Assembly (NCBI GenBank): GCA_937873445.1
Contig: CALMWF010000043.1
Span: 1-64,000 of the forward strand
Direction of reading: 5' to 3'
Source of the DNA: an uncultured Alphaproteobacteria bacterium
GTDB lineage: Bacteria > Pseudomonadota > Alphaproteobacteria > Rhizobiales > Aestuariivirgaceae
Length of the DNA stretch: 64,000 nucleotides
Part shown: positions 1 through 64,000 of the stretch, piece after piece
Numbering within the stretch: position 1 is the first letter of the stretch
Layout: each line of letters begins with the position of its first letter
Notes under the pieces: generated by a model
Databases searched by the model: none
Seen by the model: the letters and a program-made list of their open reading frames with translations, nothing else
Told to the model about the DNA's origin: nothing
Translations under genes and position numbers: made by a program

Positions 1-217
1 GCCATCATGGGCCGCCAGATCGACGGCGAGTAAGCACGAGTCCTTTGCCATCATCCGATCCGAAAAGTCTCGCAACTTTTCGGGATGATGGCGTGCGATC
101 ATGGTCCGCCAGATCGACGGCGAGTAAGCACGAGTCCTATGCCATCATCTGATCCGAAAAGTCTCCCAACTTTTCGGGATGATGGCGCGCGATCATGGGC
201 CGCCAGATCGACGGCGA
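1..217. repeat. 94-bp tandem repeat with internal hairpin
   Basis: A unit of exactly 94 bp is present about 2.3 times: the core GCCAGATCGACGGCGA recurs near 14, 108 and 202. Each of the two complete copies carries an imperfect hairpin (47-92 and 141-186): GCCATCATC pairs with GATGATGGC on the outside and CCGAAAAGT with ACTTTTCGG inside. The copies differ by only a few substitutions. It lies just beyond the stop of tdh, so it could act as a transcript end or be an intergenic palindromic element. No gene is visible in it. Extent beyond the window edge is unknown. Confidence 0.85.
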
Positions 218-239
218 ACAGGCGGGAGGTTGGACTGGA

Positions 240-1265
240 TTAGTGCCAGTCCAGCACCACCTTGCCGCATTTGCCCTGGCGCATCAGCTCAAAGCCCCTG
301 GCGAAATCGGCCACCGGAAAGCGGTGGGTGATGATCTTGCGCACATCGAGGCCCGATTGCAGCATGGCGATCATCTTGTACCAGGTTTCAAACATCTCGC
401 GGCCATAGATGCCCTTCAGCGTCAGGCTTTTGAAGATGATGCGGTTCCAGTCCACCGTGCCGGGGCTGGAGGGAATGCCCAGCAGGGCAATGCGCCCGCC
501 GGGGATCATGTTGTCCACCATCTGGTCGAAGGCGGCAGGCGCACCCGACATTTCCAGGCCAATGTCAAAACCCTCGGCCATGTGCAGCCGCGCCATGACC
601 GACTTCAGGTCTTCGCGGGCGACATTCACCGTCACCGCATCGGCCACCTGATTGCACAGTTCCAGCCGGTAGTCGTTCACGTCGGTCACCACCACATGGC
701 GGGCGCCGACATGGCGGCAGACGGCGGCGGCCATGATGCCGATGGGGCCGGCGCCGGTGATGAGCACGTCCTCACCCACCAGATCGAAGGAGAGCGCGGT
801 GTGCACGGCATTGCCCAGGGGGTCGAGAATGGCGCCGATCTCATCATCCACCTCGGGCGGCAGGTGAATGGCGTTGAAGGCGGGAATTTTCAGATATTCG
901 GCAAAGGCGCCCGGCACATTGACGCCTACGCCCCTGGTTTCCGGGTCGAGATGGAAATGCCCGGCCCTGGCCATGCGGCTTTTCATGCCGATCAGGTGGC
1001 CTTCGCCGGAGACGCGGTCACCCACCTTCGCGGTGCGGACATGGGCGCCCAGTTCCACCACCTCACCGGCAAATTCATGACCCACCACCATGGGCACGGG
1101 AATGGTTTTCTGGGCCCACTGGTCCCAGTTCCAGATGTGCACATCGGTGCCACAGATGCCGGTCTTCTTCACCTTGATGAGAATGTCGTCCGGCCCGATG
1201 CGGGGGACCGGCTCATCGCGGAGGGTGAGGCCCACGGCGGGGGCGGCCTTGACCAAAGCACGCAT
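240..1265 (-). CDS. tdh: L-threonine 3-dehydrogenase
   Basis: This 341-residue MDR-family enzyme oxidises L-threonine with NAD+ to 2-amino-3-ketobutyrate, which Kbl then cleaves. Catalytic zinc ligands are visible at Cys38, His63 and Glu64, and a nucleotide-binding motif (GAGPIG) sits mid-protein. Start ATG at 1265 is preceded by AAGGAG. It lies 48 bp downstream of kbl on the same strand, the usual kbl-tdh operon. Oddity: the four structural-zinc cysteines of E. coli TDH (93, 96, 99, 107) are replaced here by Gly, Ser, Ala and Asp, although the flanking GEGH and GVGVN motifs are intact, so the structural zinc site is lost. Confidence 0.95.
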
Positions 1266-1313
1266 GATGAACTCCTTGCTTTTTCGGCTTTATAGCACGG
1301 GCAGGGGGCGGCC

Positions 1314-2498
1314 CTAGATGACACCATGGCAGCGCCCGGCTTCGGTGAAGGCGGCAATGGCGGTGTCAATGTCGGCGGCGCTGTGGGCGGCGGACATTTG
1401 CGTGCGGATGCGGGCCTGGCCCTGGGGCACCACGGGGTAAAAGAAGCCCGAAACAAAGACGCCCAGCTCATTCAGCTTTGCCGCCATGGCCTGGGCCAGC
1501 CTTGCCTCGCCCAGCATGACGGGAATGATGGGGTGTTCACCGGGCAGCAGGGTGAAGCCCGCCTTCACCATGCCGGTGCGGAAACGGGCGGCATTGGCAA
1601 ACAGGCGCTCGCGCAGGTCGTCACCCTGTTCGGCGAGATCGATGGCAGCGCGGGCGGCGGCCACGATGGCGGGCGGCAGGGCGTTGGAAAAGAGATAGGG
1701 GCGGCCGCGCTGGCGCAGAAGGTCGATGACCGGTTGTGCGGCGGCGATGTAGCCCCCGGCAGAACCTGAAAGCGCCTTGCCGAAGGTGCCGGTGAGAATA
1801 TCGACCGTGACCCCGGCGCGGGCAGGGGTGCCGCGGCCCTGGGGCCCGATGAAGCCGGTGGCGTGGCAATCATCCACCATGATGAGGGCGTCATGGCGGT
1901 CGGCCAGCGCCCGGATGTCGGCAAGCTTGGCGAAGTAGCCATCCATGGAGAACACGCCATCGGTGGCAATGATGATGCGGCGGGCGCCCCCGGCGCGGGC
2001 TTCCTTCAGCGTGTCCTCCAGCGCCGCCATGTCGCCATTGGCGTAGCGGAAGCGCTTCGCCTTGGACAGGCGGATGCCGTCGATGATGGAGGCGTGGTTG
2101 AGGGCATCCGAGATGATGGCGTCCTGCTCGCCGAACAGCGGCTCGAACAGGGCGCCATTGGCGTCAAAGCAGGCGGCGAAGAGAAGGGCATCATCCATGG
2201 CGACATAGCGGGCAATGCGCTGCTCCAGGGCGCGGTGCAGGTCGGTGGTGCCGCAGATGAAACGGACCGAGGCCATGCCGAGGCCATGGCTGTCCAGCGC
2301 CTTTCTGGCGGCGGCGATGAGGGCGGGGTGGTTGGCCAGGCCGAGGTAGTTGTTGGCGCAGAAATTCAGCACATCGGGACGTGTGGTCAGCGCCACATGG
2401 GCCGATTGCGGCGAGATGATCTCGCGCTCCGTTTTCCACAGCGACGCGGCGCGGATTGCATCCAGTTCAGCGGCAAGGCCGTTGAGAAATTCAGACAT
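1314..2498 (-). CDS. kbl: 2-amino-3-ketobutyrate CoA ligase (glycine C-acetyltransferase)
   Basis: PLP-dependent alpha-oxoamine synthase family enzyme of 394 residues that converts 2-amino-3-ketobutyrate plus CoA into glycine and acetyl-CoA. The PLP-lysine region reads [15 protein letters not shown], preceded by the family motifs DDCHATGF and [13 protein letters not shown] longer reading frame begins upstream, but ATG at 2498 is preceded by AAGGAG at ideal spacing and starts with the expected N-terminus (MSEFLNGL). It is the first gene of the kbl-tdh unit, so the two consecutive steps of threonine breakdown are co-transcribed. Confidence 0.95.
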
Positions 2499-2583
2499 GG
2501 CAGGCTCCTTGTTCCGGCGAGTCTGAACCGGCTTCAGGTACGGGGCAAGGGCCATGGCGGCATGACGCCATGGCCCCGGTCCG

Positions 2584-2937
2584 TCATTTCACCTGGGGGC
2601 CGCCGTTGCCGCCGTTATTCATGTGGCCGCCATCGCCGGTGCCGAGACTGGGACGGCTGCCCAGAATGCCCTTGGGCACCCGGCTGGGCAGGGTGCGGGC
2701 TTCGTTGCTGTGGCAGGTCTGGATGGCCAGAATGCAGACAATGACAATGCCGTGGATCTTGCACACGACCCGGCCATCGCCAAGGTCGGAGAAAGTGCCG
2801 CCGGCCCCTTCGCAGCGTGACTTCAGCGTGTCCTGGCTGATGGTAACACCGTCATAGACCTTTCTGGCCTGAGCAGAGGTGGTGGCGGCAAGGGCGGCAA
2901 GCACGGCGGCAGCGAGGGGCAGGGAACGGTGCTTCAT
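2584..2937 (-). CDS. small secreted protein of unknown function
   Basis: A 117-residue protein I do not recognise. It begins with a clear Sec signal peptide ([16 protein letters not shown], cleavage probably after SAQA). The mature part has four cysteines (near residues 43, 60, 69 and 76) followed by a Gly/Asn-rich tail. ATG at 2937 has GGAGGA upstream, which supports it over the longer frame. It is transcribed towards kbl with 85 bp between them, so co-transcription is possible but not shown. Confidence 0.65.
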
Positions 2938-3106
2938 GGGAGTCCTCCGATTATTGATTGGGTGACGCTGGCGCCACGCGGCCACCCTGGCAGCGGCCCG
3001 ATGAACCGGGGCTGGCGGGGGCGTTCAGCCGGGGTTCACCGGTGGGGACTGGTATGGGCGGGCAGGCTTCCTATATGATGGCGGAAAATTCGGGCAGGAG
3101 GGTGCC

Positions 3107-3502
3107 ATGCAGGTTGAACTGGGACGCGCGCTGGAACGGAGCGAGCCGGGCTATCATGCCCTGTCGTGGCTTTTGTATATCGGCCTTCTGGTGATTGCCG
3201 CCTCACCCTTCATCGACATTTCCGGCACCACGGTGGTGGTGGGGTCAATTATCATCCTGGTTCTGGCCATGTCGCGCCGGTCCGATGCGGCGGGCACCAT
3301 CTATGGCAACCATCTCTCCAACATCTTCACGGTGACGCTGGTCAACATGGTGGTGGGTTTCCTGCTGCTCTCCTTCACCATTCTGACGCTTGGTCTGGGC
3401 ATCATCATTTCCTGGCCGCTGTCCATAATTCTGGTGGTGTGGTCGGCCTGGCGGGTGGTGCGCGGCATGCTGAAGCTCAATGACGGGCAGGCCTATCCGT
3501 AA
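3107..3502 (+). CDS. DUF4870-like small membrane protein
   Basis: A 131-residue integral membrane protein with three or four hydrophobic segments (about residues 20-38, 42-57, 75-97 and 98-118), ending in a short hydrophilic tail. The layout and the central LSNIFTVTLVNMVVG stretch resemble DUF4870/Tic20-like membrane proteins; function is unknown. ATG at 3107 has GGAGGG close upstream. It is convergent with the MoaD-like gene, with only 6 bp between the two stops. No transport or enzymatic motif is visible. Confidence 0.75.
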   Translation: MQVELGRALERSEPGYHALSWLLYIGLLVIAASPFIDISGTTVVVGSIIILVLAMSRRSDAAGTIYGNHLSNIFTVTLVNMVVGFLLLSFTILTLGLGIIISWPLSIILVVWSAWRVVRGMLKLNDGQAYP

Positions 3503-3508
3503 CGCCGC

Positions 3509-3763
3509 TCAGCCGCCCTGGATGCGCGGCAAGAGGTAGATTTCCCCCTTCTCCGGCAGGGCCGTGTCCCACTGGTCGCGGTAGATCCGGCCGTTGATGG
3601 ATACGGCGATGCCGCGTCTGATGTGGGGGGTCATGCCGGGGAACTGCTCCTCCAGCTTGCGGAACAATTCGCGGATGGTGCGGGCCTCCACCACAATGAC
3701 GGAGGCGCCGCCGGCATAGGGCCGCAGCGCCCCCCAGAGATGGATGTGGCGGGCTGCCTCCAC
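3509..3763 (-). CDS. MoaD/ThiS-family ubiquitin-like sulfur carrier
   Basis: An 84-residue protein with the beta-grasp pattern of MoaD/ThiS carriers and the diagnostic C-terminal Gly-Gly, which in the family is adenylated and thiocarboxylated. The start is GTG at 3763, 8 bp after the stop of the molybdenum subunit; no better ATG exists in frame. It is the last gene of the molybdenum hydroxylase operon, which suggests a role in making or sulfurating that enzyme's cofactor, either as the MoaD of molybdopterin synthase or as a dedicated paralogue. Whether a separate housekeeping MoaD exists cannot be seen here. Confidence 0.8.
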   Translation of the reverse strand: MEAARHIHLWGALRPYAGGASVIVVEARTIRELFRKLEEQFPGMTPHIRRGIAVSINGRIYRDQWDTALPEKGEIYLLPRIQGG

Positions 3764-3771
3764 GCGCCCCT

Positions 3772-6111
3772 CTAGACCCCCAGCTTGTCCGCCGAGGTCA
3801 TGGCGGCCAGCACGCGCGGCGGCGACATGGGAATATGGGTCATGCGCACGCCCGCCGCATTGGACACGGCATTGGCGATGGCCGCCAGCGGCGGCACGAT
3901 GGAGGTTTCGCCGACGCCGCGCACGCCATAGGGGTGGTTGGGGTTGGGGATTTCCAGAATCTGCGTGTCGATCATGGGCAGATCCGAACAGACGGGAATG
4001 CGGTAGTCGAGGAAGGTGGGGTTTTGCAGACGCCCGTCCCTGCCATAGACATATTCCTCATTCAGCGCCCAGCCGATGCCCTGGGCGGCACCGCCCTGAT
4101 ACTGGCCCTCCACATAGGCCGGATGCACGGCCTTGCCCGCGTCCTGAATGACGGTGTAGCGGGTGACGCGGGTGCGGCCCGTCTCCGGGTCCACCTCGAC
4201 ATCGCAGATGTGGGTGGCGAAGGACACGCCCGCGCCATCGGCGGTGATTTCGGCGTGGCCCGCAATGGGGCCGCCGGTGTTGGGGGCGGATGCGGCAATC
4301 TCCTTCAGCGACAGCGGTGCGAGATTGCCGTGGCCGTCGCCCGTGGCATGGGCGTGGCCGTCCTTCCACACCACATTCTCCAGCGGAATTTCCCACATCT
4401 GGGCGGCGCGCGCCTTCAGGACATTGATGGCGTTGCGGGCGGCAAAGATGAGGGCCATGGACGACGAGAAGGTGCCGCGCGAGCCGTCGGTCATGTCATT
4501 GTGGCCTAGGGTGCCGGTGTCGGCCACCACGCAGCGCACATGGTCATAGGGAATGCCCAGTTCCTCGGCCACGCACAGCGCCAGCGAGGCGCGCGAGCCG
4601 CCCACGTCCACGGTGCCCACCGACAGGGTCACCGTGCCGTCCACGCCGATGTTGAGGTCGGAGCAGGTCTGGCCGCCGAAGTTGAACCAGAAGCCGCAGG
4701 CCATGCCGCGGCCCTGGTTCGGTCCCAGCGGGGCCTTCATGTGCGGATGGTTCTGCGCGGCCTTCAGCGTGGGGCCAATGCCGATGGGGCCATAGACCGG
4801 GCCATAGGATGAGCGGCTGCCCTCCCTTGCCGCATTCCGGATGCGGAAGGCCACCGGGTCCATGCCGATGGTCTTGGCCGCCTCGTCCACCGCACTTTCA
4901 ATGGCGAAGGCCGCCTCGGGTGCGGACGGGGCGCGGTAGGCCGCCACCTTGGGCCGGTTCACCAGCACCTCAAGGCCGATGGTCTCGACGTTTTCCAGAT
5001 CGTAGCAGGCAAAGGCGGTCATGGCGCCAAGCTCGGCCCACATGCCGAAATAGGGACCATTGGTGTAACGCAGCGTGGCGGAACCGGCGGTGATGGTGCC
5101 GTCCTTCTTCACCCCCAGCTTGACGTCAATGGAGGTGGCGCTGGTGGGGCCGGAGGCGCGGAACACCTCGTCGCGGCTCATCACCATTTTCACCGGCCGG
5201 TTGGCCTTGCGCGACAGGGCAAGGGCCAGCGGCTCCATCCAGATGTGGGTTTTGCCGCCGAAGCCGCCGCCGATTTCCGACGAGGTGACGCGGAGCTTGG
5301 CCACATCCATGCCGAGAATGGCGGCACACCACTGGCGATAGGCAAAGTGGCCCTGGGTGCAGACCCACAATTCACCCGTGCCGTCGGGCGATATGGAGGC
5401 CACGCAGGCATGGGGCTCGATGTAGCCCTGATGGGTCTGTTCGGTGCGGTAGGTGCGGGCGATGATGACATCGGCCGCCTTGAAGCCAGCCTCGACATTG
5501 CCATGGCCGAAGGTGGAGCGCTTGGCGATGTTGGAGGGCCGGGCGGGGGCAGGCTCCACCCCGCGGGTGAAGTTCTTCGGGTTGATGAGGGGGGCATTGG
5601 CCTTCACCGCCTCATCAACATCGGTGACATGGGGCAGAACCTCATAGCTCACCTTGATGAGCTTGAGCGCGGCGCGGGCGGTGGCGGCGTCCACGGCGGC
5701 CACGGCGGCCACGGCATGGCCGTCATAGCGGGCCACATCGCGCGCTATGCAGTTGTCGAGAATGTCAAACAGGCCTTCGTCGCCACCGGTGTGATCGGGC
5801 AGGTCGGCGGCGGTGATGACCGCCTTGACGCCCGCCAGCCTGGCGGCCCTGGTGGTGTCGATGGCCTTGATGCGGGCATGGGCATGGGGCGAGCGCAGCA
5901 CCAGCCCCACCAGCTGGCCGGGCAGGTTGTGGTCGGCGCCATATTTTGCGCGGCCCGTCACCTTGTCGATGCCGTCGGGGCGCAGGGGCCTGGTGCCCAC
6001 CGACTTGAAGTGGTGCTTCGACAGCAGCGGCTCATGCGGGCCCGGCTCGCTGGTGGTGGGGGGTGCTGCCTCGGTGGGGTTGGCCAGCGAATTGTCCTTC
6101 AATGTCACCAT
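3772..6111 (-). CDS. xanthine dehydrogenase-family molybdopterin-binding subunit
   Basis: Large subunit (779 residues) of a three-subunit molybdenum hydroxylase. It contains the N-terminal Ald_Xan_dh domain (about 40-150) and two molybdopterin-binding domains, with the motif GGFGGKTHIW and the catalytic glutamate in GVGETS at Glu735. The CO dehydrogenase active-site loop (AYxCSFR) is absent; the corresponding region reads AAYRAPSAP, so this is a hydroxylase of the xanthine/aldehyde/4-hydroxybenzoyl-CoA type, substrate unknown. It starts 3 bp after the 2Fe-2S subunit stop. Subunit order FAD, FeS, Mo, then MoaD-like indicates one operon. Confidence 0.93.
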   Translation of the reverse strand: MVTLKDNSLANPTEAAPPTTSEPGPHEPLLSKHHFKSVGTRPLRPDGIDKVTGRAKYGADHNLPGQLVGLVLRSPHAHARIKAIDTTRAARLAGVKAVITAADLPDHTGGDEGLFDILDNCIARDVARYDGHAVAAVAAVDAATARAALKLIKVSYEVLPHVTDVDEAVKANAPLINPKNFTRGVEPAPARPSNIAKRSTFGHGNVEAGFKAADVIIARTYRTEQTHQGYIEPHACVASISPDGTGELWVCTQGHFAYRQWCAAILGMDVAKLRVTSSEIGGGFGGKTHIWMEPLALALSRKANRPVKMVMSRDEVFRASGPTSATSIDVKLGVKKDGTITAGSATLRYTNGPYFGMWAELGAMTAFACYDLENVETIGLEVLVNRPKVAAYRAPSAPEAAFAIESAVDEAAKTIGMDPVAFRIRNAAREGSRSSYGPVYGPIGIGPTLKAAQNHPHMKAPLGPNQGRGMACGFWFNFGGQTCSDLNIGVDGTVTLSVGTVDVGGSRASLALCVAEELGIPYDHVRCVVADTGTLGHNDMTDGSRGTFSSSMALIFAARNAINVLKARAAQMWEIPLENVVWKDGHAHATGDGHGNLAPLSLKEIAASAPNTGGPIAGHAEITADGAGVSFATHICDVEVDPETGRTRVTRYTVIQDAGKAVHPAYVEGQYQGGAAQGIGWALNEEYVYGRDGRLQNPTFLDYRIPVCSDLPMIDTQILEIPNPNHPYGVRGVGETSIVPPLAAIANAVSNAAGVRMTHIPMSPPRVLAAMTSADKLGV

Positions 6112-6114
6112 GGT

Positions 6115-6590
<476 letters not shown>

Positions 6591-6591
<1 letters not shown>

Positions 6592-7457
6592 TATTTTCCT
6601 CCTGCGCGGGCGTAGGCCGTCCGGGCGGCGCGTTGCGCCAGAACACCGGCCACCTGAATGCGGAATGCGGCAGTGCCGCGCTTGTCATCGATGGGGCGGC
6701 AGGCGGCGCGGGCCGCCTCCGCCAGCCTGTCAAGGGCGGCGTCATCGAGCTTCGTGCCGATGAGCGCCCTGGCGGCGGCGGGCACGTCGAGAACGGTGGG
6801 CGCCACCGCACCCAGCGCCACGGCGGCCTTTTTGATGACGCCCTTGGCGTCCAGCGTCAGGTTCACCGCGGCACTGACCACGGCAATGTCCATTTCGGTG
6901 CGCGGAATGAAGCGCAGATAGGCGTCGGCCGAGCGCGGCTCGCGCTTGGGCAATTCAATGGCGGTAATGATCTCGCCCTTCTTGAGAGTGGTGCGGCCGG
7001 GACCGGCGGGCACGTCCCTGATGGCGAGCTTGCGCTTGCCCTTCGGCCCCTGAATGACCGCCTTGGCCCCGGCGGCCACCAGGGCCGGCACGGCATCACC
7101 GGCGGGCGAGGCGTTGCACAGATTGCCGGCCATGGTGCAGCGGCCCTGCACCTGTTTCGAGCCGATGAGGGTGGCACCCTCCACCACGCCGGGCCAGGCC
7201 TTGCGCAGCATGGCGTTTTCACCGAGGGCGGCATTGCACAGGGCGGCACCGATGGAAATGCCGCTGGCCGTCTTCTTCACCTCATGCAGGGGTTTGATGC
7301 GCTTGATGTCCACGATCAGGTCCGGCTCCACCAGACCGCTTTTCATTTTCACCAGAAGGTCGGTGCCGCCTGCCATGACCAGGCCCACGCCCTTCTCCCT
7401 GGCCAGGAGAGAGACAGCAGCACTCACCGTTGCCGGAGCTTCATATCGCATCATCAT
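6591..7457 (-). CDS. FAD-binding subunit of molybdenum hydroxylase
   Basis: Medium subunit (288 residues) of the same enzyme, with an N-terminal FAD_binding_5 domain (AGGTDLLVKMKSG and TMAGNLCNASPAGD are the FAD-contacting loops) and a C-terminal CO dehydrogenase flavoprotein-like domain. Three consecutive ATG codons occur at 7451-7457 and the exact start among them is open; the longer frame upstream has non-homologous sequence and is not used. First gene of the operon; a 126-bp gap separates it from the DUF1615 gene, room for its own promoter. Confidence 0.92.
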
Positions 7458-7583
7458 CACCCGTGTTGCGTTGCCTCGCCAGTTTGTCCCGGCGCCATGC
7501 TTGCGGTCAATGGGGGGTGAAGGCCAGGAACCGGCGTGGTCCAGACAATAACGACCTGTTGACCTGAATGCGGCGCACAAAAC

Positions 7584-8729
7584 TCACTGCTGCGCAGCCA
7601 TGCAGCGCTGATAACGCTGGTTCACCGTGTCGGCAAAAATCCGTGTGGTCATGCGGCGCTTGATCTTGGGGCTGGCAAGGGCAATGTCCGGCACCATGGC
7701 AAAGGGGGCCGCCTTGCCGGTCTTCTGGCGATAGGCCTCGCGCAGGGCCAGGAACAGGCGCGATGCGGCAAAGCTCTGGTCCTTGGCGCGCAACAGATCA
7801 TCCCTGATCTGCTGGTTGGTGAGGCCAAGGTTCAATCTGGTCACCAGACGCCGAATGGCCGCCTCACTGCTGCTCACCCTGGGCAGGGGCTTGCCGGTGC
7901 TGTCATAGAGCAGCAGGTCACCGTCCAGCGTCAGCCTGTCACCGGAGAGGGTGGCCACAAGCTGCTGCAGGGCGGCGTTGCGGCTGGCGTAGCGCCCGGC
8001 ATTATAGTCGGCAAAGCGGTAGAGTTTCTGGGCATAGCCGGTGTCGTAGCCGAGAAGCTGAAGCACGCCGTAATACATGCCGCCATGGCGGGTGTAGAGG
8101 TCGTCGCGCACGGCATAGGTGTCTTCCAGCGTCATGGGCAGCCAGCGCCGCTTGCGCGCTTCATCAAGGGCGAACCTCACCGACACCTGCATGGAACCCA
8201 CGGTGGAAATCTCGTTGTGCTCCTCGATCAGTGTGTTGAACAGGCCGGCATTGACCACAAAGCTCATGCTGGAGCGTTTGGAGGCATCGGCCACCATGGC
8301 CCGCCAGGTCATGTCGAGGTCGCGCTCGGTGCGGGCGGCGCGGATGCGGGCCATGTAGCTGGCCTCGGGCGAGGGGGTGCGGTCGAGGAAGTTCAGGGCC
8401 ATGCGGCCCAGTATGGGCACCTTCAGAAACTTGGTGCGCATGGCCTTTTCCGAGAGCGCGCCGAGATTGGGCACGGCGGGGTCGGCGACGAAGCCCGATT
8501 CCTGATCGATGACGGCAATGGCGGCGCAGACATTCTCGCGCGAGGGCGGCAGGCTGTGCTGGTTCAGCACATCAATGAGATCTACCGCCCAGCCGGTGGC
8601 GTCGTGCACGCCGGGTTCGGCGCCGCTGATGAGCCGGGCCACCATGCCGATGCCTGGCGCGGCGGCGTCCTGGGCCGACAGCGGGCCGGTGGCCAGAATC
8701 ATGAACAGCAGAAACAGACGGAATGTCAT
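7584..8729 (-). CDS. DUF1615-family secreted protein
   Basis: A 381-residue protein matching the DUF1615 family by overall sequence pattern. It starts with a signal peptide (MTFRLFLLFMILATG). The segment around IDQESGF and the later GSMQV resembles the catalytic-Glu region of lysozyme-like transglycosylases, which suggests but does not prove a peptidoglycan role. The start chosen is ATG 8729, which gives a proper signal peptide and has GGGGAAAGG upstream; the frame extends to 8762. It is divergent from the LacI regulator. Confidence 0.75.
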   Translation of the reverse strand: MTFRLFLLFMILATGPLSAQDAAAPGIGMVARLISGAEPGVHDATGWAVDLIDVLNQHSLPPSRENVCAAIAVIDQESGFVADPAVPNLGALSEKAMRTKFLKVPILGRMALNFLDRTPSPEASYMARIRAARTERDLDMTWRAMVADASKRSSMSFVVNAGLFNTLIEEHNEISTVGSMQVSVRFALDEARKRRWLPMTLEDTYAVRDDLYTRHGGMYYGVLQLLGYDTGYAQKLYRFADYNAGRYASRNAALQQLVATLSGDRLTLDGDLLLYDSTGKPLPRVSSSEAAIRRLVTRLNLGLTNQQIRDDLLRAKDQSFAASRLFLALREAYRQKTGKAAPFAMVPDIALASPKIKRRMTTRIFADTVNQRYQRCMAAQQ

Positions 8730-8882
8730 GCCAGGCCTTTCCCCTTCCCCTTCCATAATCATGTTCGGTCATTGCGGCAATTGCAGGGGGACGGGAATGA
8801 CGGGATCGTCTCATTCTCTTGGGGTGTTCTTGAGCAAAAACCATCATTTGACATCTGTTTGCCACCTTGCTTGAGTGATCCC

Positions 8883-9911
8883 ATGGCAAAATTCACCATT
8901 CAGGATGTGGCCCGCCGGGCGGGCGTCAGTGTCGCCACCATCGACCGGGTGCTCAATCACCGGCCCGGCGTGCGCGCCCCCACCGTGGCCAAGGTGGAAG
9001 CGGCAATCCGCGAACTCAACTATCAGCCGGACCGCATTGCCGCCCGGCTGGCACGGGCGCGGGAATACCGGTTCCGCTTCATCCTGCCGGTCTCAACCTC
9101 GGAATTCATGAGCCGCATTCATGCCGAGGTGGAGGAGGCGGCCAGCCGCATGGCCGCCGAGCGCGTGTCGATCACCGTCACCAAGGTTGACGTGTTTGAC
9201 GGCGAGGCGCTGGCCGCCATGCTCGATGCCATCACCCGTGACGAGGTGGACGGCATTGCCCTGGTGGCGCTTGACCATCCGGCGGTACGCGAGGCCATCA
9301 ATGCGCTGGTGGCGCGGGGCGTGGCGGTGGTGACGCTGGTGTCGGACGTGCCGGGATCAAAGCGGCTGCACTATGCCGGCATTGACAATTCCTCGGCCGG
9401 GCGCACGGCGGCCAATCTGATGGGACGATTCCTGCGCGGACAGTCGGGCACGGTGGGCCTGTTTGCCGGGTCGCTGGCGCTGCGCGACCATATCGAGCGC
9501 CAGTTCGGCTTCGAGCAGGTGGTGGCCCATGAATATCCGCAGCTTGCCGTGCTGCCGGTGCGTGAATCACGCGATGACTCACAGCGCATCGAGGAAATGA
9601 CCACGCAACTGCTGGCCGAACATCCCGATGTCATCGGCATTTACAATGTCGGCGGCGGCACCTCCGGCATTGTCGCGGCGCTGGAAAAGGCGGGCCGCGC
9701 CAGGGAGATCGTGTTCATCGCCCATGAGGTGACGGATGCCTCGCGCCGGGCGCTGATCCGCGGCACCATTGACGCCATCATCAATCAGGATGCCGGCCAC
9801 GAGGTGCGCTCGGCGGTGCGCGTGCTGATGGCCAAGGCCGACAATGCGCCGCTGGTGGCCGAGCAGGAGCGCATCCGCATCGACATCTTCATGCGCGACA
9901 ACCTGCCGTGA
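8883..9911 (+). CDS. LacI-family transcriptional regulator
   Basis: A 342-residue repressor-type protein. Residues 1-50 form the LacI helix-turn-helix (FTIQDVARRAGVSVATIDRV, then a hinge helix ending NYQPDRIAARLAR), and the rest is a periplasmic-binding-protein-like sugar sensor of the Peripla_BP_4 type. The frame is open far upstream, but homology begins at ATG 8883. The effector is unknown. The neighbours (DUF1615 protein, L,D-transpeptidase) give no sugar operon, so it probably acts on itself or elsewhere in the genome. The 153-bp divergent intergenic region is its likely control region. Confidence 0.92.
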   Translation: MAKFTIQDVARRAGVSVATIDRVLNHRPGVRAPTVAKVEAAIRELNYQPDRIAARLARAREYRFRFILPVSTSEFMSRIHAEVEEAASRMAAERVSITVTKVDVFDGEALAAMLDAITRDEVDGIALVALDHPAVREAINALVARGVAVVTLVSDVPGSKRLHYAGIDNSSAGRTAANLMGRFLRGQSGTVGLFAGSLALRDHIERQFGFEQVVAHEYPQLAVLPVRESRDDSQRIEEMTTQLLAEHPDVIGIYNVGGGTSGIVAALEKAGRAREIVFIAHEVTDASRRALIRGTIDAIINQDAGHEVRSAVRVLMAKADNAPLVAEQERIRIDIFMRDNLP

Positions 9912-9924
9912 GCAGGCCCGGCCG

Positions 9925-11208
9925 CTAGCGGGCAGGCGGGGGTTCGGTCTCCGCCGGGGTCGGCTGGCCATAGATGAAGCCGGTGCTGTCAAGCTGGTAG
10001 ATGTCGGGACGGAAATTCACCCGGCCGTCATCGGTCACCCAGGCAGTGAGATACATGAAGCGCACATCGGGCGGGTTCTGCACCGGCAGCTCATAGGGCT
10101 CCTGGGTGGCGGTGATCATCTCGAAGCTGGCCTGGTCATAGCCATCCTGGTCGCCCAGAATCCAGCTGACCAGCGTTTTCACCTGATCAACGCGCACGCA
10201 GCCCGAGCTTTCATAGCGCGCATTGGAGCCGAACAGCTCACGGTGCGGCGTGTCGTGCATGTAGACCGAATATTTGTTGTTGAAGTTGATCTTGGCGGTG
10301 CCCAGCGCATTGTGGTCGCCCGGCTCCTGACGGAAGACGAAGCGGTCAGGCGCGGTGTTGAGCCAGTCGACGCTGGCGGGGTCAATCTCAGGCCCGCCAA
10401 GCCCGTCGAAAACCCGGATATGCATCTGGGCGAGGTAGGAGGGGTCCTTGAGATATTTGGGAACGATGTCCTTCTCGACAATGGAGGCAGGGGCGGTCCA
10501 GTAGGGATTGAAGTTGACCGTCGTCACCTTGCTCTTCAGCGCCGGGGTGGGGCGGTCCAGCTTGCCCACAACCACATTATGGCGGGCAAAGACATGGCCG
10601 AATTCCACCGCCTCCAGCTGGGCTGACGGGATGTTGACCAGAATATTGCGCGGTCCAAGGCCGGTCATATACTGCTCAACGCGCGGCAGGTTGACCTCGA
10701 GGGTGTGGAGGCGGGCGCGCGCCGTCAGGTTCAGTTCAAAGCGGGTGCGGTCGCCGACAATGCCGGTGGTGGCAATGCCGTGGTTGCGCTGGAAGGCGCG
10801 GATTGCCGAGGCCATGCGGGCATCATACAGATCAGCGCCGGGGCCTTGCAGCGTGGCGGGGTCGAGATAGCCTTCGGCCACCATGCGCTGGCGCAGGACC
10901 AGCACCTTCTCGCCGCGCACATTGCGCTCCAGCTTGCCCTTGGGCACCACGGGCCAGCCGCCATTGGCCACGATGTCGCGGTAATAATCAATGGCGCCCT
11001 GCAGGGCCTGGCGCGAACTCAGCGTCACCATGGCCGGTTCGCCGCGCTCGGAAATGACTTCGGTGCGGGTGGCGAGCTTGCCCGCCATGGCGGCCCTGGG
11101 CGCAATGGAGGTGATGGAGTCGGTCTGGTCCTGCGCACAGGCGGACGGTGCGGCCAGCATGGCCGCCGCCCAGAACAGAACTTGCCGGCGAGAAATCAAA
11201 GTTGTCAC
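9925..11208 (-). CDS. L,D-transpeptidase (YkuD domain, peptidoglycan-binding domain)
   Basis: A 427-residue exported enzyme expected to form 3-3 or lipoprotein cross-links in peptidoglycan. It begins with a twin-arginine-like signal (SRRQVLFW) and a cleavage site ACA/Q. A peptidoglycan-binding helix domain follows (around IRAFQRNHGIATTGIVGD, about residues 130-155), then the YkuD domain with YMHDTPHRELF and the catalytic cysteine in SSGCVRV. It is convergent with the LacI gene, with 13 bp between stops. A second, larger L,D-transpeptidase lies near 50 kb, matching the heavy use of such enzymes in Rhizobiales. Confidence 0.93.
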   Translation of the reverse strand: MTTLISRRQVLFWAAAMLAAPSACAQDQTDSITSIAPRAAMAGKLATRTEVISERGEPAMVTLSSRQALQGAIDYYRDIVANGGWPVVPKGKLERNVRGEKVLVLRQRMVAEGYLDPATLQGPGADLYDARMASAIRAFQRNHGIATTGIVGDRTRFELNLTARARLHTLEVNLPRVEQYMTGLGPRNILVNIPSAQLEAVEFGHVFARHNVVVGKLDRPTPALKSKVTTVNFNPYWTAPASIVEKDIVPKYLKDPSYLAQMHIRVFDGLGGPEIDPASVDWLNTAPDRFVFRQEPGDHNALGTAKINFNNKYSVYMHDTPHRELFGSNARYESSGCVRVDQVKTLVSWILGDQDGYDQASFEMITATQEPYELPVQNPPDVRFMYLTAWVTDDGRVNFRPDIYQLDSTGFIYGQPTPAETEPPPAR

Positions 11209-11261
11209 GGTTGCCCTCGGTGGTTTTCACCGGAGCTTTGCCGAAGATGGTAAATGGCGGC

Positions 11262-13319
11262 TTAAACCGGCGCCGGATCAAGCCCGGTTGTTTCGCGGCG
11301 GAAGGGCAGTGACAGGGGGTCCTTCGGGCGGCCGAAGTCTTCCGCCAGGCGGCGGCCGGCATGGACGGCGGCGGCGATGGTGGCGGGGCCAAAGGCATCC
11401 CCGATGACGGAGACGGCAAGCCCGGCAGCGCGCAGGGGTGCGGCCAGCGCATCATTGGGGGTGCGCGCGGTGACCAGCAGCGTGGCCGCCGTTTCGAGCA
11501 GCCGTTCCCGGCCGGTGAAGACGCAGGCCAGTGTGACATGATCCGGGGCTATGGCCGTCACCGCCGTGTTGGCAATCACCTCCACCCCCAGTTCCAGCAG
11601 GCGCTTCTGGATGCGGGCCTGTTCCAGCGACTGGCGGGTGAAGAAGGACACCAGTGATGACGGCGTGACCAGGCGCACCGCCAGCCCCTTTTTCACCAGC
11701 AGTTCGGCCAGCACGCCGCCCAGGTAATAGTGGTCGTCGTCAAACAGGGTGACCGGGCCGGCAGCGGGCAGGCTGCCCGCCATCACATCATCCGGGGTCA
11801 GCACAAGGGCCCCGTCGGCAATGGTCAGGGGGCGGCTGTGGTGACGGCCCACGCCATCGCGCCGCCAGCTGGCGCCGGTGGCCAGCACGATATGATCGGC
11901 GCCCACTTCGGCACTGTTTTCCGCCGTCATGGCGCTGTCGAGATAGAGCGAGACATGGGGCAGTTTGGCGATCTGGCCGAGGCGCCAGTCCTTCACCCGG
12001 CCCCAGGCGGCAAGGCCGGGCAGGCGGCATTCCCTGGCCACGCGGCCACCCGCCTCCTGCGCCCGGTCGGCAAGACTTACAGTATAGCCGCGCTGGCCCA
12101 GCGCCCGGGCGGCCTCCAGCCCGGCGGGGCCTGCGCCCACCACCAGAATATGGCCGTCAGCCTCCTTCGGGCGGATCAGTTCCGGGTGCCAGCCGCGCCG
12201 CCATTCCTCGCCCATGCTGGGGTTCTGGGTGCAGCGCAGCGGGGTGGAGGAAAAATCATGGGTGACGCAGATGTTGCAGCCGATGCATTCGCGGATGTCG
12301 TCAAGGCGCCCGTCCTCGATCTTCTTCGGCAGATAGGGATCGGCGATGGAGGGGCGGGCAGCGCCGATCATGTCCATGATGCCCTGCCGGATGACCCGCA
12401 CCATGGCATCGGGCGAGGTGTAGCGGCCCACCCCCACCACCGGCCTGGTGGTCAGGCGTTTCACCCCCTTGATGTAGGGTTCCTGAAAGCCTTCCTCGGC
12501 AAAGCGCGAGGTCTGGCTGTCCATGGACCAGCCGGAGAGCGACAGGTCCCACAGGTCGGGCAGTTCCGCCATGAGGCCGATGGCGTCCTCCACCTCGGCG
12601 GGGGAGAGGCCTTCGGCTCCGGCAAATTCATGCATGGCGATGCGCACCGGCACGGCGCAGCGATCCCCCACCGCGTCTTTAGTGTCTTCAATCACCTCGC
12701 GCAGCAGGCGGGCACGGTTGGCCAGCGAGCCGCCATAGTCATCGCTGCGCTGGTTGGTGGCGCGCGACAGAAACTGCTGGAAAATGCCCAGGCCATGACC
12801 GGCATAGACATAGATCAGGTCATAGCCCGCCCGTTTGGCCCGCAATGCCGCGGCGCGGTGGGCGGCCCGCAGGGTGCGGATGTCGCTCAGGTCCATGGCG
12901 CGGGCCTGCACCGGGTCCTGAAAGAAGGAGGCGGCGGGCCGGGCCGAGGGGGACAGCGGCACCTCACGCGACCACAGGTTCACGGCGGTGTAGCCGGAGT
13001 GGCAGAGCTCAATGGCCGCCAGCGCGCCCTTTTCCTTGATGGCCGCCGCCACCCGGGCATGGGCGGGAATGTCCTGGTCCGACCACAGGCGGCCTTCCAC
13101 AAAGGGGGAGACATCGGCAGTGTGGTGGATTTCCACCATTTCGGTGGCCACTACGGCCCAGCCGCCCGCTGCCTTTGTGGCGCGCATGGCCGCGAGCGCC
13201 GAGACATCCCGGTAACCCATGCCGTTACAATGGGGCACCTGATAGAAGCGGTTGCGGGCGGTGACGGGACCGATTTTGACGGGTTCAAACAGAATGTCGT
13301 AGCGCGGATCACGGGTCAT
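11262..13319 (-). CDS. trimethylamine/dimethylglycine dehydrogenase-like flavoprotein
   Basis: A 685-residue iron-sulfur flavoprotein of the Old Yellow Enzyme/TMADH family. The N-terminal TIM barrel carries the family's active-site pattern YVYAGH. A [4Fe-4S] motif follows (ECIGCNIC, with a fourth Cys 12 residues further on), then FAD/NAD(P)-binding domains (VVGAGPAGLEAARALG). Overall it is close to the methylamine and dimethylglycine demethylases (DgcA type), but 2,4-dienoyl-CoA reductases have the same architecture, so the substrate is inferred. There is no good Shine-Dalgarno at ATG 13319. Confidence 0.85.
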   Translation of the reverse strand: MTRDPRYDILFEPVKIGPVTARNRFYQVPHCNGMGYRDVSALAAMRATKAAGGWAVVATEMVEIHHTADVSPFVEGRLWSDQDIPAHARVAAAIKEKGALAAIELCHSGYTAVNLWSREVPLSPSARPAASFFQDPVQARAMDLSDIRTLRAAHRAAALRAKRAGYDLIYVYAGHGLGIFQQFLSRATNQRSDDYGGSLANRARLLREVIEDTKDAVGDRCAVPVRIAMHEFAGAEGLSPAEVEDAIGLMAELPDLWDLSLSGWSMDSQTSRFAEEGFQEPYIKGVKRLTTRPVVGVGRYTSPDAMVRVIRQGIMDMIGAARPSIADPYLPKKIEDGRLDDIRECIGCNICVTHDFSSTPLRCTQNPSMGEEWRRGWHPELIRPKEADGHILVVGAGPAGLEAARALGQRGYTVSLADRAQEAGGRVARECRLPGLAAWGRVKDWRLGQIAKLPHVSLYLDSAMTAENSAEVGADHIVLATGASWRRDGVGRHHSRPLTIADGALVLTPDDVMAGSLPAAGPVTLFDDDHYYLGGVLAELLVKKGLAVRLVTPSSLVSFFTRQSLEQARIQKRLLELGVEVIANTAVTAIAPDHVTLACVFTGRERLLETAATLLVTARTPNDALAAPLRAAGLAVSVIGDAFGPATIAAAVHAGRRLAEDFGRPKDPLSLPFRRETTGLDPAPV

Positions 13320-13351
13320 GGCAGCGGGTGTGAAAAAATGACGTTATGGAG

Positions 13352-13367
13352 GTTACCTTAAGGTGAC
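13352..13367. promoter_or_regulatory. 16-bp inverted repeat, possible operator
   Basis: GTTACCTT/AAGGTGAC is a gapless palindrome with 7 of 8 pairs matched, containing the perfect core ACCTTAAGGT. It lies 33 bp upstream of the flavoprotein start, in the 168-bp intergenic region shared with the divergent fadL-like gene. The form resembles MerR-family operators. No regulator gene sits next to it. Confidence 0.45.
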
Positions 13368-13487
13368 ATGTTGCGTCAAAAGCACAGATTTGTGGAATTG
13401 TTCATGACCTATGCAGAAGTGACATAAACCGGTTGCGGATCATGCGGGGCTAGGCAAATATGGCGAAAATTTGAATAGGGGCTCCCC

Positions 13488-14687
13488 ATGCGACTCACCA
13501 CAAAAACCACCGTGCTTGCCGCTGCCGTTCTGGCGCTCTCTGCCACCACCGCTCTGGCCGGTGGTTTTGCGCTGCGTGAACAGTCGGCGGAAGCCCAGGG
13601 CAACTCCTTTGCCGGTGTTGCAGCGGGCACCGACGGCCTGTCGGCCATGTTCTGGAACCCGGCCACGCTGACCCAGCATGCCAGCCAGGGCCTGGTCACG
13701 GAAGCGGTGGGCAATCTCATCATCCCCTATTCCAAGGGCACGGGCAATTATGGCCCGCTGAGCAGCAGCGGCAACCTCGGCTCGCCGACGCCGGTTCCGG
13801 CCTCCTACATGTCCTATGCCATCAGCGATGATCTGGTGCTGGGCATGGGCATCAATGCTCCCTTCGGCCTCGCCACCGACGCCAATACCTGGGCGGGCCT
13901 GCCCCATGGCGACAAGTCCAAGGTTGCCACCTATGATTTCTCCCCGACGGTGGCCTACAAGATTTCCGACATGATTTCGGTGGGTGCCGGCCTGCAGATC
14001 AACTACATGTCGGTTGATCTGAACAACCGCAATCCGGTGAACGGTCTGGAATTCGCGCGCTTCAAGGGAGATGACTGGGGGCTTGGCTATACGTTTGGCG
14101 TGCTGCTGGAGCCGTCGGAGTCGACCTCGATTGGTATTGGCTTCCGCTCTTCCATCAAGCAGAAACTTGAGGGCACAGGCAAGAATCTGCTGGCCGGCTT
14201 TGCCGGTGGCGACATCGAAGCACCGTTCAAGTCGCCAGAGGTTGTGACTGTCGGCGTTTCGCAGGTCGTATCCGATCAGTTGACCCTCAAGGCAGGTGTG
14301 GAGTGGACCAATTGGAGTCGGTTCAAGGATCTGACCATCCGCCGCACCGACACGGGTGCCATTGTCGGTCAGACCCCGGAAAACTGGAAGGATGGCTGGT
14401 TCTATTCCCTCGGTGCCGATTATGATTACAGCGATGCGCTGACGCTGCGTGCTGGTGTGGCCTATGAAAAGTCACCCGTGCCGGATGCGTGGCGCACTGT
14501 GCGCATGCCCGACAATGACCGCTACTGGGCGTCCCTGGGCGGCAGCTACAAGCTGACCGACCGCGCCACCGCCAGCCTGGCCTACAGCCATGTCTTCATG
14601 AAGGATGGTGGCGTTGTGCAGGACGTGACCGCCAACTTCAAGCAGCACCTCGACATTCTGTCGGCCTCGCTGACCATGGACTGGTAA
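13488..14687 (+). CDS. fadL: FadL-family outer-membrane transport protein
   Basis: A 399-residue OmpP1/FadL/TodX-family barrel that takes up long-chain fatty acids or other hydrophobic compounds. A signal peptide ends at ALA/GG, giving the typical mature N-terminus GGFALREQSA. The hallmark GLSAMFWNPATL follows within the first 60 residues. The remainder is alternating beta-strand sequence ending in an aromatic residue (SASLTMDW), as expected for an outer-membrane barrel. It is divergent from the flavoprotein gene and followed directly by a strong terminator, so probably monocistronic. Confidence 0.9.
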   Translation: MRLTTKTTVLAAAVLALSATTALAGGFALREQSAEAQGNSFAGVAAGTDGLSAMFWNPATLTQHASQGLVTEAVGNLIIPYSKGTGNYGPLSSSGNLGSPTPVPASYMSYAISDDLVLGMGINAPFGLATDANTWAGLPHGDKSKVATYDFSPTVAYKISDMISVGAGLQINYMSVDLNNRNPVNGLEFARFKGDDWGLGYTFGVLLEPSESTSIGIGFRSSIKQKLEGTGKNLLAGFAGGDIEAPFKSPEVVTVGVSQVVSDQLTLKAGVEWTNWSRFKDLTIRRTDTGAIVGQTPENWKDGWFYSLGADYDYSDALTLRAGVAYEKSPVPDAWRTVRMPDNDRYWASLGGSYKLTDRATASLAYSHVFMKDGGVVQDVTANFKQHLDILSASLTMDW

Positions 14688-14711
14688 GCAAAGCGGCCAT
14701 CAACCGATCGG

Positions 14712-14748
14712 CGCCGCCTGGGGAAACTCAGGCGGCGTTGTTGTTTTG
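14712..14748 (+). terminator. Rho-independent terminator after fadL-like gene
   Basis: CGCCGCCTG (14712-14720) pairs perfectly with CAGGCGGCG (14729-14737) across an 8-nt loop, followed by a T-rich tract. It lies 25 bp after the fadL stop. The 3' end of the convergent hypothetical gene is encoded through the same hairpin. Confidence 0.85.
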
Positions 14749-15696
14749 AGGGGCAGGGGGGCTCGTCTCATCCAGGAAGTCACTGACCGTGCGGCGAATG
14801 ATGACGATGCGCTGGGCGGGATCGGTGGCCGGTGCCGTGGCAACCGGCGGCACGGGGGCAGCGGGCTGTGCCGGTTCCGGCCATGCCGGCGTGGCAATGT
14901 CGGCCAGGGCCATATCGGCCACCCGTTCCGGTTCCAGCACATCGGCTTCCGGGGCATCGAAAAACCCCTCAGGCACATCGTCCTCGGGATCGAAGGACTG
15001 TTCCGCCTCTGGCGCCAGCACGTCCAGAGGCAAGGCTTCGGGCGGCAGAACGGGCGCGGCAGCGGCCGGTTCGGGGCCGGTTGTCTTCTTGATCACCAGT
15101 CTGGCGCCGCGCGGTGCTGCGGGCAGAGCGGCCATGAACGCGTGACGGCTTTCCGTCTGTGCCGGCGCGGCGGCGGGGGCGGCAAACACCGCTTCATCAT
15201 GACGAAACAGGCGCATCTGCTCGCCAGACAGTGTGGCGGGCGGCGGAGCTGAGGCATAGGCCATGGTGGGCGCTGGCGTGGTGCCGCCCATGGTGTGGTC
15301 AAGCTGGTCCACCAGTTCCAGGGCCAGGGCAATGCGCTGGTTCAGCAAGGCAGCTTCCGGCGAAGGGCCTGCCGTCTGTGCGGCTTCGGCCTGAAGGGCG
15401 GCCAGCCTGCGGAACAGCTGCGGGTCGGCGGGCGGGGTGGGGCTGTCGCCCAGACGGGCAATCCGTTCACGCGTGGCCTGAATGGCCTGGCGGGCCTGTG
15501 CAACATCGGTGGCGGGTAACTGGCGGGCCACGGCCTGCTCCAGCTTGTGGATGGCGCTCAAGACCTGTTCGGTTTCGGAGCGGTGAACGGAGGCCCGGTA
15601 TTCGTCAAGAAACCAGCGGCCGCGCCGGGTTTCCTGCACCGCCTCCAGAATTTCCTGGAAGTTTCCCTGCGGCTCAAAGGGCAGCACTTCGGACAT
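14728..15696 (-). CDS. Ala/Pro-rich hypothetical protein
   Basis: A 322-residue protein of unknown function. The N-terminal third is predicted helical (RGRWFLDEYRASVHRSE, then a heptad-like stretch), a pattern I associate with conserved Rhizobiales hypotheticals. The C-terminal two thirds is Ala/Pro/Glu-rich and probably disordered, ending in a run of three asparagines and two alanines. ATG at 15696 has GGAG at good spacing; the longer frame to 15774 is rejected. No signal peptide or membrane segment, so probably cytoplasmic. Its last codons overlap the fadL terminator. Confidence 0.65.
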   Translation of the reverse strand: MSEVLPFEPQGNFQEILEAVQETRRGRWFLDEYRASVHRSETEQVLSAIHKLEQAVARQLPATDVAQARQAIQATRERIARLGDSPTPPADPQLFRRLAALQAEAAQTAGPSPEAALLNQRIALALELVDQLDHTMGGTTPAPTMAYASAPPPATLSGEQMRLFRHDEAVFAAPAAAPAQTESRHAFMAALPAAPRGARLVIKKTTGPEPAAAAPVLPPEALPLDVLAPEAEQSFDPEDDVPEGFFDAPEADVLEPERVADMALADIATPAWPEPAQPAAPVPPVATAPATDPAQRIVIIRRTVSDFLDETSPPAPQNNNAA

Positions 15697-15830
15697 GACC
15701 AACTCCACACACCGGCCCCGCATAAAGGCGGGCAAACGGCATGACTCAGCATCGTGCCGTGCCCATGGGCCCATGGTTAATATCGTGGAAAGTGGTGAAG
15801 GTTTGGTTTAGAGCTGCCCCACTTCGCACC

Positions 15831-17000
15831 ATGACCCCGTCTGCTTTCCACTTCCGCCTGTCGTTCTGTTATGCGCTGATGCTGCTGGGCACGGGCGTGC
15901 AAATGCCGTTTCTGCCGCTGTGGCTGTCGGCCAAGGGGCTTTCGCTTGGCGCCATCGGCATCATTCTGGCCGCCATGACGGCAGTGCGCATTGTGGTGGT
16001 GCCGGTGGTGGCGCGCCTGGCTGATGCCAGGGGCAACCGTCTCAGCCTGATCCGTTTTTCAGCTGCGGCCGCCCTGCTGGCCTATGGGGCGCTCACCCTG
16101 ACGTCCGGTTTCTGGCCCATTCTGGCGGTGGCGGTTGTGGCATCGCTGCTGTTTGGTCCGGTGTTTCCACTGGCCGAGAGTTTTGCCGTGGATGGGGCGG
16201 CCGCCCATGGCCTGGACTATGGCCGCATCCGGCTGTGGGCTTCGCTCAGTTTTCTGGCGGGCAATCTTGGCGCCGGGGCACTGCTGACGGTGCTGCCGGC
16301 GGAAGCCACGGTCTATCTGCTGGCGGCGGCGCAGGGCCTGGCGGTGCTGGCGGCCTGGCTGTTGCCGGGCGATGTCACAGGCCCGCGCGCCAGCCCCATG
16401 CCAACTCAGAGCGGCGGCCCAACACTTCTCGGCCACGGCTTCTTTGCCCTGTTCGTTGCCACCGTGGCGCTGGCGCAGTCCAGCCACGCAGTGCTCTACA
16501 GCTTTGCCTCGGTGCAGTGGCAGGCGCAGGGTTTTTCACGGCTGGCGGTGGGCGGGCTGTGGGCGGTGGGGGTTTTGGCGGAGGTGACGCTGTTTGCCGT
16601 GGCTGGGCGGGCGCTGGTCCGGGTTGGCATTCTCCGCATGCTGATGATTGGCATTGCCGGCGGGGCGCTGCGCTGGCTGGCGCTGGCAGCGGCCCCCGCA
16701 CTGGTGGTGGCGACGGGACTGCAGCTTCTGCATGCGGCGTCCTTTGCCACGGTTCATCTGGCCACCATGCATTATATCCGCGCCATGGTGCCCCAGCATT
16801 TGCGCAATACCGCCCAGGGGCTTTACTCAGGCGCTATGGGCGCGGCCATGGCGCTGATGACCTGGGCCGCAGGCCCCCTTTATGCGGGGCTGGGGCCGCA
16901 CGCCTATCTGGTCATGGCGGGGGTGTCGCTGGTGGCGCTGGGCCTTGCCCTCAGGCTGGCCCGGCTCAGCCCCACAGAGCCGGAGGCGGCGGCAGCATGA
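15831..17000 (+). CDS. MFS transporter (3-phenylpropionate-permease-like)
   Basis: A 389-residue major facilitator with twelve predicted membrane segments, no signal peptide, and the loop 2-3 motif ARLADARGNR. The pattern matches the MFS_1-like/HcaT subgroup, whose members move nucleosides, phenylpropionate or unknown solutes; substrate cannot be assigned. ATG 15831 gives the natural N-terminus, though the ribosome-binding site is weak. Its 3' end overlaps the convergent racemase gene by 35 bp, which may bring antisense effects. Confidence 0.85.
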   Translation: MTPSAFHFRLSFCYALMLLGTGVQMPFLPLWLSAKGLSLGAIGIILAAMTAVRIVVVPVVARLADARGNRLSLIRFSAAAALLAYGALTLTSGFWPILAVAVVASLLFGPVFPLAESFAVDGAAAHGLDYGRIRLWASLSFLAGNLGAGALLTVLPAEATVYLLAAAQGLAVLAAWLLPGDVTGPRASPMPTQSGGPTLLGHGFFALFVATVALAQSSHAVLYSFASVQWQAQGFSRLAVGGLWAVGVLAEVTLFAVAGRALVRVGILRMLMIGIAGGALRWLALAAAPALVVATGLQLLHAASFATVHLATMHYIRAMVPQHLRNTAQGLYSGAMGAAMALMTWAAGPLYAGLGPHAYLVMAGVSLVALGLALRLARLSPTEPEAAAA

Positions 17001-17943
17001 GGCTGCCGTCATAGCGCAGCGGCACCGGGCGGTCGGCAGCGAGCAGCAGCGGCCCATCCAGATCAACAAACTCCGCCAGCGGCGCCAGCAGGCTGGCGGG
17101 CGCCATGGCCAGTGATGAGCCGACCATGCAGCCCACCATGATTTTCAGGCCGCGGGCCCGCGCGGCATGGGCCAGCGCCAGCGCCGGGGTGAGGCCGCCG
17201 GTCTTGTCTAGCTTGATGTTGATGGCGTCATATTTGCCGATGAGCGAAGGCAGGGAGTCAAGGCCATGGGCGCTTTCATCGGCGCAGATCATGACCTTGC
17301 GCGCCAGACCGCGCAGGGCCTCGTCATGGGCGGCGGGCAGGGGCTGTTCCACCAGTTCAACCCCGGTCTGATGGCAGGCCGCCAGCATGTGGGGAAGGCT
17401 ATCCGCCTGCCAGCCCTCATTGGCATCGACAATGAGGCGGGCCTGCGGGCAGGCAGCGCGAATGGCAGCCAGCCGCAGCGCATCATCCGGGCGGCCCAGC
17501 TTGAGTTTCAGAAGCGGACGGCCCGAGGCCGACGCGGCGCGGGCCATGGCCTCCGGTTCATCCAGGCTGATGGTATAGGCGGTGAGGGCGGCGCGCGGCT
17601 CCGGCAGCTCGGCAAGCTGCCACACGGGCTTACCCTGCTGTTTCGCCTCCAGATCCCAGAGGGCGCAGTCAAGCGCGTTGCGCGCCGCCATTGGCAGGGG
17701 CAGGCGGGAAACATCGGCGCGCGTCAGGCCGGCTTCGATGGTGCGGCGGGCGTCCGACAGTGCGGACAGCGCCTGATCGACCGTTTCGCCATAACGCGGA
17801 TAGGGCACGCCCTCACCCCAGCCTGCGGCTGTGCCGTCCGTCAGACGCACGGTGATGACATGGGCCTCGGTCTTGGAGCCACGGGCAATGGTGAAGCGGC
17901 CGGCGATGGGAAAGACGTCAGCCGTGACAGTGAAAGCGGGCAT
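16966..17943 (-). CDS. dgcA: enolase-superfamily racemase/epimerase (DgcA-like)
   Basis: A 325-residue muconate-lactonising/mandelate-racemase-type enzyme of the dipeptide-epimerase branch. Catalytic features are all present: Lys in KLKLG, metal ligands in VDANEGW, VEQPLP and CADES, and the second lysine in KLDKTGG. Rhizobial members are usually named N-acetyl-D-Glu racemase DgcA, and others are L-Ala-D/L-Glu epimerases of murein-peptide recycling. The partner dgcN is not in the window, so the exact substrate is uncertain. It converges on the MFS gene. Confidence 0.85.
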   Translation of the reverse strand: MPAFTVTADVFPIAGRFTIARGSKTEAHVITVRLTDGTAAGWGEGVPYPRYGETVDQALSALSDARRTIEAGLTRADVSRLPLPMAARNALDCALWDLEAKQQGKPVWQLAELPEPRAALTAYTISLDEPEAMARAASASGRPLLKLKLGRPDDALRLAAIRAACPQARLIVDANEGWQADSLPHMLAACHQTGVELVEQPLPAAHDEALRGLARKVMICADESAHGLDSLPSLIGKYDAINIKLDKTGGLTPALALAHAARARGLKIMVGCMVGSSLAMAPASLLAPLAEFVDLDGPLLLAADRPVPLRYDGSLMLPPPPALWG

Positions 17944-18005
17944 GACCGGAAACGCCAGAGGGGGGGAGGGAACCCCCGCCGCGCGGGGCGCGGCGAGGGT
18001 GTGGA

Positions 18006-21000
18006 CTATTGCGGCGGAATGCGACCGGCGGATTCAGCCAGCATCATGTAGATGAGGCCCGATTCCGACGACAGCGAGGCTTCCACCATTTCGCTGCCGC
18101 GCGGCACATCGGCAAGCTGGTCGAGCAGACGCTCGAACAGGCGCACATAGGCATCCACCCGGCCGCGCAGCAGACGCTCTTCGTCATAGCGCGAGGTGAT
18201 GAGCTTCTGCATCTTCTTGCCCCGGCCTTCGAACAGGCGGTGGGTATAGACGCTGCGGTCGCCATCGGCGTAGCGCTTCTCCAGATCGCGCGGCAGGGTG
18301 CCGTCAATGGCCTCCACCAGATCGCGGGCGGCGGCATGGAGCTTCACCGTCATCTGCTCGATGTCGCGCGGCGGCGCGGCGGCAGGTTCGCTGCGGCGGC
18401 TGGTCATGGGCGCGCTGGCGCGGGCCAGATCAGCAAAGCTGCGGGCGCGGCGTGCGGTCACCGGTTCATCGTCACCGGTGGTCCGCTCCGTGGTGGTTTC
18501 CTGGGCGCTCACCGTTCCATGATGCGGAGCGGAAAACGGGGCGCCCTCAGATTTTCCCAATGAGCCTCGTCCGCCGGTGAGATAGCCGGGCCCGGAGAAG
18601 TCGAGGCCGCCGCTCTGGCGCTTCACCACATCGGCCAGCGAACTCAGGGCGGCAATCTGGTCGGCCACCACGCGGCGCATGGCGTCGGCGTTGGTGCGGG
18701 TTTCCTCCGGCAGGTCGAGGATGGCGCGCTTCAATTCGGCGCGGGCCGCGTCGATATCCTTCACCACCTGCTGGGCGGTGATGCGCATGTCCTGGGCGGT
18801 CTGCTGGAAGTCGGTGGCGGTGGCCGAGAGCATTTCGTTCATCGACGACATAGCCCGCTCATGCTGCTCGCGCAGCACGCGGCTGGCCTGATTGATCTGG
18901 CCGCCGGAGGCCGTCTCCAGCTTCTTGATCTCGTCTTCGATGTTGACCAGCGAGGCCTGCGTCTGCTCGGCCACCAGGCGGCTGATCTCGCGCGCCCTGG
19001 TGTCGGCGTGGGCGAGGCTTTCCTCGATCATGGTCATGTAATTGGACATGACCTTGTCCACTTCCTCGGCGCGGCGGTTGGCATCGCCAACGAGGGCTTC
19101 CAGGCTGTCCTTGCGGCTGGTGAGGGCGCGCTCCATCTCGTCGTTGAAGCGGTCGATGGACTTCTCCACCAGACCAGCCACATCTTCGAGGCGGCTGGAA
19201 ATCCGGCTGCCGGTCATTTCCAGCTTGCCGGTCAGTTGCATGGACACACCTTCCAGGCGTTCGTCCATTTCGCCAGCCGAGGTCTGCAACTGGTCGGCCA
19301 GATAGGTGTTGGCGGATTCGACATGCTTGGCGAACTTGCGGTGCGCCTCGTCAAGCTTGGCGGCGGTGACATTGGCGGTGGAGTCGAAGGCGGCCACGGC
19401 GCGGTCAATGCGATCCACCAGCAGGCCGGATTCCTGTTCGAAGCGGCCGGAAATTTCCATGGTGGTCTGGCCGAGGCCCTCGGAGAAGGCTTCGGAGGCC
19501 TTGCCGAGGTCGTTGATCATCTGGCTCGATGCGCCTTCGAGCATTTCGGCAAACTTGGCGCCGGATCCCGCCAGGCGGCCGGAAATGTCGCCGGTGATGC
19601 GTTCCAGCATGGTGGTGGCCACATCGAAGCGCTGACCCAGGTCGCGGGCGGTGACGTCGAGGCGGCTGAACATGTTGTTGCCCGCCGTCTCAAGCTGGCT
19701 GGCCACTTCCGAAGAGGTGGACTGGAGCCGGTCGGTCATCGAGTTGTGAACATCCTGCATCTGGCGGGTGACGGCCAGCGCGGTGTCGGCAAAGGCATTG
19801 GTGACGGCGGTGGAGCTGTCATCCAGCTGCCGGGTCAGCATGTTGGTGTTGGCGCGGAACAGGGCGTTGAGCTCGGTGGTTGCCTGCTCAAGCTGGCTGC
19901 CCATGCGCGTCTCGGTGGAGTCAAGTAGGGTGGCCAGTTGCCCGGAGGACACATCAAGCTGGCCGGTCAGCTTCTCGGTGACCTGGGCCACCCGCTCGGT
20001 AACATCGCCGGCGGTGAGGTTGATGTGGTCATAAAGACGGGTGGCCGTGTCATCAAGCTGGCCGGACATGATCATGCTGGCCTGATCCATGCGCTCGAAG
20101 ATGTCGTGGGTGGCGGTTTCGAGCTTGCCGGTCATCTGGGCGGTGACATCGCCCAGCAGCCGGAACAGATCCTCGCGCGCCCGGCCCACCTGCTGGACGA
20201 AGTCGCCCGAGACATTGATGAGACGTTCGGTCACGCCGCCCGAGGCGTTCTCGATGTTCTGCGCCAGGGCAAGGCCCGATTCCTCCATCTGGCGGGTGAC
20301 AATGCTGGTGGTGTCACGGAGGTGACCGGCAATGGTCCCCGCCGTCTGGTCAAGGCGGCCCACCACGCCGGTGGACAGCGTTTCAAGCTGGCCGGAGATG
20401 AGATCGGTGTTGGTGGTGATTTCCTTGAACAGGCGCTGGGCGGTGTCCTGCATGCGCCCGGCCAGGCCCACACCCGTCGTATCCAGCTGGTTAAGGAACT
20501 GGCCGGTGGTCTGGTCGAGGCCGGAGAGCAGGCGGCTGCCCGCCTGGTCCACCTGATCGGCAAGCTTGGCGGTGGCGTTGTCAATGTTGCCGGAGAAGTA
20601 GGCGGCGGCCTGATTGAGGTAGTTTTCCAGTTCCTGGCGCGACTGCGACACGCGGGTGAGATAGTCACCGGAAATGGCCTGCAGCCCCTCGCTGATGGCG
20701 GTGCGGCTTTCCTCGATGCGCTGCACGGTGGCCACGCCAGAGGTTTCAATGAGGCCCGCCACCTCGGAGGAGGTGGCCTTGAGGTGATAGGAGATGTTGT
20801 CGCCGGTGGCGCCGAGAATTTCGGTCATTTCGGCGGCGGCCTGCCGGATCTGGCTGGCCGAGGCGCCGGCGGCACGCTCGATGGTGGAGGTCAGGTCGCG
20901 GTTGACGTTGACCAGCGCATCGGCGCTCTGGCGCAGAATGGAAATGACATTGCCTTCCATGCCCTGCACGTTCTGGCCGAAGGTGGAGGTTTCGGTGGCC

Positions 21001-21944
21001 AGCTGGGTGGCGGCACTGTTCAGCGACGACACCTGTTCCTGCAGATGGCCGGAGAAGGTGCGCAGTTCGCTGACCAGCGAGGCCGACATGCGTTCCATCA
21101 GGGCGGTCTTGGAGCCGATCTCGTCACCGGCCTGGGCGGCGCGGCTTGAAACATCGTCAATGGTGCGGGCCAGTTCCGAGGCCGAGCCCTTGAGGCCGGT
21201 TTCCAGGCGGCCCAGAATATCCTGGGCGTTGGAAATGACCTGGTCGAGGTTGATGGTGTTGTTCTCCAGCCGCGACAGCAGCGGGGCGGCCTCATTGCCG
21301 ACCAGAAGGCTGGCCTGATGCAGGGCGGTGCGCTGGTTCTCGAGATTGGTGACGAGCGAGCGGATGCGCTCCTCATTGCCGCCGAAGGCGCGTTCGATGG
21401 CGGAGATTTCCTTGTGGACGATGTCTTCCAGCGCCGATGCGCGCTGCACGGCATGTTCAACACCGCCGACCAGCAGGTCGACCTCGTTCCTCACCGACTG
21501 GGCGATCGAGGTGATGCCCTCGGCGGCGATGTCCTGCGGCTTGATGAGGCGCAGCGCCGACTGCAGCAGCACTTCCGAGACATGGCGCATGCGCAGCGCG
21601 TGCCAGACCAGATAGGCCATGCCGAAAAAGGCCATGATGGGCAGAACAAGCACGGCAAGGGCGCGCATCAGGTCGGCCTGGCTCACCGTCTGATTGGCGA
21701 AAATGGCGGTGGGGTAGATGAGGAACCAGCCGAAGATCCACAGCAGCGACAGTGCGAAGGCAACGTAATAAGCGTTGTAGGACGGCCGCCGGTACAGCCG
21801 GTTCATCAGGCCCGCGGCGGTGGGATCATTCTCATTGGCGGGGCGGCTGCGCACCGGTCCGGCTTCCTGGGCGGCGGCCATGGCCTCTGCCTCATGACTC
21901 TGGCGACGGTCGCGACGCCTGGAATCCACGCTGTTAACTGCCAT
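18006..21944 (-). CDS. giant apolipoprotein-like coiled-coil membrane protein (GPR/RgsE-like)
   Basis: A 1312-residue protein with two membrane helices near the N-terminus (about residues 53-75 and 88-110) and then roughly 900 residues of degenerate amphipathic repeats (recurring patterns such as ..LDQTAGTIAGHL.., ..LDDTATRLYDHI..) like apolipoprotein A/E. A short globular C-terminus ends LAESAGRIPPQ. This layout resembles the growth pole ring protein GPR of Agrobacterium and RgsE of Sinorhizobium, which organise polar growth, though it is shorter than the roughly 2100-residue GPR. ATG 21944 has AAAGG upstream; a GTG at 21956 is an alternative. Divergent from the Hpt gene. Confidence 0.75.
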   Translation of the reverse strand: MAVNSVDSRRRDRRQSHEAEAMAAAQEAGPVRSRPANENDPTAAGLMNRLYRRPSYNAYYVAFALSLLWIFGWFLIYPTAIFANQTVSQADLMRALAVLVLPIMAFFGMAYLVWHALRMRHVSEVLLQSALRLIKPQDIAAEGITSIAQSVRNEVDLLVGGVEHAVQRASALEDIVHKEISAIERAFGGNEERIRSLVTNLENQRTALHQASLLVGNEAAPLLSRLENNTINLDQVISNAQDILGRLETGLKGSASELARTIDDVSSRAAQAGDEIGSKTALMERMSASLVSELRTFSGHLQEQVSSLNSAATQLATETSTFGQNVQGMEGNVISILRQSADALVNVNRDLTSTIERAAGASASQIRQAAAEMTEILGATGDNISYHLKATSSEVAGLIETSGVATVQRIEESRTAISEGLQAISGDYLTRVSQSRQELENYLNQAAAYFSGNIDNATAKLADQVDQAGSRLLSGLDQTTGQFLNQLDTTGVGLAGRMQDTAQRLFKEITTNTDLISGQLETLSTGVVGRLDQTAGTIAGHLRDTTSIVTRQMEESGLALAQNIENASGGVTERLINVSGDFVQQVGRAREDLFRLLGDVTAQMTGKLETATHDIFERMDQASMIMSGQLDDTATRLYDHINLTAGDVTERVAQVTEKLTGQLDVSSGQLATLLDSTETRMGSQLEQATTELNALFRANTNMLTRQLDDSSTAVTNAFADTALAVTRQMQDVHNSMTDRLQSTSSEVASQLETAGNNMFSRLDVTARDLGQRFDVATTMLERITGDISGRLAGSGAKFAEMLEGASSQMINDLGKASEAFSEGLGQTTMEISGRFEQESGLLVDRIDRAVAAFDSTANVTAAKLDEAHRKFAKHVESANTYLADQLQTSAGEMDERLEGVSMQLTGKLEMTGSRISSRLEDVAGLVEKSIDRFNDEMERALTSRKDSLEALVGDANRRAEEVDKVMSNYMTMIEESLAHADTRAREISRLVAEQTQASLVNIEDEIKKLETASGGQINQASRVLREQHERAMSSMNEMLSATATDFQQTAQDMRITAQQVVKDIDAARAELKRAILDLPEETRTNADAMRRVVADQIAALSSLADVVKRQSGGLDFSGPGYLTGGRGSLGKSEGAPFSAPHHGTVSAQETTTERTTGDDEPVTARRARSFADLARASAPMTSRRSEPAAAPPRDIEQMTVKLHAAARDLVEAIDGTLPRDLEKRYADGDRSVYTHRLFEGRGKKMQKLITSRYDEERLLRGRVDAYVRLFERLLDQLADVPRGSEMVEASLSSESGLIYMMLAESAGRIPPQ

Positions 21945-22232
21945 GACAACCCGCACCTTTCACCAAACCGGCCAACCCCCGCCGGCAACTTCACGCATTA
22001 CGAACACACGCGCCAACCGGCGGTTGACAGGTGGGCCTTTTGCCCGCAATCCGAGTCCTGGATTCCCATCATAACCCATGGCGTCCATTGGATGAACCTC
22101 CCGGCCTGCATCGGCTGGGGATAATTAAAAATTTGGTTAATTTTGTGGATCGAATTGAATCGATTCAGGAAATCCCCGGTAAAGCAATTTCGTTCACGCT
22201 TTTTGCTTGGATTTGTGGAAGATTTTCGGAAA

Positions 22233-22622
22233 ATGTCGCACAGTCAAGCCATGGTCAAAAGCTGCTCTCAGAGCCGGAACGACGCCAGCCCGGCCCCCGC
22301 ACAGCCCGCGGTATTCGATGCCGACCGCCTCAGCCAGTCCACCATGGGTGACACGGCGCTGGGTGCGGAGATCATGAACCTGTTTCTGGTTCAGCTTGGC
22401 CAGGCGGAAGACCAGGTCCTCACCGCCGCCACGGCCCAGGACTGGAAGTTCCTGACCCATACGTTGAAGGGTTCTGCTGCCACCGTTGGTGCCATGGAGC
22501 TGGCGGCGCTGGCCCGGCTGCTGGAGGAGGGCGGGCTTCCGGCCAGCCTGGAGGAGCGGCAGGCGGCACGCCAGGCGTTGACGGATGCGGCCACAGCATT
22601 TAGGGGTCAGACCGGGATGTAA
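22233..22622 (+). CDS. Hpt-domain phosphotransfer protein
   Basis: A 129-residue stand-alone histidine phosphotransfer protein. The phosphorylatable histidine is His76 in [13 protein letters not shown]. No kinase or receiver domain is attached. Start at ATG 22233 is chosen for length and a weak purine-rich upstream sequence; upstream in-frame sequence is AT-rich and unlikely to code. It is divergent from the giant coiled-coil gene over a 288-bp AT-rich intergenic region. Its kinase partner is unknown; in alphaproteobacteria such proteins feed cell-cycle or stress phosphorelays. Confidence 0.85.
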
Positions 22623-22696
22623 TGTCTCGGGCCGGTTGCTTTTCGCACGGCCAGCGTATATCCAGTAAATTAAATACCTGTTTTGGAACCCGGTGC

Positions 22697-24071
<1,375 letters not shown>

Positions 24072-24095
24072 TAGATTTTAATCCGTAAACGGATG

Positions 24096-24130
24096 AACCG
24101 CGGGGGCCATGACTCTCGCGGTTTATTTTT
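24096..24130 (+). terminator. terminator after the ferredoxin reductase gene
   Basis: AACCGCG (24096-24102) pairs with CGCGGTT (24117-24123), followed by TATTTTT. A smaller hairpin (TCCGTAAACGGA) sits just before it. The convergent antiporter gene ends inside the T-tract. Confidence 0.7.
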
Positions 24131-25964
24131 GTCCGGCCGGTTTCGCAGCCTTGCGGCGCGGGCTGCGCTTGCGCAGGGTGGCGGCCTGGGCACGCTGGGC
24201 GCGGCGGTCGGGCCGGCCCAGCATCTTGCGGAAGCCGTCGCGGCGTTCGTGAATGGAGGCAATGGCCAGGCCCACCGGAATGCCGGCTTCCACCAGCAGG
24301 GACTCGCCCAGTTGCAGGCTTGATTCAATGGTTTCCGGCACCGCTTCGGTCGCCCCCGACAGATAAAGGGTCATGGCGTGGCGCTCGTCGCGGGCGCGGG
24401 CGATGATTTTCAGATCCTTGTGCTCGGCGCGGGCCGCCTTGGTCACCTCATCGACGCGGGCAGGCGAGTCCATGGTCACCGCCAGGGCGCGGGCCTGATC
24501 AAGGCCGCATTTGGCAAGAAACACCGGATTGGCGGCATCACCGAAGAAGACCGGAAAACCGCCCTTGCGTTCGCGCGCCACCAGGGCTGGGTCATTGTCC
24601 ACGGCGATATAGGGAATCTGGTGTTCGTCGAGCATGGAGCCGATGAGGTGGCCGACGCGTCCGAAGCCGGCAATGATGATGTGGTTGCGGTAGGGATCGG
24701 GGGCGGGGATGGCCTGGGCCTCGACCGGCAGGGTGGCAGCCCCCGGCATGGTGCTGATGAGGCGGCGGGCCAGCCGGTAGAGCAGCGGGATCAGCACCAT
24801 GGTCAGGCTGACGATGAGCAGGGCCTTGGCCTGCAGCGGATAATCGATGATGCCGGCCGCTGCCGCCGCCGACAGGATGACGAAGGCAAACTCGCCACCC
24901 GGCCCGATGACCAGCGCGGTTTCCAGGGCGGCAGAGCGGGTGAGCTTGAAGGTGCGGCCAAGGCCGTAGGTGATGACCGCCTTGATGGCGATGAGGCCCG
25001 CCACGCTGGCGATGACCAGCACCGGATGAGCCATGAGACCGGCAAGATCAAGGCCCATGCCGACGAGCAGGAAGAAGGCCCCGAGCAGCAGACCCTTGAA
25101 GGGCTCAATCACCGCCTCAATGGCGCGGCGGTATTCGGTTTCGGCCAGCAGCAGGCCGGCGATGAAGGCACCAAGCGCCATGGACAAGCCGGCACCATTG
25201 GCAAGGGCTGCGGTGCCCACCACCACCAGCAGCACGGCGGCCACGAAGAGATCGGAACTGTGGGCCGAGGCGGCGCGGCGCAACACCGGGCGGAGCAGCC
25301 GCCGCCCGACCAGATAGATCAGAATGATGGCAAGCCCCGCCTGGGCAAAGCCCGTGGTGAGGCTGAGGAACATGGACGAACCGGCATGGCGGCCGAGCAC
25401 CAGCACGGTCAGCATGATGGGGATGACGGCCAGGTCCTGCATCAGCAGGATGGCGAAGCTGGCGCGGCCGGCATTGCTGCCCAGCCGTTTGGCGTCGGAA
25501 TAGACCTGAATGACAATGGCGGTGGAGGACAGGGCGAGCGCCATGCCCAGCACCACGGCGGCGGCGGGCGGATAGCCGAGCACTGCCGCCACCAGCGCCA
25601 GCACCGCCCCCGACAGCACCACCTGCAACCCGCCCAGCCCGAAGACCAGACGGCGCATGAGCTTGAGGCGTTCCAGCGACAGTTCCAGCCCGATGAGGAA
25701 CATCAGGAACACAACGCCGAGTTCGGCCAGGGCGCGGATGGACTCGGGGTTGGTGATGACCAGCGCCTGGGCAAAGGGCACATGGCCCACCAGACGGCCC
25801 AGCACATTGGGGCCGAGGACAAAGCCGACGATGAGAAAGCCCAGTGTGGTGCCGATGCCGAGCCGCAGCAGAAACGGCACGGCCAGCCCCGCCGCGCCGA
25901 GGATGATGAGAAATTCCTTGTAGTGGGCGATGGCGTCGGGGGCCATGCCTTCAGCCATGGTCAT
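24123..25964 (-). CDS. CPA2 monovalent cation:proton antiporter (KefB/KefC/YbaL type)
   Basis: A 613-residue membrane protein with about twelve transmembrane segments (residues ~15-400) of the Na+/H+ exchanger fold, followed by a cytoplasmic TrkA-N/RCK domain (NHIIIAGFGRVGHLIGSML, an NAD(H)-binding Rossmann motif) and a short basic tail. Homologues export K+ under redox or nucleotide control. No KefF/KefG-type accessory gene is adjacent, so it may be closer to YbaL. The start is ATG 25964 (MTMAEG) with a weak ribosome-binding site; the frame is open to 26021. Confidence 0.9.
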   Translation of the reverse strand: MTMAEGMAPDAIAHYKEFLIILGAAGLAVPFLLRLGIGTTLGFLIVGFVLGPNVLGRLVGHVPFAQALVITNPESIRALAELGVVFLMFLIGLELSLERLKLMRRLVFGLGGLQVVLSGAVLALVAAVLGYPPAAAVVLGMALALSSTAIVIQVYSDAKRLGSNAGRASFAILLMQDLAVIPIMLTVLVLGRHAGSSMFLSLTTGFAQAGLAIILIYLVGRRLLRPVLRRAASAHSSDLFVAAVLLVVVGTAALANGAGLSMALGAFIAGLLLAETEYRRAIEAVIEPFKGLLLGAFFLLVGMGLDLAGLMAHPVLVIASVAGLIAIKAVITYGLGRTFKLTRSAALETALVIGPGGEFAFVILSAAAAAGIIDYPLQAKALLIVSLTMVLIPLLYRLARRLISTMPGAATLPVEAQAIPAPDPYRNHIIIAGFGRVGHLIGSMLDEHQIPYIAVDNDPALVARERKGGFPVFFGDAANPVFLAKCGLDQARALAVTMDSPARVDEVTKAARAEHKDLKIIARARDERHAMTLYLSGATEAVPETIESSLQLGESLLVEAGIPVGLAIASIHERRDGFRKMLGRPDRRAQRAQAATLRKRSPRRKAAKPAGQK

Positions 25965-26116
25965 GGGTGATTCGCTCTGCCTTGTGCTCTTCTCTATTCC
26001 CGCCCGCGCCGGGCATGGCAAGAAAATAGCAATGGACGACGTGACGCCGTGTCATGCGACAGAACAGCGAAGGATGCCCCGTAGGAAAGCGCCGGGGCTT
26101 GGGCTATGGAGACGGC

Positions 26117-27163
26117 ATGAACGCTTCACGCCCCTGCCTGATCTGGGTGTTGCAGACCGCGCGCGCGGGCGACAATGCGCAGGCGCGCGAACTGGCCTCG
26201 CGGCTTTCCGGCACGGCCGTGCTGGTGCCGCTCGGGTTCAATTCCTGGCACCGGCTGCCCAATGGCTTCACCCGCGCCAGCCTGGTGACGCTGGACAAGG
26301 AAAGCCGCAGCCGCCTGGCACCGCCCTGGCCCGATCTGGTCATCGCCACGGGCAAGCGCACCGTGCCGGTGGCGCTGTGGATCAGGCAGGCTTCCGGCGG
26401 CAAGACCCGGCTCATTCAGATCGGCCGGCCACGCGCCCCCTTGCGGCTGTTTGATCTGGTGGTGACGACACCGCAATATGGCCTGCCGCAGGCCGCCAAT
26501 GTGGTGCACATGGACCTGCCCTTCACCCCCCGCCGCAGCATTGACAGCGCCGAGGCGCAGCGCTGGCAGGCGATCTGGGCGGCACTGCCCAGACCGTGGA
26601 TTGTGGGGGTTCTGGGGGCGGCGCGCTATCCGCTGACCATGAGTGTGAAGCAGGCGGCCTCCATGGGCCGGGCGCTCTCAACCTTTGCCCGGAAACGCGG
26701 CGGCGGCGTCATTCTGATTTCATCGCCGCGTACCGATGCGGCCATTGCCGCAGCGGTGGCGCAGGCGGTCAGCGCGCCGCTGTGGACCGGTGGTCCGGCA
26801 AGTCCGGAAGGCAATCCCTATGCGGCGGCACTGGCGCTGGGCGACCGTTTCGCCGTCACCTCGGACAGCGTGTCCATGGTGGCCGACCTGCTGGCCACGG
26901 AAAAACCGGTGTCGGTCTATCGCCTGCCGCTGTCGGCCTTCCGGCTGCGCTGGCCGGCCAAGGCCGGTCTTGCCGCCGCGCTGGTGCGGCGCGGCCTTCT
27001 GCATCCGCCGCGCGATGTGGATGCGCTGGTGCAGGGTCTGCTGGACAAGGGTGTGGTGGCGGAACTGGGCCACGAGGATGAGCCGCACCCGTTCTTTGAC
27101 CAGCGCGAGGTTGAACAGGCCGTGGTGGCGCGCATTCAGGGACTGCTGGACTGCACTCTCTGA
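26117..27163 (+). CDS. ELM1/GtrOC1-family protein
   Basis: A 348-residue protein of the family named after plant mitochondrial fission factor ELM1 (DUF1022). It has a glycosyltransferase-B-like two-domain pattern: N-terminal WVLQTARAGDNAQARELA, a central VVTTPQYGLP/HMDLPF region, and a C-terminal SSPRTD ... VTSDSVSMVADLL motif resembling nucleotide-sugar sites. Bacterial function is not established. ATG 26117 has GGAG upstream. It is divergent from the antiporter and convergent with the acyltransferase gene (4 bp between stops). Confidence 0.85.
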   Translation: MNASRPCLIWVLQTARAGDNAQARELASRLSGTAVLVPLGFNSWHRLPNGFTRASLVTLDKESRSRLAPPWPDLVIATGKRTVPVALWIRQASGGKTRLIQIGRPRAPLRLFDLVVTTPQYGLPQAANVVHMDLPFTPRRSIDSAEAQRWQAIWAALPRPWIVGVLGAARYPLTMSVKQAASMGRALSTFARKRGGGVILISSPRTDAAIAAAVAQAVSAPLWTGGPASPEGNPYAAALALGDRFAVTSDSVSMVADLLATEKPVSVYRLPLSAFRLRWPAKAGLAAALVRRGLLHPPRDVDALVQGLLDKGVVAELGHEDEPHPFFDQREVEQAVVARIQGLLDCTL

Positions 27164-27167
27164 GCGG

Positions 27168-28385
27168 TCAGTGGCCGGTAATGGGTTTGAGGCGGCGCAG
27201 CAGATTGGCCGGCATGGCATAATAGGCCCGGCGCAGCAGGGGCCGCAGCAGGCCGAGATAAAGGCTGCCAAAGGCCTGGCCGCGGGCATTGAGACCCAGG
27301 TAAAAATCGTCCACGGGGGTGGTGACCGAACTCCAGGATTCCTTGTGCGGGTCGTAGGGCACCATGAGATCAAACACCGTCTGGCCATCGGCCAGGCACA
27401 GGCGCTGGGACTGATCCATGTGCAGGCGCCCCGGCGACAGGTCGGTCAGGGCATTCATGTGTGAGGTGAGATAGGCATAGTGGCTGCCCTGGTGGCGAAA
27501 GCCCAGTTCCCAGGACACGGGCTTGCCCCCGGCGGTGAGCGCCGACAGCACCGTCTCCAGCGTGCTGCCCTGCCGGGCCAGCAGCCGTTTCAGAAAGGCG
27601 GTGTGGGGCGGGGCGTTCATGATGCGGTTCTGGCGGCCGCGTTCTTCAAGCCAGGCATTCTTCTCGGCAATGGCCTGGTCGAGGGCGGCGTCGGCTTCAG
27701 GCCCTGCGGCAAGGCGGCTGAACTGCACCGGACCCAGCGCGTCTTCCAGAGCTTTGCGGATTTTCTTGCGGCGCTTGCGCTGCTGGCCGGTGTAGCGCGC
27801 CTCATAGGCTGCTTCATCGGCATAGAGCCTGAGGTCAAGGCGCGGCGCACCTTCCTTCAGATGGCCCGAGGAGAAACCGACGGACAGAAAGGGATGGGCT
27901 TGGGAGTCGGCACGCACATGGCGGAGGTAAACCAGATCGCCGAGCCGCTGGTGGCGCAGCAGGCTGAGGCTGGCGGCCATCCAGGCTGCCGCCGATTGAT
28001 CCGCCGCGCACAGCACATCGCCATATTGGGCATAGGGTTCGGAAAACCAGCGCAACAGGGTGATGCCCCGGCTGCGGCAGCGCATCAGCGGCCAGAGGAA
28101 GACCAGGCGGCCATCGGCCGTGCGGCCGTGGAGGATGAGCGGCTCACAGTTTTCTCCGTCGCGCCCCATGACGGTTTCCGCCCATGCCTGGGCCCAGTCA
28201 TAGCTTTGAAACACACTGGCGGGGTTGGCCGCCTCCAGCCCTTGCCAGTCGCGGGCCAGGGCTGAAAGGTCCGCAACGCTTCGGGCAGCGGCCAGTTGTG
28301 CGCCGGCGGGCAGGCTTGGCTGACCCGTCTGCCCCAGGGCCGCTGCGGCAGGAGATGGAGGCGGAGCTGGGTTGTAAACAGGCAT
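27168..28385 (-). CDS. GNAT/FemAB-like acyltransferase (CelD/BioF2 family)
   Basis: A 405-residue cytoplasmic protein with the pattern of BioF2-like/CelD acetyltransferases: FQSYDWAQAWAE near the N-terminus, a basic helix (RYTGQQRKRRKKIRKALED) before the transferase core, and the GYxxGLNExF-equivalent region DDFYLGLNARG near the end. In rhizobia such proteins lie in polysaccharide or wall-related loci, but no such cluster is here. Start ATG 28385 follows GGAATCCC; an upstream ATG at 28418 is possible. The first 30 residues are Pro/Ala-rich and probably disordered. Confidence 0.75.
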   Translation of the reverse strand: MPVYNPAPPPSPAAAALGQTGQPSLPAGAQLAAARSVADLSALARDWQGLEAANPASVFQSYDWAQAWAETVMGRDGENCEPLILHGRTADGRLVFLWPLMRCRSRGITLLRWFSEPYAQYGDVLCAADQSAAAWMAASLSLLRHQRLGDLVYLRHVRADSQAHPFLSVGFSSGHLKEGAPRLDLRLYADEAAYEARYTGQQRKRRKKIRKALEDALGPVQFSRLAAGPEADAALDQAIAEKNAWLEERGRQNRIMNAPPHTAFLKRLLARQGSTLETVLSALTAGGKPVSWELGFRHQGSHYAYLTSHMNALTDLSPGRLHMDQSQRLCLADGQTVFDLMVPYDPHKESWSSVTTPVDDFYLGLNARGQAFGSLYLGLLRPLLRRAYYAMPANLLRRLKPITGH

Positions 28386-28563
28386 GGGATTCCGGCACAG
28401 GAGATCAGGCGCAGGCATGCACAACTATGCGTGAACGGCTGCGCCGCTGCAATGGCCAGAAGAGTTAAAGCTTAATTCAAAATGGCAAGGCGGAAGCGCC
28501 CCGTCAGGGAACTCCCGCCTTGGCGGCGCCGGTGGGCAAGGCAGCGCCCGGTGTTGTGTGATG

Positions 28564-29274
28564 CTATGGCGTCGGGGTGATGGGCTGACCCACCGCCGGG
28601 GGCGGCGGCGGAATCATTCCCGGTTGACCCTGCTGCGGCTGGCCCGGCGCCATCATCTGGCCGCAGCCACCCCAGCCCTGCTGCATCATGCGCTGGTGCA
28701 TCTGCATCATGCCGGGGCCGGGCTGGCCGTCAGGCCCCATCATGCCGGGTCCGCCCATGGGACCGGCCCAGCCCATCTGGCCCTGTTGCCCGTGACCGTG
28801 GCGGCCATGATGCTTCTGGCCGTGCTTGCCCCAGCCGCGCTGCTGCTGCATGGCCTGACGGTCATCCCGCGAGAGGAAACCATCGCGGTTGGCATCACGC
28901 CTGGCGACCATTTTGGCAAGCGGGGCCTGATATTCATCAAGGGTCACCTGGCCGTTGCCGTCCTTGTCGAAGAACTGGAATTCGCGAACCATTTCGGCAT
29001 TGCGCATTTTCAGCCACAGGGCCTGAAACTCGTCCATGCCGAGCTTGCCATCCTTGCCGGCGTCAAACTCGTCATAGGTGGCCTTGCGGTTCTGGGTGAT
29101 TTCGTCCTGGGACAGCTTGCCATCCTTGTTGGCGTCATAGCGCTGCATCATGCCGGGGCCACCCATCATGCCGGGGCCCTGGCCCATCCAGCCCTGCTTG
29201 GCGCTGGCCACGCCGCCCAAGGCAAGCAGACCACCGACTGCGGCGACCAGGGCCAGTTTCTTGTTACGGGTCAT
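28564..29274 (-). CDS. secreted EF-hand calcium-binding protein with Met/Gly/His-rich regions
   Basis: A 236-residue exported protein. A signal peptide (MTRNKKLALVAAVGGLLA, cleavage at ASA/K) is followed by a Met/Gly-rich patch, then four 12-residue EF-hand loops: DANKDGKLSQDE, DAGKDGKLGMDE, DKDGNGQVTLDE and DANRDGFLSRDD. The C-terminal third is a His/Gly/Met/Pro low-complexity segment. ATG 29274 has AAAGGAG at 7 bp. It probably binds Ca2+ in the periplasm; the His- and Met-rich parts could also bind copper or nickel (inference). No partner gene is adjacent. Confidence 0.85.
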   Translation of the reverse strand: MTRNKKLALVAAVGGLLALGGVASAKQGWMGQGPGMMGGPGMMQRYDANKDGKLSQDEITQNRKATYDEFDAGKDGKLGMDEFQALWLKMRNAEMVREFQFFDKDGNGQVTLDEYQAPLAKMVARRDANRDGFLSRDDRQAMQQQRGWGKHGQKHHGRHGHGQQGQMGWAGPMGGPGMMGPDGQPGPGMMQMHQRMMQQGWGGCGQMMAPGQPQQGQPGMIPPPPPAVGQPITPTP

Positions 29275-29375
29275 GGAACACTCCTTTCCATCGTGTTGTG
29301 AGGGTAAGACGCCAGCCCGTTCCCGGTTCCGTCGCGGGGCTCTGTGAATTCGCGGTAATGTGAAGGGTGAGGCGC

Positions 29376-30341
29376 CTAGCTGTAGATGCCGAGGCGCTGC
29401 CACTGGATACGCGGGTTTCTGATGACCGGCGTGAAGCCCGCCTCGGGCCGGGCATCATCCTCTGCCACGGTGATCTGGCGCGACCCCTGGCCGGCCAGGG
29501 CCATCAGCCGGTCAATGCGGTCCTGGGTTTTGGGGTGGGTGCGCAGCAGCGACGGCTGCGGCAGGCGTGAGCCGGGCAGCACCACGCCCTCCCAGCCCCT
29601 GGACTGCTGGGCCTCGAGATCGCGCAGCGCCAGCGCCAGGCCTTCGGGATCGCCGGTGAAGCCGGCGCCGTCAAGGTCGGCGTCATATTCGCGGGCGCGC
29701 GACAGGGACAGTTGCAGCAGGCTGCCAATGGTGGGCGCGGCAAGCAGCAGGAGCAGGCCGGTGATGGGCAGGTTCAGCCCGACGCCAAACACCATGGGCA
29801 GGCCGAACAGACCCATTTGCGACATGAAGCTGGTGGCGCGGTTCAACACATCGGCGAGCCCCATGACCTTGAGATCGCCGTTGCGCACATGGGCGGTTTC
29901 ATGGGCAAGAATGCCGGCCAGCTGGCGCATGGTCATGGCGCGCAGCAGGCCATCGGTGACGGCGATGGCCGACTCCTCGGGGCGGCCCACGGCAAAGGCG
30001 TTCAGGATCTTGCTGGGCACGTAATAGAGTTTTGGCGTGGCGGGCAGCCCGGCGCGCTCGGAAAGCTGGCCCACCAGACGGTGCAGTTCCGGTGCCTCGG
30101 ACGATGACAGCGGCCGCGCCTTGTAGAGATTGAGCACCACAGCGGGCGACATGCGGCGCAGACCGAGAAGGCCCATGGCGGTGAAAATGGCGGCGGTGAT
30201 GAGGCCCGTTGTGCCCATCACCGTATAGGCAATAACGCCCACCAGAAGGGCTGATCCGGCCACCATGATGATGGTGTGGATGAGGTTGCGCAGATCGTGG
30301 TTGCGGCGCACGCCCTGATCAAGGGTTGGGGTCGCGGTCAT
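29376..30341 (-). CDS. htpX: zinc metalloprotease HtpX homologue (M48)
   Basis: A 321-residue M48B membrane protease. Two hydrophobic helices lie near residues 25-65, then the catalytic HETAHV zinc motif, a further hydrophobic hairpin (VFGVGLNLPITGLLLLL), and the third zinc ligand in AREYDADLDG. HtpX degrades misfolded membrane proteins. It starts at ATG 30341 with GGAGGG upstream and overlaps the end of ycjF by 23 bp, so ycjX, ycjF and htpX are probably one transcription unit, a membrane-stress grouping. Confidence 0.92.
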   Translation of the reverse strand: MTATPTLDQGVRRNHDLRNLIHTIIMVAGSALLVGVIAYTVMGTTGLITAAIFTAMGLLGLRRMSPAVVLNLYKARPLSSSEAPELHRLVGQLSERAGLPATPKLYYVPSKILNAFAVGRPEESAIAVTDGLLRAMTMRQLAGILAHETAHVRNGDLKVMGLADVLNRATSFMSQMGLFGLPMVFGVGLNLPITGLLLLLAAPTIGSLLQLSLSRAREYDADLDGAGFTGDPEGLALALRDLEAQQSRGWEGVVLPGSRLPQPSLLRTHPKTQDRIDRLMALAGQGSRQITVAEDDARPEAGFTPVIRNPRIQWQRLGIYS

Positions 30342-31407
30342 GGCCAGACTTGCCCTCCGTCTTGTCACCGAACATTACCAGTTCCCGCAGGAGACTGGCC
30401 AGCGTGTCGCGGGCCTCGGCCTTGCGCGGCACCGGGCGGCAGACATCGGTGGCGGCAATGCCGATGCGGCTGGTGAGAATGCCGTTCACCGCGCCTTCGC
30501 CGAAGCGCGCCGACAGGCGGCCCATCAGCCCCTTGCCGACGAGATGCTGAAGCAGATTGTCGGACAGTGCAAGGCCACCGGAAATGGCGAGGTGCGCCAC
30601 CACCAGCCGGGCCAGCCGCAAGGTGGACAGGGTGGACGGCCGGCCGCCATAGAGGGTGGCCAGTTCGCGCAGCATGGCAAAGTTCTGCACGCCGACAAAC
30701 AGCACATCGAGGGCGGCAATGGGGGTGACGGTGGTGAGCAGGGTGACGCGCCGGGCGCGCCTGGCAATGATGCGCAGGGCGCTCTCATCCAGAGGATCAA
30801 CGAGCAGGCGCTCGGCCAGACGCACCCGGTCCTTCGGGTCCATGATGTCGGCCTGATGGTCGGCGAGGCGGTCAAGGCCCCAGCGGGCATCGGCGCGGTG
30901 TGTATAAAGAGTGCTCAGTTCACGGACGGTTTCATCGGCGGCGGCGGCGTCATCCTGATTGATGGCGCGGGCGGCGGCGGCCTGAATGTGTTCCATGCGC
31001 GACAGCCGCAGCAGGCCCCAGATTTCGCGGATGATGATGGCCAGCGCCGACAGGCCCACCAGACCGGCCAGTGCCAGCGCGGTGTAGCCCAGCCACGGCG
31101 CATGGGCGAAGGCATTGTCGATGAGGTTGGTGATGGCCAGGCCCGCGCCCAGCGCCACAAGGCCGGTGAGGGCCGACAAGAGCAAGGCGCCCCAGCGGAA
31201 GGTTTTCGGGCGGGGCAAGGTGCGGCTGCGCGGCACGGTGACGAGATCGCCCTTCACCTCCTCCGGTTCAAAGACAATATCGGTCATGGCGCGCGGCGCC
31301 CGCCGGGGTTTCGCCCTGCCTTCGGGTCTGGCGGGTTTTGCTGCGGGCTTTTCCTCATCGAGGATGAAGGCCGCGGGCGGGCGGCTGTCATGGTTTCTGC
31401 CGGTCAT
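30319..31407 (-). CDS. ycjF: YcjF-family membrane protein (DUF697, TIGR01620)
   Basis: A 362-residue protein with a disordered basic N-terminus, two transmembrane segments (about residues 75-95 and 100-122), and a C-terminal DUF697 region with several further hydrophobic helices (LLTTVTPIAALDVLFV, LVVAHLAISGGLALSD). E. coli YcjF is encoded next to YcjX, a pair in the phage-shock (Psp) regulon. Its ATG overlaps the ycjX stop in an ATGA arrangement, indicating translational coupling. Confidence 0.88.
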   Translation of the reverse strand: MTGRNHDSRPPAAFILDEEKPAAKPARPEGRAKPRRAPRAMTDIVFEPEEVKGDLVTVPRSRTLPRPKTFRWGALLLSALTGLVALGAGLAITNLIDNAFAHAPWLGYTALALAGLVGLSALAIIIREIWGLLRLSRMEHIQAAAARAINQDDAAAADETVRELSTLYTHRADARWGLDRLADHQADIMDPKDRVRLAERLLVDPLDESALRIIARRARRVTLLTTVTPIAALDVLFVGVQNFAMLRELATLYGGRPSTLSTLRLARLVVAHLAISGGLALSDNLLQHLVGKGLMGRLSARFGEGAVNGILTSRIGIAATDVCRPVPRKAEARDTLASLLRELVMFGDKTEGKSGHDRDPNP

Positions 31408-32819
31408 GGGAAACGGTCACCGAACAGATATTCCAGGGTGCGGTCGAGCCTGATGTGGGGGAAGGTGGCGCCGTCGATCAACGGCGGGCGGAAGCGGACG
31501 AATTTGATCTGCCCCTCGAGGCTGCCGTCAAGGGCGGCGCGCGGGTCGGCGGGCAGATCGCCGGGGAAGACGGCGGCTTCGCGCGTGCCGTCAAAGCTGG
31601 TGCCGCCGATCACCTCACCGGCCTCCGGCGTGCCGACAATGCAGGGCAGTTGCTCGCTGCCCTGGCGCACCATGGCCTCGCGCGTGGCGCGGATGGCGGA
31701 AAGGGCGGTCACATCCCATTTGGCGCCGTGGAATTCGGCGCGGGCGGCGGCGTCCTCGATCAGCAGTTTCAGAATGGCTTCAAGCTGGTCGTGGCTGTGG
31801 TGATGCAGCAGGTCGGCCTTGGTGGCGGCAAACAGCACCCGGTCGATCCTGCGGCCAAACAGGCCGGACACCATGGTGTTCTCACCCTGGCGGAAGGAGG
31901 CCATGACCTGGGTCAGCGCGGTCTTGAGATCGTTCACCGCGGCGGCCCCGGCGTTGAGCGCGGTCAGCACATCCACCAGCACGATCTGGCGGTCGAGCCG
32001 GGCGAAGTGGCCGAAGAAGAAGGGCTTCACCACGCGCGCCACATAGGAGTCATAGCGCCGCTTCATCAGGGCGTGGAGCGAGCCGGCCTCAGCCAGCGTG
32101 TCGGGCGTCACATCAAGAGGCGCAAAGGTGAGAAGCGGCGAACCCGCCAGATCACCCGGCAGCAGGAAGCGGCCGGGCGGCAGGGTGGACAGCGACACAC
32201 CGTCGGCCCGGCAGCGGGCAAGGTAATGGGTGAACAGTTCCGCCGCCTTCACCGCCTGCAATTCATCGGCGGCTGCTTGCGCATCAAGGCTGGCAAGGTG
32301 CGAAAGCCAGTCGGCGGCGAGGGCGGCGCGCGGGGCCAGACGCGCTGCGGCCACCGTGGCGTGCGACCATTCCTCATAGGTCCGGGCCATGAGCGGCAGG
32401 TCAAGCAGCCATTCACCGGGGTAGTCCATGATGTCGATGTTGACCCGGCCAGAGCCGAAGGTCCGGGCCATGTAGCCCACCGGTTCATAATCCATGGTCA
32501 GGCGGAGCTGGCTGACGCGCCGGGTGCTTTCCGGCCAGCGCCGGTCGGTGGCGGTCAACTGATCGAGGTGGGTTTCAAAGGCAAAGCGCGGAATGTCGTC
32601 GTCGGGCTGCGGCTCAAGGATGGCGTGGGTGATGCGGCCCTGGGCATAGGCTTCAAACAGGGGCAGGCGCGCCCCCTTGGTCAGCGCGTTGATGAGGGCG
32701 GTGATGAAGATGGTCTTGCCGGCGCGCGACAGGCCGGTGACGCCGAGCCGGAAGGTGGGGTCCACCAGGCCGGTGGCGAAGTCCTTCAGGCCACCCGCCG
32801 CGATGCGGGTTTCGTCCAT
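31404..32819 (-). CDS. ycjX: YcjX-family GTPase-like protein (DUF463)
   Basis: A 471-residue P-loop NTPase. The Walker A motif GLSRAGKT lies at about residues 30-37, and DYPGEWLLDLP is the family's switch/Walker B region. VLFAATKADLLHHH matches a TKAD base-recognition motif. E. coli YcjX is a Psp-regulon member of undetermined role. First gene of ycjX-ycjF-htpX. The start used is ATG 32819, which lacks a strong ribosome-binding site; the frame is open for 27 codons upstream. No pspA or pspF is visible nearby. Confidence 0.9.
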   Translation of the reverse strand: MDETRIAAGGLKDFATGLVDPTFRLGVTGLSRAGKTIFITALINALTKGARLPLFEAYAQGRITHAILEPQPDDDIPRFAFETHLDQLTATDRRWPESTRRVSQLRLTMDYEPVGYMARTFGSGRVNIDIMDYPGEWLLDLPLMARTYEEWSHATVAAARLAPRAALAADWLSHLASLDAQAAADELQAVKAAELFTHYLARCRADGVSLSTLPPGRFLLPGDLAGSPLLTFAPLDVTPDTLAEAGSLHALMKRRYDSYVARVVKPFFFGHFARLDRQIVLVDVLTALNAGAAAVNDLKTALTQVMASFRQGENTMVSGLFGRRIDRVLFAATKADLLHHHSHDQLEAILKLLIEDAAARAEFHGAKWDVTALSAIRATREAMVRQGSEQLPCIVGTPEAGEVIGGTSFDGTREAAVFPGDLPADPRAALDGSLEGQIKFVRFRPPLIDGATFPHIRLDRTLEYLFGDRFP

Positions 32820-32909
32820 GATGCGGCTGAAGCTGGCCAAGGTGCCGGTCCCCGTGACGTTCAAACGGGCCAATACATGGGATCGGCCCGCCGGAATCAC
32901 AAGTTTTTT

Positions 32910-33851
32910 CTAGAGGTTCGGATAGCGGTAGGGCGCTGTGCCGATGTCGGCCAGGTCAAAGGGCGTGCCCTGATAGACCTCGTTGATCCAGTTGCCGAAC
33001 AGCAGGTGGGCGTGGCTGCGCCAGCGGTTCTGCGGGGCTGCCTCCGGGTTGCCGCCGGGGAAATAGTTGGCGGGCTTGCGGATTGGTTTGCCCGCCGCCA
33101 CGTCGCGCCGATACTCATCCCCCAGGCTCACCGTGTCATATTCAATGTGGTTGAACATGTAGAGGTGGTGGTGGGGCTGGTCATTGATGAAACACAGACC
33201 GGCTTCATCGGACTCCATCAGCACTTCGAGATTTTTATCGCTCGGCAGGTCGGCGCGGCGCACCTCGGTCCAGCGCGACACGGGCATGGAAAAGTCGTCG
33301 GAGAAGCCGCGCAGATAGGGCGAGGCGGGGTTCAGATTGTGATGGCTGAAGACACCGAAGGCCTTGTGTTCCAGATCATGCTTGGGCACGCGGTGAAAGT
33401 GATAGAGGGCGGCCTGGGCCCCCCAGCAGATATTGAAGGTGGAGAACACATGGGTCTGGGTCCAGTCGAAGATGCGGGTGAGCTCGTCCCAATAGCTCAC
33501 CTCCTCGAAGGGCATCTGCTCCACCGGTGCGCCGGTGATGATGAAGCCGTCGAACTTCCTGTGCTTCACATCCTCCCAGTCGTCATAGAAGGCGAGCATG
33601 TGTTCCTGCGGCGTGTTCTTGGAGGTGTGGCCGGTCATTTTCACCAGCGACAATTCCACCTGCAGGGGCGTGGCGCCGATCAGCCGGGCAAACTGCGTCT
33701 CGGTCCTGATCTTGTTGGGCATGAGATTGAGCAGGGCAATCTTCAGCGGGCGGATGTCCTGACGGCTGGCGGTGTCCTCGGTCTGGACCATCACGCCTTC
33801 TTTTTCCAGCGTGGCGCGAGCGGGCAAATCATTGGGGATCTTGATGGGCAT
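32910..33851 (-). CDS. metA: homoserine O-acyltransferase (probably O-acetyltransferase)
   Basis: A 313-residue MetA-family enzyme that activates homoserine for methionine synthesis. The catalytic cysteine Cys142 (FNICWGAQ), His235 and Glu237 (MFNHIEYD) align with E. coli numbering. Residue 111 is glutamate (TGAPVEQ); in the family Glu111 correlates with acetyl-CoA and Gly111 with succinyl-CoA, so acetylation is predicted despite the usual succinyltransferase name. It begins 9 bp after the ATPase gene upstream, so there is no room for a SAM riboswitch leader directly before it. Confidence 0.95.
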
Positions 33852-33859
33852 GGTGAAAC

Positions 33860-34720
33860 TCAGGCTTGATCGATGGTGCGGGAGATGAGGCCCGTGAAAT
33901 CGGCCTCGCTGGCGATTTTCGGGATCTCGCACATTCGGACGCGGTAGCCGAAATTGTCGGCAATCGCCTGATAGAGCGGAATGCGGTGATGCAGCAGCTG
34001 CTCAAAGCCCCAGACGGCAAAACCGTCGGGGTCCACGTCATCATCATTCCGGATCTTGTTCAGTTCCTTGTATTCGGCCCATTTGGCGTCAAGGAACCGG
34101 GGCTGGTAATACATGGGCTTGGGATATTTGCGGAAGCGCTGCACCAGGGTTTCGGTGTGTTCCGTGGTGCCCTCGATGTAGAGCAGCAGGGTGTTGTCAG
34201 CGAGGCACTTCAACACCGGGTCATTGGCGTCATGCGGGTTCACCACCTCGCACAGACTGCCGCCGGAATCGCAGATGAAATGATGGAAGTGATAGATGTC
34301 GCGGGCGCGCTCGATGAATTCCGGCACGTCCAGCAGGGCGCGGATTTCGGCGTCGCGGTGCTGGTTCTGGCGGCGCTTGTATTCGGCAAAGGGAATGCCG
34401 CCCTTGGCGGGGTTTCCGGGCTTGCCGAGATAGGTGGAGAGGGGGGCCAGATTGTCGAAGGTGATGTTGGAGCGGATGTAGATCGAGTCCGAGCGCAGCA
34501 GGTGGCGCAGGAAGGGCACATCCATGGCGTGGCGCTTGAAATTGTCGACGATGTGCTCGTCCATGTAGCGCGTGGCGATGCGGTAATCGACGGAGTATTG
34601 AAACCACTCCTCCTCGCGCAGCAGGCTGGCCAGGGTGGTTTTGCCCACACCGGACATGCCGAGAATGGTGACAGCCTTGGCGGGCCAGTCGCGGAAGGCC
34701 TGGGAGGTGGAAAAGCGCAT
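33860..34720 (-). CDS. P-loop ATPase of unknown function, metA-linked
   Basis: A 286-residue protein with Walker [10 protein letters not shown] at residues 20-28 and a conserved soluble body ([38 protein letters not shown]) that I recognise only as an ATPase found beside metA in Rhizobiales. It has kinase-like features (small N-terminal P-loop domain) but no assignable substrate. ATG 34720 is the first start; no strong Shine-Dalgarno. It is followed after 8 bp by metA, so the two are almost certainly co-transcribed. Confidence 0.75.
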
Positions 34721-34920
34721 GGGGCAGGGCTTTAACGCAATTTGGCGATGGGGGAAATTGCCAATTTGCCATAGGGGAAGGGCGCCGGGCGCTTCCGGCC
34801 AAGGCCGCTTTTTTGCAGCGCAACATCACGCGAATCACAAATGACCGGGGTTGCCATGGCAAGCCTTGTCGCCTTGGGGCAAAGCCGCTATATGCGCGCG
34901 CCTGACAGGGAGAGATGTGC

Positions 34921-35337
34921 ATGGGTGCGATTGTCGAGAAGAATTACCGCCCGAGCGATGACGAGCCGTTCATGAATGAGCGGCAGGTGGAATATTTCCG
35001 TCAGAAGCTGCTGCTCTGGAAGGACGACATTCTGCGCGAAAGCAGGGAAACCCTGTCGCATCTGCAGGACGAGAATCACGTGCTGCCGGACCTGGCCGAC
35101 CGTGCCTCGTCGGAGACCGACCGGTCTTTGGAGCTGCGGGCCCGCGACCGCCAGCGCAAGCTGATCTCGAAAATCGATGCCGCCCTGCAGCGCATTGACG
35201 ATGGTTCCTATGGCTATTGCGAGGAAACGGGTGACCCCATCAGCCTGAAGCGGCTGGATGCGCGGCCCATCGCCACGCTCTCCATCGAGGCGCAGGAACG
35301 CCACGAGCGGCGCGAGAAGGTCTATCGCGAGGACTGA
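34921..35337 (+). CDS. dksA: RNA polymerase-binding transcription factor DksA
   Basis: A 138-residue DksA that works with ppGpp at the RNA polymerase secondary channel. The coiled-coil tip contains DLADRASSETDRS with the conserved acidic residues. The C-terminal zinc-finger region reads YCEETGDPI ... ATLSIEAQERHERR: of the four zinc cysteines only the first remains, the form known from Rhodobacter and rhizobia. ATG 34921 is preferred over 34915 because AGGGAG is spaced correctly from it. Monocistronic by position. Confidence 0.95.
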   Translation: MGAIVEKNYRPSDDEPFMNERQVEYFRQKLLLWKDDILRESRETLSHLQDENHVLPDLADRASSETDRSLELRARDRQRKLISKIDAALQRIDDGSYGYCEETGDPISLKRLDARPIATLSIEAQERHERREKVYRED

Positions 35338-35359
35338 CCACTGTTTGGCGAGCCGCTTT

Positions 35360-35389
35360 CTGACTTTTGCCGCAACCGTCAAAAGTCAG
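35360..35389. terminator. 10-bp inverted repeat between dksA and hisN, likely bidirectional terminator
   Basis: CTGACTTTTG and CAAAAGTCAG pair perfectly across a 10-nt loop, 22 bp after the dksA stop and 18 bp before the hisN stop. A long T-run is lacking on either side, so efficiency is uncertain. Confidence 0.5.
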
Positions 35390-35406
35390 GCGGCGCTTTG
35401 GCGGGC

Positions 35407-36204
35407 TTATTTTTGCTGCATGACGGCAATGGCCTCATCGAGCAGGGCCTGTGACCCCGCCGTGATGATGTTGCCGCCCTGGGCCGGGTCATGGCCCGAC
35501 CAGCTGCCGACCACGCCGCCCGCCCCGGTGATGATGGGAATGAGGGCGCCGATGTCAAAGGCCTGGAGGCCCGCATCCATGGCGATGTCGAGATGGCCCG
35601 CCGCCATCAGGCAGAAGAAATAGGCATCACCGCCATAGCGCATGAGCTTGCAGGCGCGGCGCAGGGCCTGAAAGCCCGCGGCATCCTCCGGCGTGCGGTA
35701 GAGCTCGGGGGCGGTGGTGCCGGCGGCGGCATTTTTCAGGGTCACGCCGGTGCGGGTCTTCAGGGGGGTTGCCGTGCCGTGGCGGTGCAGCCAGGCGCCC
35801 TCCGGCGTGCCCATGAAGCATTCACCCACATGGGGCTGGTTCATGACGCCAATAACCGGGCGGCCGTCATGGTAGAGGGCAATGAGGGTGGCCCAGCTTG
35901 GCATGCCGATCATGAAGGCGCGGGTGCCGTCCACCGGGTCCAGAACCCAGGTGAAGGGGCTGCGGCCTTCCTTCTCGCCAAATTCCTCGCCGATGATGCC
36001 GTGATCGGGGTAACGCTCGGCAATGGCGGCGCGCAGGGCGCGCTCACCGGCCCGGTCGCCCTCGGTCACGGGGTCAAACCCGGCCGTGCCGGCCTGCTTG
36101 TTGTCCACCACCAGAGGTTGCCGGAACCAAGGCAGAATGGCTGCGGCGGAGACCTCCGCCAGATGCAGGGCAAAACCGGAAAGTTCAGACCAGTCGGGAG
36201 TCAT
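35407..36204 (-). CDS. hisN: inositol-monophosphatase-family histidinol-phosphatase
   Basis: A 265-residue Mg2+-dependent phosphatase. The metal site is visible as GEEFG, DPVDGTRAF and, later, DAGLQAFDIGALIPII. Rhizobial proteins with this GEEFGEKEG pattern are the HisN histidinol-phosphate phosphatase, the penultimate histidine step; other inositol phosphatase-like substrates cannot be excluded. ATG 36204 is preceded by GAGG. No other his genes are nearby. It is convergent with dksA. Confidence 0.85.
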   Translation of the reverse strand: MTPDWSELSGFALHLAEVSAAAILPWFRQPLVVDNKQAGTAGFDPVTEGDRAGERALRAAIAERYPDHGIIGEEFGEKEGRSPFTWVLDPVDGTRAFMIGMPSWATLIALYHDGRPVIGVMNQPHVGECFMGTPEGAWLHRHGTATPLKTRTGVTLKNAAAGTTAPELYRTPEDAAGFQALRRACKLMRYGGDAYFFCLMAAGHLDIAMDAGLQAFDIGALIPIITGAGGVVGSWSGHDPAQGGNIITAGSQALLDEAIAVMQQK

Positions 36205-36431
36205 GGGAGCCTCGAAATCCTCCCAGATAGAGCATAAAGCGGCCAAGGGGGCCAGTGGGCCTGTTGCGCCGCCACAGGTTGGGAAGTTTTGCCCGGTTAC
36301 AAACTATCCAAAGCTATGCATTTCCCGCAACCCTGTCGGTCAGGCTCCGGGCTCTATTAAAAAACTGTGTGATATCAATGATCTATAATTTCGCTGCCAA
36401 AGTGTCGCGGAATTTTCCCGGCCCGGCGGCC

Positions 36432-36460
36432 TTGCACGGCTCATGGTGCAGTGCCATATG
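36432..36460 (+). promoter_or_regulatory. sigma-70-type promoter of the small RNA
   Basis: TTGCAC (-35, 36432-36437), a 17-bp spacer and CATATG (-10, 36455-36460). Predicted transcription start is near 36466, just ahead of the first hairpin of the small RNA. Confidence 0.5.
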
Positions 36461-36465
36461 AACGG

Positions 36466-36563
36466 CGTGAGACGAAAACATCTGGTTTTCCTCTCGCAGC
36501 CCTTCTTGGGCGTTTCCTCCCTAGACTTGGGCCATCAGCGTCAGCTGCATGGCCCTTTTTCTT
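36466..36563 (+). ncRNA. mmgR: probable trans-acting small RNA, alpha-r8/MmgR family
   Basis: About 98 nt with three hairpins. The first pairs GAG and GAAAAC with GTTTTC and CTC (36469-36495). The second is GCCCTTCTTGGGC (36499-36511). Next comes the single-stranded decamer TTTCCTCCCT (36513-36522), an anti-Shine-Dalgarno-like sequence. The last is a strong terminator hairpin with a T-tract. The exposed UUUCCUCCCU between hairpins is, as I recall, the conserved signature of alpha-r8 RNAs; Sinorhizobium MmgR limits polyhydroxybutyrate storage and binds Hfq. It occupies the 361-bp gap between hisN and the N-formylglutamate amidohydrolase gene; I see nothing else in the left part of that gap. 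Confidence 0.65.
36529..36563 (+). terminator. terminator of the small RNA
   Basis: GGGCCAT (36529-36535) pairs with ATGGCCC (36549-36555), extended inwards by CAGC/GCTG with one bulged C, then TTTTTCTT. No coding gene on this strand ends here, which supports a short non-coding transcript. Confidence 0.85.
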
Positions 36564-36565
36564 GC

Positions 36566-37423
36566 CTATTCGGCGGCCCGGCGCTGCGGTTGCAGCAGGG
36601 CCGGAAGATCCGCCAGAAAATCCCGGAAGCTGCGGGTCAGGCGCTGGGCAATCAGATCAAAGTCGGGCCGTTTCTCCAGCCGCCGTTCATTCATGTAGAG
36701 ACCCCGGTTGACCTCGATCTGCAGGGCATGGCGGCACAGCGAAGGCTGGCCGTGGGACTGGGTGATGAAGCCGCCGGCATAGGGCTGGTTGCGGGCCACT
36801 GAAAAGCCCGCGGCGCGCAGGCTGTCGGCCAGGGCCTGGGCCAGGCCCCGGTCACAGGAACTGCCGTGCCGGTCGCCCAGCACAATGTCGGCGACGCGGT
36901 CATCGCCCGAGGGCATGGAATGGCAATCAACCAGCAGGCCCGCACCAAATCGCCTGACGGTGCGGCTGACCAGCTCGTCGAGGCGGCGATGATAGGGGCG
37001 ATACCAGCGTTCAATACGGGCTTCGGCCTCGGCAAAGGAAAGCCGGGCGCGGCAGATCTCGCCACCATCGCCGGCCAGGCGCGGCAGGGTGCCAAGCCCC
37101 GCCAGCACGCGCGGGCTGTCGGTGACGACATAGCCGGGCAGGGGGCCGTCAAACATGCGCGGGTCCAGTTCCCAGGGTTCGCGGTTCAAATCCACCACGG
37201 CGCGGGAAATCTCCGCCGCCAGCAGCGGCGCGCCCAGGGCCGGGGCAAAGCCGAACAGCTCATCAATGGCGAAATCCTCGGAGCGGCGCAGGTCAAGGGC
37301 CGAAAGCCGGGTGGTGGCAAGGAAGGATTCGGGAAAGAGGTGGCCGCTATGGGGCGAGTTGAACACCGCCGGCGTGGTCCAGCGGCGGGGCAGCAGCAGT
37401 TGATATCCGGCCTGGTCGGTCAT
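36566..37423 (-). CDS. N-formylglutamate amidohydrolase family protein
   Basis: A 285-residue FGase-family enzyme that would release formate from N-formyl-L-glutamate. Family motifs are NSPHSGHLFP near residue 20, DLRRSEDFAIDELF, and LVDCHSMPSGDD. The histidine-utilisation (hut) genes that would supply its substrate are absent from the window, so the physiological substrate may differ. ATG 37423 is the start that begins at the conserved region. Its stop lies directly beside the small RNA terminator on the opposite strand. Confidence 0.88.
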   Translation of the reverse strand: MTDQAGYQLLLPRRWTTPAVFNSPHSGHLFPESFLATTRLSALDLRRSEDFAIDELFGFAPALGAPLLAAEISRAVVDLNREPWELDPRMFDGPLPGYVVTDSPRVLAGLGTLPRLAGDGGEICRARLSFAEAEARIERWYRPYHRRLDELVSRTVRRFGAGLLVDCHSMPSGDDRVADIVLGDRHGSSCDRGLAQALADSLRAAGFSVARNQPYAGGFITQSHGQPSLCRHALQIEVNRGLYMNERRLEKRPDFDLIAQRLTRSFRDFLADLPALLQPQRRAAE

Positions 37424-37579
37424 GGGCGGTCTCTGCCCCGGAGTATTGACGGGCCAGCAGAAACTGTCCACACCTCAGGACGGTTTGGCAATTTCACAGC
37501 CTGTTTACTCCTTGGCCGCTAGGATGCGTGCTTTGAAGGGCAGGCTGAGATGACCGCAGGCAGTGCTTCGAGTGTGGCC

Positions 37580-37939
37580 ATGGCAAAAATCCTTCTGGCG
37601 GAAGACGATGACGACATGCGGCGCTTTCTGGTGAAGGCGCTGGAAAAGGCGGGCCATACGGTCACCGCCTTTGCCGAAGGCGCGTCCGCCTTTGAGGAAA
37701 TCAAGCAGTCGGCCTTCGACCTGCTGCTCACCGACATTGTCATGCCGGAAATGGACGGCATTGAACTGGCGCGGCGGGCCTCGGAACTCGATCCGGCCCT
37801 GAAGATCATGTTCATCACCGGCTTTGCCGCCGTGGCGCTGAACCCCGATTCCAAGGCCCCCAAGGAGGCCAAGGTCCTGTCCAAGCCCTTCCACTTGCGC
37901 GATCTGGTGGCCGAGGTGGACCGGATGATGGCGGCCTGA
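37580..37939 (+). CDS. cpdR: single-domain response regulator CpdR
   Basis: A 119-residue stand-alone receiver domain. The acidic pocket is EDDDD (residues 8-12), the phosphoacceptor Asp52 lies in LLLTDIVMPEMDG, and the conserved lysine is in LSKPFHL. The last part has the CpdR pattern. In Caulobacter and rhizobia unphosphorylated CpdR primes ClpXP for degradation of cell-cycle factors and is phosphorylated through the CckA-ChpT relay. ATG 37580 is chosen over 37550 because it begins the domain and is preceded by GAGTGTGG. Confidence 0.93.
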   Translation: MAKILLAEDDDDMRRFLVKALEKAGHTVTAFAEGASAFEEIKQSAFDLLLTDIVMPEMDGIELARRASELDPALKIMFITGFAAVALNPDSKAPKEAKVLSKPFHLRDLVAEVDRMMAA

Positions 37940-37965
37940 GTTTTTCTCGGGATGCCGATGCGGGG

Positions 37966-37994
37966 TTGCGCGCTGGGCGCCTTCCCGATATAGA
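37966..37994 (+). promoter_or_regulatory. promoter of tRNA-Val
   Basis: TTGCGC (37966-37971), a 17-bp spacer and TATAGA (37989-37994), placing transcription start about 15 bp before the mature tRNA. Confidence 0.65.
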
Positions 37995-38015
37995 GCCACA
38001 GCTTTCGACAACAGT

Positions 38016-38090
<75 letters not shown>

Positions 38091-38110
38091 TTCCTTCCCC
38101 TCAGCCCATG

Positions 38111-38142
38111 AAAAAACCCTCCCCCGGCGGGCCGGAGGAGGG
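38111..38142 (-). terminator. Rho-independent terminator of katG
   Basis: On the minus strand CCCTCC pairs with GGAGGG with an inner CCGGC/GCCGG stem, followed by six T residues (complement of 38111-38116). It lies about 20 bp beyond the katG stop. Confidence 0.9.
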
Positions 38143-38161
38143 CCGTTCCGTTGCGCGCCGA

Positions 38162-40339
<2,178 letters not shown>

Positions 40340-40345
40340 CTAATA

Positions 40346-40360
40346 TTAGAATTGTTCTAA
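40346..40360. promoter_or_regulatory. Irr/Fur-family box in the katG promoter
   Basis: TTAGAA-TTG-TTCTAA is a perfect 6+3+6 inverted repeat, 25 bp upstream of the katG start. It matches the core of the rhizobial iron control element (TTAGAA-N3-TTCTAA) recognised by Irr. It overlaps the likely -10 (TAATAT on the minus strand), which fits repression. PerR-like members of the same family are an alternative reader. Confidence 0.65.
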
Positions 40361-40566
40361 GCTATTAACCGTTCTGGCCCCTCCGGGCAAGTGGGTTGTG
40401 CCCGAGCGGGCCATCCATGCCAGGCCCAGTGGGCGCCATGCCGGGCGGGCCGGTGCCGTGGCTATAGGCTCGCAAGCGGCACCGTCTGTTGACGCGCACA
40501 GCCCTCAGATCAGCCCAGCCCAAGGCAGGCCTTGACGGACTGACCGCTGCCGGTTCACCTGTGGCC

Positions 40567-42123
40567 ATGAGTGAACCGCACCAGCCATTATGGGCACAAG
40601 GATTTCATGCCCGCAATCTCGCCGCGCTGGTGGGCGAGTGCATGATCAATCCCGCCGCCCCCTTTGTCATCGGCGATGACGGCCGCCGCTTCACCTATGC
40701 CAAGTTCTGGACACTGGCGGCCAAGCTTGCCCATGCGCTGCAGGCGGCGGGCGCCAAACCCGGCGACCGGGTGGCCGCCCAGGTGGAAAAGAGCGTGGAG
40801 GCGGTGGCGCTGTTCTGGGCCTGTGCCCGGGCGGGCCTCATCTTCGTGCCGCTGAACACCGCCTACACCACCGCCGAAATGGACTATTTCCTGCGCGATG
40901 CCCAGCCGCTCATCACCGTCTGCGTTCCGGAACGCCTGCCCGAAATCTACCGCATCAGCGAGGCGGCGGGGGTGCGCGCCACCTTCACCCTCGACGACAA
41001 GGGCCATGGCACGCTGGCTGACGAAGCCATGTATCAGGACGCCATGCTGCGTGATGAAATCCTGCATTGGGATGATCCGGCGGCCATTCTCTACACCTCC
41101 GGCACCACCGGCAAATCCAAGGGCGCGGTGCTGACCCATGGCAATCTTGCCTGCAATGCGCTGACGCTGGCGGCCACATGGGAGTTTTCGCCCGCCGACC
41201 GGCTGATCCATGCGCTGCCCACCCACCACACCCACGGGCTGTTCACGGCGGTGGCCACAGTTCTGCTGTCGGGCGGCTGCCTGCTGTTGCGGCGCCGGTT
41301 TGACGCCGATGATGTGGTGAAGCTTCTGCCGGAGGCGACCACGCTGATGGGGGTTCCCACCTTCTATACCCGGCTTCTCGCGCACCCCGGCCTGACGCGG
41401 GAGGCGGCGGCCCATATGCGCCTGTTCATTTCCGGCTCGGCGCCGCTGCTGCCCGACACCCACCGCCAGTTCCGCATGAAGACCGGCCAGGCCATTCTGG
41501 AACGCTATGGCATGACCGAGACCGGCATGAACACCTCGAACCCGGTGCAGGGCATGCGCCGGGCCGGAACGGTGGGTCTGCCGCTCATGGATGTGGAGGT
41601 GCGGGTGAGCGACCGCGAGACGGGGGCAGCGCTGCCGAAGGGCCAGGACGGCATGATCGAGGTGAAGGGTCCGCATGTGTTTGCGGGCTACTGGCGCAAT
41701 GATGAAAAAACCAGGGAAGCCTTCCGCGACGACGGGTATTTCATCACCGGCGATCTCGGCCGCATCGAGGCCGACAATTATCTGGTGATCTCGGGCCGGG
41801 CCAATGACCTCATCATCTCGGGCGGCTTCAATGTCTATCCGCGCGAGGTGGAACTGGTGCTGGATGGGCTGCCGGGGGTGGCGGAATCGGCGGTGATCGG
41901 CGTGCCCCATGCCGATTTCGGCGAGGGCGTGGTGGCGGTGGTGGTGATGAAGGCGGGGGCAGCCTTTGCGCCCGCGGCGCTGGCTGCCCAGCTTGCGGAC
42001 CGGCTGGCCAATTTCAAGCAGCCCAAGGCCTGGATCGAGGCCGCCGAACTGCCGCGCAACGCCATGGGCAAGGTGCAGAAAAATGTCCTGCGGGCGGCCC
42101 ACCGCGATGTGCTTAAAGCCTGA
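40567..42123 (+). CDS. matB: malonyl-CoA synthetase-like acyl-CoA ligase
   Basis: A 518-residue ANL-superfamily adenylate-forming enzyme. The P-loop is TSGTTGKSKG, the A5 region ERYGMTETGMN, the A7 motif TGDLGRIEADNYLVISGR, and the C-terminal lysine region NAMGKVQKN. Residues around THHTHGLF and MGVPTFYTRLL match MatB, which makes malonyl-CoA from malonate. The partner malonyl-CoA decarboxylase (matA) is not adjacent, so the substrate could be another short dicarboxylate. ATG 40567 begins at the conserved N-terminus; ribosome-binding site weak. Confidence 0.82.
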   Translation: MSEPHQPLWAQGFHARNLAALVGECMINPAAPFVIGDDGRRFTYAKFWTLAAKLAHALQAAGAKPGDRVAAQVEKSVEAVALFWACARAGLIFVPLNTAYTTAEMDYFLRDAQPLITVCVPERLPEIYRISEAAGVRATFTLDDKGHGTLADEAMYQDAMLRDEILHWDDPAAILYTSGTTGKSKGAVLTHGNLACNALTLAATWEFSPADRLIHALPTHHTHGLFTAVATVLLSGGCLLLRRRFDADDVVKLLPEATTLMGVPTFYTRLLAHPGLTREAAAHMRLFISGSAPLLPDTHRQFRMKTGQAILERYGMTETGMNTSNPVQGMRRAGTVGLPLMDVEVRVSDRETGAALPKGQDGMIEVKGPHVFAGYWRNDEKTREAFRDDGYFITGDLGRIEADNYLVISGRANDLIISGGFNVYPREVELVLDGLPGVAESAVIGVPHADFGEGVVAVVVMKAGAAFAPAALAAQLADRLANFKQPKAWIEAAELPRNAMGKVQKNVLRAAHRDVLKA

Positions 42124-42200
42124 CTTTCGGCGCGTGACACAGGGCCGCGCCGCCCAATTCAACGCGGTCTGATAAGGTCGGGTTTTTATCCGGGGGTTTC

Positions 42201-42944
42201 ATGGCCAATCTATCCATTGCCTTTGTGCCGGTTCTGGCGGTGTTTCTGGGGGCGCTGTGGGCGCTGTGGCAGAAGCCGGGTGCCGCCGTCACGTCGGCCA
42301 TCCAGCATTTTGCCGCCGGCGTGGTGTTTGCGGCCGCGGCGGTGGAAATCCTGCCGCAGGTGAAGGCCGATGGCTCGATCATGGCCACCGCCATTGGCGG
42401 CATTCTTGGCGTGGTGGTCATGCTGGGGGTGAAATCGCTGGAGGAGCACTGGCATGGACCGGTGGGCATGCTGGCGGCGGTGGGCATTGACATCTTTGTC
42501 GACGGCGTGGTGCTGGGGCTGGCCTTTCTGGCTGGTGAAAAGGCCGGGCTCCTGCTCGCCTTCGCCTTGACGCTGGAGGTTTTGTTTCTCGGTCTGACGC
42601 TGACCCAGGAATTGGGGGAAACCTATAAATCGAAGATCAAGGTGGTGGCCATTGCGGTGGCCGTGGCGCTGCTGCTGCCGCTTGGCGTGGTGGCGTCCAC
42701 GCCGGTGGCGGGCCTGTCGCATCTGTGGATCACCGGCTTCCTGTCCTTCGGTCTGATGGCGCTGCTCTATCTCGTCACCGAGGAACTGCTGGTGGAGGCC
42801 CATGAAAAGCCTGACAGCCCGATGATCTCGGCGCTGTTCTTTGTGGGCTTCCTCGGCCTGTTGCTGCTGGAGGAATATCTGGCCAATGGCGAGACCCATG
42901 GGCCTGCACCGGCTGCCCCCGCCATCACCGCTCCGGCCGGGTGA
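42201..42944 (+). CDS. ZIP-like metal transporter family protein
   Basis: A 247-residue inner-membrane protein with about eight hydrophobic segments. QHFAAGVVFAAAAVEILP matches the early ZIP-family signature. In the segment that in ZIP proteins reads HN..(E/D)G, this protein has DIFVDG, and the following HE-type site reads LEVLFLG, so the metal-binding histidines are missing and the transported ion is doubtful. ATG 42201 follows a G-rich ribosome-binding site. A small membrane protein gene converges on it 15 bp away. Confidence 0.7.
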   Translation: MANLSIAFVPVLAVFLGALWALWQKPGAAVTSAIQHFAAGVVFAAAAVEILPQVKADGSIMATAIGGILGVVVMLGVKSLEEHWHGPVGMLAAVGIDIFVDGVVLGLAFLAGEKAGLLLAFALTLEVLFLGLTLTQELGETYKSKIKVVAIAVAVALLLPLGVVASTPVAGLSHLWITGFLSFGLMALLYLVTEELLVEAHEKPDSPMISALFFVGFLGLLLLEEYLANGETHGPAPAAPAITAPAG

Positions 42945-42959
42945 GGCGGCTGCGGCGGG

Positions 42960-43178
42960 TCAGCGTCCGGTCTGGATGCCGTAAAGGTTAAGCAGGTGGG
43001 CGGCGGCCACAATGGCCACCAGCAGGGCCATGAACATCACCGGCGTGGTGGGGACAAGCCGGGGGGAGAGGTCACGCGGGCGGCGCTCCAGCCAGACCAT
43101 GACACCAGCCAGGGCGGCCCCCGCCAGCATCACGGCCAGGGTCACTTCAATCTCGGGGTCGGCAAGGCTCTGGAGCAC
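42960..43178 (-). CDS. small two-helix membrane protein
   Basis: A 72-residue protein of unknown function with two hydrophobic helices (about residues 13-31 and 47-66) separated by a basic loop (WLERRPRDLSPR). The frame opens at 43214 with an ATG lacking a ribosome-binding site, but a GTG at 43178 has AAGGA 8 bp upstream. The rpmJ promoter also occupies 43202-43230, so the shorter form is preferred. It is divergent from rpmJ. Confidence 0.6.
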   Translation of the reverse strand: MLQSLADPEIEVTLAVMLAGAALAGVMVWLERRPRDLSPRLVPTTPVMFMALLVAIVAAAHLLNLYGIQTGR

Positions 43179-43201
43179 GGAAATCCTTCCGGTATGGCGG
43201 G

Positions 43202-43230
43202 TTGACAGGCCCATATCACATGACTATGGT
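43202..43230 (+). promoter_or_regulatory. sigma-70 promoter of rpmJ
   Basis: Consensus TTGACA (43202-43207), a 17-bp spacer and TATGGT (43225-43230), giving a leader of about 40 nt before the rpmJ start. Confidence 0.75.
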
Positions 43231-43277
43231 CCGCCCGAATTTTAAGGGGCCAAGCCCCCTAAGCCCAGGTGAATTCC

Positions 43278-43403
43278 ATGAAAGTCCGCAATTCTCTCAA
43301 GGCGCTCATCAAGCGCCATCGTGCCAACAAGGTGATCCGCCGTAAGGGCCGGGTCTATATCATCAACAAGACCAACCCGCGCTACAAGGCGCGCCAGGGC
43401 TGA
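43278..43403 (+). CDS. rpmJ: 50S ribosomal protein L36 (cysteine-free form)
   Basis: A 41-residue basic protein with the alphaproteobacterial L36 sequence (begins [14 protein letters not shown], ends NPRYKARQG). It contains no cysteine, so it is the zinc-independent C-minus form. ATG 43278 is preceded by AGGTGA. A consensus promoter upstream and a very strong terminator directly downstream make it a short monocistronic gene. Confidence 0.97.
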
Positions 43404-43425
43404 TTGCCATATCTGGGACTGCTTG

Positions 43426-43457
43426 ATCCGCGCCCCTGCCGGGGCGCGGATTTTTTT
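43426..43457 (+). terminator. Rho-independent terminator of rpmJ
   Basis: ATCCGCGCCCC (43426-43436) pairs perfectly over 11 bp with GGGGCGCGGAT (43441-43451) across a TGCC tetraloop, followed by seven T residues. Confidence 0.95.
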
Positions 43458-43550
43458 GGTCGGGTTGACGCATTGTCAGTTCTTTGTCCCGATTGACACC
43501 GTTAGACTCCGAGCAATCTGATTCTATTCACGATTGCTATGGGGGAATTC

Positions 43551-44456
43551 ATGTTCATCAGCAAGTTGTCGTTGCTGGCTGCGGCCACGCTCGTTTTCAC
43601 AGGGGCGGCTCTGGCGCAAAGCACGGGCGGAAAAGCCGTTCAGGAGCCGGCGGGCAAGATTTCGGTGAATGGCGGTTACGCCGACATGGATGGGCGTGAT
43701 GGCGCCGGGCTGTTGGATGGCACAGTCTCGTGGATTGCGCCGATGGGTAATGATTACGGTTTGCAGGCTGACCTTTGGGGTGCCCGCAGTTTTGGCGAAG
43801 GCTCCTATGGGGCACAGGCGCAGGTGTTCCGGCGCAATCCCGAGAGCTACCTTTTCGGCCTGGCTGGCGGCGTTGGCGCCATCGGTGGGGATGCCACGTC
43901 GTGGTATGTGGGGCCTGAGGCCGAAATCTATCTCGGCCGCATGACCGTTGAGGCCTGGGGTGGCTTCCTGCGCAATGATTATGACTGGGGCGGTCACAAG
44001 GATACCGGGTTCATCGACGTGGGCCTCGGGTATTACGCCACCGATGATCTGCGCTTTTCCGTGGGCGGGCGCAGCGTTGGGGGTGAGATTTCCGGCTATG
44101 GCGGGCTGGAATGGCTGATCTCGGATGGTTCGGTGCCGGTGAGTTTCACCACCCAGGGTGATGTGGGCGAGGATGGCTATCGCGGGGTGTCGGCCGGATT
44201 GACCTTCTATCTCGGCAAGCAGGCGGGGCGGAGCCTGATCAGCCAGCACCGTGAAGAACATCGGAACAAGAAGTTTGACGTGCGCTCACTGCAGCGGTTG
44301 CTGAATAAGGCCGAGGCGGCCCATGCCGCAGGGGCTGCACAGCAGTGTACCGTGGAGTCAGCCTGTTCCAGCGATCCATATTGGGGAGAACCGAACTGTA
44401 CATTCGATGTTGATACAACGGGTGGAGCCTGCACCTGTTCGCCCAACTGCTTTTAA
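43551..44456 (+). CDS. outer-membrane beta-barrel-like protein with Cys-rich C-terminal tail
   Basis: A 301-residue exported protein of unknown function. A signal peptide (MFISKLSLLAAATLVFTGAALA/Q) is followed by about 200 residues of alternating aromatic/glycine beta-strand sequence ending in YRGVSAGLTFYLG, typical of a small porin-like barrel. Unusually, the chain continues for about 75 residues: a basic helix (HREEHRNKKFDVRSLQRLL) and a tail with six cysteines and a terminal NCF. ATG 43551 has GGGGGA upstream. A tail after the last barrel strand is uncommon. No neighbour explains it. Confidence 0.75.
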   Translation: MFISKLSLLAAATLVFTGAALAQSTGGKAVQEPAGKISVNGGYADMDGRDGAGLLDGTVSWIAPMGNDYGLQADLWGARSFGEGSYGAQAQVFRRNPESYLFGLAGGVGAIGGDATSWYVGPEAEIYLGRMTVEAWGGFLRNDYDWGGHKDTGFIDVGLGYYATDDLRFSVGGRSVGGEISGYGGLEWLISDGSVPVSFTTQGDVGEDGYRGVSAGLTFYLGKQAGRSLISQHREEHRNKKFDVRSLQRLLNKAEAAHAAGAAQQCTVESACSSDPYWGEPNCTFDVDTTGGACTCSPNCF

Positions 44457-44527
44457 TCGAAGCGGCGAACCCCCATCAAGGCAGCGGTCAGGGCGGCCCG
44501 CGTTGACATGACCGGCAGGCCTGTTGA

Positions 44528-45142
44528 ATGATGGCCGCCATGAATGCGCGCGTGATCCTTGGGGGCCTCTGTCTATTGGCCATAACCCCGGCAGTGGCCC
44601 AACCGGTGGCGGAGAAGAGCGGACCGGCTGTCTCTGAATCCCGGTCTCTGTCACCCAGCGCTGCCCGCGCCGACCGGCTGGACGCGGCCTATGCCTGGCT
44701 GCGGCAGGCCCGTGACAATGAGGAGGCGGAGACAGCCAGGGTGGCGGTGGCCGCCCTTCTGTCACAGCCCCAGTCGCCCTCGGCAGAACTGCTGGTGCAG
44801 GAAACCGGCATGGCCATGCTGAACGGTGAAGACCGGGTTGCCGAACGGCTGCTCGATCACATGGCCCAGAGCTGGCCCGACGAGCCGCAGGTGTTTCTGA
44901 TGCGTGGCCGCCTCAGGGAAGCGCAGGGTGACAGGCCCGCGGCCCTTGCCGCCTATGACCAGTCGCTGGAGCGTGAGCCGCGCAACATCGAGGCCCTGCT
45001 GGCCAAGGGCATGATCCTGCGCGATCTCAAGCGCATGGATGAGGCGCTGAAGGTCTTTCAGCAGGTGCTGGCCATCGCCCCCCAACTGGAGGCGGCCCGG
45101 GGGCTGGCGCGCGAGGTCGGCAAATACAGCCGCGATCTGTAA
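44528..45142 (+). CDS. exported tetratricopeptide-repeat protein
   Basis: A 204-residue protein with an N-terminal signal peptide (VILGGLCLLAITPAVA/Q) and at least three TPR-like helical pairs in the C-terminal half (PQVFLMRGRLREAQGDRPAA, NIEALLAKGMILRDLKRMDE, LEAARGLAREVGK). Probably a periplasmic protein-protein interaction scaffold. Several in-frame ATG codons (44528, 44531, 44540) compete; the ribosome-binding site is weak. It lies 71 bp downstream of the Cys-tailed barrel gene on the same strand, so they may share a transcript. Confidence 0.8.
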   Translation: MMAAMNARVILGGLCLLAITPAVAQPVAEKSGPAVSESRSLSPSAARADRLDAAYAWLRQARDNEEAETARVAVAALLSQPQSPSAELLVQETGMAMLNGEDRVAERLLDHMAQSWPDEPQVFLMRGRLREAQGDRPAALAAYDQSLEREPRNIEALLAKGMILRDLKRMDEALKVFQQVLAIAPQLEAARGLAREVGKYSRDL

Positions 45143-45243
45143 TAGCACCTTCCGATTTTATTCTTCGCACGGTCCGGACAGCGCTGCTGGCGCAGCCTTA
45201 ACACCCGCGGCACTGGCGGGGGCCGGCTTTGGCTGAAGCCTGC

Positions 45244-46674
45244 TCAGCTTTTGTCGGCGTCCGGCAACTGGGCAATGCGCAGCATGTTGGTGGTGCCCTG
45301 AATGCCCAGCGGCACACCGGCGGTGATGATGATGCGTTCACCCGGTTTGGCAAATTCCTCGGACGTGGCAATGCGGGTGGCCTTGCGCACCATGTCGCTC
45401 AGATCCTTGGCGTCTTCGATGAGCACGCAATGCAGGCCCCAGGCCAGGGCCAGACGGCGCGCCGTGGCGGCCACCGGGGTCAGCGCCAGAATGGGCGCGG
45501 CGGGCCGCTCGCGCGCCACGCGCAGGCCCGTGGAGCCTGAGCCGGTATAGCAGACGATGCAGTTCAGCCCCAGGGTTTCGGCGATGGAGCGGGCACCGGC
45601 GGCAATGGCGTCGGCCTGGGTTGGCTGCGGTTCGGCGCGCTGGGCGTTGATGATGCCGCGGTAGAGGCTGTCGGCCTCCACGTTGCGGGCGATGGAGTCC
45701 ATGGTGGCCACGGTCTTTTCCGGCCACAGGCCGGTGGCGCTCTCGGCCGACAGCATGATGGCGTCAGCCCCCTCATAGACAGCGGTGGCCACATCCGACA
45801 CTTCGGCACGCGTCGGCACCGGCTCGGTAATCATGGATTCCAGCATCTGGGTGGCCACCACCACCGGCTTGCCGGCCCGGCGGCAGGCGCGGGTGATCTG
45901 CTTCTGCCTGGCGGGCACGGTTTCCAGCGGCAGTTCCACACCAAGGTCGCCGCGCGCCACCATGATGCCATCGGCAATGTCGAGAATGGCTTCGAGGCAT
46001 GCCAGCGCCGAGGGTTTTTCGATCTTGGCCATCACCCCGGCGCGGCGCTGAACCAGGCCCTGGGCCTCGGCCACGTCCTCGGGGCGCTGCACGAAGGACA
46101 GCGCAATCCAGTCCACGCCAATGGCGGCGGCGGCCTCGAGATCGACGCGGTCCTTCGCCGTCAGGGCGGGAATGGGAATGACCGTGTCGGGCAGCGACAC
46201 GCCCTTGCGGTCGGACAATACGCCGCCATAGATGACGCGGGTTTCAAGACGGGCGGGTTCGGCGCGGGTGATCTCGACCCGGAGCTTGCCGTCATTGAGC
46301 AGAAGATGGTCACCCGCCTTGGCGGCCACAAAGATTTCCGGATGCGGCAGATTAACCCGGGTCACATCGCCGGGGGCGGGGCTGGTGTCGAAGACAAAGG
46401 CGTCACCGGCCTTGATGGTCACGCTCTTGTCGGCAAAGGTGCCGATGCGGATTTTCGGTCCCTGCAAATCGGCGAGGATGCCGATGGGCCGCTTCACCTC
46501 TTCCTCGACGGCACGGATATGGCCGTGCAGTTCAGCAAGCAGGGCGTGATTGGTGTGGCTCATGTTGATGCGGAACACATCAACGCCTGCCAGAAACAGC
46601 TTGCGGATCATCTCCGGGCTGGCTGATGCCGGGCCCAGCGTCGCCAGGATCTTGACCTTACGATTTCTGCGCAC
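45244..46674 (-). CDS. pyk: pyruvate kinase
   Basis: A 476-residue glycolytic enzyme transferring phosphate from phosphoenolpyruvate to ADP. Key features are ATLGPAS near the N-terminus, the catalytic lysine in MAKIEKPSAL, the Mg2+ site MVARGDLGVE, and the signature VATQMLESM. The C-terminal allosteric domain is complete. The start is GTG at 46674, only 4 bp after the stop of the DUF1036 gene, so translation is likely coupled. Confidence 0.96.
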   Translation of the reverse strand: MRRNRKVKILATLGPASASPEMIRKLFLAGVDVFRINMSHTNHALLAELHGHIRAVEEEVKRPIGILADLQGPKIRIGTFADKSVTIKAGDAFVFDTSPAPGDVTRVNLPHPEIFVAAKAGDHLLLNDGKLRVEITRAEPARLETRVIYGGVLSDRKGVSLPDTVIPIPALTAKDRVDLEAAAAIGVDWIALSFVQRPEDVAEAQGLVQRRAGVMAKIEKPSALACLEAILDIADGIMVARGDLGVELPLETVPARQKQITRACRRAGKPVVVATQMLESMITEPVPTRAEVSDVATAVYEGADAIMLSAESATGLWPEKTVATMDSIARNVEADSLYRGIINAQRAEPQPTQADAIAAGARSIAETLGLNCIVCYTGSGSTGLRVARERPAAPILALTPVAATARRLALAWGLHCVLIEDAKDLSDMVRKATRIATSEEFAKPGERIIITAGVPLGIQGTTNMLRIAQLPDADKS

Positions 46675-46678
46675 GGAA

Positions 46679-47149
46679 TTACTGCTGCGTGCCAGGGGTG
46701 GTCTTTTCGCCCGACAGCGAAATGGTCCAGTCGGTCTGTTCGCCGGTATCCACTTCCAGGAAACCGGTCTTGAGATAGCCGCGCTGTTCGCAGTTCTCGA
46801 TGCCGCGGATGGTGAAGATCTTCTTGTGGATGCACATCATGGACTTGCCGCCCCAGGAGCCACCCTTGTTGTAGTCCTCGGCATAGACATAATAGTAGCG
46901 GGAAATGAGCGCGCCCTTGAGCAGGGTGAGGCACTTCTGCGGGTCGGCCGGCCACCAGCCCTCGGTGGTCCAGCCCTCCTTGTTCTTGTAGCCGATGGCA
47001 ACGCCGACGCGGCTGGTGGTGTTATTGCACAGTTTCAGATCAGCCCTGGCCGGGGTGGCGGCCGGCCCCATCAGCAGCATGGCGGCGGCCCCCGCCAGCA
47101 TGAAACGGGCCATGGCGCGGGCCTGACCGGTGAAACGCGTGTCGCTCAT
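46679..47149 (-). CDS. DUF1036 secreted protein
   Basis: A 156-residue DUF1036 protein of unknown function, recognised from KLCNNTTSRVGVAIGYKN and the conserved GWWP and YYVYAEDY motifs. A signal peptide is followed by a small beta-rich domain containing four cysteines (LCNN, KCLT, MCIH, NCEQ) that could form two disulfides in the periplasm. ATG 47149 follows GAAAGAG. It directly precedes pyk in an operon-like arrangement that I recall as common in Rhizobiales. Confidence 0.88.
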   Translation of the reverse strand: MSDTRFTGQARAMARFMLAGAAAMLLMGPAATPARADLKLCNNTTSRVGVAIGYKNKEGWTTEGWWPADPQKCLTLLKGALISRYYYVYAEDYNKGGSWGGKSMMCIHKKIFTIRGIENCEQRGYLKTGFLEVDTGEQTDWTISLSGEKTTPGTQQ

Positions 47150-47406
47150 GCTCTTTCAATACGGCCGTGGCCGTCCCCTGTGAATGCTTCATGCCCGGCT
47201 TGCGGCCATGGCTTGCCGTTACAACCATGACCGTGCGGGCGCAAGTGAGCGGCCGGGCCGCCCTCGTCCCCCCTGTTTTATATGGCCTTGCCGGTTTGGC
47301 AAGATGATGGCACCGGGGCCGAGCTTGGGTGTGGATGGTTCGGCCGCCGGTCTGGCTCTGGCGGCGGCTTGCGCCTATGACAGGGCCGGAAGCACAGGAG
47401 ACCGAT

Positions 47407-47679
47407 GTGGCAAAGACCAAAACCTCATTCGCCCAGGCCCAGATCAAGTCGATTGTCGAACGGATCGAGCGGCTGGAGGAAGAAAAGAAGGCGATTGCCG
47501 CCGATATCAAGGAAATCTATGCCGCCGCCAAGGCCGATGGCTTCGACACCAAGGTGTTGCGCAAGGTGGTGAGCCTGAGAAAGCGCGACGCCGCCGAACG
47601 GCAGGAGGAGGAGGCATTGCTCGACCTCTACCTCGCGGCACTCGGCATGGCCGTGGACAGCGAAACCGAAGCGGCCTGA
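47407..47679 (+). CDS. gapR: GapR nucleoid-associated protein (DUF2312)
   Basis: A 90-residue DNA-binding protein that in Caulobacter clamps overtwisted DNA ahead of replication and transcription forks. The sequence is almost all helix: an N-terminal coiled coil ([20 protein letters not shown]), then the conserved [19 protein letters not shown]. The start is taken as GTG 47407 because AGGAG stands at ideal distance and the length then equals Caulobacter GapR; an in-frame ATG at 47377 would add 10 residues. Confidence 0.93.
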
Positions 47680-47698
47680 ACCCCGGACCAGCAATGAA

Positions 47699-47722
47699 AA
47701 GGGCGGCCGCCGGGCCGCCCTT
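47699..47722. terminator. bidirectional terminator between gapR and the DUF882 gene
   Basis: AAGGGCGGC pairs with GCCGCCCTT across a 6-nt loop. On the minus strand the stem is followed by TTTT; on the plus strand the T-run is short. It lies between two convergent stops. Confidence 0.75.
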
Positions 47723-47743
47723 GCTGATTCCTGGCCGGGCCGG

Positions 47744-49180
47744 TTATTCCGGCAGGCTGCCCTTGCCGTCGCGGTTCACCACCAGCGGAGCGACCGGGGC
47801 TGCTTCAGCGGCGGGGGCTGCCACCGCTTCGTCGGCAAACAGCGACAGGCGGCCGTCACGGCGCACGGTCTGGGCCGGATTGAACACCAGTTCCGGCCAC
47901 CAGTCGGCACCGTTCATGCTGGCCGTGGCCATGGGCGCGGGCAGGGTCGGGGCCGGTTTGGCCTTGGCCTTGCGCAGCACCGGGGCCTGGGTTTCCGGAG
48001 CCAGCACATCAACCGCCGTGGTGCCGTGGTCAGCCTTGGGCGCCACATGCATCACCGGATCATCAATGACTGTAGAGCTGGGGCGGATCAGGGCCGCAGT
48101 GTTGGTGACCGGCGACGGCTTGGCACGGACAATGGTGTTGGGCGGCGGGGCCGAGGCCGGTTCAATGCGCATGTTGGCGGCGGCCATCATCAGGATTTCC
48201 ACCGGCTTGGCGCGCGGAATGGGCACGGGATAGCCCTTGGTCACGCCGGAGGCATCGGCCACATCGGCCACGTCAGCGGGCGCGGCCTCGGCCGGGGCGG
48301 GCTTGGCCTTGGGCAGAACCAGACTGGCCAGCGGCGTGGTTTTCGACGGTTCGCGGAGGGTGGGACCGGCAGCCGCATCGGCCGTCAGTTCGGCCATTTC
48401 GTCGTCCATGCCACGGTAGGCAACCTCAACCGGCTGCGGCACCGGCTTCTGGGCGGCAGCCATCATCTTGGCGGTGTAAATGCCGCCACCACCATTGCCG
48501 CCGCCGTTCAGGGCAAAGCGGCGGCCAATGGTCTTCTGACCATCGCGGATGACGGTGGCCCACTGGCGGTTGGAAATGGCCGGGCCCCAATGGCGGACAT
48601 TGCCCGAGTCAATGTGCAGGAAGCCGGTGGGGCCGCCCGCCGAGCGGTAGTAGCCGACGCCGCCCACCTGACGGGCCAGCGCCGAATTGCGAATCTTGAT
48701 GGTGGGCACATCGGGGAAATAGATGTCGATGGCCTTGCCGCCCATGTGCTGGCTGTGCTTGGCGACATTGCGCCCGACCCGCTTCAGAAACGAGTTGGTG
48801 CGTGGCGAACGATAGCCGCAGACAATGTGGATGGGCGCCTTGGAGCCGAGGTCGGCATGCAGTTCATACATCAGATCGATGGTCTTGGGGTCGATCCTGA
48901 TGACCGAGTTGCGGCGCCAGTCGCGCATCAGATAATTGATCTTCTTCATGGCCGAGGGGACGTAGCGGCCATCCACCATATAGGTGATGGTGAGGCTTTC
49001 CTTGGTGTGGATGTGATAGAGCGACAGGGTGCGGGTTTCACCCCCGGCCTTCACCGGCGTGCCAAGACCCACCCAGGAGCCCAGTGACAGGGCGCCCAGC
49101 ATGCAGGCTGTTGCCAGATATTTCCCCAAGCGCTTTTTCAATGACGGGCGATGTCCAACGTCCGAATGGTTCACACGCAT
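47744..49180 (-). CDS. DUF882/peptidase M15-like exported protein
   Basis: A 478-residue protein. After an N-terminal membrane anchor or signal (residues ~20-45) comes a DUF882 domain of the YcbK/M15 zinc peptidase fold: VCGYRSPRTNSFL, zinc ligands in SQHMGGKAIDIY and GFLHIDSG. The C-terminal half is Ala/Pro/Lys-rich and probably disordered. A murein endopeptidase or carboxypeptidase role is likely. The start is ATG 49180; a GTG two codons later has better Shine-Dalgarno spacing. A CtrA-like box lies about 160 bp upstream. Confidence 0.85.
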   Translation of the reverse strand: MRVNHSDVGHRPSLKKRLGKYLATACMLGALSLGSWVGLGTPVKAGGETRTLSLYHIHTKESLTITYMVDGRYVPSAMKKINYLMRDWRRNSVIRIDPKTIDLMYELHADLGSKAPIHIVCGYRSPRTNSFLKRVGRNVAKHSQHMGGKAIDIYFPDVPTIKIRNSALARQVGGVGYYRSAGGPTGFLHIDSGNVRHWGPAISNRQWATVIRDGQKTIGRRFALNGGGNGGGGIYTAKMMAAAQKPVPQPVEVAYRGMDDEMAELTADAAAGPTLREPSKTTPLASLVLPKAKPAPAEAAPADVADVADASGVTKGYPVPIPRAKPVEILMMAAANMRIEPASAPPPNTIVRAKPSPVTNTAALIRPSSTVIDDPVMHVAPKADHGTTAVDVLAPETQAPVLRKAKAKPAPTLPAPMATASMNGADWWPELVFNPAQTVRRDGRLSLFADEAVAAPAAEAAPVAPLVVNRDGKGSLPE

Positions 49181-49336
49181 ACTCCACACACCAACCGGGC
49201 CGACCCCGATTTCCCCTCTCGTCCGGCCAGAGCGGAAGCTGCCAAAGGGCACCTTACGCCAGCGCGGATCGTCGAACAAGATTAAGGCTGCGGTGAGGCA
49301 GCCCGCCAGAGGGCTCCCATCCTGCCAAGACATGCT

Positions 49337-49351
49337 TAACGACGGTTTAAA
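49337..49351. promoter_or_regulatory. CtrA-like binding box
   Basis: TTAA-N7-TTAA matches the alphaproteobacterial CtrA consensus at all eight fixed bases. It lies in the 182-bp gap between the L,D-transpeptidase stop and the DUF882 gene, so it would control the latter. Confidence 0.45.
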
Positions 49352-49362
49352 CCGGCCACATT

Positions 49363-51435
49363 TTAGGGGCTGGCCGGAGCCGCCTGGACGAGCTTGAGCT
49401 TGGCCCGCTGGACGCGCAGGTTGCGCTCGCTGTCGAGGGCTTTGAACATTGCCCCGTCACGCCCGTAAACATCGTCAAAATAACGGATTTTTCCATCCGC
49501 GCCGGGCCAGGCGGTGAAGTAGGTGATGTGCACCGGCACCGGCTCGCCAAGACTGACCTGGTCATTGATGCCAGAATCGGTGATGGCGTCCACCTTGGCC
49601 CGTTCCCAGCCGAGCAGCACGGCAGCGAAATCCCTGGGGTTTTCCACACGCACGCAGCCGTGGCTGAAGGCCCTGGTCTGCTCCTTGAACAGCGAGCGCG
49701 TCGGCGTGTCGTGCATGTAGATGTCGTGGGCATTGGGGAACAGGAATTTGAGTTCGCCCAAGGCATTGTCGCCGCCCGAGGGCTGCTGCACCATGAAGGG
49801 GGGCTTGCCGCCATAGGACGGCCAGTTGACCGAGGCCGACTTCACCACCTTGCCCTTGGAATTGATGACCTTGAAGCCCTGTTTGTCGAGATAGGCGGGG
49901 TCGCGGTAGAGCTTGGGCAGGTATTCATTGACCAGAATGGACTCGGGCACATTCCAGGTCGGGTTGAAGACCACAGTCTCCATCTTGTCGTGGAAGGCGG
50001 CGGTCTGGGTCATGGGCCGGCCGACAATGACCTTGCTGTGCCAGGCCTCCTGGCCCCGGTCCATGACGGTGACCTCATAGGCCGCCTGATTGACGAACAC
50101 GTAGCGCTTTCCCAGATCCTTGGGCAGCCAGCGCAGCCGCTCCATGTTGATGGCGATGCGGCGGCGGATGTCTTCGCTGCGGTCGGTGTTCAGCGCCTTG
50201 ACCACGGTATTGTCGAGAAGGCCGGTGGGCTTCAGCTGCACCGATTTCTGGAAGCGCTTCAGAACCACCGACAGGTCCTTGTCGAGCAGCGTGGGATCGG
50301 GCGCGTCAAGACCGGGTTTGAGGCCGGGCGCGCCAGTTTTCAGCCCCTCCGAACCCATGACCGGCCCTTCCACAATGACATCCTCGGAGGGCGGCGGCGG
50401 GGCGGGCTGGGTTCCCTCGAAACCAAGGGCGGCAAGCTTGCGCCGGATATCGGGCAGGCGCGGGTCGGTCTGGCCGGGCTTCACCTTCGGGCCTTCGGCG
50501 ATGATGATGGCATTGGCCTCGCTGGCCTGACTGTCCACCTGGGCCAGCGCCTGGCGCAGGGCGGCATATTGCGGGTTCTGCGGCTGCAAACCCATCAGCC
50601 AGGACTGCGCCATGGGCGCAAAGGCGAGATGGCGCAACGCCGCGGCAGGATCAAGGGCGGCAATCTTGATGTCATTGTAGAGCGACAGCCGGGCGGGATC
50701 GAACTGGCCGTCATAGGCATCGCGGGCATATTTCAGCGCCGCCGCCGTGAGGCCGACATCAAATTCGGCGAGCTTGCTGGTGACGGAGCCAAGCTGGGCA
50801 TCCGGCGCGTCAAAGGAGGTCAATACCGGGGGCAGATAGGCATCGGGCGTCAGGCCCTCCCGGCCGGCGTCGGCCAGCACCGCCAGAACGGCTTTGGCGC
50901 GCGCGCTGATGGCCCCGTTTTCCAGCCACAGGGGCTGAAAGCCGCTGGCCTGATAGTGGTCGAGAATGGCCTTGCGTTCAGCCTGCACGGCCCGAATGCC
51001 GGTTTCGCGGTTGGCCAGCACATCACGAATGGCCATGGCTTCGGCGGTGGCCGGGGTGGCGCGGGCAAAGGCGGCATCAAACACCGGCTGCTGCGGCACC
51101 GGCTGATAGGCCACCAGGCCCATGCCCAGGCCCGGAATGGGCTCGGGATCTTCATAGCTGGGGGCGGCCACGGACTTGCCGGGCTTTGCCGCAGCCGGCC
51201 TGGCGGGATTGCCATAGATGATGTTGACGTCGGTATTGGGCTGGTCGTTCAGCCACCAGGGCAGGGCGGTGGAGGGGCGGCGGGGTTTGTTGGGGGTGGA
51301 GAAAAAGCCGTTGAACAGACCCTTGCCGCCCTTGCGGGGGGCAAACAGCGGCTCGCCCGCCAAAGCCGTCTGGCTGGCAAAGGCGGCAAGCACGACAGAA
51401 ACCAGAAGCTTCGGCAGAAGCCTTGCCATATCCAT
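49363..51435 (-). CDS. large L,D-transpeptidase (YcbB/LdtD type)
   Basis: A 690-residue exported enzyme making 3-3 cross-links in peptidoglycan. Signal peptide (LLPKLLVSVVLAAFASQTALA/G), a Pro-rich linker, a scaffold domain (residues ~150-330), a peptidoglycan-binding region, and a YkuD domain with HDTPTRSLF and catalytic cysteine in SHGCVRV. The length and insertion before YkuD match YcbB rather than the shorter enzyme at 10 kb. Start ATG 51435, with a second ATG at 51429. Upstream of the DUF882 gene on the same strand, so the two may act on the same wall substrate. Confidence 0.92.
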   Translation of the reverse strand: MDMARLLPKLLVSVVLAAFASQTALAGEPLFAPRKGGKGLFNGFFSTPNKPRRPSTALPWWLNDQPNTDVNIIYGNPARPAAAKPGKSVAAPSYEDPEPIPGLGMGLVAYQPVPQQPVFDAAFARATPATAEAMAIRDVLANRETGIRAVQAERKAILDHYQASGFQPLWLENGAISARAKAVLAVLADAGREGLTPDAYLPPVLTSFDAPDAQLGSVTSKLAEFDVGLTAAALKYARDAYDGQFDPARLSLYNDIKIAALDPAAALRHLAFAPMAQSWLMGLQPQNPQYAALRQALAQVDSQASEANAIIIAEGPKVKPGQTDPRLPDIRRKLAALGFEGTQPAPPPPSEDVIVEGPVMGSEGLKTGAPGLKPGLDAPDPTLLDKDLSVVLKRFQKSVQLKPTGLLDNTVVKALNTDRSEDIRRRIAINMERLRWLPKDLGKRYVFVNQAAYEVTVMDRGQEAWHSKVIVGRPMTQTAAFHDKMETVVFNPTWNVPESILVNEYLPKLYRDPAYLDKQGFKVINSKGKVVKSASVNWPSYGGKPPFMVQQPSGGDNALGELKFLFPNAHDIYMHDTPTRSLFKEQTRAFSHGCVRVENPRDFAAVLLGWERAKVDAITDSGINDQVSLGEPVPVHITYFTAWPGADGKIRYFDDVYGRDGAMFKALDSERNLRVQRAKLKLVQAAPASP

Positions 51436-51527
51436 ACCCCAAGCGGCCTGAGGCCAAAGTCTAAACGCCGGGCTGCGGCTTTTCAATGGCGGGGACCACA
51501 CTCAGTCACCGTCTCGCGCAGACGTTA

Positions 51528-53000
51528 TCAGCCTGCGGCCTCCTCCAGCCCCAGTTCGCGCATCTTGCGATACAGCGTCGAGCGACCGATTCCCAGCTTG
51601 CGCGCCACTTCCGACATCTGGCCGCGGTAGCGGTGCAGCGCCAGGCGGATCATGTCGGCCTCAACCTCCTCCAGCTTGCGCACATGGCCGCCATCGGTGA
51701 CCACGGGAATGCCCAGCGCCACGCCATCGGCCACAGCGGCACCATGGCTGATGGCCGGGGCGGGGGCGGGCTTGGGGGTGGGGGCCGGAAGCGGCGGCAG
51801 GCTGACTTCATAGCCCTCCACCAGCGAGGCAATCTGCGGAAAGTCCTGCACGTCCAGCATGTCGGACTCGCACAGCACAATGGCGCGGAACACGGTGTTT
51901 TCCAGCTGGCGCACATTGCCCGGCCAGTCATAGGCCTTGAGCATGGCCAGCGCACGCGGCGTGATGCCATGGACCTTGCGGCCCTCCTCGGCGGCCAGGC
52001 GGACGATGAAGTGTTCGGTCAGTGCGCCGATGTCGTCCTTGCGCTCGCGCAGCGGCGGCACCATGACGGGGAAGACGTTGAGGCGGTAATAGAGGTCTTC
52101 GCGGAACTGACCCGCCTTGACCATCTCGATCATGTTGCGGTTGGTGGCCGAAATCAGGCGGATGTTGATCTTCACCGGCTTGCGCGAGCCCACCGGATCA
52201 ATCTCGCCCTCCTGAATGGCGCGCAGCAGTTTCACCTGCATGTCGAGCGGCAGTTCGGCCACCTCGTCAAGAAACAGCGTGCCGCCATCGGCCTCCTGGA
52301 ATTTGCCGATGTGGCGGGCCGAGGCGCCGGTGAAGGAGCCCTTTTCGTGGCCGAAGAGGATGGATTCCACCAGATTTTCCGGAATGGCGCCGCAGTTCAC
52401 CGCCACAAAGGGCCGGCCGGCGCGTTCGCTTTCACCCTGAATGGCGCGGGCGATCATTTCCTTGCCGACGCCGGATTCGCCTTCGATGAGAATGGGGATG
52501 GTGGATTGCGCGCCGCGGCGGCCGAGGCGGATGACATGGGCCATGTTGGGCGAGGCGGCAATGAGATCATCAAAGCCCATGGCGCCGCCCACCTTCTTGT
52601 TCAGGCGCTTCACCTCTTCGGTGAGGGCGTTGACCTTGAGCAGGTTCTGCATGGAAATGCGCAGGCGCTCGGGCGATACGGGCTTGACCACGAAGTCATC
52701 GGCACCCGCCCGCATGGCCTTGATGACGGTTTCGATGGAGCCCTGTGCGGTCTGCACGATGACGGGCAGATCGCCACGGATGCCCTGCAGTTTTTCCAGG
52801 AATTCCAGACCGTCCATGCCGGGCATGATGAGGTCGAGGATGATGAGTTCGATGGCCGAGCCGGTGGGCCGTTTCAGCAGCTCAAGCCCCTCCAGCGCCG
52901 AGGCGACGGGCAGGGCGTCGAAACCGAAACGCTTGACCATTTCCTCAAGGATGCGGCGCTGGGCGGGTTCGTCTTCGACAATCAGGACGCGGGTGCTCAT
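51528..53000 (-). CDS. NtrC-type sigma-54-dependent response regulator
   Basis: A 490-residue three-domain activator. The receiver (1-120) has phosphoacceptor Asp56 in LIILDLIMPGMDG. The AAA+ domain has Walker A GESGVGKE, Walker B TLFLDEVAEL and the sigma-54 contact loop GSFTGA, where Ser replaces the usual Ala. A Fis-type helix-turn-helix ends the protein (SEVARKLGIGRSTLYRKM). No histidine kinase is adjacent, so it is an orphan. It lies upstream of the L,D-transpeptidase gene on the same strand with a 92-bp gap. Confidence 0.93.
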   Translation of the reverse strand: MSTRVLIVEDEPAQRRILEEMVKRFGFDALPVASALEGLELLKRPTGSAIELIILDLIMPGMDGLEFLEKLQGIRGDLPVIVQTAQGSIETVIKAMRAGADDFVVKPVSPERLRISMQNLLKVNALTEEVKRLNKKVGGAMGFDDLIAASPNMAHVIRLGRRGAQSTIPILIEGESGVGKEMIARAIQGESERAGRPFVAVNCGAIPENLVESILFGHEKGSFTGASARHIGKFQEADGGTLFLDEVAELPLDMQVKLLRAIQEGEIDPVGSRKPVKINIRLISATNRNMIEMVKAGQFREDLYYRLNVFPVMVPPLRERKDDIGALTEHFIVRLAAEEGRKVHGITPRALAMLKAYDWPGNVRQLENTVFRAIVLCESDMLDVQDFPQIASLVEGYEVSLPPLPAPTPKPAPAPAISHGAAVADGVALGIPVVTDGGHVRKLEEVEADMIRLALHRYRGQMSEVARKLGIGRSTLYRKMRELGLEEAAG

Positions 53001-53255
53001 GCGGGACTAACGACTCTGTAAAATTACACCATGCTGCGCCACCCGGTCCGGCCTCCCCGAAGGCCTGACTCCGCCGGACACAGCGGTTCGAGGGCAGTCT
53101 GTCAGGCAAGGGTAAAGGCGACCTTAATGAGCTATGCTGATTGGGGACAGGTGTGGAAAAACCAGAGCGGCATCCCAGGATTGTGATTTGGCGCGGCGGT
53201 GGTTGCGGCTGCGGGCCGGAAGGGCCATATCTTTTGGGCAAATTCAGGAGTGATC

Positions 53256-55034
53256 ATGCCGAAAAGCCTTGGGAACCTGCCGGAATGGAACCTTGCCGAT
53301 CTCTATGCCGGGCCGGATGACCCGAAATTTGCCGCCGACTTCGACCGGGCGGCGGACTGGGCCCGGAAATTTTCGGCACGGTGGCAGGGCAGGCTGGCTG
53401 CGGCGGCGGGCGACGACCTTGCGGCCGCAGTGGCCGATTATGAAAAGCTATCCGACCTCATGGGGCGCATCGGCTCCTATGCGCAGCTTTATTATGTCGG
53501 CGACACCACCGATGCGGCGCGGGCCAAATTCTATGGCGATGCCAATGCACGGATGACCGAGATTGCCTCGGCGCTGCTGTTCTTTGAACTGGAACTGAAC
53601 CGCATTGACGATGCGGCACTGGCCGAAAAGATGAAAACCCCGGCGCTGGCCCATTACCGGCCGTGGATTGACAATCTGCGCGAGGAAAAACCCTATCAGC
53701 TTGAAGACCGGATCGAGCAGTTGTTCCTCGACAAAAGCCAGACGGCGGCCGGGGCCTTCAACCGCCTGTTCGATGAGACCATGGCGGGCCTGCGCTTCAC
53801 GGTGGGCAAGGAGGAGATGACGCTGGAGCCGACCCTGGCGCTGATGCAGAACGCCGACGAGAAGAAGCGCAAGGCGGCGGCCACGGCGCTGGCCAAGACC
53901 TTCGGCGAGAACCAGCGGCTCTTCACCCTCATCACCAATACGCTGGCCAAGGACAAGGAAATCTCCGACCGCTGGCGCGGCTTCAAGGACATGGCGGATG
54001 CGCGGCATCTGTCCAACCGGGTGGAGCCGGAGGTGGTGGCCGCGCTGGTGCAGGCGGTGCGCGCCGCCTATCCGCAACTGTCGCACCGCTATTACCGGCT
54101 GAAGGCCAAATGGATGGGCAAGAAGACGCTCATGCACTGGGACCGCAATGCACCGCTGTTCAATGCCGATGCGGCGCTGATCCCGTGGAGCGAGGCGAAG
54201 ACCAAGGTGCTCTCGGCCTATGGCGCCTTCGCGCCGGAAATGGCGGCCATTGCCCGGCGTTTCTTTGATGAGCGCTGGATTGATGCACCAACGAGGCCCG
54301 GCAAGGCGCCGGGTGCGTTTGCCCACCCCACCGTGCCGTCGGCGCACCCCTATGTGCTGGTGAACTATCTGGGCAAGACGCGCGATGTGATGACGCTGGC
54401 CCATGAGCTGGGCCATGGCGTGCATCAGGTGCTCGCGGCAGGGCAGGGGGCGCTGATGGCGTCCACCCCCCTGACGCTGGCCGAAACGGCCTCGGTGTTC
54501 GGCGAGATGCTGACCTTCCAGTCATTGCTCAGGGACACCACCGACCGCAAGCAGCGCAAGGCGCTGCTGGCCTCGAAGGTGGAGGACATGATCAATACGG
54601 TGGTGCGCCAGATTGCCTTCTACAGCTTTGAGCGCAAGGTGCATGAGGCGCGGCGCACGGGCGAACTGACGCCGGACCAGATCAACGCTTTCTGGCTTGA
54701 GGTGCAGAAGGAAAGCCTGGGCGATGCCTTCACCTTCACGGAGGGCTATGAGACCTACTGGACCTATATCGGCCACTTCATCCATTCGCCCTTCTATGTC
54801 TATGCCTATGCCTTTGGCGACTGTCTGGTGAACTCGCTCTATGCGCGCTACCAGGAGAGTGCCGAAGGTTTCCAGCAGCGCTATTTCGACATGCTGAAGG
54901 CTGGCGGCTCCAAGCACCATTCCGAACTGCTCAAGCCCTTCGGCCTTGATGCCACCGATCCCGCCTTCTGGCAGAAGGGCCTGTCGGTCATCTCGGCCAT
55001 GATTGACGAACTGGAAGCCATGGAAGATGCCTGA
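53256..55034 (+). CDS. pepF: M3-family oligoendopeptidase F
   Basis: A 592-residue cytosolic zinc peptidase cleaving peptides of moderate length. The zinc motif is HELGHGVHQ, with the third ligand in LAETASVFGEM. N-terminal helices and the C-terminal signature (ETYWTYIGHFIHSPFYVYAYAFGD) match the PepF/M3B clade. No signal peptide. ATG 53256 has AGGAG at 7 bp. The downstream acetyltransferase gene overlaps it by 8 bp, so the two are co-expressed. Confidence 0.95.
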   Translation: MPKSLGNLPEWNLADLYAGPDDPKFAADFDRAADWARKFSARWQGRLAAAAGDDLAAAVADYEKLSDLMGRIGSYAQLYYVGDTTDAARAKFYGDANARMTEIASALLFFELELNRIDDAALAEKMKTPALAHYRPWIDNLREEKPYQLEDRIEQLFLDKSQTAAGAFNRLFDETMAGLRFTVGKEEMTLEPTLALMQNADEKKRKAAATALAKTFGENQRLFTLITNTLAKDKEISDRWRGFKDMADARHLSNRVEPEVVAALVQAVRAAYPQLSHRYYRLKAKWMGKKTLMHWDRNAPLFNADAALIPWSEAKTKVLSAYGAFAPEMAAIARRFFDERWIDAPTRPGKAPGAFAHPTVPSAHPYVLVNYLGKTRDVMTLAHELGHGVHQVLAAGQGALMASTPLTLAETASVFGEMLTFQSLLRDTTDRKQRKALLASKVEDMINTVVRQIAFYSFERKVHEARRTGELTPDQINAFWLEVQKESLGDAFTFTEGYETYWTYIGHFIHSPFYVYAYAFGDCLVNSLYARYQESAEGFQQRYFDMLKAGGSKHHSELLKPFGLDATDPAFWQKGLSVISAMIDELEAMEDA

Positions 55035-55575
55035 GCTGCGGCGCCCGCGGGCCGATGAGTCCGAGGCGGTGGCCCGCTGCCACATCGCCTGCTGGCGCGA
55101 GGCCTATGCGGCCATTGTGCCGGCCCATATTCTCGAACGGGCGGAACTGGGCGAGCGCACCCAGCGCTGGCAGCAGCATCTGGCCGATGCTGAGCTGCAT
55201 GTGCTGGCCGCCTTCGCGGGGGCGGAGTGTCTGGGCTTCATCCTATCCGGCCCGCCGCGCGATCCGTCGCTGCCCCAGGACGCGGGCCATGTTTCAGCGC
55301 TCTATGTGCGGGAAAGGGCGCAGGGCCGGGGGCTGGGCAGGCGCTTCATGGCGGCGGCGGCGGCGGACTGGCAGGCCCGGGGCGGCAGGGCGCTGGCGGT
55401 GGGTGTTCTGGCCGAAAATGCCAGGGCGCGGGGCTTTTATGAGGCCATGGGCGGCAGGCTTCTCCATGAGGGGGTGTGGCACTGGCACGGCGTGGCCCTG
55501 GCGGATGCCCATTACCGCTATGACGATCTGGCCGGTCTTGCCGGTCTTGCGGCGCGCGGGGATCTCGCCACCTGA
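55027..55575 (+). CDS. GNAT-family N-acetyltransferase
   Basis: A 182-residue acetyltransferase of the RimI-like group. The acetyl-CoA-binding motif A is VRERAQGRGLGRRFMAA (R/Q-x-x-G-x-G/A pattern), preceded by VSALYV and followed by NARARGFYEAMG. Substrate unknown. Its ATG lies inside the last codons of pepF (8-bp overlap), suggesting translational coupling and possibly a role in modifying amino acids or peptides released by PepF (inference). Confidence 0.9.
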   Translation: MPELRRPRADESEAVARCHIACWREAYAAIVPAHILERAELGERTQRWQQHLADAELHVLAAFAGAECLGFILSGPPRDPSLPQDAGHVSALYVRERAQGRGLGRRFMAAAAADWQARGGRALAVGVLAENARARGFYEAMGGRLLHEGVWHWHGVALADAHYRYDDLAGLAGLAARGDLAT

Positions 55576-55739
55576 CTCTTTGCCGCAAGACAATGGTCGA
55601 AGCGTCGCTTGGCGCGCTTGCCCCACCCCCATGGCCCCGCTAGAAGGTTCCCCGGGTCCTGGGACTCATCAGAATTTCACCGGTTGCGCTCCGGTTTTCC
55701 GGGGTGGGCCACTTTGGCTGATCCAATCACGGCAGTTCC

Positions 55740-56861
55740 ATGAAAATAGCGGTAGCAACAGAATCCACTCCGGGCGAGGCACGCGTGGCCATCAGCCCCG
55801 ACACGGTGAAAGCCTATGTGAAGAAGGGTCTTCAGGTGGCGGTGCAGGCGGGTGCCGGGGCCGGTTCCCATATTCCCGATGAGCTGTTCAAGGCAGCGGG
55901 TGCCGAAATCGTCAAGGGCGATCAGGTGGTGAAGAACGCCGACATCGTTCTCACCGTGCGCCGGCCCTCCGAGGCGGTGCTCAAGGCATTGAAACCCGGC
56001 GCGGTGCTGGCGGGCGGGCTTGACCCCTATGGCGAGCGCAAGGGGCTGGAGGCGCTGGCCAAGAGCAAGGCCCACCTCTTTGCCATGGAGCTGATGCCGC
56101 GCATCACCCGGGCGCAATCCATGGACATTCTGTCGTCCCAGGCCAACCTCGCCGGTTACAAGGCGGTCATTGAAGCCGCCGCCCATTACGGCAAGGCATT
56201 GCCGATGATGATGACGGCGGCGGGCACGGTGCCCGCGGCCAAGGCCTTCATCATGGGCGTGGGTGTGGCCGGGTTGCAGGCCATTGCCACGGCGCGCCGC
56301 CTGGGCGCCATCGTGTCGGCCACCGACGTGCGCAAGGCCACCGAAGAACAGGTGAGGTCGCTGGGCGCCAAGTTCGTGTTTGCCGATGTGGCGGACGCGG
56401 CCACGGCGGGCGGCTATGCCAAGGAGCTTTCGGCCGAGGACAAGGCCAAGCAGGCAGCCCTGGTGGCCGAACACGTGAAGACGCAGGACATTGTCATCAC
56501 CACGGCCCTCATTCCGGGCCGCCCGGCACCCACCCTCATCACCCAGGAGATGGTGGAGAGCATGAAACCCGGCTCGGTCATCGTTGACCTGGCGGTGGAG
56601 CGCGGCGGCAACTGCCCGCTCTCCAAGCCCGACAAGATCGTGGAGCACAAGGGTGTGGCCATCATCGGCACGCTCAATCTGGCGGGCAGGCTGGCCGGCA
56701 ACGCGTCGCCGCTCTATGCCAAGAACCTTGCCAACTTCCTCGATCTGATGATCGACAAGGACGGCAACCTCAAGATCGACTTCGACGACGAGATCATCAA
56801 GGGCACGCTGATTGCCCGTGATGGCGGGCTCGTTCATCCCATGTATGCGGGGACCAAATAA
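55740..56861 (+). CDS. pntAA: NAD(P) transhydrogenase subunit alpha, part 1
   Basis: A 373-residue soluble NAD(H)-binding domain (dI) of the proton-translocating transhydrogenase. Motifs include [14 protein letters not shown] near the N-terminus, the dinucleotide fold [19 protein letters not shown], and the C-terminal ERGGNCPLS region. The alpha subunit is split in two as in Rhodospirillum. ATG 55740 has no strong ribosome-binding site. The next gene overlaps its TAA by one base (TAATG). Confidence 0.97.
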
Positions 56862-57178
56862 TGGAACAGATGGCACATTCGGTTGATCCCTTTGTGATGC
56901 TGCTCGGCATTTTCGTGCTGGCGGTGTTCGTGGGCTATTATGTGGTGTGGAACGTGACCCCCGCGCTGCACACGCCGCTGATGAGCGTCACCAACGCGAT
57001 TTCCTCGGTGATCGTGGTGGGGGCGCTGCTGGCGGTTGGGGCGGGCGCCATTGCCTCGGGCTCCACCATTGCCATGATCTTCGGCTTCCTGGCCTTGATC
57101 CTCGCCTCGGTCAATATTTTCGGCGGGTTCCTGGTCACCAGCCGCATGCTCGCCATGTACAAGAAGAAGGACAAGTGA
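56861..57178 (+). CDS. pntAB: NAD(P) transhydrogenase subunit alpha, part 2
   Basis: A 105-residue membrane protein with three to four helices forming part of the proton channel (dII) of the transhydrogenase. Characteristic segments are [22 protein letters not shown] and [21 protein letters not shown]. Start and stop are tightly packed between pntAA (1-base overlap) and pntB (1-base gap), so the complex is made from one message. Confidence 0.97.
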
Positions 57179-57179
57179 C

Positions 57180-58577
57180 ATGTCCCCCAATCTCGCAGCC
57201 TTTCTCTATCTGATCGCCGGCTCCCTGTTCATCATGGCGCTGCGCGGCCTGTCGTCGCCGGAAACCTCGCGCTCCGGCAACCGCTACGGCATGATCGGCA
57301 TGACCATTGCCATTCTGACCACCCTGGCGCTGGCAGCCCCCACCAATCCCATGGTGTGGCTGCTCATTCTCGCCGGCATCGGCATCGGCGGGGCCATCGG
57401 CGCCTATGCGGCGAAAAACATTGCCATGACAGCCATGCCGCAACTGGTGGCGGCCTTCCATTCGCTGGTCGGTCTGGCGGCGGTGTTCGTGGCGGCGGCG
57501 GCCTTCTATGCGCCGGACGCCTTCGGCATTGCCACGGACGGCGTCATCCACGCCCAGAGCCGCATTGAAATGGCGCTGGGCGCGGCCATCGGCGCCATCA
57601 CCTTCACCGGTTCGATCATCGCCTTCCTGAAGCTTGATGGCCGCATGTCGGGCGCACCCATCATGCTGCCGGCGCGCCATGCCATCAACATCGCCCTCGG
57701 CCTGGCGCTGGTGTGGTTCATCTATTCCTTCTACGCCGGGCAATCGGCGCTGGCCTTCTGGGCCATTGTGGCGATTTCGCTGGCGCTGGGCTTCCTGCTC
57801 ATCATTCCCATCGGCGGGGCCGACATGCCGGTGGTGGTGTCCATGCTCAACTCCTATTCGGGCTGGGCGGCGGCGGGCATCGGCTTCACGCTGGCCAACA
57901 CGGCGCTGATCATCACCGGCGCGCTGGTCGGTTCGTCGGGCGCCATCCTGTCCTACATCATGTGCAAGGGCATGAACCGCTCCTTCATCTCGGTCATCCT
58001 CGGCGGCTTCGGCGGTGAAACGGCTGGCCCCGCGGCGGGCGGCAAGGAACAGAAGCCGGTGAAGCAGGGCTCGGCCGAAGACGCCGCCTTCCTGCTCAAG
58101 AACTCGGGTTCGGTCATCATCGTGCCGGGCTATGGCATGGCGGTGGCGCAGGCCCAGCATGCTCTGCGCGAAATGGCCGATCACCTGAAGAAGAACGGGG
58201 TCACCGTCAAATACGCCATTCATCCGGTGGCGGGCCGCATGCCCGGCCACATGAACGTGCTGCTGGCGGAAGCCAATGTGCCCTATGACGAGGTGTTCGA
58301 ACTTGAGGACATCAACTCGGAATTTGCCCAGGCCGATGTGGCCTTCGTCATCGGCGCCAATGACGTGACCAACCCGGCCGCCAAGGAAGACCCGACATCG
58401 CCCATCTATGGCATGCCGGTGCTGGAGGTGTGGAAGGCGGGCACGGTGATGTTCATCAAGCGCGGCATGTCCTCCGGCTATGCCGGCATCGACAACTCGC
58501 TGTTCTGGCGCGACAACACCATGATGCTGTTCGGTGACGCCAAGAAGATGACGGAATCCATCGTCAAGGCCATGTAA
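57180..58577 (+). CDS. pntB: NAD(P) transhydrogenase subunit beta
   Basis: A 465-residue subunit with eight or nine membrane helices (residues 1-260) and a cytosolic NADP(H)-binding domain (dIII; VPGYGMAVAQAQHAL, HPVAGRMPGHMNVLLAEA, FVIGANDVTNPAA). Together with PntAA and PntAB it uses the proton gradient to reduce NADP+ with NADH, feeding NADPH to biosynthesis and peroxide defence. A good terminator follows, closing the pnt operon. Confidence 0.97.
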   Translation: MSPNLAAFLYLIAGSLFIMALRGLSSPETSRSGNRYGMIGMTIAILTTLALAAPTNPMVWLLILAGIGIGGAIGAYAAKNIAMTAMPQLVAAFHSLVGLAAVFVAAAAFYAPDAFGIATDGVIHAQSRIEMALGAAIGAITFTGSIIAFLKLDGRMSGAPIMLPARHAINIALGLALVWFIYSFYAGQSALAFWAIVAISLALGFLLIIPIGGADMPVVVSMLNSYSGWAAAGIGFTLANTALIITGALVGSSGAILSYIMCKGMNRSFISVILGGFGGETAGPAAGGKEQKPVKQGSAEDAAFLLKNSGSVIIVPGYGMAVAQAQHALREMADHLKKNGVTVKYAIHPVAGRMPGHMNVLLAEANVPYDEVFELEDINSEFAQADVAFVIGANDVTNPAAKEDPTSPIYGMPVLEVWKAGTVMFIKRGMSSGYAGIDNSLFWRDNTMMLFGDAKKMTESIVKAM

Positions 58578-58601
58578 GCCGTGTCGGATGACAGATTTGC
58601 A

Positions 58602-58634
58602 GGGGCGGGTGGCAGCATCCGCCCCTTGTCTTTT
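58602..58634 (+). terminator. Rho-independent terminator of the pnt operon
   Basis: GGGGCGGGT (58602-58610) pairs with ATCCGCCCC (58617-58625; one G-U pair) across a 6-nt loop, followed by TTGTCTTTT. Confidence 0.85.
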
Positions 58635-58702
58635 GCCCTTCCGAAGCGGGCCGGGCTTGGGTAGAGTCGCCGCCGGTTGAGCGGCGAAGTGCGAGGTTCG
58701 TG

Positions 58703-59710
58703 ATGGCCTATTCACCCGATGCGGCACGATTGGAAACGCCGAAGATCCACCTCATCCACATGGTGGTGTTCATTCTGGTGGTGGCGGTCATTGCCGCCGT
58801 GCTCTACCCCAGCATCAAGGCCGCCTTCATGGCCAATCCGGGGCTCAATGGCCTCATCCTCGGCATCGGTCTGCTGGGCGTGCTCTATGCCTTCCGCATG
58901 GTGTGGCGGCTGTTTCCGGAAATCCGCTGGGTGAACGGCTTCCGCCTCGGCCAGGCCAATGACGAGCCAACGCCGGTGCTGCTTGGGCCCATGGCAACGC
59001 TGATGGGCAACCAGACGCAGACGGTGCTGACCCCTGCCTCCATGCGCTCGCTGCTCGACTCGCTGGCCTCGCGGCTTGATGAGGCCCGCGATCTGATGCG
59101 CTATCTGGTCGGGCTGCTGATCTTTCTCGGCCTGCTCGGCACCTTCTGGGGCCTGCTGGAGACCATGAGTTCGGTGGGCGCTGCCATCCAGAATCTCGAT
59201 GTCTCCTCCGGCCAGTCGGGTTCGGTGTTCACCGAATTGAAGCAGGGCCTGCAAAAGCCGCTGGCCGGCATGGGCATTTCGTTTTCATCGTCGCTGTTCG
59301 GTCTGGCCGGATCGCTGATCCTCGGCTTTCTCGATCTGAAGGCAGCCCAGGCGCAGAACCGCTTCTATCACAATCTCGAAGACTGGCTGTCCACCATCAC
59401 CGACATTCAGGCAGGCGATGGCGCAACGCCGGCCTATCCCGGTCTGGCGCGCTTTGACCTGCAGAACCTGCAGCGCGCGGTGGACCGGCTGACCCAGTCG
59501 GTGGAGCAGGGCGGCACGCCCGGCACGCCGCGGCCCGCCGAAGCGGCCATGGGCGAACTGGCCGATGCGGTGGCCAGTCTGGTGCAGCAGATGCGCGAGG
59601 AACAGAAGATGATGCGGCAATGGGTGCAGGGCCAGCAGGCCGAAACCCAGAGGCTCCTGGGCCAGCTTTCGGTGGGTGGACGCGGGCGCCGCCCAGGGGA
59701 TCCTGACTGA
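58703..59710 (+). CDS. MotA/TolQ/ExbB-like proton-channel protein
   Basis: A 335-residue inner-membrane protein with four predicted helices (about 19-40, 50-68, 135-158, 198-225). The third and fourth carry the family pattern (LGLLGTFWGLLETMSSVG, PLAGMGISFSSSLFGLAGS). The C-terminus is a cytoplasmic helix with repeated Gln (MREEQKMMRQWVQGQQAE). ATG 58703 has GAGG at 6 bp; GTG 58700 precedes it. It is coupled to the OmpA/MotB-like gene by a TGATG overlap, so the two likely form a stator-type complex using proton flow for work on the envelope. Confidence 0.85.
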   Translation: MAYSPDAARLETPKIHLIHMVVFILVVAVIAAVLYPSIKAAFMANPGLNGLILGIGLLGVLYAFRMVWRLFPEIRWVNGFRLGQANDEPTPVLLGPMATLMGNQTQTVLTPASMRSLLDSLASRLDEARDLMRYLVGLLIFLGLLGTFWGLLETMSSVGAAIQNLDVSSGQSGSVFTELKQGLQKPLAGMGISFSSSLFGLAGSLILGFLDLKAAQAQNRFYHNLEDWLSTITDIQAGDGATPAYPGLARFDLQNLQRAVDRLTQSVEQGGTPGTPRPAEAAMGELADAVASLVQQMREEQKMMRQWVQGQQAETQRLLGQLSVGGRGRRPGDPD

Positions 59711-60726
59711 TGGCCGGCTATCTGTCACGCCGCCGCAGGGCCGAAGAGGGCGCCTATTGGCCGGGCTTTGTGGACGCCATGGCGCAATTGCTGCTGGTGG
59801 TCACCTTCCTGCTGTCGGTGTTCATTGTGGCCCAGTTTCTGGCGGCGCGGGAAATTTCCGGCCGCGATTCCGTGCTGGTGCAGCTGAAGGCGCAGATTGC
59901 CGAACTGACGGAACTGCTGGCCATGGAGAAATCGGCCAAGGCCGAGGTGGAGGCCAATCTACTGGCCATGACCGACACGCTCAACGCCGAAAAGGCCAAG
60001 GCGGCGGAAATGCTGGCGGGGCTTTCGGCCGCGGGCGGGGCGGTCAGCGTGTCCGGCCTGCAAACCGAAATCGACAAGGAAAAGGCCATTTCCGCCGATG
60101 CGCTGGCCAAGGTGGAACTGCTTAACCAGCAGATTGCCGCCATGCGCCGGCAACTGGCGGAGTTGAACGGACTGCTGGCGGATTCCGAGGCCAGGAACAA
60201 ACAGTCGGAAGCGCAGATCACTGACCTTGGCAAGCGGCTCAACGCGGCGCTGGCCCAGAAGGTGCAGGAATTGCAGAAATACCGCTCGGAATTTTTCGGC
60301 AGGCTTCGGCAGATCCTGTCGCAGCGGTCTGACATTCTGGTGGTGGGCGACCGTTTCGTGTTCCAGTCGGAAGTGCTGTTTCCCAAGGCGGGGGCTGATC
60401 TGAACCCGGCCGGCACGGAGGAAATGACCAAGCTGGCCACCGCCATCAAGCAGCTTGAGGTGGAGATTCCCCCCGACATCAACTGGGTGCTGCGGGTTGA
60501 CGGCCATACTGATGCCGACCCCATTCAGTCGGCGCAGTTCAAGTCCAACTGGGAACTGTCCACGGCGCGGGCTATTGCGGTGGTGAAGTTCCTGATTGCC
60601 CAGGGGGTGCAGCCCAGGCATCTGGTGGCGGCGGGCTTCGGCGAATTTCAGCCGCTCGACCCCGGAACCTCCGAGGATGCCAAGTCACAGAACCGCCGCA
60701 TCGAGTTGAAGCTGACGGAGCGCTGA
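59710..60726 (+). CDS. OmpA/MotB-like peptidoglycan-binding partner protein
   Basis: A 338-residue protein. One N-terminal membrane helix (residues ~24-45) is preceded by WPGFVDAMAQLLL, where the Asp before the helix resembles the proton-binding Asp of MotB. A roughly 120-residue periplasmic coiled coil follows. The C-terminal OmpA domain has VDGHTDADPIQ and NRRIELKL, the diaminopimelate-binding pattern. With the channel protein upstream it makes a MotAB-like or ExbB/OmpA unit. There are no flagellar genes nearby, so a role in envelope or growth-pole maintenance is more likely than motility (inference). Confidence 0.87.
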   Translation: MAGYLSRRRRAEEGAYWPGFVDAMAQLLLVVTFLLSVFIVAQFLAAREISGRDSVLVQLKAQIAELTELLAMEKSAKAEVEANLLAMTDTLNAEKAKAAEMLAGLSAAGGAVSVSGLQTEIDKEKAISADALAKVELLNQQIAAMRRQLAELNGLLADSEARNKQSEAQITDLGKRLNAALAQKVQELQKYRSEFFGRLRQILSQRSDILVVGDRFVFQSEVLFPKAGADLNPAGTEEMTKLATAIKQLEVEIPPDINWVLRVDGHTDADPIQSAQFKSNWELSTARAIAVVKFLIAQGVQPRHLVAAGFGEFQPLDPGTSEDAKSQNRRIELKLTER

Positions 60727-60755
60727 GGGCGGCTAAGGGGACGCTGGCCGTGCGG

Positions 60756-62546
60756 TCACTGGGCCGGGGCGGTGAATTGCAGCTTGGCCAGTTTGGCGTA
60801 GAGCGGGCTTTTCTTCATCAGCTCGCCATGGGTGCCGTTGGCCACGATCTTTCCTTCATCCAGCACCAGAATGGCGTGGGCATTGCGCACGGTGGCCAGG
60901 CGGTGGGCAATGACCAGGGTGGTGCGGTGGGCGGTGAGACGCTCCAGCGCCTCCTGAATGAAGGCCTCGCTTTCGGCATCGAGTGAACTGGTTGCCTCGT
61001 CCAGCAGCAGCAGCGGTGCATCGCGCAGGATGGCGCGGGCAATGGCAATGCGCTGGCGCTGGCCGCCGGACAGGGTGACGCCGCGCTCGCCCACTTCGGT
61101 GTTGTAGCCATCAGGCAGTTTTTCGGCGAAGACATCAACGCGGGCGGCGCGGGCCGCCGCCAGCACCGCCTCATCGCTGGCATCGGGCTTGCCCAGGCGG
61201 ATGTTGTCCGTGATGGAGCCGGAGAAGATGACGGTTTCCTGCGGCACCATGGCCATGGCACCGCGCAGCTCGGCAAGCGCCAGCTGGCGCACGTCAACAC
61301 CATCCAGCGTCACCGCGCCCGAGACGGGATCGTGGAAGCGCTCCACCAGTTGAAACAGCGTGGACTTGCCCGCACCGGAGGGGCCGACAATGGCTAGAAC
61401 CTTGCCCGCCGGGGCGGTGAAGCTCACATCCTTCAACACCGGCAGGTCGGGCCGGGCGGGATAGGCAAAGCCCACATGGTGAAAGGCGATCTCGCCCTTG
61501 CCCGGCGTGGCCAGCGGCAGGGGGGCGGCGGCTTCGGCAATGGCCGGGCGTTCATCGAGCAGTTCGGAGATGCGCTCGGCAGCGCCCGCCGCAAGCTGGA
61601 TTTCGCCCCACACCTCGGACAATTGCCCCAGCGAGGAGGCGGCGAGAATGGCATAGATCAGAAACTGGCCGAGGGTGCCGCCGGTCATGGCGCCGGTCAG
61701 AACCGAGCGGGCGCCGAACCACAGCAGCAGCACAATGGCGCCCATGGCCACCGAAATGATGAGGAAGGTGAGAATGGCGCGGGCCAGCGTGCGGCTGGCG
61801 GCGGCCCCGAAGGCCTGTTCGGTGGCGGCGGCGAAGGTGGCGGTGGAGGGGCGTTCCTGGGTGTTGGACTGCACGGCGGCAATGGCCGAGAGGCGTTCCT
61901 GGGCGAAGGCGGCGCTCTCGGCCAGCGTGTCCTGGGCGCGGCGCGACAGGGCGCGCACCTTGCGGCCATAGAGCACCAGCGGCAGCACGATGACAGGAAT
62001 AGCCAGGGCAGCCATGCCGGACAGCTTGGGGCTGGTGACGATCATCATGGCGAGGGCGCCGATGAGCATCACCATGTTGCGGAGCGCGATGGAGGCGGTG
62101 GAGGAAAAGGCGCTCTTGATCTGGGTGGTGTCGGCGGTGAGGCGCGACATGACCTCGCCCGTCTTCTGGTCCTCGAAGAAGGAGGGGGTGAGGGCGAGGA
62201 GGTGCCGGAACAGGCGGTCGCGCAGGTCGGCCACCACGCGCTCGCCCAGCCACATGACGAAATAGAAGCGCACGGCCGAGCCCGTGGCCAGCGCCAGCAC
62301 CACCAGCAGCATGACGGCGAAATAATTGTTCACCAGCGCGGCATTGTCGGCGGAGAAGCCGTGGTCCAGCACCCGGCGCACGGCAATGGGAATGACCAGC
62401 GTGGCAATGGCCGCCACCAGCAGGGCAATGACGGCGATGACCACGCGGCCGCGATAGGGGGCAAGGAAGGGCAGCAGGCGGCGCAGCGGCTTCAGGTTGC
62501 GGCTGCCGGCGCGGCGGCGCGCCTCCTCTTCGTAATTGGTGCTCAT
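60756..62546 (-). CDS. ABC exporter, fused permease-ATPase (MsbA/multidrug type)
   Basis: A 596-residue half-transporter that would act as a homodimer. Six transmembrane helices (residues ~35-315, starting LPFLAPYRGRVVIAV) precede the nucleotide-binding domain with Walker A GPSGAGKS, signature LSGGQRQR, Walker B LLLLDEATSSLD and switch His in VIAHRLATV. Substrate cannot be told from sequence; lipids, lipid A and drugs are typical. The frame is open to 62681, but ATG 62546 begins the homologous part. Convergent with the OmpA-like gene. Confidence 0.9.
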   Translation of the reverse strand: MSTNYEEEARRRAGSRNLKPLRRLLPFLAPYRGRVVIAVIALLVAAIATLVIPIAVRRVLDHGFSADNAALVNNYFAVMLLVVLALATGSAVRFYFVMWLGERVVADLRDRLFRHLLALTPSFFEDQKTGEVMSRLTADTTQIKSAFSSTASIALRNMVMLIGALAMMIVTSPKLSGMAALAIPVIVLPLVLYGRKVRALSRRAQDTLAESAAFAQERLSAIAAVQSNTQERPSTATFAAATEQAFGAAASRTLARAILTFLIISVAMGAIVLLLWFGARSVLTGAMTGGTLGQFLIYAILAASSLGQLSEVWGEIQLAAGAAERISELLDERPAIAEAAAPLPLATPGKGEIAFHHVGFAYPARPDLPVLKDVSFTAPAGKVLAIVGPSGAGKSTLFQLVERFHDPVSGAVTLDGVDVRQLALAELRGAMAMVPQETVIFSGSITDNIRLGKPDASDEAVLAAARAARVDVFAEKLPDGYNTEVGERGVTLSGGQRQRIAIARAILRDAPLLLLDEATSSLDAESEAFIQEALERLTAHRTTLVIAHRLATVRNAHAILVLDEGKIVANGTHGELMKKSPLYAKLAKLQFTAPAQ

Positions 62547-62738
62547 GGGATGTGCCGGTTCCGGGTCGGTTTCAGGGTTGGGCAGGGCCGGTTCCGGCGC
62601 AAAAATCCACGGGTTTTCCGGGCCGTTCCCTAAGCCTTGCCTCTTGGGGTCGGTTCCTGTATAGACGCCGCCCGAGATCAAGAAAACCTAACAATTTTTA
62701 AGGCAAGGCCCTTTCGCCGCGCCCCAGGACCAGTGACC

Positions 62739-62960
62739 ATGAAGCAAGGCATTCATCCCGACTATCACACCATCACCGTGGTCATGACCGACGGCACCGA
62801 ATTCACCACCCGCTCCACCTATGCTCAGGAGGGGGCCAAGCTGGCGCTCGACATCGACCCGACCTCGCATCCCGCCTGGACCGGCGGCCAGCAGACCATT
62901 CTGGACCGCGGCGGCCGCGTGTCGCGCTTCAAGCAGAAGTTCGGCTTCCTCAACAAGTAA
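62739..62960 (+). CDS. rpmE: 50S ribosomal protein L31 (cysteine-free form)
   Basis: A 73-residue L31 ([19 protein letters not shown] ... HPAWTGGQQ ... [10 protein letters not shown]). No cysteines are present, so it is the zinc-independent type common in alphaproteobacteria. ATG 62739 gives the standard N-terminus. It is divergent from the ABC exporter and followed by a terminator hairpin. Confidence 0.96.
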
Positions 62961-62984
62961 GCCCTCTGCCCATAGCGAATTTCA

Positions 62985-63012
62985 AAGGCCCGGTGGCAAC
63001 ACCGGGCCTTTT
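62985..63012. terminator. terminator between rpmE and the transglycosylase gene
   Basis: AAAGGCCCGGT pairs with ACCGGGCCTTT around a short GGCAA-type loop, ending in TTTT. The stop codon of the convergent gene lies at its right edge, so it may serve both directions. Confidence 0.8.
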
Positions 63013-63875
63013 CAGTTCTTCGCCACCACGCAGGCGCCGCCGTCGGTCTGGATGCGGCTGCACAGGCTTTCGGCCTCGGCGCGGCTGTTGCGCCCGATCA
63101 TCACCCGCACCAGACGTTTTGACCCACGGCTCAGATTGCGGGTGCGCACCACCATGGGCAGTTCATTCTTGATGAGGTCGGCGTGGCGCTGTTTGGCGCG
63201 GGCAAAGGTGGACAGCGCCTGACGCTCATTGAAGCTGCCGGCCACCACCACGCCCCAGGGCTTCAGCCGGGCGCGCACCAGACCGCCGCCAAAGCCGGGC
63301 GGGGCCATTTCGCGCAGCACCAGCCGCTTGCAGCCGTCCTGAAAGGGGCCGCTGACACCGATGCCCGGCAGATCGAGAATGGCTTCGGGGTTTTTCCACT
63401 CGGCGGCGGAATGGCCGGTGATGGACAGCACATAGTCTTCGGTTTCCTGCGGCAGGCCGCCCGAACCCCGGAGCCAGCGGGCTGCCCCATCCTCGCCCGC
63501 ATTATAGGCGGCGGCGGCAATGCCGGGATTGCCGAATTTGTCGATGAGGTCCTTGAGATAGAGGGCGGCGGCGGGCAGGGCCTGGCGGTGGTCAAAGGGA
63601 TCAGCAAGGCCGCGCAGGCGGGCGGTTTCGGGCATGAACTGGGCAATGCCCTGGGCGCCCACCGGCGATACGGCAGTGCGGCTGAACATGCTTTCGCGCC
63701 AGATGAGGCGGGTGAAAAAATTGAGGGAGAGGCCGTGCCGGGCCGCATTGTCTTCAAGCAGGCGGCAGACCTCGGCGGCATATCGGGTGCGGGCGTCAGC
63801 ACTGGTGGTGGCGGCGCGGGCCGGTGGCCCCGCCAGCAGCACTGCCGCCATGATGACAATGGAAATGAACCGCAT
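63012..63875 (-). CDS. lytic transglycosylase with C-terminal SPOR-like domain
   Basis: A 287-residue exported murein hydrolase. A signal peptide (ISIVIMAAVLLAGPPARA) precedes an SLT domain with the catalytic glutamate in IWRESMFS, then SPVGAQGIAQFMPETA and AAAAYNAGEDG. The last ~75 residues (SFNERQALSTFARAKQ ... SLCSRIQTDGGAC) form a SPOR-like domain that binds denuded glycan strands at division sites. ATG 63875 has GGGGGA upstream. This adds to the window's wall-remodelling enzymes. Confidence 0.92.
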   Translation of the reverse strand: MRFISIVIMAAVLLAGPPARAATTSADARTRYAAEVCRLLEDNAARHGLSLNFFTRLIWRESMFSRTAVSPVGAQGIAQFMPETARLRGLADPFDHRQALPAAALYLKDLIDKFGNPGIAAAAYNAGEDGAARWLRGSGGLPQETEDYVLSITGHSAAEWKNPEAILDLPGIGVSGPFQDGCKRLVLREMAPPGFGGGLVRARLKPWGVVVAGSFNERQALSTFARAKQRHADLIKNELPMVVRTRNLSRGSKRLVRVMIGRNSRAEAESLCSRIQTDGGACVVAKN

Positions 63876-63939
63876 CAGTCCCCCGTCAGGTCCATAGCAG
63901 AAGCCTCTCACCATGGCGATCCTGGGGAAGCCGGGCATG

Positions 63940-63966
63940 AAAAAGGCGGGGCCCGGAGGCCCCGCC
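63940..63966 (-). terminator. Rho-independent terminator of a gene running in from the right
   Basis: GGCGGGGCC (63945-63953) pairs perfectly over 9 bp with GGCCCCGCC (63958-63966). On the minus strand the stem is followed by TTTTT. It sits about 20 bp beyond a possible stop codon at 63989-63991. Confidence 0.8.
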
Positions 63967-63988
63967 GCAAACCGTAGTGTCGTCAGGC

Positions 63989-64000
63989 TTAGCCCGCCAG
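63989..64000 (-). CDS. possible 3' end of a gene cut by the window edge
   Basis: On the minus strand the last bases read as Leu-Ala-Gly-stop (TAA), 23 bp upstream of a strong minus-strand terminator. Only three codons are visible, so identity cannot be given. Confidence 0.35.
   Translation of the reverse strand: MAG

Follow-up and report, generated by a model that had tools for sequence, protein, structure and literature searches.

An alpha-r8/MmgR small RNA gene with a putative PhaR-type operator next to an N-formylglutamate amidohydrolase-family gene in an uncultured alphaproteobacterium

The stretch of DNA analysed here (the window; 64,000 nucleotides) contains, at 36466-36563 of its forward strand, what the evidence supports as a small RNA gene of the MmgR (alpha-r8) family, a family already known across the alphaproteobacteria. 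In our opinion, the product is probably (roughly 0.85) a trans-acting and likely Hfq-dependent sRNA, which is controlled by PhaR, blocks translation of its targets and limits polyhydroxybutyrate (PHB) storage. Computation established the family identity and the conservation of promoter, hairpins and operator, and located hfq, phaR, phaC and phasin genes in the genome. The gene is ordinary, a correctly recognised sRNA of a known family with a conserved regulatory site and testable target predictions, and adds one more member to a widespread group. The features are as follows.

36431-36436, forward strand: -35 element (CTTGCA), with a conserved 17-nt spacing to the -10 element
36447-36455, forward strand: putative PhaR (AniA)-type operator TGCAGTGCC, overlapping the -10 element and agreeing with YGCRNYGCR at 8 of 9 positions
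36454-36459, forward strand: -10 element (CCATAT), from conservation in 21 loci
36466-36563, forward strand: alpha-r8/MmgR small RNA, about 98 nt between its two predicted ends (fold z -5.8; RF00519 match at 36492-36569)
36467-36497, forward strand: 5' hairpin SL1, mostly outside the Rfam model with its last few bases inside, from fold comparison
36499-36511, forward strand: hairpin SL2 (GCCC-UUCUU-GGGC), from the Rfam match and folds
36513-36522, forward strand: single-stranded anti-Shine-Dalgarno seed UUUCCUCCCU (DNA form TTTCCTCCCT), from the fold and RF00519 loci
36529-36563, forward strand: intrinsic terminator, from the fold, with a bulged stem (36529-36555) and a U-rich tail (36556-36563, TTTTTCTT)
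35407-36246, reverse strand: hisN-like histidinol-phosphatase gene, divergent from the sRNA and belonging to the inositol monophosphatase family, start codon uncertain (TIGR02067, PF00459)
36566-37471, reverse strand: FGase-family (N-formylglutamate amidohydrolase) gene, convergent with the sRNA, start codon uncertain (PF05013, E 8.7e-72)
37550-37939, forward strand: cpdR response regulator gene, start codon uncertain (NF046022, 204 bits, cut-off 180)

The whole window was scanned with Rfam 15, in which RF00519 (suhB, now described as mmgR) is the alpha-r8 family. Two matches exceeded the gathering score, one to a tRNA (38016-38087) and the other to RF00519, at 36492-36569 on the forward strand. 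The RF00519 match spans the full model (positions 1-77 of 77) and scores 64 bits, where 41 would suffice as gathering score (E 7.1e-11). A reading of the sequence alone had proposed the alpha-r8/MmgR identity, and the covariance-model check bears it out. The source genome (2.58 Mb in 47 contigs, 98% complete) has a single RF00519 match. Among 61 genomes, comprising the source genome and 60 relatives, 53 have a match at E <= 1e-3 and 48 have one above the cut-off; the search filters were strict and only a limited number of candidates was scored, so misses are possible. Thirty-three of the 37 same-genus genomes have a match. In the four for which the strictly filtered RF00519 search returned none (G010, G013, G019 and G033), the sRNA may have been lost, may fall into gaps of the assembly or may have been missed by the filters; three of these genomes are 96-99% complete, and phaC and phaR were found in all four. 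Tandem alpha-r8 copies occur in other families of the order (L006 and L012; G037, G054, G058 and G060), and in L006 and L012 the upstream sequences differ between the two copies.

The seed is the most constant part of the element. TTTCCTCCCT occurs once in the window (0.08 copies expected; 8 of 100 shuffles contain one) and is exact in 30 of 30 RF00519 loci (L001-L030), which represent the best-scoring 30 of the 53 genomes with a match. It is unpaired in the predicted fold of 36466-36563, just as the sequence-only reading had it, and in 18 of 21 folds of related sequences. The unpaired UUUCCUCCCU after a weak hairpin, by which the alpha-r8 family is recognised, is found at 36513-36522. The complete RNA folds at -43.0 kcal/mol (z -5.8), a value reached by none of 200 dinucleotide shuffles. 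The two hairpins claimed earlier are present, but their number is not two: the fold gives three, the extra one being SL1, most of which falls outside the Rfam model, so that the predicted RNA extends to about 98 nt. The strong terminator claimed earlier is recovered by the fold, although a simple terminator scan did not list the bulged structure at 36529-36563. SL1 recurs in relatives beyond Sinorhizobium. It forms 8-13 pairs in all 21 folded sequences, and its segment has a median z of -4.2 against mononucleotide shuffles (weakest -1.9). Each of its six outer pairs takes two to six standard pair types across the 21 sequences; it should be noted that the pairs, numbered from the 3' side, come from each sequence's own fold, so that the pairs are bound to be standard ones and the tally does not amount to a formal covariation test.

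That the RNA has a promoter of its own had been proposed as well, and here conservation argues in favour, while an E. coli-type promoter scan found none at the locus. The comparison set comprised 20 same-genus loci and L036, probably a member of the genus; the script admitted only loci that have CTTG and the exact decamer. CTTG-N17-CCATAT or CTTG-N17-CCAAAT is present in 19 of the 21 loci. The -10 variants are CCATAT (13 loci), CCAAAT (6), CCAATT (1) and TCAAAT (1); the last belongs to L002, which at 16 nt is also the only locus to deviate from the 17-nt spacing between the end of the CTTG hexamer and the -10 element (20 of 21). Compared with what we take to be the alphaproteobacterial consensus, CTTGAC-N17-CTATAT, the window promoter agrees at 9 of 12 positions, and 44 of 2000 mononucleotide shuffles are as good. 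The 5' end predicted earlier near 36466 agrees with the position of the conserved promoter. The joint pattern of promoter, operator and decamer is found in 30 of 37 same-genus genomes and in 0 of 24 others; its reversed control matched 0 genomes.

The motif core YGCRNYGCR has been reported for PhaR, and in S. meliloti this protein binds the promoter of mmgR (PMC12542648), at a site described as lying between the -35 and -10 elements (PMC8401924, PMC12542648). A similar putative site is present here, with C in place of the R that closes the published consensus. In the genus the operator ends in this C, which is also part of the -10 element. The motif was counted both with and without its last position, within a 72-nt promoter zone and with the related loci being non-independent observations; L028, for which too little upstream sequence was available, does not enter the promoter counts. 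YGCRNYGC is present in 20 of 21 genus loci (control windows 9.7%), in 9 of 11 promoters from other families of the order (10.8%) and in 52 of 60 promoters of FGase loci (11.2%). The full YGCRNYGCR is found in 0 of 21 genus promoter zones (control windows 7.2%), 9 of 11 other-family promoters (3.8%) and 52 of 60 FGase loci (4.8%). Thus, the operator core, like SL1, recurs in relatives beyond Sinorhizobium, and a phaR gene is present in the source genome.

The neighbours named in the sequence-only reading, FGase and cpdR, are confirmed by their PF05013 and NF046022 matches. The FGase gene ends 2 nt beyond the sRNA tail; against NCBIfam hutG it scores 108 bits, below the cut-off of 278.75. The hisN-like gene scores 275 bits, as printed, with TIGR02067 (cut-off 275.15), and a tRNA-Val gene also lies in the neighbourhood. 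A search of named genomes with the FGase protein gave at least 571 confirmed relatives, the best 80 of which were kept; nearly all are from Rhizobium, Methylobacterium, Mesorhizobium and other Hyphomicrobiales, and the closest named record among the matches listed is that of an uncultured alphaproteobacterium (L036, 71% identical). Exact TTTCCTCCCT is present at 61 of these best 80 loci, always downstream of FGase and on the opposite strand, which agrees with the family synteny proposed earlier; because the loci were found through FGase, the linkage is favoured in this set. For 58 of the 61, no more than 300 nt separate the decamer from the end of the matched FGase stretch; in the others the distance is 328, 713 and 1183 nt. 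In the stretches searched at the other 19 loci (L039, L041, L044 and 16 more, largely Methylobacterium), neither the decamer nor an RF00519 match was found; the sRNA may lie elsewhere in those genomes. Judged from these loci, FGase adjacency is the usual place of the family, and FGase synteny in most species with alpha-r8 is also reported in PMC12559287.

MmgR of S. meliloti and the present sRNA belong to the same family model, RF00519. MmgR is described as having three stem-loops in 77 nt (PMC7143759), so that the stem-loop plan found here is known and only the length differs, about 98 nt being predicted here owing to a longer 5' hairpin. The original RF00519 description, the suhB RNA motif of 2005, presents an independent RNA with a putative promoter and terminator, encoded on the strand opposite suhB, and states that the motif has no tie to specific neighbours (PMC1273637), in contrast to the strong FGase linkage here. 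Caulobacter crescentus has four alpha-R8 copies, SisA-D, against a single copy here; they contain the same decamer, and SisA also adjoins FGase (PMC12559287). SisA represses CCNA_03574 through this decamer, as confirmed by a compensatory mutation (PMC12559287); in the papers cited here, SisA is the family member for which base-paired targets are described. S. meliloti MmgR limits PHB accumulation and affects phasins; PMC8401924 allows for either a direct or an indirect effect on the phasin mRNAs, and according to PMC7143759 and PMC12559287 no direct target of MmgR was known.

The mechanism that we favour combines these elements, with transcription, Hfq binding, PhaR repression and targets being what we infer. 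The sRNA would be transcribed from its own CTTG-N17-CCATAT promoter, with the PhaR operator beside and over the -10 element. When PHB is absent, free PhaR would repress the gene; once PHB granules titrate PhaR, the sRNA would accumulate. With Hfq, its exposed UUUCCUCCCU would then pair to target mRNAs at their purine-rich Shine-Dalgarno regions, blocking translation and thereby limiting PHB storage and tuning carbon use. The source genome encodes hfq, phaC (PHB synthase), phaR and two phasin genes, the identities of phaC and phaR having been confirmed by a further check, and because the last three are present a link between MmgR and PHB is plausible in this organism.

Concrete candidate targets can be named, headed by phaC, the gene to which its role in PHB synthesis had drawn attention at the outset. 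The phaC start region and the seed form a duplex of -20.0 kcal/mol, the strongest among the start regions tested, in which the seed and the following GACUU make 9 + 5 bp with AAGUCCCCAGGGAGGAG just before the start codon. A genome-wide search of ATG starts found AGGGAGGA 3-9 nt before the ATG at nine places (reversed control 0), two of which lead into short frames, of 58 and 48 aa; apart from phaC, the remaining eight start regions pair with the seed at -15.4 to -18.1 kcal/mol. It should be noted that phaC does not stand alone, since a start region with GGGGAGGAAA (L116), outside the AGGGAGGA pattern and presumably PutA-like as judged by eye, reaches -19.3 kcal/mol. By comparison, 43 gene-like starts of the window, picked with a simple rule, reach -15.9 at best, with a median of -9.2; pairing is weak for the phasin start regions (-9.4 and -6.2 kcal/mol), although phasins are affected by MmgR in S. 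meliloti, and phaR gives -11.9. Energies of this order are to a large extent accounted for by a purine-rich Shine-Dalgarno sequence as such.

A different balance of targets has to be weighed: the sRNA may act, like SisA, mainly on uptake and carbon-catabolism genes instead of on PHB storage, a reading that we regard as a serious contender, somewhat short of an even chance. Besides the PutA-like gene, well-pairing starts include those of L172 (-15.4) and L173 (-16.5), which by eye we take to be a probable propionyl/acetyl-CoA synthetase and a PreA-like protein, respectively. Moreover, TonB-dependent receptors are reported to be among the genes that SisA represses by means of this seed (PMC12559287). 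The PhaR-type operator, together with the phaC, phaR and phasin genes, nevertheless argues for the PHB link, and phaC is the start region with the strongest pairing among those tested.

The location of the element could also suggest a cis-antisense or convergent-terminator device for FGase, with the tail so close to the FGase stop codon and convergence so common among the FGase loci. We consider such a device very improbable: the decamer is invariant while the FGase-proximal end is not, the distance to FGase varies, many related genomes have further RF00519 matches elsewhere, and SisA is described as acting in trans (PMC12559287). The cis-antisense reading and, analogously, that of a cis-leader were rejected on the grounds of the element's own promoter and terminator, the variable distance and the matches elsewhere. 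It is scarcely credible that the locus is a decayed or silent copy, as this single-copy gene has an intact promoter, hairpins, seed and terminator, each of them conserved.

Returning to phaC under the PHB-limiting reading, a real pairing would explain how an MmgR-type RNA restrains PHB and would provide the family with a direct PHB target. Repression of phaC would moreover complete a loop: as granules titrate PhaR, its hold on the sRNA is lifted, and PHB synthase is in turn blocked by the sRNA. Of the 52 relatives with a phaC match, stretches from 40 were used (29 of the same genus); their start codons were guessed by script and many are unsure, contig ends truncate the stretches of L133, L150, L152 and L159, which probably have no start, and the reading frame chosen for G002, G028 and G031 looks wrong. 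AGGGAGGA occurs in 0 of these 40 stretches. Within the genus, only G014 (-14.1, likely start) and G016 (-18.0, at a GTG inside the gene) reach -14 kcal/mol; outside it, G046 (-15.9), G057 (-15.1) and G040 (-14.4) do so, with unsure starts. G014 and L036 appear to be one and the same genome, as contig number, position and score coincide. Given the absence of AGGGAGGA from the 40 and the few comparable pairings, the phaC site is non-conserved. This absence and the near-equal pairing of the PutA-like start slightly lower the odds of direct phaC repression, which on these duplex predictions we judge unlikely. In this species phaC is the best-pairing candidate among the start regions tested, yet a non-conserved one, and a lead only.

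Exact complements of the seed, GGGAGGAAA, were also considered as a target set and rejected, as they are not enriched: the genome has 11 such sites, one of them the sRNA's own, and the reversed control has 19. Of the ten other sites, three (L116, L123 and L117) have a start codon in the examined zone. By eye, L123 is presumably MsrB-like. The L117 site, which by eye looks like RNase P RNA from a motif in it, was set aside; it looks like a chance match to the seed complement. L124 and L126 share an identical 60-nt stretch around GGGAGGAAA, perhaps a repeated element.
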